Below, piece by piece: positions 1 to 64,000 of a DNA stretch of 64,000 nt. The stretch spans positions 3,472,001-3,536,000 of the forward strand of contig NZ_CP054052.1 of assembly GCF_013283835.1 (NCBI RefSeq). The letters run 5' to 3'. The notes under the pieces were generated by a model. The model had not been told where the DNA came from. It was given only the letters and a program-made list of their open reading frames with translations, and did no database searches. A program made the position numbers and the translations under genes. The stretch's first letter is position 1; every line of letters begins with the position of its first letter. This DNA comes from Poseidonibacter lekithochrous. Its GTDB lineage: Bacteria; Campylobacterota; Campylobacteria; Campylobacterales; Arcobacteraceae.

Positions 1-21
1 GCATAATAAAAGGATAGAGAA

Positions 22-1053
22 GTGTTTTTAGATAAATTTATTGGTCTATTTTCAAGTGATATGGCAATTGACCTAGGAACAGCAAATACAATTGTTTCTG
101 TAAAAGGAAAAGGTATCATTATTAATGAGCCTTCTGTTGTAGCTGTTCAAAATGACAAATACGGAAGAGATAAAATCTTAGCAGTTGGTCAAGAAGCAAA
201 ACAGATGATTGGTAAAACACCACTAAACATTCAAGCAGTAAGACCTATGAAAGATGGTGTTGTTGCTGATTTCGAAATGACAGAAAGAATGATTAGATAT
301 TTCATCGAAAAAGCACACTCTAGAAAATCTTTTATTAGACCTAGAATCATTATTTGTATTCCATATGGTATTACTCAAGTTGAGAAAAAAGCCGTAGAAG
401 AATCAGCAATGAGTGCAGGTGCTAGAGAAGTATTCTTAGTAGAAGAACCAATGGCAGCAGCTATTGGAGCAGGAATTCCTGTATCTGACCCATCTGGTTA
501 TGTAGTTGTTGATATTGGTGGTGGTACTACTGAAATTGGTGTTACTTCACTTGGTGGATTAGTACTTTCTAAATCAATTAAAGTTGCGGGTGATAAGTTT
601 GACAAATCAATTATTGAATATGTTAGACAAAACTACAACCTATATATTGGTGAAAGAACTGCTGAAAATATCAAAATTGAAATTGGTACTGCTGTTAAAT
701 TAGATACAGAACTTAAAATCAAAGTAAAAGGTAGAGATAACTCAGGTTTACTATCAACTATTGAATTAGGTTCAGAAGGTGTACGCACTGCTATTAAAGA
801 ACCTCTTAAAGAGATTGTTTCAGCAGTAAGATCAGTATTAGAGGAAATGCCACCTGATTTAGCAGGAGATGTTGTTGATAATGGTGTTATACTAACTGGT
901 GGTGGAGCATTAATTAGAGGTCTTGATTCATATATCGCGGATATTGTAAAACTTCCAGTAAAAGTTGCAGAAGATCCATTATTAGCAGTTGCTTATGGTA
1001 CAAGCAATGTTTTAGATGAGGATGCTTTACTTAGATTAATCACGAATGCGTAA
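22..1053 (+). CDS. mreB: Rod-shape determining protein MreB
   Basis: Bacterial actin homologue that forms membrane-bound filaments guiding cylindrical peptidoglycan synthesis. The 343 residues are the usual MreB length. The phosphate-1 ATP loop (DLGTANTIV, about residues 18-26) and the second phosphate loop (DIGGGTTEIGV, about 167) are both present, as is the late adenosine motif LTGGGALIRGL. The start is a GTG preceded by AGGATAGAG at good spacing. It overlaps mreC by 8 bases, so the two are translationally coupled. The first 21 bases probably hold the stop region of an upstream gene in the same operon; in Campylobacterota this is often clpX, which is an inference here. Confidence 0.97.
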   Translation: MFLDKFIGLFSSDMAIDLGTANTIVSVKGKGIIINEPSVVAVQNDKYGRDKILAVGQEAKQMIGKTPLNIQAVRPMKDGVVADFEMTERMIRYFIEKAHSRKSFIRPRIIICIPYGITQVEKKAVEESAMSAGAREVFLVEEPMAAAIGAGIPVSDPSGYVVVDIGGGTTEIGVTSLGGLVLSKSIKVAGDKFDKSIIEYVRQNYNLYIGERTAENIKIEIGTAVKLDTELKIKVKGRDNSGLLSTIELGSEGVRTAIKEPLKEIVSAVRSVLEEMPPDLAGDVVDNGVILTGGGALIRGLDSYIADIVKLPVKVAEDPLLAVAYGTSNVLDEDALLRLITNA

Positions 1054-1855
1054 ATTTCTATTTTTTGTACTTTTCATTGTTATTGGTTTATCTTACCTTT
1101 TTGAGGTAGATAAACTAATTGCAAGAAATTTCAACTTTCTTAATACAATCAAACTTTCATATATAAATACTGTTATTGATATTTCAAATACTATTGATAA
1201 ATATTTTAATCAAGTAAAAACTATTGAAGAATTAAAAACAGAAAATGCCAAACTAAAACAGTATGAAGTACTATATAATACAACACTGAAAAAATTCGAC
1301 AGTCTTAACGAATATGTTAATACTGCTTCACGAAATAATACAAGCTCAACAATCACTCAAACAAAAGTTTTATCATATATAGGATTTAATGACTTTACAA
1401 AAGTATGGGTTGATTATAAAAAGAGTGATGATTCGATCTTAGGTTTAATTACAGGAGAATATGCTGCTGGAATTGTACTAAAAGAGGATGATAGATCTAT
1501 TGCTTTATTAAATGGAAACAAAAAATCTTCTTATGCTGTATTTATAGGTGAGAAAAAAGTTCCAGGAATTGTAACCTCATCAGATGGCGAAGAAAATTTA
1601 TTAATAAAATTTATACCTATTTGGTCTGATATAAAAGAAGGAGATGAAGTAATTACTTCAGGTATGGATAATATCTTTTTTGAAGGCTTAAAAGTTGGAA
1701 AAGTATTAAAGGTATCTAAACTTTCAGATATGAAAACAGCTTTGATTAAACCTTATGCAAATGTATTAAAGAAGAAATATTTTTATGTATATAAGGGAAA
1801 ATCAGACCCAATATTAATAGAAGAGAAAGAGGATAAAAAAGCTACTAATAAGTAG
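1046..1855 (+). CDS. mreC: Rod-shape determining protein MreC
   Basis: Inner-membrane anchored periplasmic scaffold of the elongasome that couples MreB to the cell-wall synthases. One N-terminal membrane segment (about residues 3-20) is followed by a coiled coil (about 45-90) and then the two beta-barrel MreC fold. Sequence conservation in this family is low, so the call rests on architecture, length (269 aa) and its position directly behind mreB. The C-terminal tail is lysine and glutamate rich. Its last 11 bases overlap the convergent riboflavin synthase gene. No mreD follows on this strand. Confidence 0.93.
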   Translation: MRKFLFFVLFIVIGLSYLFEVDKLIARNFNFLNTIKLSYINTVIDISNTIDKYFNQVKTIEELKTENAKLKQYEVLYNTTLKKFDSLNEYVNTASRNNTSSTITQTKVLSYIGFNDFTKVWVDYKKSDDSILGLITGEYAAGIVLKEDDRSIALLNGNKKSSYAVFIGEKKVPGIVTSSDGEENLLIKFIPIWSDIKEGDEVITSGMDNIFFEGLKVGKVLKVSKLSDMKTALIKPYANVLKKKYFYVYKGKSDPILIEEKEDKKATNK

Positions 1856-2465
1856 CCATTATTTTATCCACACTATCCCAAGATAAACTATCATCTTTAG
1901 CATTATCTTTTTTAAACATGTTATACACATATCTAGCAAACATATCAGTTTCTAAATTCACTTTTGAACCTACTTTATACGTTTTAAACAGCGTATTATC
2001 AACTGTATGAGGAATAATTGTTAATCTAAATGAGTCTTTTAATACTTCATTTACAGTTAATGAAACACCATCAATAGTAATACTTCCTTTTGGAATTATA
2101 TATCTTGAATATTCACTTGGTAATGATATGAAAAAATCTGTAGAGTTTCCATTATTTTTAATCGCAGTAACTGTACCTAAACAATCCACATGCCCTTGAA
2201 CAATATGTCCCTCGAATCTATCACCCATCATCATAGCAGGTTCCATATGTACTTTACTTACATAGTTTTCCATTGCTAAAATCTTTGTTGACTCTGGTGA
2301 GAGTTCAACTGTAAAAGTATCACTTGAAAATCTAACAACAGTTAAACAAGCTCCATTAATTGCAATAGAATCCCCAATTTTTGGAGTATATTCTGCTTTT
2401 AATGTTAAAAAATTGTTTTTAAAGCTCACAACTTGAGCCATTTCTCTAATTAGTCCTGTAAACAC
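1845..2465 (-). CDS. ribE: Riboflavin synthase, alpha subunit
   Basis: Catalyses dismutation of two 6,7-dimethyl-8-ribityllumazine molecules to riboflavin, the last step of vitamin B2 synthesis. The protein begins with the canonical MFTG and contains two lumazine-binding repeats (about residues 1-95 and 96-190); GHIVQGHVD and the second-repeat segment IDGVSLTVNEV are typical. Length 206 is normal. The start is a GTG (M in the protein) with AAAAGGAT upstream. I see no FMN riboswitch in the 170 bases upstream, and no other rib genes are adjacent. Confidence 0.95.
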   Translation of the reverse strand: MFTGLIREMAQVVSFKNNFLTLKAEYTPKIGDSIAINGACLTVVRFSSDTFTVELSPESTKILAMENYVSKVHMEPAMMMGDRFEGHIVQGHVDCLGTVTAIKNNGNSTDFFISLPSEYSRYIIPKGSITIDGVSLTVNEVLKDSFRLTIIPHTVDNTLFKTYKVGSKVNLETDMFARYVYNMFKKDNAKDDSLSWDSVDKIMATY

Positions 2466-2602
2466 TGATATCCTTTTACAATAGTATGTGCAATGGTATC
2501 TAATATTATTTGATTTTTGTATTAAATAGTTTTATACTTTAAAAAGTGATATTTTAATAATAATATTAATCACTAATACATAATTTATACATAACTTTTA
2601 TA

Positions 2603-2608
2603 TATAAT
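2603..2608 (+). promoter_or_regulatory. Probable -10 box (TATAAT) of the chemoreceptor gene
   Basis: Perfect TATAAT about 29 bases before the start codon at 2637, with no clear -35. This matches the usual Campylobacterota housekeeping promoter form. A GGG-containing ribosome binding site (AAGGG) follows at about 2625-2630. Confidence 0.5.
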
Positions 2609-2636
2609 TCGCCCATCAAAACACAAGGGTTTTTAT

Positions 2637-5015
2637 ATGTTAAAAAAGTTGAGTTTCTCACAGAAATTATTGTTCAGTGTACTTAGTATTGTATTTATTG
2701 CATCTGCTATTAGTACATTTATTATTTACTCTAAATCATTCGCAAGTACAGAAGAGTTATCAAAGAGTTACATACAAAGTTTAGCAAAGATAAACTCGTA
2801 TAAAACAAAAGAAAATCTTGATAAATCTATTGTTTTATCTTATGGTTTAGCAGCATCACTTGAAACAATGCTTGAAAAGAAGCAGTATACAAAAGAATCA
2901 ATCAGTGACTTAATGAAATCAATCTTAAATAAAAATCCTTATGTATTAGGTTTATTTGCACAATTAAACTCTAATGTATTTTTTCCAAATGACTCATCTT
3001 TAGCCTCTAAATATGGACATGATGTAGATGGAAGATACTCACCTTATGTTGTAAGATCAAATGGAAATATAATTATAGAAAGTTCAACTCCTGAATCAAA
3101 AGATAGACCATGGGTTGATGTACCAAAACAAACAGGAAAAGAGTTTATTACTGAACCTTACTTCTTCAAAGTTGATGGTGTTGATGTATTAATGGTTAGT
3201 ATTTCAGCTCCTATATATGACAAAGGTAAATTTATTGGGGCAGTGGGAGTAGATATAGCCTTAGATAAAATCTCTTCTGATGTTTCAAAAATAAAAATCC
3301 ATGATAATGGTTATGCATATTTACTTACAAATAAAGGTACTTTTGTTGCTCATCCAAAAAAAGAATTATTAGGTAAAAAAATTGAGAATATTACAAAAAA
3401 TGAAAACTCACTAAAAATTCCAAGTCAATTAGAAAAGAATCAAGCTTTCTCTTATACTAAAGAATCAAGAATAGATGAGTCTTTATCTTTATATTATGTA
3501 AATCCTTTTGAGATAGGAAATACTGATGTAAGATGGGGATTAGTAGTTGCTGTTCCAGAAAAAGAGTATTTAGCTTCTGCTTTTTCTATTAGATGGTTTT
3601 CTATTATTGCAGGAATTATTGGTTTTATTGTTATTGCCATTGTGATTTTTATAAATACAAAAATATTATCTAAAAACTTAGATGCAATAAAAGATGGTCT
3701 AGTTTCATTTTTTGCATACTTAAATAAAGAGAATTCAAATAGTAAAAAAATATCAATTGATTCTAATGATGAGTTTGGACAAATGGCCAAAATGATTAAT
3801 ACAAATATTGAAAGTATTCACTTAGGATTAGAACAAGATAAAAAAGCTGTAAATGAAGTATTACAAGTGGTTACTCAAGTTCAAAAAGGATATATAAATA
3901 GTAATATAACTTCTAGACCAAATAATCCAGAACTAGAGCAATTAACGCAAAACTTCAATAACATGATTATTGTATTACAAGAAAAAATAGGAAAAGATTT
4001 AAATATAATTTCCAATGTACTTAATGATTATTCAGATTATAACTTCACTAGTAAAATTCAAGATGAATCAGGGGAAATAGAAAAGTCTATTAATAACCTA
4101 GGAAAAGAAGTATCAAATCTATTAAAACAGTCTTTAAGTATTGGATTAACACTAGATACTGCTTCTGATAAACTAATCTCTAATGTAGATATTTTAAATA
4201 AATCATCAAATGAAACTGCGTCTTCTTTAGAAGAAACTGCTGCTGCTTTAGAAGAGATTACAAGTACAATAATTAATAATACACAAAATGTATCAAGCAT
4301 GAGTAACTCTGCACAAGAACTTACTCTTTCAGCACAAGAAGGGCAAAAACTAGCTCAAAATACTACAAGTGCCATGGATGATATTACTCAACAAGTTACA
4401 CTTATTAATGAAGCTATTTCAGTAATTGATCAAATTGCATTCCAAACAAATATTCTTTCACTAAATGCAGCAGTAGAAGCAGCAACGGCAGGAGAAGCAG
4501 GAAAAGGATTTGCTGTAGTAGCTCAAGAAGTAAGAAATCTTGCATCAAGATCAGCAGAAGCCGCAAAAGAGATTAAAAATTTAGTAGAAAATGCAACATC
4601 AAAAGCAGCAGATGGAAAATCAATTAGTGCAAAAATGATTCATGGTTATGAGGGATTACTACAAAATATTAATAACTCAACAAAAATGATTTCTGAGATT
4701 TCTAACGCAAGTAAAGAACAAGAAACAGGTATTACTCAAATAAATGATGCAATAACACATTTAGATAGACAAACTCAAGAAAATGCAAGTATTGCAGCCC
4801 AAACAAATGAGATTGCAGTACAAACAGACACAATTGCTAAAGAGATAGTATCAGATACTAATAAAAAAGATTTCCTTGGTAAAAGTGATGTGAAAATGCA
4901 AGAGCCAAAAAAAGAAGAAAACAAAACAAAAATAGAAAAAGTACAATATGTACAAAAAACACCGAAGAAAATAGTAAGTAACAATTCTTCAAAAGATGAA
5001 TGGGAAAGTTTCTAA
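2637..5015 (+). CDS. Methyl-accepting chemotaxis protein, dCache sensor, CheR-docking C-terminus
   Basis: Transmembrane chemoreceptor. Membrane segments lie at about residues 8-30 and 320-345 and enclose a periplasmic double Cache (dCache_1-type) ligand domain. A HAMP-like linker follows, then the long signalling helices with the conserved hairpin tip (about 595-645; [18 protein letters not shown]). Glu/Gln-rich methylation helices flank it. After about residue 740 comes a lysine-rich flexible tail ending in EWESF, which resembles the xWxxF pentapeptide that tethers CheR in Tar/Tsr. The ligand cannot be told from sequence. It is a single gene with its own promoter, not next to che genes. Confidence 0.95.
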
Positions 5016-5191
5016 ACTTTCTTATTCAAATAATTCTTAATTTACAATAAAAAATTTGTAATAATCCTCTTTTTTTGGTATTATACGAAAAAAATATTCA
5101 GAAGTTTATTTTAATATAAATACTATTCAAAATACTTCGCATTTGACTTATAAATACAATATAAATACTATCTAATTTTTTTGGAGAAAAT

Positions 5192-7063
5192 ATGAAATAC
5201 GATATTATCGTCGTAGGTGGAGGACATGCAGGAATTGAAGCATGTTTAGCATCTGCAAGAATGGGTAAAAAAACCCTATTAATTACAATGTTAGTAGAAC
5301 AAATCGGAGCAGCATCATGTAACCCAGCTATTGGAGGACTTGCAAAAGGTCACCTAGTTCGAGAACTTGATGCAATCGGTGGAGAAATGGGACTATGTAC
5401 TGATGCAACTGGTATTCAATTTAGAATATTAAATGCTTCAAAAGGTGCAGCCGTTCAAGGTAGCCGAGCTCAAATTGATATGGATAAATATAGAGAATAC
5501 ATGAGAGGTGTTTGTCATAACACTCCTAACTTAGAAGTGTATCAAGATGAAGTATCAAAACTACTGGTAAAAAATGAAAACGAAGTTTACGGTGTAAAAA
5601 CTAGACTTGGAGAAGAGTTTGAAGCTTCAAAAGTAATTATTACTACTGGTACATTTATGAAAGGTCTTATTCACATTGGTGAAAGTACTTATGATGCAGG
5701 TCGAGCATGGGAGTTACCATCATCTACTTTATCAGTACAATTACAAGAATTAGGTCTAAATGTAGGAAGACTAAAAACTGGAACACCTGCAAGATTAGAT
5801 GGAAATTCAATTAATTTTGAAAACATGGAAATGCACGGGGGAGATGTAAATCCTGCTCCTTTCTCATTTAGAACTAATAAAGCAGAATTTAGCCCTACTC
5901 AATACCCATGTTATATTACATACACTAACTTAGATACTCACGAAACTATTACATCTAACTTTGATAGAGCTCCTTTATTTACAGGACAAATCAAAGGTAG
6001 CGGACCTAGATACTGTCCAAGTATTGAAGATAAAGTAAATAGATTTGCAGAGAGAGATAGACATCAGTTATTCTTAGAACCTCAAACTTCTATGTGTACT
6101 GAATACTATATTAATGGTCTTTCAACTTCTTTACCTATTGATGTTCAAAAACAAATGATTCATTCAATCTCAGGTTTAGAGAATGCAAAAATCATTAGAT
6201 ATGGTTATGCTATTGAATATGATTATGTAGATCCTACTGAGTTAAAACATACACTAGAGACTAAAAAAGTTAAAAACCTTTATAATGCAGGGCAAATTAA
6301 TGCTACAACTGGTTATGAAGAAGCAGCATCTCAAGGATTAATGGCTGGTATTAATGCAGCACTTGCTATTGATGAAAAAGAACCATTTATTCTAAGACGA
6401 GATGAGGCATACATTGGTGTATTAATTGACGATTTAGTTACAAAAGGAACTACAGAGCCTTATAGAATGTTTACTTCAAGAGCTGAGTATAGATTATTAC
6501 TTAGAGAAGAAGGTGCGGATTTAAGACTTTCTCAATATGGTCATGACTTAGGATTAATTAGCGATGAAACTATTGAAAAAGTTAATCACAAACAAAAAGT
6601 AATTGATGAAGCAATTGAGTTCTTAAGATCTGAATGGTTCACTTCTAAAAAAGAGAATTTAGAACTACTTGAAAGATTAGGTCAAGACAGAATTAAAGAT
6701 AGAGTTTTATTATTAGACATTATTGGAAGAAGTACAGTTGAAGTAAAACACTTTGATGAGTTCTTACCTCAATTTGCTGACTTATCTGATTATTTAAAAG
6801 AACAAATAATTGTTGAAGCTAAATATTTCAGATATGTTGAAAAACAGAAAAAACAAATTGATAAAATGAAAAAAATGCTTAAATTAACAATTCCAGAAGA
6901 TTTCGATTATAGTCAAATCTCAGGTCTTTCAAATGAAGCAGTAGAGAAACTACAAAAATTTAGACCACCTACACTTTTCAATGCAAGTGAAATTTCAGGA
7001 ATTACACCTGCTGCTGTTGATGTACTACATATGTATATCAATATTAAAACTTCAGAAAAATAG
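5192..7063 (+). CDS. mnmG: tRNA uridine-5-carboxymethylaminomethyl modification enzyme MnmG
   Basis: FAD-dependent subunit that, with the GTPase MnmE, installs cmnm5 at wobble uridine 34 of certain tRNAs. The N-terminal Rossmann FAD motif ([11 protein letters not shown], about residues 7-17) and GidA signature blocks ([37 protein letters not shown]) are all present. Length 623 is standard, including the C-terminal helical domain. A strong GGAGAAA site precedes the ATG. It stands alone between non-coding gaps and ends in a hairpin. Confidence 0.98.
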
Positions 7064-7069
7064 ATTTTT

Positions 7070-7096
7070 AAGTATCATCTTTTTAGATGATGCTTT
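7070..7096 (+). terminator. Probable terminator after mnmG
   Basis: Inverted repeat AGTATCATC / GATGATGCT with a six-base loop and a following TTATTT, just past the mnmG stop codon. The stem has one mismatch-like pair, and the T-run is interrupted. Confidence 0.6.
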
Positions 7097-7184
7097 ATTT
7101 CTCAAACTATAAAACTACTCTTATTTTAAACTTCTAATAATTTATCTTAAACTTTATTTAAGCTATTGCTTTGTACTTTTTATA

Positions 7185-7190
7185 TATAAT
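7185..7190 (+). promoter_or_regulatory. Probable -10 box (TATAAT)
   Basis: TATAAT about 42 bases before the start at 7233 with no good -35; an AAAAAGG ribosome binding site lies just before the ATG. Confidence 0.45.
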
Positions 7191-7232
7191 ATATTCTTAT
7201 ATATACAAATAATTATTACAAAAAGGTTTATA

Positions 7233-8066
7233 ATGCAAGTTTATTTTTATGCAAAAAGCGGACACGCAGTAGGATTAGATGCTACAAAAAGATGTTCAGC
7301 AGTTGCAACACTATTAAAAGATTTAGATCCAGTTTTATGTACTAGTGATTTTAGAGCAGGAGCATATGCAAAAGAGCTTTTCGATGTTAAAAAATATGTA
7401 AATATAGATGTAGTTAGAAACTTATCTAACATCATGCAAAGAAAAGATATTCTTATTTATGATACTGATGAAACAAATGAACTTATGCAAGAGGGAATGA
7501 ATGAGTTTTGTTCACTTGTATTCAACCTAAAAGAAATCTCAGATATTATTGTAGATACTAGCATTTATACAAAAAATGAAAACCCATCAATTGAAAAGAG
7601 TATCTTCTTCGGTGATGACGACTATAATAACTTATTTTTAGAGCAAATGAACACAGAATCTAAACATGATATTGACTTACTTATGGGTCATTATTTCTTC
7701 TTAGGTAATGAAAAAGTGTTTAAAGAGCATTTTAATAATGTTATAGATGAAGAAGAGTATATTGAAACAATAAATAATACAAAATACCTATTAACAGCTT
7801 CAGTACAATCAGCATTAGAATCAATTGCTTGTGGAAATTCTCCAGTTATTTTCAAAAGAGAAGATAAACAATACAATATGGAATTAATTGAAAAATTAAA
7901 TATCCCATGTATTGAGAATACTACTTTAGATGAAACAATAAGTGAATTTGAAACAATTATTAAAGATTATCCAACAATTAATAATTATGAAGTAGCAAAC
8001 TTTGATGATATAAAAGTAGAAATAACTGCTAAGATTGAGACCTATAAAAAACTAACTAATTCATAA
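7233..8066 (+). CDS. Conserved protein of unknown function, possibly GT-B/PseG-like fold
   Basis: I do not recognise this 277-residue protein with certainty. It has no signal peptide or membrane segment, so it should be cytosolic. The C-terminal stretch (about 190-210) containing SALESIACGNSPVIF resembles the nucleotide-sugar binding region of GT-B proteins such as PseG, MurG or WecB. The N-terminal part reads like an alternating Rossmann-type fold. It lacks clear catalytic motifs, so an enzyme role is only an inference. It is a monocistronic gene with its own -10 box between mnmG and ccoG, which gives no functional hint. Confidence 0.75.
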   Translation: MQVYFYAKSGHAVGLDATKRCSAVATLLKDLDPVLCTSDFRAGAYAKELFDVKKYVNIDVVRNLSNIMQRKDILIYDTDETNELMQEGMNEFCSLVFNLKEISDIIVDTSIYTKNENPSIEKSIFFGDDDYNNLFLEQMNTESKHDIDLLMGHYFFLGNEKVFKEHFNNVIDEEEYIETINNTKYLLTASVQSALESIACGNSPVIFKREDKQYNMELIEKLNIPCIENTTLDETISEFETIIKDYPTINNYEVANFDDIKVEITAKIETYKKLTNS

Positions 8067-8134
8067 TAACTTTTAACTTTTTTATTATAAGTAGAACTTA
8101 TATATACTTATGCCAATCATAAGGTATATTTATA

Positions 8135-8140
8135 TATAAT
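8135..8140 (+). promoter_or_regulatory. Probable -10 box (TATAAT) for ccoG
   Basis: TATAAT 30 bases before the GTG start at 8170; an AAAGG site at about 8158 decides that start. Confidence 0.45.
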
Positions 8141-8169
8141 TTCATTCAACTTATAATAAAGGTTTTACA

Positions 8170-9549
8170 GTGAAAGAAAAAAATGAATTTTTAAGTAAAA
8201 CTGCCTATAGAATTAAAAGATATTACGGATATACACTAGCAACACTTATATCTTTATCTTTACCATTTATTACTATTGGTGGAAACCACATGTTCTTATT
8301 ATCATTTGATAAGAAACAACTTCATTTATTAGGTACTGCATTTGATATGCAAGAACTATACCTTATGCCATTTTTATTAATGCTTCTTTTCTTAGGAATT
8401 TTTGCAGCTACTTCGCTTGGAGGTAGAGCATGGTGTGGATGGGCCTGTCCTCAAACTATCTTTAGGGTATTTTACAGAGATTTAATTGAGTCTAAATTAT
8501 TAGGTTTAAGAAGAATCAAAAATAAACAAAAAGAACCAGATTGGTCAAAACCACAAAATGCATCTAAGAAAGTAATAGCAGTTATAATTTGGTCAGCAAT
8601 ATCAATAATTGCAGCATCTAACTTCTTATGGTTCTTTGTACCACCAGAAGATTTTTTCACATACTTACAAAACCCTAGCGAGCACATGTTCTTATTCGGA
8701 ATTGTTTTATCAATTGCAGGATTTTTAATTTATGATGTAGTTATATTAAAAGAAGATTTCTGTATTTATGTATGTCCTTATTCAAGAGTTCAATCTGTAC
8801 TTTATGATGATGATACATACCAAGCTATTTATTCTACAAACAGAGGTGGAGACATCTACAATGAAGATAAAGAAAAAATTATCTTTAAAGCAAAAGAATT
8901 AAATGCAACAGATGAATGTACTACATGTGAATCATGTGTAACTGTATGTCCTACTCATATTGACATTAGAAAAGGTCTTCAACTTGAATGTATCAACTGT
9001 TTAGAATGTGTAGATGCATGTACTACAGTTATGGGGAAACTAGGTAAACCTTCATTAGTACAATGGTCTAGTACAAATGCTATTAAAAAAGATATTCCAA
9101 CTAAAATGTTTAGAAAACAAACAATCATGTATGCATCAGCATTACTTATTGTTTTAGCTTTACTATTTGCAATGGGTGGAACAAAAGAGTATATGTTATT
9201 GAATGTAAATAAAACTACTCAATTATACAAAGTAAAAGAGAATAATGTTGTAAGAAATAACTTCTTATTACTTTTCCAAAATACTGAGTCTAAAAAATTA
9301 ACATACCACTTAGAAATCATGGATCACGATGATATTAAAATCAAGAGATTCAAACCATTCTCACTAAGTCCAGGAAAAATGGCTAAGAAAGTATTAATCC
9401 TAGAAACAAATAAAATTCTAGTGAATGATAAGACAAAAGATACACCAATTACAGTAACACTTAAAGCTTATGCAAAAGAAGATCCAGAAAAAGTTCAAGT
9501 CTTCAGAAAAGCTGTATTTATCTATCCAAGAGCGGATAAATTAAAATAA
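8170..9549 (+). CDS. ccoG: Cytochrome c oxidase accessory protein CcoG (RdxA/FixG family)
   Basis: Membrane iron-sulfur protein needed for assembly of cbb3-type oxidase; in other bacteria it acts as a Cu(II) reductase supplying Cu(I) to the CuB site. Membrane segments occur near residues 18-38, 72-92, 138-158, 175-195 and 318-340. The NapH-like motif GGRAWCGWACPQ (about 85-96) and a further CPYSR segment are present. Two ferredoxin-type 4Fe-4S clusters follow (about 254-300; CTTCESCVTVCP and CINCLECVDAC). A C-terminal Ig-like domain is periplasmic. The start is GTG with AAAGG. The oxidase genes are not in this window. Confidence 0.95.
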   Translation: MKEKNEFLSKTAYRIKRYYGYTLATLISLSLPFITIGGNHMFLLSFDKKQLHLLGTAFDMQELYLMPFLLMLLFLGIFAATSLGGRAWCGWACPQTIFRVFYRDLIESKLLGLRRIKNKQKEPDWSKPQNASKKVIAVIIWSAISIIAASNFLWFFVPPEDFFTYLQNPSEHMFLFGIVLSIAGFLIYDVVILKEDFCIYVCPYSRVQSVLYDDDTYQAIYSTNRGGDIYNEDKEKIIFKAKELNATDECTTCESCVTVCPTHIDIRKGLQLECINCLECVDACTTVMGKLGKPSLVQWSSTNAIKKDIPTKMFRKQTIMYASALLIVLALLFAMGGTKEYMLLNVNKTTQLYKVKENNVVRNNFLLLFQNTESKKLTYHLEIMDHDDIKIKRFKPFSLSPGKMAKKVLILETNKILVNDKTKDTPITVTLKAYAKEDPEKVQVFRKAVFIYPRADKLK

Positions 9550-9562
9550 ACATTATTAAATG

Positions 9563-9590
9563 AGAAAAGATGGGAATTCCCGTCTTTTCT
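9563..9590 (+). terminator. Hairpin after ccoG
   Basis: Near-perfect inverted repeat AGAAAAGATGGG / CCCGTCTTTTCT with an AATT loop, 13 bases beyond the ccoG stop codon. The T-rich part is within the 3' arm, so it could work as an intrinsic terminator. Confidence 0.6.
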
Positions 9591-9637
9591 ACCTTCCAAA
9601 ACCCTTATACTTAACTTTAATATTAACTAAAATTCGC

Positions 9638-9643
9638 TATAAT
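9638..9643 (+). promoter_or_regulatory. Probable -10 box (GCTATAAT) for pyrG-recJ
   Basis: TATAAT 48 bases before the pyrG ATG. A GGAG ribosome binding site sits at about 9679. Confidence 0.5.
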
Positions 9644-9690
9644 CGCGAAATATATTTAAAACAATTTAACTTTTTATTGGAGTATTTTTA

Positions 9691-11307
9691 ATGACTAAAT
9701 TCATTTTTGTAACAGGAGGAGTGCTAAGCTCTTTAGGTAAAGGGATCACTTCTGCTTCTATTGCAACAATTTTAAAACAGTCAGGCTTCAAAGTAAGTAT
9801 GCTAAAAATTGACCCTTACTTAAACGTCGACCCAGGTACTATGAGTCCGTTAGAGCATGGAGAAGTTTTTGTTACTGCTGATGGTGCTGAAACTGACCTA
9901 GATTTAGGTAACTACGAAAGATTTATCGACAAAACATTAACTGCGAAAAACTCTTTTACAACTGGTCAAGTTTACCAAAGTGTAATCAAAAGAGAAAGAG
10001 AAGGTGGATACTTAGGTAAAACTATCCAAGTAATTCCTCACGTTGTTGATGAAATCAAAGATAGAATCTATGCTGCGGCTGATGAGCATGATTTCTTAAT
10101 AATTGAGCTTGGTGGAACTGTTGGTGATATCGAAGGTTTACCATTTATGGAAGCTATTAGATCAATTAGACATGAACTTCCAAAAACAAACACTATGAAC
10201 ATTCACTTAAGTTTAGTTCCATACATTAGAGCTGCTGGTGAGTTAAAAACTAAACCAACACAACATTCTGTACAAGAATTAAGAAGAATTGGTATTACAC
10301 CTCATATGTTAGTTTGTAGAACTGAAAGAGAATTACCAAAGAACTTAAAAGATAAATTAGCATTAGCGTGTGATATTGACAGAGATGCTGTTATTGAAGC
10401 TGGTGATGCACAATCTATTTATCAAGTTCCATTACAATTCATTAAAGAAGGAATTTTAAATCCTTTATCAAATCACTTTAATATCAAAATTAAACCAAAC
10501 ATGGAAAAATGGGATACTTTAGTTAAGAACATTTTAGTTCCTCAACAAGAAGTTACTATTGCATTTGTTGGTAAATATTTAGATTTAAAAGAATCTTACA
10601 AATCATTAATTGAATCACTTATTCATTCAGGTGCTCACTTAAATACAAAAGTAAATATTCACTGGTGTGATTCTGAGAGAATTGAAGATGTTGGTGCTTA
10701 CGATATTATTGGTAACTCTGATGCTATCTTAGTTGCTGGTGGATTTGGACACAGAGGTGTTGAAGGTAAACTTGCAGCAATTAAATATGCTAGAGAAAAT
10801 GGTGTTCCTTACTTAGGTATCTGTTTAGGTATGCAACTTGCAGTAATAGAATATGCAAGAAATGTACTAGGACTTGAAGATGCAAACTCAATTGAGTTTG
10901 ATGAAAACACTGCTAACCCATTAATTTATTTAATTGATGAATTTATGGATCAAAGTGGAAATAAACAACTAAGAACTCACAAATCACCTATGGGTGGAAC
11001 TATGAGATTAGGTGAATATCCATTTGAACCATTAAAAGGAACAAACCTTCAAAAAGCATATGGAAATGAAGAAATCTATCATGAAAGACATAGACATAGA
11101 TATGAAGCAAATCCAGCTTACCAAGAAAAATTAGAAGAAGCAGGAATGATTATTTCTGGTCAATCTAATGGTTTAATTGAAGCTGTTGAGATTAAAGATC
11201 ATCCATGGTTTGTAGGTGTACAATTCCACCCAGAATTTACATCTCACCTTGAGACACCAAATCCAATTATTTTAGAGTTTGTAAAACAAGCAAATAAAAA
11301 AGATTAA
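9691..11307 (+). CDS. pyrG: CTP synthase
   Basis: Converts UTP to CTP using ATP and glutamine. The N-terminal synthetase domain starts with the family signature [17 protein letters not shown] (P-loop-like). The C-terminal class I glutamine amidotransferase (about 285-535) has the nucleophile motif GICLGMQ and the catalytic His/Glu in HPEFTS. Length 538 is standard. The stop codon overlaps the recJ start by one base (TAATG), so the two genes form a coupled operon. Confidence 0.98.
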
Positions 11308-12875
11308 TGTCTAAGATAACAAAAAATAGACTTTTCGAACTACTTTCAGCAAGACATACGGATAATCCTTATTCTCGTCTTGCTGATATCCCATCTCCTG
11401 ATAATTTCAAAGATATACAAAAAGCCTGTACTAGAATTAAAGAAGCTGTTCTAAAAAATGAACAAATCACTATTGTAGGTGATTATGATGTTGATGGTGT
11501 TGTTTCAACTACTATCATGTTAGATTTCTTTACAAAAGCTGGTATCAAAGTAAAACACATTATTCCAAATAGGTTTAAACATGGTTATGGACTATCTCCT
11601 AAAATTGTAGATATGATTGAATCAGGTTTAGTTATTACAGTTGATAATGGTATTTCTGCTGTTGAGGCCTCTTTAAAGCTTCAAGAGAAAGGTATTGACT
11701 TAATTATTACAGATCATCATACAGTTGGAGATAAACTTCCTACAGCTGTAGCTATTGTTAATCCTAAACAAGAAGATTGTAACTTTGAATTCAAAGATAT
11801 TTGTGGAGCTCAAGTAGCTTGGTATTTATGTGCAGCAATCAAAAAAGAGTTAAATCTTAATATTAACATGAGTGACTTCTTAGACCTACTTTCTGTAGCT
11901 ATTATTGCAGATATTATGCCTATGACAGCACTTAATTATACTATGGTAAAACAAGGTCTAAAAAAGATAAAATCCTCAAAAAGAGAAGCTTTTAAAAAAC
12001 TAAATGAAGTTATGTCAAAAGAAGCTTTTGTTTCAGATGATGTTGGTTTTTTTATTGCTCCTAAAATAAATAGTGCAGGAAGAATGGATGATGCTTCAGT
12101 TGCATTATCTTTTCTTTTATCAAAAAACACATACCAAGCAAATGAATCTTTACAATTATTAGAAGAGTTAAATAATTACAGGAAAACTTTACAAGAAGAG
12201 ATTTCACAAAAAGCAACAGCAAAGTCTTCAAAAGAAGAAAATGCAGTTGTAGTTTGGGGTGAGGAATGGCATGAGGGTGTTATTGGAATAGTTGCATCTA
12301 AACTATCTCATGCATTTAAAAGACCTGCTTTTATCTTCTCTGTAAATAATGGAATAGCAAAAGGTAGTGCAAGAGCTAATGCAAATATTAATCTTCATAC
12401 TATAATCACAAAAGCGAGTCATTTATTATTAGGTTTTGGTGGCCATAAAAATGCAGCTGGATTATCTATGAAAGAAGAAAACCTAGAAGAGTTCAAAAAG
12501 ATTATAAATGAAGAATTAGAAGTATCAAAAAATGATTTACATATAGATCCTATTACATTAGGTGAATTAGATGTGGGATCTGTTGATTTAGACTTCTTAT
12601 CTATTATTGAACAATTTGAGCCTTATGGTTTAGGTAACCATAAACCAATTTTTAAAATCACGAATACTACTTTAGTAAAATGTGATTTAATTGGAAAAGA
12701 TAAAAATCATTTGAAGTTAACACTTAATAGTGATGGTGTAATTTTTGAGGCATTAAAATTTAATGATTCAAACAATAAACTACCACAAAATTTTGATTTG
12801 ATTATTTCAGTAAATAAAAATGAGTTTAGAGGAGAAGTTTCCCCTCAATTTTTAATTCAAGATATTTTATTATAA
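11307..12875 (+). CDS. recJ: Single-stranded-DNA-specific 5'-3' exonuclease RecJ
   Basis: Resects 5' ends in RecF-type recombination and mismatch repair. DHH-family motifs appear in order: GDYDVDGV (about 52-59), VDNGI, TDHHT (the DHH motif), NSAGRMDDA, then the DHHA1 motif FGGHKNAAGLS (about 377). A C-terminal OB-like domain follows. Length 522 is shorter than E. coli RecJ (577) but normal for Campylobacterota. It is coupled to pyrG, and its stop codon overlaps that of the convergent lipoprotein gene by 6 bases. Confidence 0.96.
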   Translation: MSKITKNRLFELLSARHTDNPYSRLADIPSPDNFKDIQKACTRIKEAVLKNEQITIVGDYDVDGVVSTTIMLDFFTKAGIKVKHIIPNRFKHGYGLSPKIVDMIESGLVITVDNGISAVEASLKLQEKGIDLIITDHHTVGDKLPTAVAIVNPKQEDCNFEFKDICGAQVAWYLCAAIKKELNLNINMSDFLDLLSVAIIADIMPMTALNYTMVKQGLKKIKSSKREAFKKLNEVMSKEAFVSDDVGFFIAPKINSAGRMDDASVALSFLLSKNTYQANESLQLLEELNNYRKTLQEEISQKATAKSSKEENAVVVWGEEWHEGVIGIVASKLSHAFKRPAFIFSVNNGIAKGSARANANINLHTIITKASHLLLGFGGHKNAAGLSMKEENLEEFKKIINEELEVSKNDLHIDPITLGELDVGSVDLDFLSIIEQFEPYGLGNHKPIFKITNTTLVKCDLIGKDKNHLKLTLNSDGVIFEALKFNDSNNKLPQNFDLIISVNKNEFRGEVSPQFLIQDILL

Positions 12876-13457
12876 AACAATTCTTGGAGGTTGAGCAAAA
12901 ACTCTTTTTGTTTCACCTTCAAGTTCTAATATCTCTTCATCAATTGCAGTTCTTTCAAAAGAAGAAGCAAGTATATATCCCGTTTCAATATCAATTAATT
13001 TCAAGAACAGATTTAAACTTCTAGAAGTAATAGAATAAGTCCCTACAACAGCATAAGAAGAGTTAGATACTTTATTTGAGACAATCTTATTTCTATCTCT
13101 AATAAGTACATTAAAACCTTTTTTACCTAGCTGGAACTCTTTTCCGAATTCAATCTCTCTTACTACAATATTTAATGATGCTAATTCATCTTTTAGAATA
13201 TTTGATAATAAAAATCCAAGTTGAGATTTATTCTCTAATTTGTCTATGTTTACAAAATCAGATACTAAAACTATTTCATCCATAGCGATTGTATCTTTAA
13301 TTTTATTAGCAGATTTATCAACAAGTTTAGCAACTAAGGATTGAAAGTCATTTGTTCCATTAATAGGGTTTTTATGGTATGAACAAGAACTTAAAAATAG
13401 AGTTAAAAAACTTAAGAGAAGAATAGTTCTTAAGTTTTTAAATAAGGGTGAATTCAT
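12870..13457 (-). CDS. FlgO-family outer-membrane lipoprotein (second copy)
   Basis: Predicted lipoprotein: a hydrophobic signal (about residues 10-24) ends in the lipobox LSSC. The rest matches the FlgO domain: an amphipathic start (LVAKLVDK), then a fold where 'VLVSDFVNID', 'LGFLLSNILKDEL', 'GFNVLIRDRN' and 'YAVVGTYSI' align with its neighbour. FlgO proteins in Vibrio and relatives are outer-membrane lipoproteins needed for normal flagellar motility. It lies 5 bases downstream of a paralogue of the same family, so the pair is one operon. It is shorter at the N-terminus than its neighbour. The flagellar role is inferred from family only. Confidence 0.85.
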   Translation of the reverse strand: MNSPLFKNLRTILLLSFLTLFLSSCSYHKNPINGTNDFQSLVAKLVDKSANKIKDTIAMDEIVLVSDFVNIDKLENKSQLGFLLSNILKDELASLNIVVREIEFGKEFQLGKKGFNVLIRDRNKIVSNKVSNSSYAVVGTYSITSRSLNLFLKLIDIETGYILASSFERTAIDEEILELEGETKRVFAQPPRIVL

Positions 13458-13462
13458 AGGGT

Positions 13463-14188
13463 TTATTGTTCTTTAACGATATTGATTGTTCTTGCAGGTT
13501 TACAATCTCCAAATAAGATACAATCATTCATTCTTCCATGAACATAAGTAGATCTAGCACTTGTAATAATTTTACCAGTGATATTATCAATTACTCTTGC
13601 ATTTAAGATAATCTTTTTATATTGTCTTGAATAAGTTCCAACAACAACATAAGTATTAGGAGTTCTTCCTTTTAATTCTCTAACTTTTCTAGTTATGAAG
13701 TATTCACCTTCATCATTTACAGAAACAGCTAACTGTCCTCTAAACTCAATGATATTAAAACCTCTGTTAGATAATTCATTAATCATACTCTCACTAATTA
13801 CTCTACCAAATTCAGTTGTTTTCTTAAATTGGTCAAGTCTTACAAACGATGTAATAATTACAGGTTTGTTAGTTGCCATTTTTTGATTTCTCATCATTTG
13901 AGTAGCAAGAGAATTAATTGTACCTTCAAGAGAATATTGAGTTGTTACATTGTTCTCTTGATCCTTAGCAATTCTCATGTATTCTTTTGTAACTTGTACA
14001 TTTTTATTGCTATTAGATAAATGAGAATTATTTGCATAATTCTTTTTAGAAGAAGTATTAGTTTTATTTTCACTTTTAACAGCTTGATCCATTCCATCTT
14101 CTTGAATAATAGTTTGATGAATTTGACATCCGGCAAATAACATAGCTACCATAGCTATTAAACAAGTCTTAGTAAAAGTTTTAAACAT
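13463..14188 (-). CDS. FlgO-family outer-membrane lipoprotein (first copy)
   Basis: Predicted lipoprotein with a signal (about residues 5-20) and lipobox LFAGC. A polar, Asn/Ser/Lys-rich linker (about 25-80) leads to the FlgO domain: SLATQMMRN, PVIITSFVRLDQ, FGRVISESMINELSNRGF and YVVVGTYSR are characteristic. A cysteine pair near the C-terminus (CILFGDC) could form a disulfide. FlgO proteins sit in the outer membrane and support flagellar rotation or stability in Vibrio. It is the promoter-proximal gene of a two-gene operon of paralogues; no flp/flg genes are adjacent. Confidence 0.88.
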   Translation of the reverse strand: MFKTFTKTCLIAMVAMLFAGCQIHQTIIQEDGMDQAVKSENKTNTSSKKNYANNSHLSNSNKNVQVTKEYMRIAKDQENNVTTQYSLEGTINSLATQMMRNQKMATNKPVIITSFVRLDQFKKTTEFGRVISESMINELSNRGFNIIEFRGQLAVSVNDEGEYFITRKVRELKGRTPNTYVVVGTYSRQYKKIILNARVIDNITGKIITSARSTYVHGRMNDCILFGDCKPARTINIVKEQ

Positions 14189-14283
14189 AAAATTCCCCTT
14201 AATATAATTCTTTAGATTTTATTTAAAATTAGCTTATATACTCTTGAAAAATAATTTATCAATGCCTTTTAAACACTTTTTTA

Positions 14284-14289
14284 TATAAT
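14284..14289 (+). promoter_or_regulatory. Probable -10 box (TATAAT)
   Basis: TATAAT 23 bases before the ATG at 14312, followed by AAAAGGAT as ribosome binding site; the leader would be very short. Confidence 0.45.
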
Positions 14290-14311
14290 AATAAAAATAA
14301 AAGGATAAATA

Positions 14312-14854
14312 ATGGCAAAACTACTAATTCCTATTTCAAATGGCTTTGAAGAAATTGAAGCTATTTCTATCATTGATATTTGTAGACGGGCACAAATTGA
14401 AGTGACAATTGCAGCCTTAGAAAATCTACAAACTACCGGTGCTCATAATATAAAAATTGAAGCAGATTGTATGATTGAAACTATAAGTGAAAATGATTTT
14501 GACATGATTGTTTTACCAGGAGGATTACCAAATGCTTTTACTTTAGCAAAAAGCGAAAAAATAATTGAATTATTAAAACAATTCAAAGAAAAAAACAAAA
14601 ATATAGGTGCAATATGTGCAGCTCCTTTTGCCTTACACACAGCAGATGTCTTAAATACAAACTATACTTGTTATCCATCATTTGAAGAAAAAATTAGATT
14701 AGATGGTTACCAAAATAGTGACCACTTTGTAATTGATGGAAAAGTAATTACATCAAGAGGTCCCGCAACTGCAATGAGTTTTGCATTACAAATAGTAGAA
14801 ATACTTAAAGATAAAGAAACTTCTATAAAAATCAAAAAAGAGCTTCTAGCCTAA
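14312..14854 (+). CDS. DJ-1/PfpI family protein (YajL/ThiJ-like)
   Basis: Cytosolic class I glutamine-amidotransferase-like fold of the DJ-1 superfamily; members act as redox-sensitive chaperones, glyoxalases or deglycases, and the substrate here is unknown. Typical features are the early FEEIEA glutamate motif (about residues 12-17), LPGGLPNA (about 69-76) and the nucleophile elbow IGAICAAPFAL with Cys at about 100. Length 180 is typical of YajL/DJ-1. It converges on the FecR-domain gene, and both stops lie in one hairpin. Confidence 0.9.
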   Translation: MAKLLIPISNGFEEIEAISIIDICRRAQIEVTIAALENLQTTGAHNIKIEADCMIETISENDFDMIVLPGGLPNAFTLAKSEKIIELLKQFKEKNKNIGAICAAPFALHTADVLNTNYTCYPSFEEKIRLDGYQNSDHFVIDGKVITSRGPATAMSFALQIVEILKDKETSIKIKKELLA

Positions 14855-14869
14855 GCTAGTCTCTTTTTT
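14834..14869. terminator. Bidirectional terminator between pfpI-like and FecR genes
   Basis: Hairpin with outer arms AAAAAAGAG / CTCTTTTTT and inner arms CTAGC / GCTAG around CTAA. It overlaps the stop codons of both convergent genes and provides A/T runs for both directions. Confidence 0.75.
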
Positions 14870-15455
14870 ATTTCATATCAAATTCAGGAATTCTTCCTAC
14901 AAAAGCTTCTAATTCTCTTAAATCTTCATCACTATGACCCATCATTTTCATTTCAGGTTTTGTTGAACCATCTTCTTTTACCCATAACATATTATGGTGT
15001 GTTGCTTCTAATTCAAGTTCTTCTTTTTGAGTATGTAAATGTGTTTTACCATAACAAGTACAAAAGTATGATTTATTATCATGTTCATCATGTGTTAAAT
15101 ATACCCCTGTTCCTCTAATACCAGCTGTCATATTAGGTGTTTTTACAGCATGTTTGCCATCACCCTTTTTAAATACAGCTAATACTCCTCCAGCTAAAAC
15201 ATTAAGTGTTTTTACACCTTTTGAATCTTCTAATTTAAATTTTGATTTTCCCTTTGCTAAAAAAGCATTTGGACCTATATTAAATTTAATTTTAGAGTTC
15301 TTTTTTGTTTCAATAAAATCACCAATTTTGATTACTGTTGACTTAGTAAGTTTTTTACCATTTATTAAAACATCACCTTTTGTGTTAATGTTTTGCGAAG
15401 CCAGAAGTGAAGTGAAAAGTGATATAATCACTGAGATAATGAAAATTTTTTTCAT
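14868..15455 (-). CDS. Exported FecR-domain protein
   Basis: A signal peptide (about residues 1-20, cleaved near LLAS) is followed by a FecR-type beta domain (about 25-125): repeated 'ING', 'IKIGDFIET' and the closing 'TPNMTAGIRGTG' are hallmarks. A C-terminal region has two nearby Cys (FCTCYGKTH) and several His, which could bind metal. It is not the membrane anti-sigma form of FecR. It is divergent from a CHASE2 adenylate cyclase 79 bases away; FecR and CHASE2 proteins are often encoded together, so it may feed a periplasmic signal to that cyclase (inference). Confidence 0.85.
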   Translation of the reverse strand: MKKIFIISVIISLFTSLLASQNINTKGDVLINGKKLTKSTVIKIGDFIETKKNSKIKFNIGPNAFLAKGKSKFKLEDSKGVKTLNVLAGGVLAVFKKGDGKHAVKTPNMTAGIRGTGVYLTHDEHDNKSYFCTCYGKTHLHTQKEELELEATHHNMLWVKEDGSTKPEMKMMGHSDEDLRELEAFVGRIPEFDMK

Positions 15456-15534
15456 GATAAGCCTTTGTTAATTAAAAAATAATTTTAATAAAATATTATT
15501 TACTCTTTGTGTAGAGTCTTGAAATTTTCTAAAA

Positions 15535-17691
15535 ATGGAGCAATATTTTACTCGTATGAATCAAATACAATTAAAGAAAACAACTTACTTTATAATATTA
15601 TTTATAAGCATAATTTTCACTTACATAAACTTCAAACCTTATACTGCAACCTTTGATAATAAACTAAGAGAATTCTTCTTTGAAGTAAGAGGAGAAATAA
15701 AGACTAGTGATAAAGTAATCATCATTGATATTGATGAAAAAAGTATTCAAAAAATCGGACAATGGCCCTTTTCTAGGGATTATATTGCACAAGTACTAAT
15801 TAATCTTACTAACTCTGGTATTGGTATGGTAGGAATGGATATTATCTTCTCTGAATCAGATAGATCTTCTCCTTCTAATATGGCAAAAGTCTTAGGAGTA
15901 GAAGGTGAATTTCAAGATAATGACAAGTTATTAGGTCAAGTAATTGCAAATACCCCCACAATTCTAGGATACTTTTTTACTAAAGATTTATCGTATAAAG
16001 ACCAAAAAGCTCCAAGTATTCCTGCAAAATATCAAGGTATGATGAAAAATAACCAAAATCTAGTTTCATCAGAAGGTGTAGTAACAAACGTAGAAGATAT
16101 ACAAAATAACGCATATTCAAGTGGTTTTTTTAATGCATATAGTTCAAACCATGGAAAAATCACAAAAATGCCAATGGTATTATCTTATAAAGACAAGATC
16201 TACCCATCACTTAGTCTTGAAATGGTTAGGATTGCTCTAAATTCTGAAAATGTAAATCTAATAGAAGACGAATTTGGAATAAAAGGCTTACAATTAAATG
16301 ACCTTTATATTCCTACAGATAAAAATGGTTTTATGAGTATTAATTTTAGAGGGGCTAAAAGGACTTTTAAATATCTGTCTTTTGTTGATATTTTAGAAGG
16401 AAACTATAATCAAGAAGACGTTCAGGGAAAATTTGCCTTATTTGGAACCTCAGCAATTACTCTTGCAGACTTAAGAGCAATGGTTTATGATTTAGCGATT
16501 CCAGGAGTTGAGATTCATGCAAATATCATTGACAATATCTTAGCTGGTGACTTTTTATATGAACATAGTTCTAGTATTGCAATTGACTCTATAACTATAT
16601 TTTTACTTACTATTGTTTTAGGTTTAATATATATGTACCTAAATGCTATTAGTGTTGTTCCTGTATTTATTTTAATCACTACTTCTTTATACTCTTTTTA
16701 TTATTACTTACTTTTTACAAAGGGAATTATTGTAGATTTATTTTATCCTTTAATTGCAATCATTACTACGACTCTTATTGCACTAATTGTAAACTATTCA
16801 AAAGAGCAAAAACAAAAAGATATTATCAAAGATAAATTCTCAAGAAAAGTATCACCGGCTGTTGTAAATGACTTACTAAATAAAAACAATGACTCTTTTA
16901 AAGGTATTAAAAAAGAAGTAAGTATTTTCTTTAGTGATATTAGAGACTTTACTCCTTTAAGTGAAAAGATAAATGACCCAGAAGAGTTGATTAAAGTTTT
17001 AAACTTATATATGGAACCAATGGCCCAAGAGATTATAAAAACAAATGGAACTATTGATAAATTCATAGGCGATGCTATTATGGCTTATTGGAATGCACCT
17101 CAAGATATTCCTAATCATGTTGATTGTGCAATCAGTTCTGCACTTAATCAAGTAGAAGCATTAAAGAAGTTAAATCTAAAACTACAAGAAGAGTATGATA
17201 TTGAATTAAAAATGGCAATAGGAATACACACAGGAGAAGTAACAGTAGGAGAGATGGGATCAAGTGGTAGATCTGATTATACAATCATTGGGGATAATGT
17301 AAATTTAGCTTCAAGAATAGAGAGTCTTACTAAAACTTTTGGAGCACAAATTATGATTTCTCAAGAGTCAAAAGATAAACTTCAAAATGATTATACTTTC
17401 AAAGAACTAGCCTGTGTTGAAGTAAAAGGAAAAAATCTTCCAGTTAAACTATATGAAGTAATTTCACTAAAAGAAAATGAACCAAAAGAGTTTGAAAAAA
17501 TCAATACAATTTATCAAAAAGCACTTAAATCTTATGAAAAAGAGAACTTCTTAGAAGCTAAAAAACTATTCTTAGAATGTGAAGAATTAAAAGCCCATAA
17601 AATCAATCTTTTATATATAAACTCTTGTGATAAGTATATAAAAAATCCAAGAAAAGAGTTCCAATTAAGTTTTAAAATGACTAGTAAATAA
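15535..17691 (+). CDS. CHASE2-domain class III adenylate cyclase
   Basis: Membrane sensor cyclase. An N-terminal membrane segment (about 15-35) is followed by an extracytoplasmic CHASE2 domain (about 40-340; note IDIDEKSIQKIGQWPFSR and GVEIHANIIDNIL). Three membrane segments lie at about 350-430, then a class III cyclase domain (about 465-650). Metal aspartates are in FSDIRDFT and IGDAIM. The purine-reading pair looks adenylate-type (Lys in DKFIGD, Asp in SDYTIIGD), and the transition-state Asn/Arg lie in NVNLASR. The product is therefore probably cAMP. The start ATG at 15535 has a weak ribosome site; an ATG at 15556 is an alternative. Confidence 0.93.
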   Translation: MEQYFTRMNQIQLKKTTYFIILFISIIFTYINFKPYTATFDNKLREFFFEVRGEIKTSDKVIIIDIDEKSIQKIGQWPFSRDYIAQVLINLTNSGIGMVGMDIIFSESDRSSPSNMAKVLGVEGEFQDNDKLLGQVIANTPTILGYFFTKDLSYKDQKAPSIPAKYQGMMKNNQNLVSSEGVVTNVEDIQNNAYSSGFFNAYSSNHGKITKMPMVLSYKDKIYPSLSLEMVRIALNSENVNLIEDEFGIKGLQLNDLYIPTDKNGFMSINFRGAKRTFKYLSFVDILEGNYNQEDVQGKFALFGTSAITLADLRAMVYDLAIPGVEIHANIIDNILAGDFLYEHSSSIAIDSITIFLLTIVLGLIYMYLNAISVVPVFILITTSLYSFYYYLLFTKGIIVDLFYPLIAIITTTLIALIVNYSKEQKQKDIIKDKFSRKVSPAVVNDLLNKNNDSFKGIKKEVSIFFSDIRDFTPLSEKINDPEELIKVLNLYMEPMAQEIIKTNGTIDKFIGDAIMAYWNAPQDIPNHVDCAISSALNQVEALKKLNLKLQEEYDIELKMAIGIHTGEVTVGEMGSSGRSDYTIIGDNVNLASRIESLTKTFGAQIMISQESKDKLQNDYTFKELACVEVKGKNLPVKLYEVISLKENEPKEFEKINTIYQKALKSYEKENFLEAKKLFLECEELKAHKINLLYINSCDKYIKNPRKEFQLSFKMTSK

Positions 17692-17731
17692 TTGTCATTT
17701 ACTTGTAACCCTATTGTATTAAAATTGCTTT

Positions 17732-18469
17732 ATGAAATACAAAAGCATTTTTATATCAGACGTACATCTAGGAACTAGATTTTCAAAAGCAAAAAACCTA
17801 TTAAACTTCTTGAAGCACAATGAAAGTGAAAACCTCATCTTAGTTGGAGATATTATTGATGGTTGGGCAATTAGAAGAAAATTTGTATGGCCTCAAACTC
17901 ATTCAGATGTAATTCAAAAAGTTTTAAAAAAAGCTAGAAAAGGTACAAAAGTTCATTTTATTACTGGTAACCACGATGAGTTTTTAAGACCTTTTGTTCC
18001 CCTTATTCTAGGTGACTCTCTAAATATCTCAAATGAACTTGACTACAACTCTATAAATGGTAAAAAATACTACATTACCCATGGGGATTTTTTTGATTCA
18101 ATTACAATGACAAAAAAATGGTTAGCGATTTTGGGTGATTATGGTTATGACTTACTTTTATATTTAAATGCTATTTTAAATTTCATTAGAAACAAAATAG
18201 GAATCAAAAAATATTGGTCACTATCCAAGTACGTAAAAGATTCTGTGAAGTCCTCGGTTTCTTTTATTAGTGACTTTGAATCAGTATTATCAACTCATGC
18301 AAAAAATAAAGGATATGATGGTATTATATGTGGACATATTCATAAAGCTGAAATAAGAGATATAGATGGGATTGAATACCTAAATTGTGGGGATTGGGTT
18401 GAATCTTGTACTGCTATTGTTGAAACTTTAGAGGGTGAATTCAAAATAATAAATTGGTCAGATAAATGA
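17732..18469 (+). CDS. LpxH-like metallophosphoesterase (UDP-2,3-diacylglucosamine diphosphatase family)
   Basis: Calcineurin-like phosphoesterase of the LpxH2-type group, proposed to hydrolyse UDP-2,3-diacylglucosamine in lipid A synthesis. Metal ligands are visible in order: DVHLG (residues 10-14), GDIIDGW (about 39-45), GNHDE (about 79-83), the His in THGDFFD, and GHIHKAE (about 206). WPQTHSDVIQK, YWSLSKYVK and GDWVESCTA fit this subgroup. Length is 245. It overlaps the patatin gene by 4 bases (ATGA), suggesting a lipid-related pair. True LpxH activity is not proven by sequence. Confidence 0.88.
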   Translation: MKYKSIFISDVHLGTRFSKAKNLLNFLKHNESENLILVGDIIDGWAIRRKFVWPQTHSDVIQKVLKKARKGTKVHFITGNHDEFLRPFVPLILGDSLNISNELDYNSINGKKYYITHGDFFDSITMTKKWLAILGDYGYDLLLYLNAILNFIRNKIGIKKYWSLSKYVKDSVKSSVSFISDFESVLSTHAKNKGYDGIICGHIHKAEIRDIDGIEYLNCGDWVESCTAIVETLEGEFKIINWSDK

Positions 18470-19224
18470 TAGATAATTTAGCAATTGCATTAGGTGGAGG
18501 AGCTGCACGTGGAGCTTTTCACTTAGGAGTATTACATTATTGTGAAGAGAACAATATTAGTATAAATGCTTATAGTGGTTCTTCAATTGGTAGTATAATA
18601 TCTGCTTCACATGCTAGTGGAGTAAAAGCAAAAGAACAACTAAAAATCTTTGCATCAAAAGATGTAAGACAAGCTTTAAAATTTAACTATTTTAGAAATG
18701 GTTTACTTAAAATCGACGCAACTAATAAAATCATAAAAGACCTACTTCCTATAGAAAACCTAGAAGATATTCCAAAACCAGTTTATGTAAATGCTTATGA
18801 TGTAAAAGAGAAAAAACTCCATTATTTTAATAGTGGAAATACTATTGATTTATGTATGGCTTCATCTGCATTGGTACCCATTTTTAAACCTGTAAAATAT
18901 AAAGGTATGTATTTAATTGATGGAGGATTATTTGATAATGTTCCAATTAAACCCCTAATGGATAAAAATTATGAAATTTATAGCGTAGATTTATTTCCAA
19001 AAGCACATAAGCATACTAGTAAAAAACTAAACCCAATTAAAGCCTTAAAAAGAAAAGTTTTAAAACAATTACATGAGAATCATAAACACTCTATTGCTAA
19101 TACAACCCACTATTTGGGAAGTCATCATATTAGAGGTTTTTCTCTCTTCACTTTTAAGGAGTTAGATGAGTGTTTTAAGCTTGGTTTTAAAGAGGCTCAA
19201 AATCATTTTTTAGATATACTATAA
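18466..19224 (+). CDS. Patatin-like phospholipase (RssA-like)
   Basis: Serine lipid acyl hydrolase. It has the oxyanion motif GGGAARGAFHLG (about residues 9-20), the nucleophile motif GSSIGS (about 38-43) and the catalytic aspartate in DGGLFDNVP (about 153). The short 252-residue form without a signal peptide resembles the RssA/YlbK group, so it probably acts on the cytoplasmic face. A Lys/His-rich C-terminal segment (about 180-220) may favour acidic membranes. The start overlaps the stop of the LpxH-like gene, so they are co-translated. The substrate is unknown. Confidence 0.9.
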   Translation: MIDNLAIALGGGAARGAFHLGVLHYCEENNISINAYSGSSIGSIISASHASGVKAKEQLKIFASKDVRQALKFNYFRNGLLKIDATNKIIKDLLPIENLEDIPKPVYVNAYDVKEKKLHYFNSGNTIDLCMASSALVPIFKPVKYKGMYLIDGGLFDNVPIKPLMDKNYEIYSVDLFPKAHKHTSKKLNPIKALKRKVLKQLHENHKHSIANTTHYLGSHHIRGFSLFTFKELDECFKLGFKEAQNHFLDIL

Positions 19225-19260
19225 ACTATTAAAGAATAAAAATTATTTTAAAGATTATAT

Positions 19261-22200
19261 ATGTCTAATACACCACAATTCACACATTTACATTTACATA
19301 CAGAATATTCACTACTTGATGGTGCTAACAAAATTAAACCCCTTGCTAAAAAATTAAAAGAACTAGGAATGAAATCTGTTGCCATGACTGACCATGGTAA
19401 TATGTTCGGAGCTATTGACTTTTATAATGCAATGAGAGCACAAGATATTAAACCTATTATTGGAATGGAAGCTTATATTCACAACTCAGAAGAGTTAGGT
19501 GATAAAACAAATAGACAAAGGTTTCACTTATGTTTATATGCTAAAAACCAAACTGGTTATAAAAACTTAATGTTCTTAAGCTCACAAGCTTATATGCATG
19601 GATTCTATTATTATCCAAGAATTAACAAAAAACTTCTTAGAGAAAACTCTGAAGGTCTTGTTTGTTCAGCTGCATGTTTACAAGGTGAAATTAACTGGCA
19701 CTTAAACCTAAAAAATCCAAGAAACGTTAAAAATGGAGCAAAAGGATATGAAAGAGCAAAAGAGATTGCTTTAGAATATCATGATATTTTTGGAGATGAT
19801 TTTTATTTAGAAATCATGAGACATGGTATTGAAGATCAACATTTTGTTGATGATCAAATCCTAAGAATTGCCCATGAAACTGGAATTAAATTAGTAGCCA
19901 CAAATGATACTCACTACTTAAATCCAAAAGATGCCGATGCACATGAAGCCTTTATGTGTATTGCAATGAATAAACTTTATGACGATCCAAATAGACTAAG
20001 ACACTCGGTTCATGAGTTCTATTTAAAATCACCAGAACAAATTGCAAAATTATATGCTGATATTCCAGAAGCAATTGCTGCTACTCAAGAAATTGCTGAT
20101 AAATGTAATTTAGAGATTAAATTAGGAGATCCAACTCCTCCTAACTTTAAATTCACTAGACAAAAATCAGAAGTTAATAATCTAGCATTACCAGAACCTG
20201 AACTTGAATATTCACTTGAGAATGATAAAGTTTTATTTATTGATGAATGTTGGAGAGGTTTAGATAAAAGACTTAAGATTGTTGATGAATCAAAACATCA
20301 AGAGTATAAAGACAGACTACAAGTAGAAATTGACATTATCAATAATATGAAATTCCCAGGATATATGCTTATTGTATGGGATTTCGTTATTGTTGCAAAA
20401 CAGATGAAAATCCCAGTTGGTCCGGGACGGGGTTCAGCTGCTGGTTCACTGGTAGCTTTCTCACTAGAGATTACCGATATTGACCCAATGCCTTATGGAT
20501 TACTTTTTGAGAGATTCCTAAACCCAGAAAGAATTTCAATGCCAGATATCGATATGGATTTCTGTCAAGCAAGACGTGGGGAAATTATTGATTATGTTGT
20601 TGAGCAATATGGACGAGCCAATGTTGCACAGATTATTACTTTTGGTAAGTTACTTGCAAAAGGGGTAATTAGAGACGTTGCTAGAGTTCTAGATATGCCT
20701 TATTCAAAAGCCGATGCAATGGCAAAACTAATTCCAGATGAATTAGGAATTGACCTTACAAACTCTTATGAAAAAGAGCCAAAGATCAAAGAGCTTTGTG
20801 ATGCAGATCCACAAGCAGCAAGAGTATGGGAATATGCTTTAGCACTTGAAGGACTAAATAGAAATGCCGGTACTCACGCAGCGGGTGTTGTAATTTCAAA
20901 TGAACCTTTATGGAATAAAACTCCTTTATTTAAACCCTCAGGACTTGATACTTTAGCCACTCAATACAATGGTAAATATGTTGAGGACGTGGATTTAATT
21001 AAGTTTGACTTCTTAGGTCTTAAAACCCTAACAGTTATTGAAGAGGGTTTAAAACTTATTGAAAAAAGACATGGGAAAAGAATCGATTTCTTAACTGCCG
21101 ATGTTAATGACAAAGGTGTTTATGACCTAATTCAAACAGGTAACACAATTGGACTATTCCAGATAGAATCCGACGGTATGCAAGATTTATGTAAAAGACT
21201 AAAACCAGATAATTTTGAGGATATTATTGCCGTTCTAGCATTATATAGACCAGGTCCAATGGAGTCAGGAATGCTGGATGACTTCATCGATAGAAAACAT
21301 GGTCGAGCAAAGATTGACTATTTCTACGATGAGTTTACAGCACCTCTAGAACCAATTCTAAAACCTACTTATGGGGTTATTGTTTATCAAGAGCAAGTTA
21401 TGCAGATTGTACAAACAATCGGTGGTTTCTCACTTGGTGGGGCGGACCTTGTAAGACGAGCCATGGGTAAAAAAATTGTAGAAGAGATGGATAGACTAAA
21501 AGGTGAGTTCGCAGATGGTGGAGTTAAAAAAGGTTATAACAGAGCCCATTGTGAAGAACTATTCGACCTTATTGTAAAGTTCGCAGGATATGGATTTAAT
21601 AAATCTCACTCAGCAGCCTATGCACTTGTAACATTTTATACATCATATTTAAAAAGATATTATCCTTCTGAATTTATGGCGGCACTGCTTACTTTAGAAA
21701 AAGATAATACTGATAAAGTTGTAAAATATGTTGATGAAGTTAAAAGATTAGATTTAGATCTATTCCCACCTGATATTAATAAATCAGACCTTGTTTTCTC
21801 AGCAACTAAACTAGAAGGTGAAGAAGTAGTAATGTTTGGTATGGGTGCTATTAAAGGTGCTGGAGATGTTGCAATTAATTCTATTTTAGATTCAAGAAAA
21901 GAAGGTGGTGACTTCAAAGATTTATCAGATTTCATCTCAAGAATTGATGGAAGTAAAGTAAATAAAAGAGTAATAGAATCCCTAACAAAATCAGGAGCAT
22001 TTGATAGCTTTGGTTATTCTAGAAAATCAATGCTTGAACAAATTGAATTAATTGGTGAAAAAGTAAAAGATGCAATGCTTTTACGTAAACAAACAACTAA
22101 CTCACTATTTGGTGACTCAGAAGAGATGACAAGACTTACTGTAGAGTTAGAGCAATTAGAAGAATATACTGCAAAAGAAATTCTAGAGTTTGAAAAAGCT

Positions 22201-22809
22201 GCTTTAGGTTTCTATGTTTCAGGACATCCACTTGATGAATATAGAGAGCAAATGGAAAAAATCAACTATACACTTTCTTCTCAAATTGATGAAGTTGCAG
22301 ATGGTAGTGATGTTCTTTTTGTAGGAAAAGTAGAATCAATTACAGAGAGAATCTCTAAAAAAGGTAACAAGTTTGGAATTGCAAATATTCTGGATTTACA
22401 TGGAAATATTGAACTTATGCTTTTTGAAGATAAAATCAAAGAGTTAAGGGAAGATTTTAACTTAGATGAACCAATTGCATTTAAAGTAAGAATTACTCAA
22501 GATGAACAATTTGGTGCGAAAATGAGTCTTAGAAAAATTGAAGACCTAAAAGATGCAAAAAAAGAAAAATTAAAAGTACACAAAGTTGTAAAAGTAGAAC
22601 CACCTTTAACTATTGCTCTACCTTTTGATAATAAAGAAGAAACTATTTTTAGACTATTTGATTTAGTAGCAAATAATCAAGGGAAAAGAGAATTAAAGAT
22701 TCTAATTAAATCTAAACTAGCTGACATCGAATTAGAAAGTGGATTTAAAGTAAATAATAATTTAGAGAATACAATCACACAATTACCAGGAGCATTTATC
22801 GTATCATGA
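19261..22809 (+). CDS. dnaE: DNA polymerase III alpha subunit
   Basis: Replicative polymerase catalytic subunit. The N-terminal PHP domain begins with THLHLHTEYSLLDG. The C-family polymerase core carries GPGRGSAAGS (about residue 390) and the catalytic aspartates in PDIDMDF (about 424-430). YRPGPM, NKSHSAAYA and GTHAAGVV are other conserved blocks. A helix-hairpin-helix region and an OB domain (about 1010-1100) complete the usual DnaE order. Length 1182 is standard. The start ATG has a short AAAG upstream. It overlaps surE by 4 bases. Confidence 0.98.
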   Translation: MSNTPQFTHLHLHTEYSLLDGANKIKPLAKKLKELGMKSVAMTDHGNMFGAIDFYNAMRAQDIKPIIGMEAYIHNSEELGDKTNRQRFHLCLYAKNQTGYKNLMFLSSQAYMHGFYYYPRINKKLLRENSEGLVCSAACLQGEINWHLNLKNPRNVKNGAKGYERAKEIALEYHDIFGDDFYLEIMRHGIEDQHFVDDQILRIAHETGIKLVATNDTHYLNPKDADAHEAFMCIAMNKLYDDPNRLRHSVHEFYLKSPEQIAKLYADIPEAIAATQEIADKCNLEIKLGDPTPPNFKFTRQKSEVNNLALPEPELEYSLENDKVLFIDECWRGLDKRLKIVDESKHQEYKDRLQVEIDIINNMKFPGYMLIVWDFVIVAKQMKIPVGPGRGSAAGSLVAFSLEITDIDPMPYGLLFERFLNPERISMPDIDMDFCQARRGEIIDYVVEQYGRANVAQIITFGKLLAKGVIRDVARVLDMPYSKADAMAKLIPDELGIDLTNSYEKEPKIKELCDADPQAARVWEYALALEGLNRNAGTHAAGVVISNEPLWNKTPLFKPSGLDTLATQYNGKYVEDVDLIKFDFLGLKTLTVIEEGLKLIEKRHGKRIDFLTADVNDKGVYDLIQTGNTIGLFQIESDGMQDLCKRLKPDNFEDIIAVLALYRPGPMESGMLDDFIDRKHGRAKIDYFYDEFTAPLEPILKPTYGVIVYQEQVMQIVQTIGGFSLGGADLVRRAMGKKIVEEMDRLKGEFADGGVKKGYNRAHCEELFDLIVKFAGYGFNKSHSAAYALVTFYTSYLKRYYPSEFMAALLTLEKDNTDKVVKYVDEVKRLDLDLFPPDINKSDLVFSATKLEGEEVVMFGMGAIKGAGDVAINSILDSRKEGGDFKDLSDFISRIDGSKVNKRVIESLTKSGAFDSFGYSRKSMLEQIELIGEKVKDAMLLRKQTTNSLFGDSEEMTRLTVELEQLEEYTAKEILEFEKAALGFYVSGHPLDEYREQMEKINYTLSSQIDEVADGSDVLFVGKVESITERISKKGNKFGIANILDLHGNIELMLFEDKIKELREDFNLDEPIAFKVRITQDEQFGAKMSLRKIEDLKDAKKEKLKVHKVVKVEPPLTIALPFDNKEETIFRLFDLVANNQGKRELKILIKSKLADIELESGFKVNNNLENTITQLPGAFIVS

Positions 22810-23597
22810 GAAAACATATTTTATTAACAAATGATGACGGGTTTGATGCTGTTGGATTAAAAGCTCTTAAAGAGGCTCTAGAGCCAATCGCAAAAATAAC
22901 AGTAGTTGCACCAGCAAAGAACAAATCAGCTTGTGGTCACTCTCTAACGCTTGATAAACCACTAAAACTTGATATGGTTGATGATGACTACTATAGAGTT
23001 GATGATGGAAGCCCTACTGATTGTATTTTTGTATCAATCAATAATCTTTTTGAAGAAGATTTTAAACCTGATTTAGTAATCTCTGGAATTAACATTGGTG
23101 CTAATTTAGGAGAAGATATTACTTATTCAGGAACAGCAGCAGCTGCTATGGAAGCAGTACTTCATAAAATACCAGCAATTGCCATTTCGCAAGTATGCAA
23201 AGACAATTGTAGTGAAGTAAAAAATGGCTGGGATTTCGCCCTTGCAAAAGAAACAATAGTCAAACTAGCCACAAAGATTTTAGAAGGAAAGTTTCCATTA
23301 GAAGAACGAAAGTTTTTAAATGTTAATATCCCACAAGTAAAACCAGAAAACTGTAATGGCATTAAAATCACAAAAGCTGGCTATAGAGAATACGGAAATG
23401 ACACTCACAGACACTTAAACCCTAGGGGTGAAGAGTATTACTGGATTGGTCTACACCCTCTAATATGGCGAAAAAGTGAAGATGAATCTTGTGATTTTGA
23501 AGCCATTAAAGCAAACTATGTATCAATTACTCCAATAATGTTAGATCTAACTTCATACAAAGATATTGATACTCTAGAAAACTGGATAAATAATTAA
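22806..23597 (+). CDS. surE: 5'/3'-nucleotidase SurE
   Basis: Divalent-metal nucleotidase acting on nucleoside monophosphates and short polyphosphates, linked to stationary-phase survival. Metal-binding Asp pair in LLTNDDGFDAVG (about residues 6-17), the motif APAKNKSACGHS (about 36), and SGINIGANLGEDITYSGTAAAA (about 95) with the conserved Asn. Length 263 is normal. Translation is coupled to dnaE through ATGA. A small gene follows after 10 bases, likely in the same transcript. Confidence 0.97.
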   Translation: MRKHILLTNDDGFDAVGLKALKEALEPIAKITVVAPAKNKSACGHSLTLDKPLKLDMVDDDYYRVDDGSPTDCIFVSINNLFEEDFKPDLVISGINIGANLGEDITYSGTAAAAMEAVLHKIPAIAISQVCKDNCSEVKNGWDFALAKETIVKLATKILEGKFPLEERKFLNVNIPQVKPENCNGIKITKAGYREYGNDTHRHLNPRGEEYYWIGLHPLIWRKSEDESCDFEAIKANYVSITPIMLDLTSYKDIDTLENWINN

Positions 23598-23607
23598 AGG
23601 AAAGAAA

Positions 23608-23871
23608 ATGAACTTTACAGAATCATTATTAAACCATATTGACAAATTAGTTGGAACTTTAAAACCTGAAGATGAGTTACAAGAAGTTTTAAAAAAGAAA
23701 TTTACAAAAAAAGAATATAAAATATTCGTTGCTTTTGAAGAAGGTAAATCTTTAGAAGAAGTAAAAGAAATTGTAAGAAACGATGAAGAAAGAATTGAAG
23801 AAGTTTACAAAGCAGCTTGTAAAAAAATCAATCAAGAAAAAATTAAAAAAGAATTAGTTTTTTTTAACTAA
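23608..23871 (+). CDS. Small conserved protein, possible sigma-region-4-like HTH
   Basis: An 87-residue highly charged helical protein with no signal peptide. About residues 25-70 read like a sigma region 4 or LuxR-type helix-turn-helix (KKEYKIFVAFEEGKSLEEVKEI followed by ERIEEVYKAACKKI, in two adjacent helices). This is a weak resemblance by eye, so DNA binding is only suggested. GGAAAG precedes the ATG and it sits 10 bases after surE, so it is probably the last gene of the dnaE-surE unit. It ends at a bidirectional terminator. Confidence 0.75.
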   Translation: MNFTESLLNHIDKLVGTLKPEDELQEVLKKKFTKKEYKIFVAFEEGKSLEEVKEIVRNDEERIEEVYKAACKKINQEKIKKELVFFN

Positions 23872-23897
23872 AAAATAGAGTTTAAAACTCTATTTTT
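23871..23897. terminator. Bidirectional terminator
   Basis: Near-perfect palindrome AAAAATAGAGTTT / AAAACTCTATTTTT between two convergent genes. The C-terminal codons and stop of the M99 peptidase gene overlap its right arm. Confidence 0.8.
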
Positions 23898-25206
23898 CAA
23901 AACCTAACAGAATCATTCCTGCAAAGTTTTTACCTTTGTAGAATTCAACTCTAAATAAATCTCCATTTTTGTCAATAGAAAATCTTTTTAAAATATCTTT
24001 TTTATGAATAGTAATACCTGATTCATTTTTAATGCTTTTATTTGTATACCCAATTACATTAACTCTTAAATCTGAAATAGAAGCAATATTAAATGACTCT
24101 TTTGCATATACAATATCACCAAATTTAATACTATCTTTTTGACCATCTAATGTAATATTTATATCACGATTATCTTCAACAAATTTTATGTAATCAGGAT
24201 GAAGTTTTGCTAATCTTCTATTTCCATAATGAATAATATACTCTTTTCCATGTTTTACAATAGTCATTAAAGGACTTGAAGGTGTAAATTCAACAACACC
24301 ATCCTTGTTGATAGGAAAGTACTTTAAAAGGTTTCTTACCTTACTCAATGGCAGTTTTATTTTTTCATCATAAAATGAAATAAAAATATCATGATCCATA
24401 ACTTGTTTTATAACTGATGGTGAAAGAGCAAATTTTCGCTCAAATTCAATTCCCATAATTTTCATATATGCTTCAATTGCTTGAAGATGATAATAAACTC
24501 TTTCATGTAATGGTAACTCTTTACTAGCTTCATTAGCAAAAGCTGCTTTCCCATTATTAATAGCAAAATATGTAAGAGTTTTTTCCATCTCTTTGTCACC
24601 TAATCTAGTCTTAGTATTTTTAACACCATACTTATGCTCAGGATTAATAAGATTATTATTGATTGAAGAAACAACAGAAGATGATATCTCTTCAAGATTT
24701 CCATATCTTTGTACGTTTATATTAGATTGATCAATAACAGAACATTGTCCCCATCTTCTAGGTGAATATTTATTATTGATATGTTTCTTTCTATAAAAAC
24801 CACTTCCATCATGTAAATTCAAAATTAATTTTACTTCAGGAGCTTTAAGATATTTTTTTATTCTTTGAATAGTTTCAAAATCTGGATCAGATTCTGGTAG
24901 ATTCGCGAATTTTCTATTCATATCCCCATAAGGACCACGTGATCTTTTAATGATTGAGTAAAAATTTAGATTAGGAATAACCCAAACTGAACCTTTTTTT
25001 ATATCATAATGAGTTGCAACTAAAGATGCAGCCATAAAAGCACCAGGTTCATCACCTTGAATTCCACCAATTAAAAGAAGGGTATTATCGTTTAATTCCC
25101 CTTTTTTAATAAAATCAAAATCAAATGTTTGTACTTGCGCATGTAAGCTTTGAAAACAAAGAAGTAATACTAGAACTCTAAACAGTCGTAATATGCCAAG
25201 GTTCAT
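23890..25206 (-). CDS. pgp1: M99-family peptidoglycan DL-carboxypeptidase (Csd4/Pgp1)
   Basis: Periplasmic zinc carboxypeptidase that trims tripeptide to dipeptide stems of peptidoglycan; in Helicobacter (Csd4) and Campylobacter (Pgp1) it is required for helical shape. It has a signal peptide (about residues 7-23, cleaved near LHA). The unusual zinc ligand set of this family is visible: Gln and Glu in GGIQGDEPG (about 48-56) and His in LNLHDGSGF (about 130-138). Length 438 matches. Its ATG lies inside the upstream M15 peptidase gene (29-base overlap), so both should be made together. Confidence 0.92.
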   Translation of the reverse strand: MNLGILRLFRVLVLLLCFQSLHAQVQTFDFDFIKKGELNDNTLLLIGGIQGDEPGAFMAASLVATHYDIKKGSVWVIPNLNFYSIIKRSRGPYGDMNRKFANLPESDPDFETIQRIKKYLKAPEVKLILNLHDGSGFYRKKHINNKYSPRRWGQCSVIDQSNINVQRYGNLEEISSSVVSSINNNLINPEHKYGVKNTKTRLGDKEMEKTLTYFAINNGKAAFANEASKELPLHERVYYHLQAIEAYMKIMGIEFERKFALSPSVIKQVMDHDIFISFYDEKIKLPLSKVRNLLKYFPINKDGVVEFTPSSPLMTIVKHGKEYIIHYGNRRLAKLHPDYIKFVEDNRDINITLDGQKDSIKFGDIVYAKESFNIASISDLRVNVIGYTNKSIKNESGITIHKKDILKRFSIDKNGDLFRVEFYKGKNFAGMILLGFEK

Positions 25207-25957
25207 ACCTTACCCCATCCTTATTGTTGATTGTATATCTAACATCAACATATGTTAATTTTCTAATTTGTCTAAATTCATCTGTCATTGCAAATCTTGG
25301 AGTAAAGTTAGCATAACCAAAACCTTTTTTCCCAACATCAAAATCTCCAATAGCATGATAAGTAAAAGCAGGAGGAGCTAAAGAAATTGCCGCAATAGTA
25401 ATATTACCATCAACAGAAGCTACTTTATCAAAGAATAGTTTCATTTGTTTTACAACACTTCTAATACCAGAAGTCAAAGTAAGAGTATGTCCTACATCTC
25501 TAATCATTTCATGATAGGTATCTAAAGGTTTACCCTTAAATAAATAATGTCCTGTTCTTGGAACCTTATCGATCTCTTTTCTATTTATAGTATCAGTAAT
25601 ATTATTAGAAATTCTATTTCCATAGAAACCATGAGCAGAAGGATTATAATAAAACATAAATTCTAAAAACTCTAATTCATGCTTAGTAAATGCACCGATT
25701 TTTGATGTATCCGCAGCAATTTTTAACATTTGATCAAAACTTAGAATATTGAAATTTCCATATCCTACATGTCTTTGAACTAAAGTCAATTTTGTTCTTA
25801 TTGAATTAAACGCATTTATATATTGATCTTCCACATAGAAATAAGGGTTTCTCATCTCAGGAGGTTCAAAAGATACAATGTCAACAGTATCATTAGCTAA
25901 AACTGTTGAGGATAAAACAGCAGTACTTGATAATTTAAAAAAATCTCTTCTATTCAT
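25178..25957 (-). CDS. M15-family D,D-carboxypeptidase-like protein with Tat signal
   Basis: Predicted peptidoglycan peptidase of the VanY/DacB-like M15 group. The N-terminus has a twin-arginine motif (NRRDFFK, residues 2-8) and hydrophobic stretch, so it is likely exported folded by Tat. The zinc site is visible as HAIGDFD (about 204-210) and the ExxH-type EPWH near the C-terminus (about 253-256); SGIR (about 167) fits the substrate loop. Length is 259. It overlaps the M99 peptidase by 29 bases, forming a cell-wall trimming module behind moaC and a DUF493 gene. The exact bond cut is inferred. Confidence 0.85.
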   Translation of the reverse strand: MNRRDFFKLSSTAVLSSTVLANDTVDIVSFEPPEMRNPYFYVEDQYINAFNSIRTKLTLVQRHVGYGNFNILSFDQMLKIAADTSKIGAFTKHELEFLEFMFYYNPSAHGFYGNRISNNITDTINRKEIDKVPRTGHYLFKGKPLDTYHEMIRDVGHTLTLTSGIRSVVKQMKLFFDKVASVDGNITIAAISLAPPAFTYHAIGDFDVGKKGFGYANFTPRFAMTDEFRQIRKLTYVDVRYTINNKDGVRYEPWHITTV

Positions 25958-25977
25958 AATTTTTCTTATTTCTTATT

Positions 25978-26241
25978 TTATAAAACCATTTTGATATCAG
26001 CATGATCACCAAGGATCTGATACAACTCTTTTCTATCTTCTTCATTATGAACTAATAAATCTAGTGTGTAACTTTTATATTTACCCTTACTACTAGTTTT
26101 TGATTCTTTTAAAGCATGTTCTCTTTCTAAAATTATAGATTTAACAACTTTTTTAATATTTATTTTTTCTAATGCAATTAGTTTATAACTCCAATTACAA
26201 GGATAATTTAACTCTAGTTTTTGTTTACTTAAATCAACCAT
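25978..26241 (-). CDS. DUF493 (HP0495/YbeD) family protein
   Basis: Small 87-residue cytosolic protein of the HP0495/YbeD family, an ACT-like alpha-beta fold that in other bacteria is thought to be regulatory; no activity is established. The pattern LNYPCNWSYKLIA (about 10-22) and the closing YQILGDHADIKMVL are diagnostic. A Lys/Ser-rich turn (TSSKGKYKS) precedes the second strand. It starts two bases after the moaC stop codon and is 20 bases ahead of the M15 gene, so all four genes read as one operon. Confidence 0.88.
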   Translation of the reverse strand: MVDLSKQKLELNYPCNWSYKLIALEKINIKKVVKSIILEREHALKESKTSSKGKYKSYTLDLLVHNEEDRKELYQILGDHADIKMVL

Positions 26242-26243
26242 TT

Positions 26244-26723
26244 TTACTTACTTTCCCTTTTAAAATCACCGCTTTTACCGCCAGATTTTTCTTCTAATTG
26301 AACATTTGAAATAATCATTGATTTATCAATTGCTTTAACCATATCATAAATAGTTAACAATCCCACAGATGCACCTGTAAGTGCTTCCATCTCAACTCCT
26401 GTTTGTCCATTTAATTTAGCAGTTACACTAAGTTTAAATCCTGGTAGTTCTGGCAATTCTTCAATATCACAATTAATTCCACTTAACAATAAAGGATGAC
26501 ACATAGGGATTAAATCACTAGTTTTCTTTACTCCCATAATTGCAGCAATAACTGCTGTCTGAATTACAGGTCCTTTTTTAGTTGTATTTTCGATAATTGC
26601 ATTGAAAGCTTCAGCAGACATAGAAATCTGTCCAGATGCTACTGCAACCCTTGTTGTTTCTTGCTTATCAGAAACATCAACCATCTTTGGTCTGTTATTA
26701 TCATCTAAATGTGTTAAATTCAA
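26244..26723 (-). CDS. moaC: Cyclic pyranopterin monophosphate synthase MoaC
   Basis: Second step of molybdenum cofactor synthesis, converting the MoaA product to cyclic pyranopterin monophosphate. Family blocks are complete: MVDVSDK (about 14), PMCHPL (about 77), [19 protein letters not shown] (about 107-125), TIYDMVKA and the C-terminal KSGGKSGDF. Length 159 is standard. The start appears to be TTG with AAAAAGG eight bases upstream. No other moa genes are adjacent; the operon continues with DUF493 and two cell-wall peptidases, an apparently unrelated partnership. Confidence 0.96.
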
Positions 26724-26795
26724 AATATTGCCTTTTTAATTAGTAGAAATATTATATTCTAAATTTAGTTAAATTGAAATTAAGTAAACTTTAAA

Positions 26796-26801
26796 TATAA
26801 T
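26796..26801 (+). promoter_or_regulatory. Probable -10 box (TATAAT) for rpsU
   Basis: TATAAT 40 bases ahead of the rpsU ATG at 26841; no obvious -35. Confidence 0.5.
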
Positions 26802-26840
26802 GCAAACTTAAATTTTAAAAAGAAAGTGGGTGAACTTTAC

Positions 26841-27053
26841 ATGCCAGGCATTAAAGTAAAAGATAGCGAATCTTTCGACGAAGCGTACAGAAGGTTTAAG
26901 AAACAATGTGATAGAAATCTTATTGTTACTGAAACTAGAGCTAGAAGATTTTTTGAGCCAATGACAGAGATCAGAAAAAAACAAAAAATCAATGCTAGAA
27001 AGAAAATGCTTAAGAGATTATACATGCTTAGACGATATGAGTCTAGACTGTAG
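26841..27053 (+). CDS. rpsU: 30S ribosomal protein S21
   Basis: Small-subunit protein that helps base-pairing of mRNA leaders with 16S rRNA. The 70-residue form starting MPGIKVKD and ending MLRRYESRL matches Campylobacterota S21 end to end. An in-frame GTG at 26826 would add five residues that the family lacks, so the ATG at 26841 is chosen. The protein is extremely Lys/Arg rich. The gene is monocistronic with a strong terminator. Confidence 0.96.
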
Positions 27054-27072
27054 TAATTTGCTATTTTCCAAT

Positions 27073-27106
27073 AAAAAGGTCAGTTGTTTACAACTGGCCT
27101 TTTTTT
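27073..27106. terminator. Strong terminator of rpsU, also overlapping the histidine-kinase 3' end
   Basis: A 14-base stem AAAAAGGTCAGTTG / CAACTGGCCTTTTT (one G-U pair) with loop TTTA and seven Ts. The right arm and loop also encode the last codons and the stop of the convergent kinase gene; read leftwards it again gives a hairpin followed by a short T-run. Confidence 0.88.
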
Positions 27107-28998
27107 ATGGGCAATAAAATCACAAAATTAGATCCGTTTAATTTTTTATCTTCATATTTATATTCAACATTATCAACAAATATCTTACCTTCAAAATGTT
27201 TCGTAATAATTTCTTCACTCATATATAAACCAATTCCAGTTCCTTGAGATTTATGTTTAGTAGTAAAATACGGTTCAAAGATTCTATCAATAATATTTTC
27301 ATTTATACCACCTGCACTATCTTTAATAGAAATTTCCAAATTATTACTAACAATATTAATATCAATAAATATATATTTATCTATACCTTCAATAAAAGCA
27401 TCAATTGCATTAGATAAAATATTCATAACAACTTGAATAAATTCATTTCTAAAACTATCATAAATAAATTCTTTTTTCTCAAATACAATTTTAATATTAT
27501 TCTTTAATAGTTTAATATCCAAAATGTCAATAGAATCTTGAATTGCATCACATAAATTAAATATTTCAGATTTTTTATCTGTTCTAAAAAAATCTCTAAA
27601 ATCATCAATAGTTTTAGAAAGATAATTCGTAGACTTCATAATTGTACTTACTGTATCATCAATATCTTTACTATCTAAACTGTCAAAATCTTTTTTTACT
27701 TTCATTCCACTAGCAGCTGTAGAAATTATAGATAATGGTTGTCTCCATTGATGAGCAATATTCTGTAACATCTCACCTAGTGATGCCATTTTTGATTGAT
27801 GAAATAATAATTTGTCTTTTTCAATATTCATTTCTACTTCTTTATTTATCTTTCTCTGAATAGTTTCAAATCTATTTTTTAGAAATTCAATATTATAAAT
27901 AAGTACTAATACCAAAATACAAGTGATCAATACACTAAGGGTAACAATTTTAATTACAAATTCTCGATTGTATTTTTCTAATACTTTTTGTTTTGCCAAT
28001 AAACTTTCATTAATTTTATCTTTAAAAAAACCACTTCCAATTGCCCAATTCCATCTATCTAAACCTCTAATATATGAAGTTTTCATAGTAGCCATAGAAT
28101 ACTCACCAAAAAAAGTTGAATCGTAAGAAATAAACCCATCACCGATTTTTGCAATTTCTATAATTTCTTCAATATTATATTTATCCATATTAGAAAATGA
28201 TTTAGCATATTTATTGATTATTTCTGAATTAGGATGAAAAATAAACTTCCCTTTATAATCAAGAATAAAAATATAACTAGCTACATCATAAGGTAAATTA
28301 GTTAAATAGTATAAAACATCTTTTTTTATTTCATTTTCATAATCAAGAACATATTCACCTGTTCCTATATACATATCCAATTCTTTTATATATTTATTAT
28401 ATGATAGCTTTTGGTATTGTTTTTTTGTATCACTTGGTTTAAACCACCACCATGACATAAAATTATCTTCATTACTTTTCAAAGATTCAATTATAGATTT
28501 TGTAATATATTTACCTCTTACATCTTTAACCTCTAAAAAAGATTTGCCCTCAAGCCTCTTCTGTATAGGTAAAAGTATACACTCACCTTGCATACTATAA
28601 ATATAATAGTATCCTCTTCCATCATTAAATCTAACATCACGTAAGGAATCTTTTATAAGTTTTATTTTCATCTCTTTTGATAAATCTTTATTATTATTCA
28701 AAATTCCTAAAACAATATTATGGGCATCATTAACTCTATTTTTCAAATCAACTTTTAATTTTTCTTCAGTATTACGATAATTAGACTTAATAAATTTATA
28801 TACATTTAAAACATCACTTTTTATATTGTTTCGATTGTTATCCAAAAATTCTTTTTTTAATTTTAGAGATTCTTTTTCAAAGTTATTTTGATTTTCAAGT
28901 ACTACATATGAAGTTATAATTAGAGATAATAATATTACTAACAAAGGAGGAAGTATAGTTAGAACTTTTAATACTTTATCAACATTAGGTTTAAACAA
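27088..28998 (-). CDS. Cache-domain sensor histidine kinase
   Basis: Membrane histidine kinase of 636 residues. A membrane segment (about 12-32) precedes a long periplasmic part with two Cache_2-like modules (about 45-210 with DGRGYYYIYSMQG, and 215-335 ending DRWNWAIGSGFF). A second membrane segment lies at about 345-370. The kinase has the phospho-acceptor His in NIAHQWRQPL (about 418) and an HATPase with N, G1 and G2 boxes (NILSNAIDA, DSAGGI, GTGIGLYM). Its ligand is unknown and no response regulator is adjacent. The last codons, KKGQL, are encoded by the rpsU terminator. Confidence 0.93.
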   Translation of the reverse strand: MFKPNVDKVLKVLTILPPLLVILLSLIITSYVVLENQNNFEKESLKLKKEFLDNNRNNIKSDVLNVYKFIKSNYRNTEEKLKVDLKNRVNDAHNIVLGILNNNKDLSKEMKIKLIKDSLRDVRFNDGRGYYYIYSMQGECILLPIQKRLEGKSFLEVKDVRGKYITKSIIESLKSNEDNFMSWWWFKPSDTKKQYQKLSYNKYIKELDMYIGTGEYVLDYENEIKKDVLYYLTNLPYDVASYIFILDYKGKFIFHPNSEIINKYAKSFSNMDKYNIEEIIEIAKIGDGFISYDSTFFGEYSMATMKTSYIRGLDRWNWAIGSGFFKDKINESLLAKQKVLEKYNREFVIKIVTLSVLITCILVLVLIYNIEFLKNRFETIQRKINKEVEMNIEKDKLLFHQSKMASLGEMLQNIAHQWRQPLSIISTAASGMKVKKDFDSLDSKDIDDTVSTIMKSTNYLSKTIDDFRDFFRTDKKSEIFNLCDAIQDSIDILDIKLLKNNIKIVFEKKEFIYDSFRNEFIQVVMNILSNAIDAFIEGIDKYIFIDINIVSNNLEISIKDSAGGINENIIDRIFEPYFTTKHKSQGTGIGLYMSEEIITKHFEGKIFVDNVEYKYEDKKLNGSNFVILLPIKKGQL

Positions 28999-29159
28999 AA
29001 GAGATCCTATAAAAAAAATAATTTAATTACTTGTAAAATTTACAAATACATTTTGTATATAATGATAAGATAAATATCATTAAAATAAAGCAAATAACAA
29101 AATATAACAAAGATAGTTAATATATAAAGGAATAAATTTAGATAGATAAAAAAAGGGCT

Positions 29160-29207
29160 AAAAAAAAAGCTTAGTTAAAAACACCTAAATGTTTTGAACT
29201 AAGCTTT
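29160..29207 (-). terminator. rRNA operon 1 terminator
   Basis: Read on the minus strand, AAAGCTTAGTT pairs with AACTAAGCTTT and is followed by a run of seven or more Ts, about 12 bases past the end of 5S rRNA. A classic intrinsic terminator. Confidence 0.92.
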
Positions 29208-29218
29208 GAAAAACTCAA

Positions 29219-29337
29219 GAGCTGGCAGCGGCCTACGTTTCCACAAGGGGACCCTGCAGTATTATCAGCGATGAAGTGCTTGACTTCCAGGTTCGGAATG
29301 GGACTGGGTATTGCCACTTCTCTATTACCACCAGCAA
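29219..29337 (-). rRNA. rrf: 5S ribosomal RNA (copy 1)
   Basis: About 119 bases. Conserved 5S elements are present on the minus strand: CCCATTCCGAACCTGGAAGTCAAGC in loops B-C (positions about 29280-29305) and terminal arms GCTGGTGG / CCGCTGCCAGC. It lies downstream of 23S in the same operon. Ends are estimated to within a few bases. Confidence 0.92.
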
Positions 29338-29463
29338 TATGAGTAATCAACATATTATAAAAAATATATTCATTACTCACATTAAGTGAGTTATAAAAAG
29401 TAATGTTAAAGTCTTTGCGTTATTTCTAACGTCTTTGTTGACACTTAATTATTAAGTATACAC

Positions 29464-29477
29464 TTAATAAGATAGTA
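29464..29477 (-). other. Downstream half of the 23S processing stem (copy 1)
   Basis: The 14 bases TTAATAAGATAGTA are the exact reverse complement of 32455-32468 on the far side of 23S rRNA. In the precursor the two would pair and bring the 23S ends together for RNase III, as in other bacteria. Confidence 0.7.
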
Positions 29478-29487
29478 AACCAAGTTA

Positions 29488-32401
<2,914 letters not shown>

Positions 32402-32788
32402 ATAATTTAGTTGATACAAGTATCAACCGCTTTTTTGAATAATTATTCCTTGGCTACTATCTTATTAAATTTACATTTAATAAGTTAGTTGTGTCTATCT
32501 ATACTTTTTATTTAAACTTTCATTTAAATAAGTTTTTTTAGATATAAAATTTTTTATTTTTAATAAATTCTTCATACGAAAGATTTTATTAACGAAAAAA
32601 TTAAAGACTTTAACATTATGTTTTTAAATATCATTTTGATTATAAAACCAAATATAAATCTTACTCTTTGTAAAACTTATATTTAGTTTCAAACTTACGG
32701 CTTATATAATCTTTATAAACCGAATATAGAAAAGGTTCAATAAACCTTTTTAGTTTGAGTTTAGAAACGAATCTAAACTCTTTCTCTG
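32402..32788 (-). other. 16S-23S internal transcribed spacer without tRNA genes (copy 1)
   Basis: About 390 AT-rich bases. I find no cloverleaf or GTTCGANTC-type T-loop on the minus strand, so the tRNA-Ile/tRNA-Ala pair common in such spacers is absent. It does hold halves of the processing stems for 23S (32455-32468) and 16S (32707-32731). Confidence 0.85.
32707..32731 (-). other. Spacer half of the 16S RNase III processing stem (copy 1)
   Basis: Twenty-five bases that are the exact reverse complement of 34424-34448 in the 16S leader. Pairing would loop out 16S rRNA for RNase III cleavage. The second operon has the same pair at 38616-38640 and 40334-40358. Confidence 0.85.
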
Positions 32789-34305
<1,517 letters not shown>

Positions 34306-34423
34306 TGAATGTTTGAAACTGACAATTTTTGTATTAATTACAAAATTATCACTCAAATGTTTTTACTTAATGTAAAAAGCTTAAATAGACAAGAAACTTG
34401 TTCTTGTTTTGTTTTATTGTTTA

Positions 34424-34448
34424 TTCTATATTCGGTTTATAAAGATTA
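34424..34448 (-). other. Leader half of the 16S processing stem (copy 1)
   Basis: Exact reverse complement of 32707-32731; see that entry. It sits about 120 bases upstream of the mature 16S 5' end. Confidence 0.85.
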
Positions 34449-34467
34449 CTTCTTTTTAAACCATCTG

Positions 34468-34479
34468 TTTTTAAAGATC
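34468..34479 (-). promoter_or_regulatory. Possible boxA antitermination element in the rRNA leader
   Basis: On the minus strand this reads GATCTTTAAAAA, close to the boxA consensus of rRNA antitermination (TGCTCTTTAACA). The same sequence is in copy 2 at 40378-40389. Assigned by resemblance only. Confidence 0.4.
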
Positions 34480-34524
34480 ATATCTCTTCAGAACTTTGTG
34501 TCGTTCCTCTGAAATTGGACGGGA

Positions 34525-34553
34525 ATTATAGACAAATTAATCCCCTTTGTCAA
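34525..34553 (-). promoter_or_regulatory. rRNA operon 1 promoter, full sigma-70 consensus
   Basis: On the minus strand TTGACA, a 17-base spacer, then TATAAT: a perfect consensus in a genome where most genes show only a -10. It is about 220 bases upstream of 16S. The sequence beyond about 34580 is unique to this copy and AT rich, so its UP element differs from that of copy 2. Confidence 0.88.
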
Positions 34554-34580
34554 GGGAGTTTTCTTGTCTCTGGCTTAAAT

Positions 34581-35058
34581 ATTTCAATTTGTTAATAATT
34601 ATACTTATTGTTATTAATTTATGGTCTTTTTACTATATTTATATTGTTATTCTCTATTTTTTCTTTTATTCTTTGTGTTTCTTTTTTTCTTTTTATTTAC
34701 TTATTCACTTATTTTCTTCATTTTTGCTCTAATTTAGTACCTTTTATTTTCATTTATTTATGATTTTATATTTTTTATCTCATTTTCATTGTAAAAATCT
34801 TACTAATTTCTTTTACAAATTTTGAAATTTGTATTATTAATGTAAATATATTGAATTAAAATGGAAAGTATACGTACATAGAGCAATAAGAATAAAGGAA
34901 TTATTGATAGAAATATAAAGATTAGTAATAGTAAAAATATAAATTTGATATAGGAGCAAAGATGTATAAAAGAGGAGATTTCTTAAATAGATGGGAAAGA
35001 AGCATTAACTAAATTAGGATTTTCTATTAATAAGTAAAAGAATATGATTAAATCATAA
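34581..35058. other. Inter-operon region with no recognisable gene
   Basis: About 480 bases, very AT rich. The part near 34590-34760 is pyrimidine-rich on the plus strand (A-rich towards the rRNA promoter). From about 34860 to 35040 composition becomes purine rich and gene-like, with a ribosome-site-like GGAGCAAAG and a short ATG frame of 16 codons at about 34962, then 15 codons in another frame ending at 35037. These could be remnants of a decayed gene, but I cannot identify it. Confidence 0.6.
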
Positions 35059-35068
35059 AAAAAGGGCT

Positions 35069-35116
35069 AAAAAAAAAGCTTAGTTAAAAACACCTAAATG
35101 TTTTGAACTAAGCTTT
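35069..35116 (-). terminator. rRNA operon 2 terminator
   Basis: Same AAAGCTTAGTT / AACTAAGCTTT hairpin plus T-run as in copy 1, directly after 5S on the minus strand. Transcription from copy 2 should therefore stop before reaching copy 1. Confidence 0.92.
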
Positions 35117-35127
35117 GAAAAACTCAA

Positions 35128-35246
35128 GAGCTGGCAGCGGCCTACGTTTCCACAAGGGGACCCTGCAGTATTATCAGCGATGAAGTGCTTGACTTCCAGG
35201 TTCGGAATGGGACTGGGTATTGCCACTTCTCTATTACCACCAGCAA
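35128..35246 (-). rRNA. rrf: 5S ribosomal RNA (copy 2)
   Basis: Identical in sequence, as read, to copy 1 at 29219-29337, with the same conserved loops and terminal arms. Ends are estimated. Confidence 0.92.
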
Positions 35247-35396
35247 TATGAGTAATCAACATATTATAAAAAATATATTCATTACTCACATTAAGTGAGT
35301 TATAAAAAGTAATGTTAAAGTCTTTGCGTTATTTCTAACGTCTTTGTTGACACTTAATTATTAAGTATACACTTAATAAGATAGTAAACCAAGTTA

Positions 35397-38310
<2,914 letters not shown>

Positions 38311-38698
38311 ATAATTTAGTTGATACAAGTATCAACCGCTTTTTTGAATAATTATTCCTTGGCTACTATCTTATTAAATTTACATTTAATAAGTTAGTTG
38401 TGTCTATCTATACTTTTTATTTAAACTTTCATTTAAATAAGTTTTTTTAGATATAAAATTTTTTATTTTTAATAAATTCTTCATACGAAAGATTTTATTA
38501 ACGAAAAAATTAAAGACTTTAACATTATGTTTTTAAATATCATTTTGATTATAAAACCAAATATAAATCTTACTCTTTGTAAAACTTATATTTAGTTTCA
38601 AACTTACGGCTTATATAATCTTTATAAACCGAATATAGAAAAGGTTCAATAAACCTTTTTAGTTTTGAGTTTAGAAACGAATCTAAACTCTTTCTCTG
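38311..38698 (-). other. 16S-23S internal transcribed spacer without tRNA genes (copy 2)
   Basis: Same tRNA-free spacer as copy 1, one base longer because of a T inserted in a run of Ts at 38663-38666. Stem halves are at 38616-38640 (16S) and near 38364-38377 (23S). Confidence 0.85.
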
Positions 38699-40215
<1,517 letters not shown>

Positions 40216-40434
40216 TGAATGTTTGAAACTGACAATTTTTGTATTAATTACAAAATTATCACTCAAATGTTTTTACTTAATGTAAAAAGCTTAAATAGAC
40301 AAGAAACTTGTTCTTGTTTTGTTTTATTGTTTATTCTATATTCGGTTTATAAAGATTACTTCTTTTTAAACCATCTGTTTTTAAAGATCATATCTCTTCA
40401 GAACTTTGTGTCGTTCCTCTGAAATTGGACGGGA

Positions 40435-40463
40435 ATTATAGACAAATTAATCCCCTTTGTCAA
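40435..40463 (-). promoter_or_regulatory. rRNA operon 2 promoter, full sigma-70 consensus
   Basis: TTGACA, 17 bases, TATAAT on the minus strand, identical to copy 1. The upstream DNA past 40490 is different from copy 1, so strength may differ through the UP-element region. It is divergent from the Bax inhibitor-1 gene about 250 bases away. Confidence 0.88.
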
Positions 40464-40619
40464 GGGAGTTTTCTTGTCTCTGGCTTAAATTTATAAATTC
40501 AATAAAGTATTGATTTATTCCCTATTAAACACTTGCTTTTAACCTTGAAAAGGCTATTTCTAAAGGTAACTCTAAATTCATATTAATATTTCGTTTACTT
40601 TTTTTCTCTATTATATACA

Positions 40620-40625
40620 TATAAT
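40620..40625 (+). promoter_or_regulatory. Probable -10 box (TATAAT)
   Basis: TATAAT 86 bases upstream of the Bax inhibitor-1 start at 40711. An AAAGGAT ribosome site lies just before that ATG. Confidence 0.4.
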
Positions 40626-40710
40626 GTATTAGACATTGTAAAAGATTAAAGATGTTATTAAGAGTAACATATTAAAATTACACAATAAAAAAATAATAAA
40701 GGATATACAT

Positions 40711-41409
40711 ATGTATAATAGAGATTATCTTTCGAACGAATCATCTCAATATACACAGGAGTCATCTAAAGCTGAATTAATGAGTTTCTTAAAAGCTACA
40801 TACCAATTGTTTGCTGGTTCATTATTAGCTGCGACTGCTGGTGCTTATATTGGATTAGAAATTGTTTCATATTTAATGGGACCAATGAAGTGGATATTAT
40901 TTGGTATTGAATTAGCATTAATTTTCTTCGTTATTCCAAGAACTAAACATATTCCAGGTGTTAACTTAGCTGTATTATTTGGATTCACATTTATTTCAGG
41001 TTTAACTATTGCTCCATTATTAGCAGCAATTTTCGCAATGCCTGCTGGTGCATCAATTGTAGGTCAAGCATTTTTAATGACTTCTGTTGCATTTGGTGGT
41101 ATTTCAATGTTCGCAATGACAACTAAAAGAGATTTCTCAAACATGGGGAAATTCTTATTCATTGCATTAATCATTATGATTGTTGGTGGTATTTCAAATA
41201 TCTTTATTCAATCTTCAATGTTTCAATTAGTAATTGCAAGTGCGGGAGCTTTATTATTCTCTGCATTTATACTTTATGATACGCAACAAATTATCAGAGG
41301 TGGATATGATTCTCCTATTGATGCAGCGTTATCTTTATACTTAGATTTCTTCAATTTATTTGTATCTTTATTACAAATTTTAGGAATCATGAATAGTAGT
41401 GATGACTAA
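40711..41409 (+). CDS. Bax inhibitor-1/YccA family membrane protein
   Basis: Integral inner-membrane protein of 232 residues. After a polar N-terminus of about 30 residues come seven hydrophobic segments, as in the BI-1/YbhL/YccA family, whose members include pH-sensitive calcium leak channels and FtsH modulators. The segment LILYDTQQIIRGGYDSP-like near residues 188-204 (ILYDTQQII) contains the conserved Asp of the family, and SLYLDFFNLFVSLLQILG closes the protein. The specific role here is unknown. It is a monocistronic gene with a short hairpin after the stop. Confidence 0.93.
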   Translation: MYNRDYLSNESSQYTQESSKAELMSFLKATYQLFAGSLLAATAGAYIGLEIVSYLMGPMKWILFGIELALIFFVIPRTKHIPGVNLAVLFGFTFISGLTIAPLLAAIFAMPAGASIVGQAFLMTSVAFGGISMFAMTTKRDFSNMGKFLFIALIIMIVGGISNIFIQSSMFQLVIASAGALLFSAFILYDTQQIIRGGYDSPIDAALSLYLDFFNLFVSLLQILGIMNSSDD

Positions 41410-41410
41410 G

Positions 41411-41432
41411 ACTAACTCCTCTTGGAGTTAGT
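41411..41432 (+). terminator. Probable terminator after the Bax inhibitor-1 gene
   Basis: Perfect 8-base stem CTAACTCC / GGAGTTAG with a TCTT loop directly after the stop. The T-run is short, so termination may be partial and allow read-through into thiD2. Confidence 0.55.
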
Positions 41433-41450
41433 TACTACTATACATATAAT

Positions 41451-41855
41451 ATGAATTCAAATAACCTACGATTAATCGACGCAAACTTAAATAGACTACG
41501 TGAAGGAATTCGAGTAGTTGAAGATATCTTTAGATACATATATAATGATAAAGATACTGCTATTAAATTAAAAACTCTTAGACATTTAGCTAGACTTGAA
41601 AATTACACTGAATTATTAGAAACAAGAGATGTTGCAAATGACGTTCTTAGGTCTTCAATTAAAAGTGAACAAAACAGAGATGATTTATTCTCTATATTAA
41701 TAGCTAATTTTAAAAGAGCTCAAGAAAGCTCACGAGTTTTAGAAGAGTTTACTAAACTATCATCTATTGAAGATAGTGAAAACTTTAAATATATAAGATA
41801 TGAACTTTATACTTTAGAGACTGTTTTAACAAAAATTACTTCAAATTCTAAATAG
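41451..41855 (+). CDS. thiD2: Stand-alone ThiD2-type HMP-phosphate kinase domain protein
   Basis: All-alpha 134-residue protein of the ThiD2 family (the domain usually fused N-terminal to thiamine-phosphate synthase ThiE in Cyanobacteria and others). ThiD2 phosphorylates HMP-P to HMP-PP in thiamine synthesis. Diagnostic stretches are LRLIDANLNRLREGIRVVED (residues 6-25), LRHLAR, RDVANDVLRSS and NFKRAQESSRVLEEF. Here no ThiE domain follows, so the kinase is on its own. The 3' end overlaps the convergent bioC-like gene by 49 bases. The assignment is by family resemblance. Confidence 0.85.
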   Translation: MNSNNLRLIDANLNRLREGIRVVEDIFRYIYNDKDTAIKLKTLRHLARLENYTELLETRDVANDVLRSSIKSEQNRDDLFSILIANFKRAQESSRVLEEFTKLSSIEDSENFKYIRYELYTLETVLTKITSNSK

Positions 41856-42511
41856 TTTAATTTATACTCTTTAAAAAGTTTTTTTGCCATTTTAAAATCT
41901 AATGTGGCAGAACCACCACTTACCCCTGATTTTTTTATATAATCAAATAAATCTTTTTTATTATCAAATTCTAATTTATATTGAATAGTTTCAAATTCAC
42001 ATTCAAAATGTTTTGAAAATGCTTCTTTAATTGAATCTTCATCTAGAATTGGAGACTTTCTATCTGATATTTCCTGAATTGTTCTAAATGTATTAGATGT
42101 AAATAAGACTGCATTAATTTCATTTGTTATATATGATAAATGTTTTACAATTTTCGATAAGTCTTTTGACCATTGAAGTGCAGATGATGATAAAACTACA
42201 TCATAATTGTTATCTTTTATTTCATCTAAAAAAGCTTGTGTATCAAAGTCATAACACTTTACTTCTATATTCTCAGCCTTTGGATGAAGCTCACACATTG
42301 AAGATGAGAAATCAATTGCTTTATAATATTCGATATTCCAATCAATATGATTAAATACTTGTCCTGAACCACAACCTAATTCTAGTATTCTTTTAGGTTG
42401 ATCTTTTAGTTCTCGAACTAATGATTTTGCGACAATTTGTTGTATGATATTATGATTTTTGTACTGCTTAGCGTACTTTGAAAATTGATTTTTTACTGAC
42501 ATAAATATCAT
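41807..42511 (-). CDS. bioC: SAM-dependent methyltransferase, BioC-like
   Basis: Probable malonyl-ACP O-methyltransferase that primes pimelate synthesis for biotin. The class I SAM-binding motif LELGCGSGQ (about residues 42-50), the acidic post-strand-2 motif (AIDFSSSM), and DVVLSSSALQW (about 104-114) follow the BioC pattern. The N-terminal NQFSKYAKQY matches the BioC signature for substrate recognition, and the late KSGVSGGSA is BioC-like. Length 234. No other bio genes are adjacent, so a different methyl acceptor is possible. Its last 49 bases overlap thiD2 antisense. Confidence 0.8.
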   Translation of the reverse strand: MIFMSVKNQFSKYAKQYKNHNIIQQIVAKSLVRELKDQPKRILELGCGSGQVFNHIDWNIEYYKAIDFSSSMCELHPKAENIEVKCYDFDTQAFLDEIKDNNYDVVLSSSALQWSKDLSKIVKHLSYITNEINAVLFTSNTFRTIQEISDRKSPILDEDSIKEAFSKHFECEFETIQYKLEFDNKKDLFDYIKKSGVSGGSATLDFKMAKKLFKEYKLNYLEFEVIFVKTVSKV

Positions 42512-42574
42512 TTTAACTTTTTATTAATAAGTTTTAGATAAAATATACACCATTTTTCAAAAAGGAAATAGATT

Positions 42575-42925
42575 ATGACATCTACACTGCTAATAGTACA
42601 GTTTGTTTTAGCAATTTTATTAACAATAGTAATCTTACTTCAAAAGAGTTCAAGTATTGGACTTGGAGCTTACAGCGGAAGTAACGAATCATTATTTGGA
42701 GCTAAGGGACCTGGTAACTTCCTAACAAAAGCTACAATGGGTTTAGGATTAATTTTTATTATCAACACTGTTGTTTTAGGTTACATGTATAACGAACAAA
42801 GAAATGAAAGTGCGATTGATAGTGTAAAAACAGATACATTAATCCCTTCAACTCCTGTAACTAAAAGTGAACAAGCTGCACCTGCTGCGCCAGGTTCTGC
42901 ACCATTAATTCCAACAACTAAGTAA
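42575..42925 (+). CDS. secG: Protein translocase subunit SecG
   Basis: Small SecYEG component. Two membrane helices (about residues 3-24 and 53-73) flank the conserved cytosolic loop with LLQKSSSIGLGAYSG and LFGAKG. The C-terminal tail (about 80-116) is rich in Ala and Pro. Length 116 is normal. AAGGAAAT precedes the ATG. It heads a compact run of six genes ending at 46613. Confidence 0.95.
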   Translation: MTSTLLIVQFVLAILLTIVILLQKSSSIGLGAYSGSNESLFGAKGPGNFLTKATMGLGLIFIINTVVLGYMYNEQRNESAIDSVKTDTLIPSTPVTKSEQAAPAAPGSAPLIPTTK

Positions 42926-42942
42926 ACAAAGATAAAAGAAAT

Positions 42943-43884
42943 ATGAAATATTTCTTACTTCTTTGTGTATCTTATTTCTATCTCTTTGCAGATGCTCACG
43001 TATTTGTGTACCATAGATTTGGGGATGATAGACATCAAAGTACAAATACTACATTAAAAGAATTAGAAAAAGAGTTTAATTACTTTAAAGATAAGGGATA
43101 CAAAGTTGTCCCTATGTCTGATATAGTCAATAAAGTTAAAAATAAAGAAAAAGTTCCAGATAATTGGGTAGCTTTTAATATTGATGATTCTTATAAAAGC
43201 TTTTATACAAACGGATTACCTTTATTTAAAAAATTCAATTATCCTTTTACTTTATTTATTTATGTCGAAGCTACAGAAAAAAAGTATAGTGATTTTATGA
43301 CATGGAAAGAGATTAAAGAAGCCTCTAAATATGGAGAAATTTCTTTGCACTCTTATGGACACCATCACTTAACTCATCTTAGTAATGAACAAATTATAAA
43401 TGATACAAAAAAATCATATGATATTTTTGTAAATAAACTGGGATTTAAACCAAAAGGTTATGTTTATCCGTATGGAGAATATGATCAAAGGGTTAAAACT
43501 CAAATTAAAAGTTTTGGTTTTGATTATATAGCAAATCAAAGTTCTGGAAGTGTAAATCACAATAGTGATGTATTTGATTTAAATAGGGTTGCATTAGTTG
43601 GAAAAGTTAACTTAAAACAGAAACTAAAATATAAAACATTAGAAGCACAATGGATTGAGCCAAAGGCTTATCCTGCTGATGGTATTTTAAAAAGAGTTAA
43701 AGTAAAAGTTGACCCAAATATAAAGAATATCAAACTATATCTTTCTACCTATGGATGGCAGGATATAAAAGTTAAAGATGGTATAATAGACGTCATTTTA
43801 AATAAGAGGCTAAAACTCTCAAGAAGTAGAGTTGCTATTAGTCCAGACTACTATACCATTTCAAGTAAATTATTAATAAAATAA
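42943..43884 (+). CDS. Exported polysaccharide deacetylase family protein
   Basis: A signal peptide (about residues 1-18, ending FADA) precedes a NodB-type carbohydrate esterase 4 domain (about 20-200). The metal Asp pair is in NIDDSYKS (about 80-87), the His ligands in LHSYGHHHL (about 128-136), and the barrel-end motif is YPYGEYD (about 166). A C-terminal beta domain (about 225-313) is of unknown role. It could deacetylate peptidoglycan or an exopolysaccharide; the substrate cannot be read from sequence. It lies 17 bases after secG and 10 before frr. Confidence 0.9.
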   Translation: MKYFLLLCVSYFYLFADAHVFVYHRFGDDRHQSTNTTLKELEKEFNYFKDKGYKVVPMSDIVNKVKNKEKVPDNWVAFNIDDSYKSFYTNGLPLFKKFNYPFTLFIYVEATEKKYSDFMTWKEIKEASKYGEISLHSYGHHHLTHLSNEQIINDTKKSYDIFVNKLGFKPKGYVYPYGEYDQRVKTQIKSFGFDYIANQSSGSVNHNSDVFDLNRVALVGKVNLKQKLKYKTLEAQWIEPKAYPADGILKRVKVKVDPNIKNIKLYLSTYGWQDIKVKDGIIDVILNKRLKLSRSRVAISPDYYTISSKLLIK

Positions 43885-43894
43885 AGGAGTATAA

Positions 43895-44452
43895 ATGTTA
43901 GAAGAGATTAACGCTGAAACAAAAGATCATATGGAAAAGTCTATTGAGGCTTTAAAAAGAGATTATAAAACACTAAGAACGGGGAAAGTTACAACTACTG
44001 TTTTAGATGGTGTTAAAATTGATTATTATGGAACACCTACTGATTTAAATCAAGTTGGTTCTGTTTTAGCTGCTGATGCTACAACTATTGTTATTAACCC
44101 ATGGGAAAAAAATCTTTTAGGTGATATTGAAAAAGCTATTCAAAATGCTAACATTGGTGTTAATCCAAATAACGATGGTGAAGTAATTAAATTATTCTTC
44201 CCTCCAATGACAGTTGATCAAAGAAAAGAGAGTGCTAAAGGTGCTAAAGTTATGACTGATAATGCAAAAGTTGCAATCAGAAATATCAGAAAATCTGCTA
44301 ATGATAAAATCAAAGTTTTACACAAAGATAAAGAAATTAGTGATGATGAGAGCAAAAAAGCTCAAGACGAAATTCAAAAAATTACAGATTCTTATGTAGC
44401 AAAAGCTGATAGCACTTTTAAAACAAAAGAACAAGAAATTTTAACGGTATAA
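43895..44452 (+). CDS. frr: Ribosome recycling factor
   Basis: Disassembles post-termination ribosomes together with EF-G. Length 185 and the family blocks [39 protein letters not shown] and [15 protein letters not shown] are all present in order. A strong AAAGGAG precedes the ATG. The stop codon overlaps the pyrE start by one base (TAATG), so the two are coupled. Confidence 0.98.
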
Positions 44453-45054
44453 TGATGAACGTAGAACAAATTTATAGAGATGCAAATGCCCTATTAGAAG
44501 GACATTTCAAATTAAGCTCAGGTAACTATTCGAATTTTTATTTACAATCTGCAAAAGTTTTAGAAGATCCTAAAACTGCTAAATTATTAGCAGAAGCTTT
44601 AGCTGAACAAATTAAAGAATCTGGAATTAAAGTTGATGCTGTTTGTTCACCTGCTCTTGGTGGATTAATTGCTGGATTTGCTTTAGCAACTGCTTTAGAT
44701 GTAAGATTTATTTTTGCTGAAAGAGTTGAAGGCGAAATGACAATCAGAAGAGGTTTTGAAGTTCAAGAAGGTGAAAATTACATTATTTGTGAAGATATTA
44801 TCACAACTGGTGGTTCTGCACTTGAAGCTGCTAAACAAGTTGAAGCTGATGGTGGAAACATCGTAGCTTATGCTGCATTAGCAAACAGAGGATTCTGCTC
44901 AAGAGTAGGTTCTGACTTAGAAGCACAAGATAATTGTAAATTACCACTTAATAAACCATTATTTGCATTAGCAGACTTTACATTTAAAATGTATACTCCT
45001 GATGAGTGTGATTTTAAAGATATCGCATACAAACCAGGTAGTAGAGGAAACTAA
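44452..45054 (+). CDS. pyrE: Orotate phosphoribosyltransferase
   Basis: Converts orotate and PRPP to OMP in pyrimidine synthesis. The PRPP-binding motif is [16 protein letters not shown] (about residues 108-123), and [15 protein letters not shown] (about 18-32) is the typical orotate-side segment. Length 200 fits the long-form group common in Campylobacterota. The protein may start at either of the first two Met codons. Overlaps frr by one base at its start and the RDD gene by one base at its end. Confidence 0.96.
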
Positions 45055-45530
45055 TGGCTAAGTGGAGAGATGTAAAACAAAAAAAAGTTAATAATAAAGT
45101 TAACTCTATGGAAACACAAGAAGTACAATCTCCTTGTGCATCTCTTCCTAAGCGACTTAAATCCTTTTTAACAGACTCATTTTTAATCACTACTCCTATT
45201 ACTTATATTATTATGTATTTAATTTTAGGTGGAGGTACTGAGTTTGCTGAAAATAGAACTATGGGATGGTCATTAATATTAAGTATTAGTGCATTTATCA
45301 TCATATTCTTTTGGTATGTTAAATTTCAAACACCAGGAATGAAAGCCTACGGTGTTAAAATTGTAAATGCCCTTTCAAAAGATAGAATTTCATTTACCCA
45401 AGCGGTTATTCGATATATTGCTACATTATTTGCAATGGTATCAATCTTTTTAATGTTTCTACCTTTTTTCAACAAAGATAAAAAAACTTTCCAAGATATA
45501 ATTTCAAACACAATAATCATTAACGAATAA
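45054..45530 (+). CDS. RDD-family membrane protein
   Basis: A 158-residue inner-membrane protein with a basic N-terminal tail (about 1-35), then three or four hydrophobic segments (about 42-62, 74-92, 122-142). The RDD hallmark is present in a modified form: KRLKSFLTDSFLI with the Arg and Asp of the first helix, and GMKAYGVKIV then FTQAVIRYI. RDD proteins are poorly characterised; some act as transport-linked sodium tolerance proteins. It overlaps pyrE by one base and abuts the MFS gene. Confidence 0.88.
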   Translation: MAKWRDVKQKKVNNKVNSMETQEVQSPCASLPKRLKSFLTDSFLITTPITYIIMYLILGGGTEFAENRTMGWSLILSISAFIIIFFWYVKFQTPGMKAYGVKIVNALSKDRISFTQAVIRYIATLFAMVSIFLMFLPFFNKDKKTFQDIISNTIIINE

Positions 45531-46613
45531 ATGCTCTTTTTTAATCTATCAGCATTTTATTTTTTCTATTTTGCTGCTGTTGGAGTATATGTTATATTTA
45601 TGCCAAAAGTACTACATGATATAGGTTATACAGCCTTTGATATTGGTATTATTTTTGCCCTTGCACCTCTTATGAGATTCTTAACACCTTTTTTATTTTT
45701 AAAACATATAAAGCTTGATCAAACTGTATTTAAAACCGCTCTATTTTTATCAATATTCTCTTCATCACTGTTTTATATTACAATTGATAACTTCTATACT
45801 TTTATGATAAATAATGCCTTATTAGGGGTATGTTTATCCCTAATACTTCCCTATTTAGAAGTAACTGCCATAAAAGAGTTAGGAAAAGAAAAATACGGTA
45901 AATCTAGGCTTTTTGGATCTATTGGTTTTATGCTTATATCTTTGGTTTTAGCTAAGTTTTTGACAGAACCTAAAATTGCTTTACATTACTACTTGAGTGT
46001 TAATGTTTTAATGGTTATATTCGCATTACTTCTAATGAGTAGAAATGATGAAATAAAAAAAGAACCAGAAATAAAAGAGAGTTTTTCATTTATGAAATAC
46101 TGGCCATTTTGGTTAAGTCTATTTTTTATGCAAATGAGTTTTGGAGGTTTTTATAACTTCTTTACTATTTATGAAACTGAACATGGAATTTCACTTGAAA
46201 TGACCTCATACCTTTGGTCTTTTGGAGTTATATGTGAAATACTTATGCTTTATTTTCAAGGTCCACTACTTAAAAACAATTTATTACTAATCATAAAATT
46301 TTGTTTAGCTATTACTATTGTTAGATGGTTAATGTTATATGCATATCCTGATTCATTAACTATTACTTTTATTAGTCAAGGAATTCATGCCTTTTCATTT
46401 GGACTATATCATAGTGCTGTAATTATGTATTTATACTCTTTATATGAAAACAAAAAGCTAGCCCAACAGTTTATGTATGGAGTAGCTTATGGTTTAGGTG
46501 GATTTATTGGAGCTTTAATTGCAGGATGGGTTTATGGAGAGTTCTTATTTGTATTTAGTGCAGCTTTTGCTTTAGTTTCATTTATTTCACTGCACTTTAT
46601 AAAAAGTGATTAA
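45531..46613 (+). CDS. MFS transporter, LacY/HcaT-like group
   Basis: A 360-residue permease with about eleven to twelve hydrophobic segments. The stretch KYGKSRLFGSIGFML (about 121-135) matches the YGRVRLWGSIGF signature of the MFS_1_like group, which includes the putative 3-phenylpropionate transporter HcaT. The substrate is unknown. It begins on the base after the RDD stop, so is last in the secG-to-MFS run. Its stop overlaps the stop of the convergent response-regulator gene by 4 bases, with no obvious terminator. Confidence 0.88.
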   Translation: MLFFNLSAFYFFYFAAVGVYVIFMPKVLHDIGYTAFDIGIIFALAPLMRFLTPFLFLKHIKLDQTVFKTALFLSIFSSSLFYITIDNFYTFMINNALLGVCLSLILPYLEVTAIKELGKEKYGKSRLFGSIGFMLISLVLAKFLTEPKIALHYYLSVNVLMVIFALLLMSRNDEIKKEPEIKESFSFMKYWPFWLSLFFMQMSFGGFYNFFTIYETEHGISLEMTSYLWSFGVICEILMLYFQGPLLKNNLLLIIKFCLAITIVRWLMLYAYPDSLTITFISQGIHAFSFGLYHSAVIMYLYSLYENKKLAQQFMYGVAYGLGGFIGALIAGWVYGEFLFVFSAAFALVSFISLHFIKSD

Positions 46614-47854
46614 ACACTAATATTTGATAACTCTTTTTCTTTAAAATCTATCACATCTTTTAGATTATGAATATGTTTATTTTTTTCTTCTAATCGTTTT
46701 TCTAACTCTAAAATTTTTGTAATTCTAATATCAAGTTCTTCTTTAAGGGAAGTATTTTCTTTTTCATAAATATCATTCTCTTTCTTTAGCTGTACAGCTA
46801 ATACAGAAGCTTTTTTTACTTTTTCATTTGCAGAGTTTGTAATATGAATATTTTTATCTCTTATATCTTTCATTTCATCTTCATAATAGTTAATTTGAGA
46901 ACTTAAACTTACTGTTTTATCTCGAAGATCAAGAAGTTCATTCTTATGACTTGAATGATTTACAAGTTTACTTTCAAGGTCTTTTATTTGTTTTAAATTG
47001 TCTATCTCTTTTCTTTTTGTATCTTGAATATTTTGAATAACTCTTTTTTTAAATTCTCTTTTTTCTAATTCATCATCTGTAGTTAAAAATCTAATTCCTA
47101 CAAATTCAATAATATCTTCACCAAAATCATCAAAGATTGGAATAATAGTTGCATTTACATAATAAGCACTTCCATCTTTTGCTTGGTTTTTTACCTTACC
47201 TTGCCATGTCTCACCACTTTGAATTGTTGTCCATAACTCTTTAAAAGCAGCCTTAGGCATATCAGGATGTCTCACCATATTATGGGCTTTACCATATAAC
47301 TCTTCTCTTGTATATTGGGCAATATCACAAAAGATATCATTTGCAAAAACTATTTTCCCTTTTGTATTTGTTTTTGATACAATCGCCACATTATCAATAG
47401 CACTTAGGTATCTCTCTAACTCTTTTTTTTGTTTTTTGATAGTATCTAATTGATGGTAAGCATGACATACTTTATTTACTTTTCCTAATAAATCCTCAAT
47501 ATCAAGAGGTTTTAGAACATAATCAGTAACATTTAATTTAATAGCACTTAATAAGTATGATTCTTCTGAGAAAGCTGTAGTAAAAATAAAAGGTATCTCT
47601 TCATCTTTTTCTCTTATAAATTCCAAAAATTTTATACCATCAACTTTAGGCATATTAATATCACTAATAATTACATCAATACGTATATTTTGATCTATTG
47701 CTTCGGTATAAAGATCCATTGCTTCTTGACCATTTTTGGCAATATAAACTTTTTTTACTAGTCTTTCCAAAAAAGAAACTGTTTGTTCTCTTAGAACATC
47801 GTCATCTTCAGCATAAAGTATATTTAGTTTATTTAAGAATTCTACTTGTGTCAT
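46610..47854 (-). CDS. Receiver - Aer-like PAS - coiled-coil signalling protein
   Basis: Cytosolic two-component protein of about 414 residues from the ATG at 47854, which has AAAGGGG upstream; an in-frame extension to 47884 would add ten residues. Receiver domain (about 5-120): acidic pair EDDD, phospho-Asp in ISDINMP, Lys in VLKPLD. A PAS domain follows (about 145-255) with RHPDMP and WQGKVKN, the segment that binds FAD in Aer. The remainder (about 265-410) is a long coiled coil with no known output domain. It may pass a redox signal by protein contact. It is the last of three co-oriented signalling genes. Confidence 0.88.
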   Translation of the reverse strand: MTQVEFLNKLNILYAEDDDVLREQTVSFLERLVKKVYIAKNGQEAMDLYTEAIDQNIRIDVIISDINMPKVDGIKFLEFIREKDEEIPFIFTTAFSEESYLLSAIKLNVTDYVLKPLDIEDLLGKVNKVCHAYHQLDTIKKQKKELERYLSAIDNVAIVSKTNTKGKIVFANDIFCDIAQYTREELYGKAHNMVRHPDMPKAAFKELWTTIQSGETWQGKVKNQAKDGSAYYVNATIIPIFDDFGEDIIEFVGIRFLTTDDELEKREFKKRVIQNIQDTKRKEIDNLKQIKDLESKLVNHSSHKNELLDLRDKTVSLSSQINYYEDEMKDIRDKNIHITNSANEKVKKASVLAVQLKKENDIYEKENTSLKEELDIRITKILELEKRLEEKNKHIHNLKDVIDFKEKELSNISV

Positions 47855-47913
47855 ATTTATCCCCTTTGATAAATTATAACCCAAGAAAGTCTCAAAATAA
47901 TACTAAAATTATT

Positions 47914-50061
47914 TTATAACTTAATTTCGTATCTATTTCTTCCATTTCTTTTTGCTTTATATAAAGCATCATCTGCTCTTTTTTGAATACTCTCTTCATC
48001 ATCATCCTCAGTAAATAAAGTAAGTCCATAAGAAGCAGTAAGATAAGGAACAGGTAATAAATCTAACTCTTTTATAGCTGCTTGAAGTTTACAAACAAGT
48101 CCTTCTAAATCTTCTATTTTTGCAAAACTAGCAATAATTACAAACTCTTCCCCACCCCATCTAGCGAAGAAATCATCTTCTCTTAAACTATTTTTTACAC
48201 AAGAAGCAATACTTACTAAAACATCATCACCAATTTTATGCCCATAAGTATCATTAATAGATTTAAAATAATCAATATCAATCATAATAAGACCAAATTT
48301 TTGATGATATCTTTTATTACTTTTTATTTTTACTCTGAGTTCTTTTTTGAACTCTCCTCTATTCTTAATTCCCGTTAGAGAATCATGAGAAGATAAATAT
48401 TCCAACTCTTTTTTATCAGTGATATTTTCTTGATAAGAGCTATATCCTACTTTTTCACCCTCTTTATTAAATAAAGGATCAATAGTAAGTTTTACCCAAT
48501 AAACTTTTTTATTTTTTGCATAGTTTTTAATTTCACCTACAAACTGCTCATTATTATCTAATATTCGCCACATCTGCTCATAAAACTCTTTTGTCATATC
48601 AGGAGTTTTAAATATACTATGGTTTTTACCTATTAATTCATCTTCTTTATATCCTGTTAATTTTTCAAAGGCTTTAGATACAGAAGTTACTCTTCCTTGT
48701 AAATCAGAAGTAGTATATAAAACTGATTTACTAATTACATCTTGTGATCTTTGTAATTGATATGCTTTTTTATTAATCTTATTTTCCATTGCTAATTGCT
48801 CTGTAATATCTCGAGCAACTGCTATCATAAACTCTTCGTTATTACTTTGAACATAACTTAGATTTGCATCAACAGGGATTTCTTTTCCATCTTTTGAAAT
48901 ATATATTGATCTAATACTTAAATACTTCTCTTCTTTTAATTTTCTAACTTCTTCATCCCAAGTTAAAGAGATTCCATTATTAAAAGGTTTTTTAAAATCT
49001 AATATTTTTTTATTTAGAAACTCTATTCTTGAATAAGCTAAAGTTTCACAAGCTTTTTTATTAACATCTAAAACAACACCATCACTTAATCTAATAACAT
49101 AAACCGCATCATTTGTATTATCAAGCAAAAACCTAGCTCTATTAAGTTTTTTAAATATTTTTTTGAAATAGCCATTTAAAACAATATAAATAGCTAAAGA
49201 AGAGATAATAAACAAAAAGATGCTGTTTATCATGAATAAAAGGAATCGTTTCTTGTAGTTGCTTATATCACTTAAAAATATAAACTCCCCTATTTTTTTC
49301 ATGCTCTGATCAAAAATCGTTTTATTAATGATTAAATATGTTTTATCTTGGAAATCAAATTCAATATCAGTATTACGTAAATCTAACTTCATAATACTCT
49401 CTTCTAAAGATTTATTATCAAAGTTACAGTAGTTACAAAAAGTATAATTACTCATTGTTAAGGTTTCTTTTTTAGGGTCATTTTTAATAAAAACATAACC
49501 TCTTGTATCAAATAAATTTGAAATTCTATTTTGTAAAAGTACAGGATTTATTGAGAGTTTGATATAGGCTATTCTTTCTAAATCTTGATATATTTCTTTT
49601 ATATATGAATAAACTAATTGTTTATCTTCTAACTGAAAGAAACCTTTATTATAAATACTTTTACTTATTGATTCATGTTTGATTTTTGATGTTTTAGAAA
49701 AGGAAATTAAAGAACTCCCATCTTTATTGTAAAGTTCAATAGATTTAAAACCTTTGAGGTTATCAATTAAAAAAAGATAATCTTTTGAAAAGAGGTCTAT
49801 TAGGGTACTTTTATCTTCAGAAAGTAATGCCTTGATTTTCTTTTCATTTTCAAATGAAAGAATAGCATTTGCTCTTTTGAAAAGTTGTTCTTCAAAAGAG
49901 TTTTTAACTACTGTGTTATACATAAAATCTATTTTTTTATTCATTAAAGAATAAAAGTATTTTTGTTCTCTTTTTTTATCAAAATATGAATTTATAATAA
50001 AAACAAAAAATATAAAACTAAATATAATTAATGTACTAGATAAGACTCTAAAACGACTCAT
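47914..50061 (-). CDS. Membrane PAS-PAS-GGDEF diguanylate cyclase
   Basis: A 715-residue protein. Membrane segments (about 7-25 and 270-292) enclose a periplasmic sensor region. Two PAS domains follow (about 300-425 and 435-545), the second related to those of its neighbours but with KTPDMT instead of RHPDMP. The C-terminal GGDEF domain (about 550-715) has the active GGEEF site and an RxxD inhibitory site five residues before it (REDD...GGEEF). It should make c-di-GMP with product inhibition; no EAL domain. It starts 3 bases after the upstream receiver gene. Confidence 0.93.
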   Translation of the reverse strand: MSRFRVLSSTLIIFSFIFFVFIINSYFDKKREQKYFYSLMNKKIDFMYNTVVKNSFEEQLFKRANAILSFENEKKIKALLSEDKSTLIDLFSKDYLFLIDNLKGFKSIELYNKDGSSLISFSKTSKIKHESISKSIYNKGFFQLEDKQLVYSYIKEIYQDLERIAYIKLSINPVLLQNRISNLFDTRGYVFIKNDPKKETLTMSNYTFCNYCNFDNKSLEESIMKLDLRNTDIEFDFQDKTYLIINKTIFDQSMKKIGEFIFLSDISNYKKRFLLFMINSIFLFIISSLAIYIVLNGYFKKIFKKLNRARFLLDNTNDAVYVIRLSDGVVLDVNKKACETLAYSRIEFLNKKILDFKKPFNNGISLTWDEEVRKLKEEKYLSIRSIYISKDGKEIPVDANLSYVQSNNEEFMIAVARDITEQLAMENKINKKAYQLQRSQDVISKSVLYTTSDLQGRVTSVSKAFEKLTGYKEDELIGKNHSIFKTPDMTKEFYEQMWRILDNNEQFVGEIKNYAKNKKVYWVKLTIDPLFNKEGEKVGYSSYQENITDKKELEYLSSHDSLTGIKNRGEFKKELRVKIKSNKRYHQKFGLIMIDIDYFKSINDTYGHKIGDDVLVSIASCVKNSLREDDFFARWGGEEFVIIASFAKIEDLEGLVCKLQAAIKELDLLPVPYLTASYGLTLFTEDDDEESIQKRADDALYKAKRNGRNRYEIKL

Positions 50062-50064
50062 AAC

Positions 50065-51918
50065 TTATTTCTTAAATACAGAGGTTATATCATTACGTAA
50101 GGCTATGTATTCAAAAACATTACCATTACTATCTTTTAGAGGCATTATAGAAGTTTGTACAATATAATCACTACCTAATTTTGTTTTGTTTTTTATAACA
50201 CCACACCATATCTTTTTCTCTTTTTTAATGGTATGCCACATTTGTTCAAATAACTCTGCTGGGGAATCAGGATGTCTTATGACACTATGTGGTTTTCCTA
50301 TTAATTCCTCTTTATCATAACCAGAAACAGTACAAAACATCTCATTAACATAAGTAATAATTCCATTCTTATTTGTTTTAGAAATGATTGCAGATTGGTC
50401 AACTATTATTTTATAAGACTCAATTAAAACTTTTTGTTCCATAAGTTCATAAATTAATTTCGAATGATCAATTAATTGATCCACTTTTAATATAAATTCT
50501 TCTGCATATATAGGTTTTCTCAAACACTCTGAAGCGCCACTTTTATAAATCTGTCTTACGGAAGGACCATTTCTATTTCCTTCTGCTAAAACCATAAAAG
50601 GTAAGGTCTTATCAATTCCACTTTTTACATCAATTAAAAATTCAAAACTACTTTCATACTCTAAATCTAAAATCACTAAACTATAAGTTTTTGTTTTTAT
50701 TAAATCGTAGGCTTGAGTTAATTCATTTAAAATATCAACATTGTAATTTCTAGGCAATAAAAGATCTTTTATTTGCTCACAAATTCTTTTTGATTGTTCA
50801 ATTACTAAAACATTATTGAATTTAGTATTTTCTTCAACTTTTAGTATTGTTTTATATAAAGTTTGTGATAAATGTCTTACATCATTTACATCAATTACAT
50901 AATCCAAAATTCCTTTAAAATATAAGTAATCTTTGTAATGAATATCTTTACTTGTAGATAAGATTATCATCTTAACTAAACTCAAATCTTCTAATTCTCT
51001 AATTAAATCTATACACTCCCCATCCGGAAGGTTTAGATCTGAGATAATATAATCAAATTTATCAGAAAGAAGGACTTCTTTAGCTTGTTCCATTGTATTA
51101 ACATACTCACAAATAAAACCAAATTTATTTAGCTGATATGCTAGAAGTTCACTTTTTTTACTATTAGCTTTTATGATTAGTATTTTTAGATTTATATCCG
51201 TAAGATTACTAATTTTAAAATCTAAACTTGTATCTATGGGAGAGTGGCTACAAATACGGTATCCAATACCACTTTGATTTTCAACAATTCCACTATAAGT
51301 TTTTTTTCTAATTTTTCTAATTACTGTTCTTAAAGTATCAATTGTAGCTTCATTATCTCTGCCAATTGAGTTTTGTAAAGTACAATATGATACACACTCA
51401 CCTTTTGACTTTATAAGCTCTTCAATTAATGAATTTTCTTGTGCAGTTAAAGGTATTAGATTCTCATTTTTTATAATATGAAAAGAGTTTTTCTCATATA
51501 AAAAGTTATGTCCTAAATCATATAATAAGTTGCTCTCTTCTTCTGGGATTTGAACTCTTATTTTTAATTTTTGAATAGAGATATTAATATTATCAAAGGT
51601 TTCAGTTTTAAATAAAAAACTGTCAACTTTTAAAGGAATAGTTTCAAGTAAAGTTTCTTGCTCAACATCCTTAGTTAAAATAAATGTTTTTATATCAGGA
51701 TTAGTGTTTTTTATCTTTTTAATTAACTCTAATCCACTGCCATCTATTAAATTTATATCAGTTATTATCAAATCAGGCTTGTGGAATGAGTTCTCTATTA
51801 ATGCATCTTTTAATGAATTTATATATTTTACATCATACTCTTTCTCTAAAAGATAGCCAAGAAGTTCCTGGGCATAGTCCTTTTGAGAATCAACATAAAG
51901 TATCTTTATCTTATTCAT
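50065..51918 (-). CDS. Receiver - winged helix - receiver - receiver - PAS regulator
   Basis: A 617-residue soluble regulator with an uncommon order. Receiver 1 (about 3-115, phospho-Asp in ITDINL). OmpR-type winged helix in the middle (about 150-225; LTAQENSLIEEL, TIDTLRTVIRKIRKK, GIGYRI). Receiver 2 (about 245-360, ISDLNLPDG, but no KP-type lysine where expected). Receiver 3 (about 370-485, VILDLEY and LRKPIYA). A C-terminal Aer-like PAS (about 500-610, IRHPDSP, W..GVIKNK). It leads the three-gene signalling cluster and could be both DNA-binding and redox responsive. No cognate kinase is adjacent. Confidence 0.9.
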   Translation of the reverse strand: MNKIKILYVDSQKDYAQELLGYLLEKEYDVKYINSLKDALIENSFHKPDLIITDINLIDGSGLELIKKIKNTNPDIKTFILTKDVEQETLLETIPLKVDSFLFKTETFDNINISIQKLKIRVQIPEEESNLLYDLGHNFLYEKNSFHIIKNENLIPLTAQENSLIEELIKSKGECVSYCTLQNSIGRDNEATIDTLRTVIRKIRKKTYSGIVENQSGIGYRICSHSPIDTSLDFKISNLTDINLKILIIKANSKKSELLAYQLNKFGFICEYVNTMEQAKEVLLSDKFDYIISDLNLPDGECIDLIRELEDLSLVKMIILSTSKDIHYKDYLYFKGILDYVIDVNDVRHLSQTLYKTILKVEENTKFNNVLVIEQSKRICEQIKDLLLPRNYNVDILNELTQAYDLIKTKTYSLVILDLEYESSFEFLIDVKSGIDKTLPFMVLAEGNRNGPSVRQIYKSGASECLRKPIYAEEFILKVDQLIDHSKLIYELMEQKVLIESYKIIVDQSAIISKTNKNGIITYVNEMFCTVSGYDKEELIGKPHSVIRHPDSPAELFEQMWHTIKKEKKIWCGVIKNKTKLGSDYIVQTSIMPLKDSNGNVFEYIALRNDITSVFKK

Positions 51919-52001
51919 TATAATCCTAGGTTCTTAAATTTATAATAAAATAATATTTAAAAAAAATGAATAAAAAATGAATAATCTTAAATATTTTTGA
52001 A

Positions 52002-52739
52002 TTATTCTATCTCCATAATTAATAACTTAATATTTTTCTTCTCTTGTATTTCAACTAGAGTTAATCCCTCAAGATTCTTATCCATAAATTCGGCTATTGA
52101 GTTAATATTATTTATAGCTAAATGTTTTAGTAAAGCACCTCTATAATGTTTAGCCCAATGACTAATAACTTTACCGTCTTTTATAAACTTAAATGTTAAT
52201 ACATTAGCATTTTTTATTTTATAAAATTTTTCATAATGCCCTGCTCTTAAATCAATGATTTCATCCCCTAAATAATCATTTAGAGCTTCTGTGAAATTCT
52301 CTTGATAGAACTTCTCTACAGCAGTTTGAGGAAGTTTAGCACCTTGTTTATATTTATAATCTGGAATTAAATCATCTGCTTTAATAGGACCAAAAAGATT
52401 AGAGAATAATACAACATTATCATCAATATATTTTTGGGCATTATCATCTAAATTATTGTATTCAATTGCATCAAAAGCAACACCATTGTATCGCTTGATA
52501 GCTTTCATTGTTTTCTTATTTTTTAGACTTTCTTTATATCTTTGTACTTCATCTAGCTTTTTTAATCCAAACCATTTTGACAATTCTTCTATTGAAGAAC
52601 TTTCTAATAAACTTTCATATTTTTCAAAGATTTCATCTCTTTTATCAAATAGTTCTTCTAAAAAAAAGTTCTCTTTTGAATAAACTGATTGATTCCCACC
52701 TTGGTTTTTTGTTTCTGCTGGTGCTAATAAAATTTTCAT
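52002..52739 (-). CDS. yaaA: YaaA/DUF328 family peroxide-stress protein
   Basis: Cytosolic DNA-binding-type fold protein; in E. coli YaaA lowers free intracellular iron during hydrogen peroxide stress. The N-terminal KILLAPAETK, the central YNGVAFDAI and YIDDNVVLFSNLFGPIKADDLIPDY, and LTFKFIKDGKVISHWAK follow the family. The ATG at 52739 is chosen because AAAAAAGG lies 6 bases upstream; a TTG two codons earlier is less likely. It follows the small membrane exporter gene at about two bases, so they form an operon with the YchJ-like gene. Confidence 0.92.
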   Translation of the reverse strand: MKILLAPAETKNQGGNQSVYSKENFFLEELFDKRDEIFEKYESLLESSSIEELSKWFGLKKLDEVQRYKESLKNKKTMKAIKRYNGVAFDAIEYNNLDDNAQKYIDDNVVLFSNLFGPIKADDLIPDYKYKQGAKLPQTAVEKFYQENFTEALNDYLGDEIIDLRAGHYEKFYKIKNANVLTFKFIKDGKVISHWAKHYRGALLKHLAINNINSIAEFMDKNLEGLTLVEIQEKKNIKLLIMEIE

Positions 52740-52741
52740 TT

Positions 52742-53425
52742 TCAACCTTTTTTAAAAATATTTCGAATTTTAGCCAAAATTACTTTCTTAAATCTAAAGA
52801 GCAATAATAGGAAAAATATTAAGAAAAGTATTATCCACATAAACTGACTATCTAAACCCAGTATTAAATCCATAATTTCTTGTAAAAAAATTGCCCAAAG
52901 TGAAATTGAAAATACTGTAGAAATAAAAACGATAAAGATTATATTATAGTGTCTCATTCCAATTAAGTATCCGATAATTGAACCTACAATTGGACCTGTC
53001 ATCCAAAAAGGAATTAACACAAATACAAAAAGTGCAAATTTACCATATTTCTCAAAAGATGCTTTATGCTCATTTTTCTTCTGTTTTACTTCTTCAAAAA
53101 AACTCTCTAAAGCTTTTACTTTTACTATACCTTTGAAACTCAACACAAAAAGCGGATAGATGATCATAACTAATATGATTTCAGTGTAAATATTGGTAGA
53201 AATAATAATAAAATGTGAAAGTTCAGAAGCATAACCTAAAGATAAAGCAGGGACTCTTCCTATAAAAACATTAGATAATACCATAGCTGTTATCTTATTT
53301 GCTAGACTTGAATCAATTTGATAACAAAAAATTATAAGTATTACTAATAAAAAAATCATTAAAAGAGCTAGTAAAAATATATTACCTTCTTTACCTTTAA
53401 ATAAGTTTTCTATTAGTAGTTTCAT
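52742..53425 (-). CDS. Small multidrug-export family membrane protein
   Basis: A 227-residue protein with five or six hydrophobic segments (about 15-35, 78-98, 128-150, 155-178, 190-208). The segment with GKFALFVFVLIPFWMTGPIVGS and IGYLIGM matches the Sm_multidrug_ex (PF06695) family, named from a poorly supported drug-export report; its real substrate is unknown. It shares one base with the YchJ-like gene upstream and abuts yaaA downstream. Confidence 0.82.
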   Translation of the reverse strand: MKLLIENLFKGKEGNIFLLALLMIFLLVILIIFCYQIDSSLANKITAMVLSNVFIGRVPALSLGYASELSHFIIISTNIYTEIILVMIIYPLFVLSFKGIVKVKALESFFEEVKQKKNEHKASFEKYGKFALFVFVLIPFWMTGPIVGSIIGYLIGMRHYNIIFIVFISTVFSISLWAIFLQEIMDLILGLDSQFMWIILFLIFFLLLLFRFKKVILAKIRNIFKKG

Positions 53426-53835
53426 TAGTCAATAACTCCACTATGATAAAGCCATAATCCATTAATTTTGAAGAATTTACTTTTTTCTACAAAAGATACA
53501 TCATTTCCATGTTGAGTTATTAAAGCTTTAAAAGTAACATAGGCTTCATTCTCCCCATCAATAAATTCTAAAATAACTAAACCATTAAATTCACTATTTT
53601 TAGAAAACTCTTTTATAGACTCAGACCAAGAATCTTTATCGTCTGTATAATCAGGGTTCTCTTCATGAGTCGTTTTCATAATATATTTACTATCCCCTAC
53701 TACATATGCACTATATCTAGACTTCATTAGTTCTAGAGCATTTGAAGCATTAAGGCCATTATGAAAAAGTTTACAACATTTTTTTAATTTTTTTGATGAG
53801 CCACAAGGACATGGACTATTAACTGATATTTTCAA
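53425..53835 (-). CDS. YchJ-like SEC-C motif protein
   Basis: About 136 residues, with the SEC-C zinc motif near the N-terminus (CPCGSSKKLKKCC, residues 9-21) and an NTF2-like YchJ body (YSAYVVGDSKYIMKTTHEENP; WLYHSGVID end). YchJ proteins are uncharacterised. I chose the TTG at 53835, which has AAAAGG five bases upstream. A longer reading from the GTG at 53901 would translate the inverted repeat behind the neighbouring gene and add residues the family lacks. It overlaps the membrane exporter gene by one base. Confidence 0.88.
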   Translation of the reverse strand: MKISVNSPCPCGSSKKLKKCCKLFHNGLNASNALELMKSRYSAYVVGDSKYIMKTTHEENPDYTDDKDSWSESIKEFSKNSEFNGLVILEFIDGENEAYVTFKALITQHGNDVSFVEKSKFFKINGLWLYHSGVID

Positions 53836-53906
53836 AAGAAACCTTTTATATATATTTATAAAAGATTTTAACATATAAGTACTTAGTAGGGAAAGCCCCA
53901 CTAAGA

Positions 53907-54314
53907 TTAATTTTTTGCTTGTTTTTTAGCTTTTTTCTCTTTCATTTTCTTATTGATTTTCTGTTTTCTAGCTTTTTTTTCTTCTTTAGATAAGTTAGAT
54001 TTTTTTACCTTATCAATTTTAGCTTTTCTTTTTTCTTCAACTTTTGATTTTTGCATCTTCTGTTTTTTCTTTGATTTTGAAACAGTTTTATTTTTCTTGA
54101 TATTACCAATAACACCTGGACCAAAACCCTTGATTGATTTTAAATCATCAGCAGAATTAATTTTATTAGTTTTTCTATACTTCATAATCTGATCGGCTTT
54201 TTTAGGACCAATTCCCTTAATAGACATTAATTCCTCTTTTGAAGCAGTTTGCAAATTAATTGCTCCAAACATAAATGAAACACACAGCATTAACAATAAG
54301 ACTAATTTTCTCAT
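53907..54314 (-). CDS. Exported ComEA-like helix-hairpin-helix protein with lysine-rich tail
   Basis: A signal peptide (about residues 1-18, ending MFGA) is followed by a ComEA-type helix-hairpin-helix pair (about 20-75): INLQTASKEELMSIKGIGPKKA and SIKGFGPGVIGN, split by a short linker. The last 60 residues are about half lysine. In competent bacteria ComEA binds incoming DNA in the periplasm; this soluble form with a basic tail could do the same. Other competence genes are not in view. AAAGGAAT precedes the ATG. A weak hairpin follows the stop. Confidence 0.87.
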   Translation of the reverse strand: MRKLVLLLMLCVSFMFGAINLQTASKEELMSIKGIGPKKADQIMKYRKTNKINSADDLKSIKGFGPGVIGNIKKNKTVSKSKKKQKMQKSKVEEKRKAKIDKVKKSNLSKEEKKARKQKINKKMKEKKAKKQAKN

Positions 54315-54403
54315 TTTATTCCTTTTAATAATTTTATTTATTATATCTTATTCCTAATAAAACTTAGTCTTTTTTATAAGGTTGAGAAATAAGTTAACTT
54401 TTG

Positions 54404-54409
54404 TATAAT
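54404..54409 (+). promoter_or_regulatory. Probable -10 box (TTGTATAAT)
   Basis: TATAAT with an upstream TG-like base pattern, 38 bases before the start at 54447, followed by AAGAGGAAAG as ribosome binding region. Confidence 0.45.
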
Positions 54410-54446
54410 ATATTTCACAGAAAAGCACATAGGAAGAGGAAAGTAT

Positions 54447-54845
54447 ATGCCAATAGAATTAATATCAAATGTTGCATCAATTGCAATAATCTTTACAATG
54501 TTATATAGATATTTAGCCTACAAGAAACATCTTGATGTAATTAAAGGTTTAGCTAGTTTACAAGAAGAAGATCAATTAACAAGTGAAGATATCGAATTCA
54601 TTAAATCTAATGAAAGAGAATACAGCGAAAAAGTTGCGAAAACAGAAGCAAATGTAAAGATCTCACAACCAATACTTATACTTATTGCAGGGGTATTAAT
54701 ATTAACATTTAGTTTTCAAGAGGCATTAATTCATTTAAATGTAGTAGTTGTAGCATTTATATTTATGCAAGTGGATAGAATTCATAAAAGAAATATATAT
54801 GGGTTTTTAAATCAGATAAAAAAAGCAATTAAAAAAGAGGACTAA
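54447..54845 (+). CDS. Small membrane protein of unknown function
   Basis: I do not recognise this 132-residue protein. Three hydrophobic segments are visible: about residues 3-22, then a pair at about 72-90 and 92-110. Between them is a charged, helical cytosolic-type stretch (about 23-70) rich in Glu and Lys. The C-terminus is basic. Its start has a good ribosome site. It converges on the Crp/Fnr gene, and the two share a terminator. Nothing nearby suggests a role. Confidence 0.75.
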   Translation: MPIELISNVASIAIIFTMLYRYLAYKKHLDVIKGLASLQEEDQLTSEDIEFIKSNEREYSEKVAKTEANVKISQPILILIAGVLILTFSFQEALIHLNVVVVAFIFMQVDRIHKRNIYGFLNQIKKAIKKED

Positions 54846-54858
54846 CTCTTTTTTAATT
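54827..54858. terminator. Bidirectional terminator
   Basis: Perfect 12-base arms AATTAAAAAAGA / TCTTTTTTAATT around a loop GGACTAAC; it contains the last codons and stops of both convergent genes and gives T-runs in both directions. Confidence 0.8.
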
Positions 54859-55500
54859 ATGGATAAGCTCATTTAACTTATCATAGTCAAGTATTTTAAT
54901 ATGACCTTTGTCATTTTGAATAACACCATCTTTTTTCATTTTTGATATTTTTCTTGAGAAAGTCTCAGGAGTAATATTTAAGATTTGTGCAATTTTAACT
55001 TGTTTTAGATTTTTTAATAATGCTTCATTATCTTTCAAGAACTTAGCAATTTTTTCTATACTATTTGAGCTTATATTATATGAAATAAAACTCTCTAATG
55101 CTTTAATTTTTCTAGTTAAAGATTTAATAAAGAACATCGCAATTTCTGGCTTTAATAAAAACTCTGCTTTAAATTTTTCATAATCTATTAGTAATACTTC
55201 AGCATTTGTTTCAAAAGCACAGTTTGCAGGGAATCCCATTTCTTCATAGTTTGCAATTTCCGCTATTAATGATGGTGCCATTAGATTATGAATAATAACT
55301 TCATTATCTTTATGGTCATGCGTATATAACTTTACAACACCTTTTACTAATAAGTGTAGATATTTAGGCTCTTCACCTCTAAAAAAAAGTATTTCATCTT
55401 TGTTATAATGTTTTTTAACTGATATTTCTTTTAGTCTTATTAACTCTTCTTCTTCTAAAGTAGAAAAGAAAAAAAAGTCTTCTATTCCTAGTGTTTCCAT
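54853..55500 (-). CDS. Crp/Fnr-family transcription regulator (non-iron-sulfur type)
   Basis: A 215-residue regulator with a cyclic-nucleotide-type beta barrel (about 10-120) and long dimer helix, then a winged helix whose recognition helix reads PETFSRK, the ExxSR pattern of FNR that reads TTGAT half sites. There is no N-terminal cysteine cluster, so it should not carry an oxygen-sensing 4Fe-4S cluster. It is more like the Dnr/NssR nitric-oxide regulators or a cAMP receptor. A perfect TTGAT-N4-ATCAA site lies 18 bases ahead of its start, and the divergent gene is ygbA. Confidence 0.92.
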   Translation of the reverse strand: METLGIEDFFFFSTLEEEELIRLKEISVKKHYNKDEILFFRGEEPKYLHLLVKGVVKLYTHDHKDNEVIIHNLMAPSLIAEIANYEEMGFPANCAFETNAEVLLIDYEKFKAEFLLKPEIAMFFIKSLTRKIKALESFISYNISSNSIEKIAKFLKDNEALLKNLKQVKIAQILNITPETFSRKISKMKKDGVIQNDKGHIKILDYDKLNELIHN

Positions 55501-55517
55501 AATTATTCTCTCTTATT

Positions 55518-55533
55518 ATTGATACTTATCAAT
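55518..55533. promoter_or_regulatory. FNR-type operator TTGAT-N4-ATCAA
   Basis: ATTGATACTTATCAAT: perfect six-base arms around a 4-base centre, matching the FNR/Dnr consensus. It lies between the regulator (start 55500) and ygbA (start 55626). Read leftwards, a TATAAA sits just ahead of it, so binding would cover the regulator's transcription start. Confidence 0.78.
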
Positions 55534-55625
55534 GTTTATACTCTTATTTTATGTAAAACTTCTATAAAGTAAATTTAAATAGGACAATTATTACCCGAAA
55601 TATATAAAAGAAAGGTTATTTTGCT

Positions 55626-55973
55626 ATGACTTGTAAAAAATATGAAATAGAAATTAACACTTTAAAGAATTTTTATGAAATATACTGTAAAGGTAAACAT
55701 GACTATGCAGAACACAAAAAATATAATTTAGAATATAAAGATGAAAAATTCACTTTAGACTTAAATATCTGCAAAGAGTGCCAAGAAAATATTGAATACT
55801 CTTTTGATAGACTACAAACTTGTCCCCATGAAATAAAACCTAGATGTAGAACTTGTCCAAGCCCTTGTTATGATAAACCCCAATGGAAACATACTGCAAA
55901 AGTAATGAAATACTCAGGAGTAAGATTAGGGCTTATACAAGCAAAACAAAAAATTAAAAATCTATTTTCCTAA
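55626..55973 (+). CDS. ygbA: YgbA-family protein (nitrous-oxide-stimulated promoter family)
   Basis: A 115-residue cytosolic protein. Conserved Cys pairs CKEC (about 57-60), then CPHEIKPRCRTCPSPCY (about 71-87) could bind metal. The ending MKYSGVRLGL is typical of the YgbA_NO family, whose E. coli member is induced by nitric oxide through NsrR. Its biochemical role is unsettled. Here it is divergent from a Crp/Fnr regulator across a perfect FNR-type site, supporting control by that protein. AGAAAGG precedes the ATG region. Confidence 0.9.
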   Translation: MTCKKYEIEINTLKNFYEIYCKGKHDYAEHKKYNLEYKDEKFTLDLNICKECQENIEYSFDRLQTCPHEIKPRCRTCPSPCYDKPQWKHTAKVMKYSGVRLGLIQAKQKIKNLFS

Positions 55974-55975
55974 AA

Positions 55976-56620
55976 CTACCACGTAATCTCTTCTTTTCCT
56001 AAACTCTTTAAAATATCATTTGTTTGAGAGAAATGCTTACATCCAAAAAAACCTCTATACGCTGATAAGGGACTTGGATGAACTCCACTTAAAATATGAT
56101 GTTTTGATTCATCAATAATTTTTTGTTTTTTAATAGCGCTCGCACCCCATAAAATAAATACAACATCACTGCAATTGTTTGAAATAAAAGTGATTAGGTT
56201 ATCAGTAAACTTTTCCCAGCCCATTTTATGATGTGATTTTGCTTTTGCTTCTTCTACTGTTAAAATGGCATTTATTAATAAAACTCCATCTTTTGCCCAT
56301 GAAGTCAAATCTCCATTTTCACAATGAGAGCTTCCTATATCTTCATTTATCTCTTTTAACATATTTCTCATAGATGGTGGGTTTTTAATCTCTTCAGGCG
56401 TTGAAAAAGCTAAACCTTGTGCTTGTCCTGCTCCATGATATGGGTCTTGTCCAAGTAATACAACTTTAGTATTTTCTAGTGGTGTTAAATCAAATGCATT
56501 ATATATTTTATCTTTTGGTGGAAATACTGTAGTAGTTTCATAAGCCTTGTTTACTTGGCTTATTAAGTTTTTGTAGTAATCTTTTTTTTCTTCTTCTTTA
56601 AAAAAATCTTCCCAAGTCAT
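55976..56620 (-). CDS. ung: Uracil-DNA glycosylase
   Basis: Family 1 UDG that removes uracil from DNA at the start of base excision repair. Motifs: water-activating GQDPYHGAGQAQGLAFS (about residues 57-73, catalytic Asp), then LLINAILTV, and the Leu-intercalation motif HPSPLSAYRGFFGCKHF (about 181-197). Length 214 is standard. The gene has AAAGGAAT upstream of the ATG. It is convergent with ygbA with 2 bases between stops. Confidence 0.98.
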   Translation of the reverse strand: MTWEDFFKEEEKKDYYKNLISQVNKAYETTTVFPPKDKIYNAFDLTPLENTKVVLLGQDPYHGAGQAQGLAFSTPEEIKNPPSMRNMLKEINEDIGSSHCENGDLTSWAKDGVLLINAILTVEEAKAKSHHKMGWEKFTDNLITFISNNCSDVVFILWGASAIKKQKIIDESKHHILSGVHPSPLSAYRGFFGCKHFSQTNDILKSLGKEEITW

Positions 56621-56648
56621 TTTATTCCTTTGACTTTAAATATTAGAA

Positions 56649-56678
56649 TTTAAACTAAGGAAAGTCCTTAGTTTAAAA
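56649..56678 (-). terminator. Probable terminator of the ThDP enzyme/aldehyde dehydrogenase operon
   Basis: Perfect inverted repeat TTTAAACTAAGGA / TCCTTAGTTTAAA with an AAG loop, 14 bases past the dehydrogenase stop on the minus strand and ahead of ung. Confidence 0.7.
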
Positions 56679-56691
56679 TATATTTCGTATT

Positions 56692-58083
56692 CTACAATAC
56701 AGGAGATTTAATTACCATCATTTTTTCATTTGTCATCTCTTCCATAGAGTGGTGAATCCCACCTAATCCAAGACCAGAAGCCTTAGCTCCTCCAAATGGC
56801 ATCCAATCAACTCTAAAGGCTGTATGGTCATTTACCATTACGGCTGTTCCATTAAGTCTTTTTACAGCTCTTAAAGCTGTATCAATATTTTTTGTAAACA
56901 CTGCTGCTTGGAATGATACTTCAAGACCATTAGCTCTATCAAATGCTTGCTCAATATCTGAGTATGAATAGATACAAACAACTGGTCCAAATACTTCTTT
57001 AGTTGATACTAGTGCATCATCAGAAGGATTTAAAATAACAGTTGGCTCGAAAGTAGAATCAGTAATTCTTTTCCCACCTGTTAAAATCTTACCACCTTTT
57101 GTTACTGCTTCATTTACCCACTGCTCAACTCTATTAGTTTCATTATGGTTAATTAGTGGCCCTACTTCTGTTTTTGGATCTAACTGGTCACCAACTACTA
57201 ATTTAGAAGCATAGTCTGATAATCTAGATGCTACCTCATCAACGATTGATTCATGTACGTAAATTCTTTGAACTGATACACAAACTTGACCTGCATGATA
57301 GAATCCACCTTTTCCAATAGATGGAATTAAGTCATCAATATCAGCATCCGCTTCAACAATAACAGGTGCAACTCCACCGTGCTCTAGTGCTACTCTTGTA
57401 CCATTTGATACTTTTGAGTTTAAGTACCAACCAACAGCACCAGAACCAATAAATGTTAAGAAATCTACTTTCTCAGATGTTGCTAATAATTCTCCCCCAG
57501 TTCTATCACAAACTACTGCTTGTGCCCAACCTTTTGGAAGTCCCGCTTCTTCTAATATCTCAACTAATTTAATAGCAGACATAGGAGTTTGAGTAGCTGG
57601 TTTAATAACTACTGGACATCCAACTGCTAAAGCTGGTATTACTTGGTGAACTGCTAAGTTAAATGGGTGATTAAATGCAGAAATTGCAGCTACTACTCCA
57701 ATAGGTTCTTTGAATGTATATGCCATTCTATTTGCAGATGAAGCTGTATGTCCCATTGCTATTTCTTTACCTTCTTGTGAACCCATTGCTTCAATAGCTA
57801 ATTTAACACCATTAATTGCTCTATGCACTTCTACTTGTGAATCAACCCAAGGCTTTCCACCTTCACTTGCACAAAGCTTTGTAAGTTCATCTACTTGTGA
57901 ACTCATAATCTCTGCCACTTTTTCTAAGATTTCAACTCTTTTATGTTTTGGCATATGATTTTCATGATCTAAGAAAGTATCACTTGCTAAATCAATTGCA
58001 GCTTGTACTTCTTCTACTGTTGAAAAGGGAACCTCTCCAACTACACTTCCATCAAATGGTGATGTTACTTCAATTGTACTCAT
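56692..58083 (-). CDS. NAD(P)-dependent aldehyde dehydrogenase
   Basis: Oxidises an aldehyde to the acid. It has the NAD-binding GSGAVGW (about 217-223), the general-base Glu in ALEHGG (about 243-248), and the catalytic Cys in GQVCVS (about 277-282). KPATQTPMSA is the typical cofactor-lysine block. The pattern resembles lactaldehyde/semialdehyde-type members, but the substrate is not clear. The ATG at 58083 has AAAGGAAAT upstream and gives 463 residues; a longer frame from 58119 would add twelve basic residues lacking in the family. It lies 23 bases after the ThDP enzyme gene. Confidence 0.93.
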   Translation of the reverse strand: MSTIEVTSPFDGSVVGEVPFSTVEEVQAAIDLASDTFLDHENHMPKHKRVEILEKVAEIMSSQVDELTKLCASEGGKPWVDSQVEVHRAINGVKLAIEAMGSQEGKEIAMGHTASSANRMAYTFKEPIGVVAAISAFNHPFNLAVHQVIPALAVGCPVVIKPATQTPMSAIKLVEILEEAGLPKGWAQAVVCDRTGGELLATSEKVDFLTFIGSGAVGWYLNSKVSNGTRVALEHGGVAPVIVEADADIDDLIPSIGKGGFYHAGQVCVSVQRIYVHESIVDEVASRLSDYASKLVVGDQLDPKTEVGPLINHNETNRVEQWVNEAVTKGGKILTGGKRITDSTFEPTVILNPSDDALVSTKEVFGPVVCIYSYSDIEQAFDRANGLEVSFQAAVFTKNIDTALRAVKRLNGTAVMVNDHTAFRVDWMPFGGAKASGLGLGGIHHSMEEMTNEKMMVIKSPVL

Positions 58084-58106
58084 GTTATATTTCCTTTCTT
58101 TTCTTT

Positions 58107-59753
58107 TTATATTAAACACTCTTTTTTTGCTAACAGTTCATTTAAGATTGAGTGATTAAGTGAATAATCCACTGCTAAATCTATTACATGAACACCTTTA
58201 CCATTTACACACTTCTCTAAAGTCTCTTCAAACTCTTCGCAAGATGTAGGTCTATGCCCTGATGCTCCATAAGATTCTGCGTATTTTACAAAATCAGGAT
58301 TACCTAAATCAAGTCCATATGTATCAAATCCCATACCTGTTTGTTTCCATTTAATCATTCCATATGCATTATCATTTAGAATAATTACTGTTAAATCAAG
58401 TCCTAATCTTACTGATGTTTCAAGTTCTTGTGAATTCATCATAAATCCACCATCCCCACAAACTGATACTACTTTCTTATCTGGGTTTACCATTTTTGCA
58501 GCCATTCCAGATGGAAGTCCTGCGCCCATAGTTGCTAAGGCATTATCTAATAATAGTGTATTAGGTTTTGCACATCTATAGTTTCTTGCAAACCAGATTT
58601 TATATACTCCATTATCAAGTGTAACTATATCTTCATCATCTAATAAAGTTCTAATAGTTCTTACTGCTTTTTGAGGAAGTATTGGGAATCTTGTATCTCC
58701 AAAGTATTTTTGTAAATGAGTTTTAATCTCTTCTGTCATTCTTTTATAGTAATCAAACTCCCAATGCTCTTGCGTTGAAATTGCTCGTCTTAGATTATCT
58801 ACATTTGAAGCAATGTCTCCAACTACATCTAATTGAGGGAAGTATGTATCATCTACTTCTGATGGGAAGAAGTTTACATGTATTACTTTTTTGGCATTTT
58901 CATCATTCTCCATAAAGAATGGTGGCTTCTCAATTACGTCATGTCCTACATTGATAATTAAATCTGCTCTATCAATAGCACAATGTATAAAATCGTCTTT
59001 TGATAATGCTGCTGTACTTAAACATAATTTGTGGTTTTCATCTATTACACCCTTACCCATTTGAGTAGAGAAAAATGGAATTCCACTTTCATTTACAAAG
59101 TTTGTAAGAGCATTACCAATTCTAGTTCTATTAGCTCCTGCACCTACTAGTAATAATGGTCTTTTTGCTTTCTCTATCATCTTAACAGCTTCTAAGATTG
59201 CTTCTTGGTCTGCTTTTGGATATTTAAACGATTGAACTGGATAGATATTAAAATCACACTCTTCAGCTGCTATATCTTCTGGTAATTCAATTAGTGCAGC
59301 TCCAGGTCTCTCTGTAGTAGCAATTTTAAATGCTTCTCTAACCATTGATGGAATATTATTTCCATTTACTACTTGTTTTGAATATTTTGTCATAGGTTTC
59401 ATCATATTAACAATGTCAATAATTTGAAATCTACCTTGTTTCGATTTTTTAATTGGTTTTTGCCCAGTAATCATTAACATTGGCATTCCACCAAGTTGTG
59501 CATAAGCTGCACTTGTAGCAAAGTTAGTAGCTCCTGGTCCTAATGTAGCTAAACATACACCTACTTTTCCAGTAAGTCTTCCATATGTTGCAGCCATAAA
59601 ACCTGCGGCTTGTTCATGTCTTGTAAGAATAAGTTTTATATTTGATTCTCTCAGAGATTCTAGTAAATCTAGGTTCTCTTCACCTGGAATTCCAAATATA
59701 TACTCAACACCTTCATTTTCTAAAGCTTTTACAAATAAATCTGATGCTTTCAT
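58107..59753 (-). CDS. Acetolactate synthase-like ThDP-dependent enzyme
   Basis: A ThDP enzyme of 548 residues in three domains (pyrimidine-binding, central, pyrophosphate-binding). Catalytic Glu in TRHEQAA (about 48), and the ThDP motif GDGGFMMNSQE (about 439) ending NDNAYGM. The closest annotation is acetolactate synthase large subunit, more like the catabolic AlsS than IlvB, and no small subunit gene is adjacent. Pairing with an aldehyde dehydrogenase suggests a 2-oxoacid decarboxylase or lyase releasing an aldehyde (inference). The ATG at 59753 is 7 bases from AAGGTG; the ATG at 59759 is too close to it. Confidence 0.88.
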   Translation of the reverse strand: MKASDLFVKALENEGVEYIFGIPGEENLDLLESLRESNIKLILTRHEQAAGFMAATYGRLTGKVGVCLATLGPGATNFATSAAYAQLGGMPMLMITGQKPIKKSKQGRFQIIDIVNMMKPMTKYSKQVVNGNNIPSMVREAFKIATTERPGAALIELPEDIAAEECDFNIYPVQSFKYPKADQEAILEAVKMIEKAKRPLLLVGAGANRTRIGNALTNFVNESGIPFFSTQMGKGVIDENHKLCLSTAALSKDDFIHCAIDRADLIINVGHDVIEKPPFFMENDENAKKVIHVNFFPSEVDDTYFPQLDVVGDIASNVDNLRRAISTQEHWEFDYYKRMTEEIKTHLQKYFGDTRFPILPQKAVRTIRTLLDDEDIVTLDNGVYKIWFARNYRCAKPNTLLLDNALATMGAGLPSGMAAKMVNPDKKVVSVCGDGGFMMNSQELETSVRLGLDLTVIILNDNAYGMIKWKQTGMGFDTYGLDLGNPDFVKYAESYGASGHRPTSCEEFEETLEKCVNGKGVHVIDLAVDYSLNHSILNELLAKKECLI

Positions 59754-59776
59754 TATCATTCACCTTAATGTTTTTT

Positions 59777-59795
59777 GTTATTGATAATCATATTC
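59777..59795 (-). promoter_or_regulatory. Fur-box-like sequence upstream of the ThDP enzyme
   Basis: GTTATTGATAATCATATTC agrees with the 19-base Fur consensus GATAATGATAATCATTATC at 15 positions, including the whole TGATAATCAT core. It lies 24 bases ahead of the chosen start codon, a repressing position. Campylobacterota Fur sites vary, so this is suggestive only. Confidence 0.5.
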
Positions 59796-59975
59796 AATAT
59801 CTATTAAATTTCTCTTAATGCTTTTAATTTATAAGAGAAAAATCCTGAATTGTTATAAACATTTACATATTGTGCTTCAAATCTTCCTACTAATCTTAAT
59901 TATATCACTTTTTTAAATAATCGTTTATATTACGTTAAACATTTTTTTTATAGTATAAAACCATTAAGGAGATAT

Positions 59976-60638
59976 ATGAATACTCAAAAAGCAATTATAT
60001 TTGATCTTGATGGTACATTAATAGATTCACTAGAAGATATAGCAGTATGTATGAATCAAGTATTCGCAGAAATGGAACTTCCAACACATGAAATAAATGA
60101 TTATAAAAAGTTTGTAGGAGGAGGAGTTGATATTTTAGTAGAGAATGCACTAGCTGACTCTCAACCAAAAGAGATAAAAAAACAAGTAAGTAAAAGATTC
60201 AAAGAAGTATATGACCAAAATTTACATGCTAAGACTTTACCTTATGATGGTATTTATGAATTATTAGAACAATTAGAAGAAGCAAATATTAAAATGGCAA
60301 TTCTGTCTAACAAACCTCATAAGTTCACTTGTCAATATGCACAATCGTTATTTAAAGATAATAAATTTTTAGAAGTACATGGACAAAAAGAGCACATTAA
60401 CAAGAAACCAGATCCAAAAGCAGCTATTGATATTGCTAATAATTTAAATATAAATTGTGAAAATATATATTTTGTAGGAGATACAAAAATAGATATGCAA
60501 ACAGCAAAAAATGCAAATATGAAAGCAATTGGCGTTCTTTGGGGATTTAGGGAAGAAGATGAACTTAGAAAAAATGGTGCAGATTTTATCGTAGAAAAAC
60601 CAAGTGATATTTTTGATATAATTTCTAACAAACTTTAG
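59976..60638 (+). CDS. gph: HAD-family phosphatase, phosphoglycolate phosphatase-like
   Basis: Subfamily IA HAD hydrolase: nucleophile motif DLDGTLIDS (residues 11-19), motif II in ILSNKPH (about 109), motif III Lys in KKPDPKA, motif IV in VGDTKIDMQTA (about 167). Helical cap of the Gph type. Phosphoglycolate is the likely substrate but pyrophosphate or sugar phosphates are possible. Length 220. AAGGAG precedes the ATG. It leads a run with the Cys-rich protein (8-base gap) and rof. Confidence 0.9.
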   Translation: MNTQKAIIFDLDGTLIDSLEDIAVCMNQVFAEMELPTHEINDYKKFVGGGVDILVENALADSQPKEIKKQVSKRFKEVYDQNLHAKTLPYDGIYELLEQLEEANIKMAILSNKPHKFTCQYAQSLFKDNKFLEVHGQKEHINKKPDPKAAIDIANNLNINCENIYFVGDTKIDMQTAKNANMKAIGVLWGFREEDELRKNGADFIVEKPSDIFDIISNKL

Positions 60639-60646
60639 GAGAGAAC

Positions 60647-61018
60647 ATGACAAAATTATTTTTATCTTTTGTAATAGCTACTTTTATGACTATTACATCA
60701 TTAAGTGCAGATTGCGGAATGAAAAGTGAAAACTGCAAAATGAACAAAACTCACTGTGATATGAAAAAAGTAGAGAGTAAAAAACACTGTGATATGAAGC
60801 AAAAAGATTGCGACATGAAAAAGAGCCATTGTGATATGAAGAAAAAATCTTCTTGTGATTGTAAAAGTGGTGAGCAGTGTAAATGTAAAGCCGAAGGTAA
60901 AGCTTCTTGTGACTGCAAAAAAGAAGTTGTGACTCCTAAATGCGATTGCAAAAATACAGGAAATTGTACTTGTAAAGCAAGTGGAAAAGCCTCTTGTGAT
61001 TGTAATATTAAAAAGTAG
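60647..61018 (+). CDS. Exported cysteine/methionine-rich metallothionein-like protein
   Basis: A 123-residue protein with a clear signal peptide (cleavage near LSA, residue 21). The mature part has 18 cysteines. Its first half repeats HCDMK-like units (THCDMKK, KHCDMKQ, KDCDMKK, SHCDMKKK), mixing His, Cys and Met. The second half repeats CxC pairs, with the duplicated KASCDC ending two similar modules. This resembles metallothioneins but is exported, and the Met/His mix suggests copper or silver binding in the periplasm. I know no named family that fits. AGGAGAG precedes the ATG. Confidence 0.88.
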   Translation: MTKLFLSFVIATFMTITSLSADCGMKSENCKMNKTHCDMKKVESKKHCDMKQKDCDMKKSHCDMKKKSSCDCKSGEQCKCKAEGKASCDCKKEVVTPKCDCKNTGNCTCKASGKASCDCNIKK

Positions 61019-61025
61019 TAAGTAA

Positions 61026-61277
61026 ATGAATACTGATTATATACCCGTAGCTTGTCATTTTTATGATGAGTTAGAGAGTGCAGCAGTAAAAAAAACTCTT
61101 AGTACTATTATTTATTTAGATAATGGAAATGAACAAACTATAGAAGATTATGTTGTTGATTTTAAAAATTTAAATAAAGAAGAGTTTGCTGTGTTAAAAA
61201 GTGGCCTTGAAATAAGACTTGATAAGATAATTAGTTTTAACGGTCTTTTTGCTAAAAACTATAACTGTAATGTATAA
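61026..61277 (+). CDS. rof: Rho-binding antiterminator Rof
   Basis: An 83-residue Sm-like fold protein. YIPVACHFYDELE (about residues 5-17) and EIRLDKIISF (about 66-75) match the YaeO/Rof family, which binds the primary RNA site of Rho and blocks termination. It starts 7 bases after the Cys-rich gene, so it is likely in one transcript with it and gph. Its stop codon lies in a perfect hairpin shared with the convergent gene. Confidence 0.88.
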   Translation: MNTDYIPVACHFYDELESAAVKKTLSTIIYLDNGNEQTIEDYVVDFKNLNKEEFAVLKSGLEIRLDKIISFNGLFAKNYNCNV

Positions 61278-61299
61278 AAAGAGAAACTCTTTTTATACA
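61271..61299. terminator. Bidirectional terminator between rof and the next gene
   Basis: Perfect 13-base arms TGTATAAAAAGAG / CTCTTTTTATACA around AAA, containing both stop codons. Confidence 0.82.
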
Positions 61300-61673
61300 T
61301 CTAATTCGAAGAAAACTTCTTCTGTTTTTTGATATTTTGCTACTGAACATGAGATTTTAATTGCATTATCATAATCTCTGAATTCATCACGAAATAGTTT
61401 TTGTAATTTTACTACATCATTTGCTCTAAAAATAAAATATCCTAAAATATCCGTTCCTCTTGAACCTGCTTTTTCAATACCAAAACTATCAAACTTCCAA
61501 TGAACACCTTTTGTAAAAAAGAATACTTCCTTTATTCTTTTCTTTAAATCAGATCTTACATTGTCGTTGAATTGTTTCAAATGCACGTAAAAAGCTACGT
61601 TTGTATTAAATTCATCTTGAACTAATTTTTCTAATGCTGGAGTTGTTGCTTGGTCTAAAATCTCAATACCCAT
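61293..61673 (-). CDS. Conserved protein of unknown function
   Basis: I do not recognise this 126-residue soluble protein. It looks alpha-beta, with a Phe/Lys-rich centre (KEVFFFTKGVHWKFDSFG, about 48-65) and a GYFIFRANDVVKLQKLFRDEFRDYD stretch split over two helices. Two cysteines are absent except one (SCS, about 108). AAAGG lies well placed ahead of the ATG. It is a single gene, divergent from the hemerythrin gene with 176 bases between, which hold two likely promoters. Confidence 0.75.
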   Translation of the reverse strand: MGIEILDQATTPALEKLVQDEFNTNVAFYVHLKQFNDNVRSDLKKRIKEVFFFTKGVHWKFDSFGIEKAGSRGTDILGYFIFRANDVVKLQKLFRDEFRDYDNAIKISCSVAKYQKTEEVFFELDV

Positions 61674-61814
61674 CTAAAAATACCTTTCTGTAATACTATA
61701 AAATTACGTAATTATATATCATTATTATAATATTTTGAATAAATAGAGTAACTAATTTGAAAAATTAACAATTTTTAAACTCTTTATTTTATTATTTTTT
61801 TAATTTTGTAGTTA

Positions 61815-61820
61815 TATAAT
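61815..61820 (+). promoter_or_regulatory. Probable -10 box (TATAAT) of the hemerythrin gene
   Basis: TATAAT 30 bases before the start at 61850, with AAAAGGGG as ribosome site. Confidence 0.45.
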
Positions 61821-61849
61821 AAATATATGCCAATATAAAAGGGGCTATT

Positions 61850-62692
61850 ATGAATACTATCTATGACCTAGAAAAACTCACTTGGAAAAGTGAATACAAT
61901 ATCGGTAACCTTCAAATTGATAATGAACATCAAAAATTATTTATGTTGGCAAAGAAAGCATTACATGCTAGTGAAATAAGTGATGAGAAAAAAGAAAAAA
62001 CCCAATTAAAACTCATAATTAATGATTTATGTACTTACGTGGGAACTCATTTTTCTAATGAACAAAAGTTCATGCAAAGAATCAAATATCCACACTATGA
62101 TGAACATAAAATCTTACATGATAATATGCTCAAAACTCTAGCTACACTATTAAATGAAATTAATAATTTGGAGATTCAAGAGATACAAAAAAAATTATGT
62201 GAATTTATTGATGAGTATTTTGTAAGACATATAATTCTTGAAGACAAAAAAATCCACCTATGGCAAACTCCTTTAGACGAGTTACGTAAAACTTTTGGTT
62301 GGAAAAACATATATAGTGTAAATAATTCTAAAATAGATCAAGAACATAAACAGCTTTTTGATATTGCAAAAATGGCTTTTGTAAGCGTAGATGATGAACA
62401 TAGAAGTGAAAAAATAAAAGAGGTATTAGTAGATTTATATGATTATATGAAAACTCATTTTCAACATGAAGAAAAATATATGGAAGAGATAAACTATCCA
62501 AGACTAGAAGAACATAAATTAATCCACAAAGAGATTATAAAAACACTTAATACTTTTGTAAAAGACTTACCAAAAATTGAAGTTGATTTCTTTGAAAAAG
62601 AACTTGCAAGAATGATTGATATTGTATTAGTACAACATATCATTCAAGAAGATAGAAAAATTATTCTTTGGCATCAGGCTCAAAGTGAATAA
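61850..62692 (+). CDS. Tandem two-domain bacteriohemerythrin
   Basis: Soluble diiron oxygen-binding protein with two complete hemerythrin domains in 280 residues. Domain 1 (about 8-137) has ligands in DNEHQ, HFSNEQ, DEHKILH and HIILED. Domain 2 (about 144-278) repeats them in DQEHK, HFQHEE, EEHKLIH and HIIQED. Each domain thus keeps the five-His, Glu, Asp set. Both start with a W-x-N/S-x-Y-like segment. Such proteins may store, deliver or sense oxygen or nitric oxide; no fused output domain is present. Possible origin is a gene-internal duplication. Confidence 0.93.
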   Translation: MNTIYDLEKLTWKSEYNIGNLQIDNEHQKLFMLAKKALHASEISDEKKEKTQLKLIINDLCTYVGTHFSNEQKFMQRIKYPHYDEHKILHDNMLKTLATLLNEINNLEIQEIQKKLCEFIDEYFVRHIILEDKKIHLWQTPLDELRKTFGWKNIYSVNNSKIDQEHKQLFDIAKMAFVSVDDEHRSEKIKEVLVDLYDYMKTHFQHEEKYMEEINYPRLEEHKLIHKEIIKTLNTFVKDLPKIEVDFFEKELARMIDIVLVQHIIQEDRKIILWHQAQSE

Positions 62693-62708
62693 AATAGTCT
62701 AGAAATTA

Positions 62709-64000
62709 TTAGGAATTATCTAGAATTATTTTAAACTCTGCTCCTTGATAGTTTGTATTATCAAAAGCAAAATCTTTATTTTTTACAGAAATTGTTCCAT
62801 CCATGTGTTTTGTAATAATTTCTTCACACATATATAAACCTATTCCTGTTCCTTGTTTTTTGTGTTTTGTAGTAAAGTATGGCTCAAAAATATTACCCAT
62901 AATCTCATCAGGTATTCCACCTGCTGTATCTTTGATTTTGATAATAATATTTTCATCTTTTTTTGTAGCTGTTATAAAAATGATTTTCTTTTTTTCTGTT
63001 TCTATTTCTGATAAAGCATCAATTGCATTATTTAAAATATTAATAAGTACTTGAATAAACTCGTTTTTGTAGTTATTAATCTGCATATCTTCAAAATCTG
63101 AAACAATATCAATATGACTTTTATTTAGTTTTGAAGAGACTAAAGATAAAACTTTTTGTTCAATTTCAGAGAAATCAAAAAATGTTTTCTCTTTATTTGG
63201 TCTAAAAAAGTCTCTAAAATCATCAATTGTTTTAGATAAGTATTGAGCATTGTTATTAAGATTTTCCATACTATGTAATAGATGTTCATCTTCTAGGGCT
63301 CCCACTTGTTGTTGTACAATAACACTAGTTGAGATACTAGAAATACTTGATAGTGGTTGTCTCCATTGGTGAGCGATATTTTGTAACATCTCCCCAATTG
63401 CCGCCATTTTTGACTGTTGTAATAATAACTGGTCTTTTTCTTTTAGTTTATTTTTTGTAAGAACTTCTTCTGTAATATCTCTACCACTTCCAACTGTTCC
63501 TAAAAGTCTTCCTTCATCATCAAAAAATGGAGCCTTATGTACTTCTAGATATAAAAGTTTTCCTTTTATATTTCCGTACTCTTCAAATCTCTGTGGTTTT
63601 AACTGCTGTAAAACAATTTCATCAGAATCAAAACATAACTCTCCAAAAGTATGCCAATTCTTTTTGTCTTTGTGTTTTTCCCTCTCTCTTAAAGCAAAGA
63701 ATACATCGTTTTTTCCTATTGGTTCATCTGTATCTTTTGCCATTAGAAGATTATCACAAATAGCTTTATTAGCAAAAAGGTATCTTCCATGAATATCTTT
63801 TGCCCAAACCATATCAGGTAAATTATCAGTTAGTAATCGAAGGAAGGTATAAATCTCTTCAGTTTTTATATGTTCTTGAGTATTGAATTTTTTTCCAGCA
63901 AAAACCAAAACATCATTTGGCATTTTATCAACATCAAAAAGAAGTGTTTGTCCGTTTTCTTCCAAGAAGAAACGACCTAAATTCCCTTCTCTTATTGATT
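62709..64000 (-). CDS. PAS histidine kinase (5' end outside the window)
   Basis: The visible 430 residues include a PAS domain (about 45-180 counted from the first apparent start at 63965; NLPDMVWAKDIHGRYLFANK split over the core) and a kinase with phospho-His in NIAHQWRQPL and HATPase boxes (NILNNAIDA, DTAGGIP, GTGIGLYM). The frame stays open to the window edge with coding-like codons (…GNLGRFF before 63965), so the TTG at 63965 is unlikely to be the true start and the gene is partial. Its kinase core closely resembles that of the Cache kinase at 27-29 kb. Confidence 0.88.
   Translation of the reverse strand, partial: SIREGNLGRFFLEENGQTLLFDVDKMPNDVLVFAGKKFNTQEHIKTEEIYTFLRLLTDNLPDMVWAKDIHGRYLFANKAICDNLLMAKDTDEPIGKNDVFFALREREKHKDKKNWHTFGELCFDSDEIVLQQLKPQRFEEYGNIKGKLLYLEVHKAPFFDDEGRLLGTVGSGRDITEEVLTKNKLKEKDQLLLQQSKMAAIGEMLQNIAHQWRQPLSSISSISTSVIVQQQVGALEDEHLLHSMENLNNNAQYLSKTIDDFRDFFRPNKEKTFFDFSEIEQKVLSLVSSKLNKSHIDIVSDFEDMQINNYKNEFIQVLINILNNAIDALSEIETEKKKIIFITATKKDENIIIKIKDTAGGIPDEIMGNIFEPYFTTKHKKQGTGIGLYMCEEIITKHMDGTISVKNKDFAFDNTNYQGAEFKIILDNS

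Follow-up and report, generated by a model that had tools for sequence, protein, structure and literature searches.

The gene at positions 60647..61018 (+ strand, stop codon included) of the 64,000-nucleotide stretch of Poseidonibacter lekithochrous DNA that we analyzed (the window) encodes a protein of 123 amino acids with 18 cysteine residues, which we consider, with a probability of roughly 0.6, to be an exported, intrinsically disordered sponge that binds a soft monovalent metal; Cu(I), and with it Ag(I), is the likeliest candidate. An initial annotation of this DNA had proposed an exported metallothionein-like copper or silver sponge; this still is the best reading, toward which the anatomy of the protein and the HvfA-type units found in two of its four orthologues point. 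We infer the identity of the metal, the reduced state of the protein, its clustering and its physiological role from sequence. The open reading frame, its strand, its length and its number of Cys residues all proved exact when re-checked, and orthologues occupy the same locus in other genomes; this is a real gene whose architecture is well-formed and rare.

All six Cys residues of the N half (Cys 23, 30, 37, 48, 55 and 62; 60713..60838, + strand) belong to C-x-M units, three of which read HCDM, and all 12 Cys residues of the C half lie in six CxC units that start at Cys 70, 78, 88, 99, 107 and 117. The HCDMK repeat previously ascribed to the N half exists in three copies (Cys 37, 48 and 62), but Cys 55 stands in DCDMK, and only three of the six Cys residues in this half are preceded by His. 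The description of the C half as two similar modules is fully borne out: both follow the pattern CxC-x5-CxC-x7-CxC (module 1, Cys 70-90, 60854..60916; module 2, Cys 99-119, 60941..61003; both on the + strand), KASCDC occurs twice, and the modules are identical at 43 of 63 bases. When the mature protein was shuffled 200,000 times, none of the shuffles placed all 18 Cys residues in CxC or C-x-M units, at least six C-x-M units arose once, and at least six CxC units arose 9,140 times. Six CxC units are thus unremarkable on their own for a protein of such composition; what is remarkable is the clean partition of the Cys residues together with the C-x-M half, rather than the CxC count. Among the open reading frames of at least 80 amino acids in the window, this protein is the richest in Cys (14.6%; next 7.3%).

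Metallothioneins are small and Cys-rich proteins that carry CxC clusters and lack aromatic residues. The mature part of the window protein has just this composition, as it comprises 102 amino acids (11.3 kDa) with 18 Cys, six CxC units, 6 Met, 3 His and no Phe, Trp or Tyr. It resembles metallothioneins such as SmtA and MymT (PMC7558416) in being small and Cys-rich, in its CxC units, in the lack of aromatic residues and in the lack of a predicted apo fold; unlike them, it possesses a signal-type N-terminus and a separate C-x-M half. Homology does not place it among the metallothioneins, since neither a Pfam metallothionein family nor, by phmmer, a solved metallothionein was matched. The thioether ligands added by the C-x-M half would favor Cu(I)/Ag(I) over Zn. 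An exported metallothionein serving Zn, Cd, Hg or arsenite instead of copper, with incidental Met residues, is conceivable as CxC is a generic metal-thiolate motif, present here six times, and as the linkers of HvfA-like proteins commonly contain Met as well. We nevertheless judge it unlikely: Met occupies position +2 after all six Cys residues of the N half, a number of C-x-M units that only the single shuffle mentioned above attained, and copper is also the metal suggested by the HvfA units that two orthologues carry.

The N-terminus displays the hallmarks of a Sec-type signal peptide (residues 1-21; 60647..60709, + strand), with a basic residue, a hydrophobic stretch (15-residue Kyte-Doolittle peak of 1.95) and L-x-A in front of D/N-C-G-M-K; cleavage would occur after A21. 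A search for homologues with signal peptides had been suggested, and this signal-like N-terminus, with L-x-A followed by D/N-C-G-M-K, is indeed common to all four orthologues. The protein is hence probably exported via Sec, which would send it to the periplasm. There, its six C-x-M units would offer a thiolate and a thioether, and some of them a His residue as well, as ligands for metal capture, and the two (CxC)3 modules would gather metal into thiolate clusters around which the chain would fold. Periplasmic copper would in this way be buffered beside the CusA-type pump and the HvfA metallophore of the same genome.

Exported proteins that bind copper through Cys residues have been described before, namely HvfA/bufferins and Csp1. 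Csp1 likewise is exported and carries many Cys residues for Cu(I) (PMC7558416), but it folds into a rigid bundle of four helices and has a Tat signal, whereas the window protein has a Sec-type N-terminus and no predicted fold. The silver sponge SilE can be likened to the window protein by description only: it is an exported, multi-site sponge for soft metals that is disordered without metal and uses Met/His ligands (PMC5008109); its motifs are of the His/Met type, while the window protein is dominated by Cys. Several points speak against a sponge. The Cys residues could form disulfides in the oxidizing periplasm, and the gene appears in only 4 of 104 family genomes, has no metal gene as a neighbor, yields no Pfam match and, in one orthologue (G009), is devoid of CxC units.

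Database searches gave no assignment to a described family. No Pfam family matched it at E-values up to 1; the only NCBIfam model to appear was SpsC (E-value 0.021; 14.4 bits versus a cut-off of 280), which we take as chance, and phmmer returned one hit from the PDB, at an E-value of 0.93, that is not a metallothionein. Wider homologues were found neither in a genome contig collection (two queries) nor on plasmids by tblastn, nor in viral contigs, where few short patterns of low sensitivity were employed. An alignment of the four orthologous sequences retrieved, from 398 sampled genomes of the order, the window protein's own genome (G000), G106 and, weakly, G063 (5e-4), and the orthologues of G009 and G112 did not come up; from the 104 family genomes (E-values up to 0.1) it retrieved 19, the four orthologues included. 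The non-orthologous matches in the latter search (G077, 1.6e-5; G063, 5e-4; the rest, 0.006 to 0.1) lie mostly at hvfA places and are no proof of kinship to the window protein, given that HvfA units are present in two of the aligned sequences themselves. With the G106 protein as query, 18 of 397 genomes of the phylum matched, and all matches beyond G106 and the G000 gene were either hvfA places or, in G040, G233 and G313, HvfA-like by reading. A hit at a contig end in G005 (E-value 0.048) was rejected after it had been read. AlphaFold, supplied with the four sequences, predicted no fold (mean pLDDT 40.6) apart from a helix at residues 7-21; this poor model is compatible with disorder, such as a SilE-like sponge would show, and no proof of it, as an alignment of four sequences also gives a low pLDDT. 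Among the matches listed, the open-licence PMC literature on exported metallothioneins and on copper peptides of Arcobacter/Campylobacterota contains no description of such a family; PMC12452194 yielded no mention of metallothionein, Arcobacter or Campylobacter, and PMC13097082 none of Campylobacter, metallothionein or GAGKCG.

Orthologues are present at one locus in four of the 104 family genomes, namely G000 and G009, which belong to the same genus, and G106 and G112, which belong to another. In each of these genomes, genes resembling gph and the reading frame at 61293-61673 are close to the Cys gene; a rof-like gene adjoins it in the window and in G009, is separated from it by one gene in G112 and lies at a distance of about 9 kb in G106. 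At the other rof loci that we examined, all without the Cys gene, gph adjoins rof in ten, a DUF4405 gene lies between gph and rof in four, and a 61293-like gene lies between them in one. In G009 and G112, a DUF4405 gene separates gph from the Cys gene, and the window genome has a DUF4405 match of 32% elsewhere only. The window lineage has probably lost the DUF4405 gene and an intergenic stretch, which would explain why the Cys gene directly follows gph. The gene product of 61293-61673 (- strand), a protein of 126 amino acids, has no Pfam match, and a related gene is also present in G017, a genome without the Cys gene.

The four orthologous proteins measure 72, 123, 171 and 189 amino acids. That of G009 has five C-x-M units, one lone Cys residue, no CxC unit and a Tyr residue where the window protein has Cys 72, while those of G106 and G112 each have seven C-x-M and five CxC units. 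As these two possess CxC units, the sequences are read more economically if G009 has lost its CxC part. The conservation of Cys among homologues, which the initial annotation had made a touchstone of its proposal, is consequently divided: six of the seven window Cys residues that are aligned with a G009 residue are kept, but the rest of the CxC half is absent there. This is a rare and fast-changing family. The ratio dN/dS amounts to about 0.2 between the window gene and that of G009 (71 codons; dN 0.150, dS 0.727) and to about 0.1 between those of G112 and G106 (171 codons; dN 0.148, dS 1.372), values that are rough because codons are few and the alignments repetitive. Such low ratios in two lineages support selection on the protein.

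The greatly varying lengths, the even number of 18 Cys residues and the direct repeats inside the gene, which measure 22 and 41 nt, could also be accommodated by a protein that has nothing to do with metals, for instance a disulfide-rich or Lys-rich repeat protein acting as a redox buffer or in the envelope, whose repeats spread by slippage. We regard this as quite improbable, as the copies of the repeats differ in DNA with their Cys and Met residues retained, as dN/dS is low, and as two orthologues contain units of a copper peptide.

These units provide the most interesting aspect of the family, along with two HvfA-type proteins that contain thiolate motifs and come from genomes in which no MNIO was found. 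HvfA is reported to be the precursor of a copper-binding RiPP and an exported peptide with Cys repeats (PMC13419390). The proteins of G106 and G112 each bear, between their C-x-M and CxC parts, two SCGAGKCG units of the kind that makes up the local HvfA and the HvfA-like proteins of the group; the assignment was made by reading, and no NCBIfam model matched either protein at E-values up to 0.1. The window protein shares with the HvfA/Buf_EGKCG (oxazolin) RiPPs (PMC12452194; PMC13419390; PMC13097082) the Sec-type signal, the Cys repeats and a richness in Lys/Met. It differs from HvfA in that it contains no SCGAGKCG or KCG-type unit (and no match to NF050137 at E-values up to 10), in its signal peptide, in its Cys residues, which mostly precede Asp/Lys, and in the position of the MNIO and its partner genes, which do not adjoin its gene. 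By BLOSUM62 local scores, the signal is unlike the HvfA leaders, since it reaches 16-24 against five of them versus 66-74 against its three orthologues.

The window genome possesses an HvfABC-type copper-RiPP operon of its own at C1:about 113000-119000 (L096), where cusBA-like genes are followed by an hvfA-like gene, hvfB and hvfC. The HvfA-like protein has five SCGAGKCG repeats (NF050137, 2.9e-10; 24 bits for the HvfA equivalog NF050188, cut-off 95), HvfB matches PF05114 at about 2e-88 (NF003818, 319 bits, below the cut-off of 360), and HvfC reaches 87 bits with NF050145, below the cut-off of 142. The only PF05114 (MNIO) match of the genome, at C1:117542-118324, adjoins this hvfA gene. One might suppose, then, that the window protein is itself the precursor of a RiPP metallophore that HvfB/HvfC modify in trans, with 5-thiooxazoles formed on its Cys residues, given that the genome has one MNIO, that the G106 and G112 orthologues with two HvfA units each occur in genomes with an MNIO as well, and that one class of MNIO substrates is characterized by Cys-Lys motifs (PMC13097082). 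We hold this to be very improbable. The window protein has no HvfA units and Asp or Lys follows 15 of its 18 Cys residues, which makes a modification by HvfBC unlikely; in the genome's own HvfA, Gly follows all ten. The related enzyme FonBC left those tested substrates unprocessed that have a charged residue after Cys (PMC13097082). For HvfBC, full-length HvfA is by far a better substrate than HvfA that lacks its signal (PMC13419390), and the signal of the window protein differs from HvfA leaders.

Returning to the sponge and its relatives, the gene at the gph locus of G106 is identical to that genome's own hvfA in 100 of 113 aligned columns; in the final stretch of 53 bases, 51 agree. The corresponding score of 85 is the best among nine hvfA genes, by a small margin over the 79 obtained with the hvfA of G112, and none of 300 dinucleotide shuffles reached it; for the G112 gene, equal scores of 76 were obtained with its own hvfA and the hvfA of G113. 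These data speak for a cassette having been exchanged, in one direction or the other, with an hvfA gene within the genus. A descent of the HCDMKK repeats, and with them of the C-x-M half, from the GGDMKK stretch of HvfA was considered as well and is unsupported because 8 of 300 dinucleotide shuffles attained the score of 20 found between the window gene and its own hvfA; 20 mononucleotide shuffles (maximum 15) had looked better than this dinucleotide test.

Genes for HvfA-like proteins occur in 54 of the 104 family genomes and PF05114 matches in 37, all of them within these 54. The remaining 17 (L068-L084, in which G022 is represented twice, and L087) have no PF05114 match at all; since eight of them are assembled in one or two contigs, this absence cannot be put down to poor assembly alone. 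The HvfA-like gene is flanked by a CusA-type gene and a MATE gene in 15 of the 17. HvfA is possibly left unmodified in these microorganisms; Antoine et al. found Buf_EGKCG without an MNIO to be rare (67 of 2,583 genomes; PMC12452194). The 57 distinct HvfA-unit proteins that we read represent 50 of the 54 genomes (all but G104, G108, G110 and G115; for G019, the main gene is not among them) and include three from other families of the order. Only four combine CxC with C-x-M units: two encoded at the gph locus (G106, G112) and two at the cusA locus (G063, G077). In the HvfA-like protein of G063 (L087:1715-2023), CxC and C-x-M units are mixed in; that of G077 (L073:2010-2327, - strand; genome 76% complete) is a second copy with CxC and C-x-M units and a lipobox-like LTGC. 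Both genomes are among the 17 without an MNIO match, and the other 15 are without CxC/C-x-M units.

We tentatively propose, as a possibility that is still doubtful, that exported metallothionein-like proteins and RiPP copper metallophores of this group are built from one set of swappable copper-binding cassettes (C-x-M, CxC and SCGAGKCG). Cassettes would pass between hvfA and the gene at the gph locus, as in G106 and G112; the HvfA-type proteins of G063 and G077, genomes in which no MNIO was found, would have acquired C-x-M/CxC units, much as though simple thiolates stood in for ligands made by an enzyme; and the window protein would represent the all-thiol end. The family touches two kinds of copper proteins that are usually studied apart, the plain-thiolate metallothioneins and the MNIO-converted HvfA/bufferins. 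If the proposal is true, it would permit a direct test of whether unmodified Cys motifs can replace RiPP modification.

It had further been suggested that the protein supplies copper to the cbb3 oxidase, as a donor or store during its assembly. The window does contain ccoG (8170-9549; FixG_C and Fer4 domains), and ccoN scores over its cut-off twice in G000, but ccoG lies about 51 kb away from the Cys gene, and no Pfam chaperone family matched the 18-Cys protein. We reject this link because the distributions differ: ccoN is found in 101 of the 104 family genomes (97 over the cut-off; not found in G009, which is 86% complete), the 18-Cys gene in four. An involvement in oxidase assembly is accordingly the farthest-fetched role considered here, and the suggestion is unsupported.

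The Cys gene begins at C1:3532647 of 3568672 in a genome that consists of a single contig (3.57 Mb). Among plasmid records, the 16S gene of this genome (window 32789-34305) has its best match in one of Aliarcobacter cibarius (93.1%), which makes the organism a likely Arcobacter relative. The Cys gene is located 8 bp downstream of a gph-like gene for a HAD phosphatase (59976..60638, + strand; PF13419, 1.6e-37), a protein without known role in metal binding, whose stop codon is overlapped by the likely ribosome-binding site AGGAGAG (60637..60643, + strand), and 7 bp upstream of a Rof-like gene (61026..61277, + strand; NF008636, 3.5e-07, 30.3 bits versus a cut-off of 117; PF07073, 0.006). The three genes are probably co-transcribed. 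Upstream of the Cys gene, no metal-responsive motif was seen; promoter-like sites were at chance level (18 found; shuffled sequences gave 14.9 on average, sd 3.9), and no terminator-like site was found. Seven stretches upstream of Cys genes and hvfA had no 9- or 10-mers of note in common; AAGACTCAT is shared by the upstream stretch of G112 and two hvfA stretches. Rof-like matches are present in 47 of the 104 family genomes, three of them in the window's own genome, and some genomes have two rof copies within a single locus (e.g., L025, L027, L032 and L033). Elsewhere in the window, two complete rRNA operons stand in direct tandem (29220-34305 and 35129-40215; about 5.9 kb apart), with a 16S gene at 32789-34305, and the 300-nt stretches compared between the copies are 100% and 98% alike.
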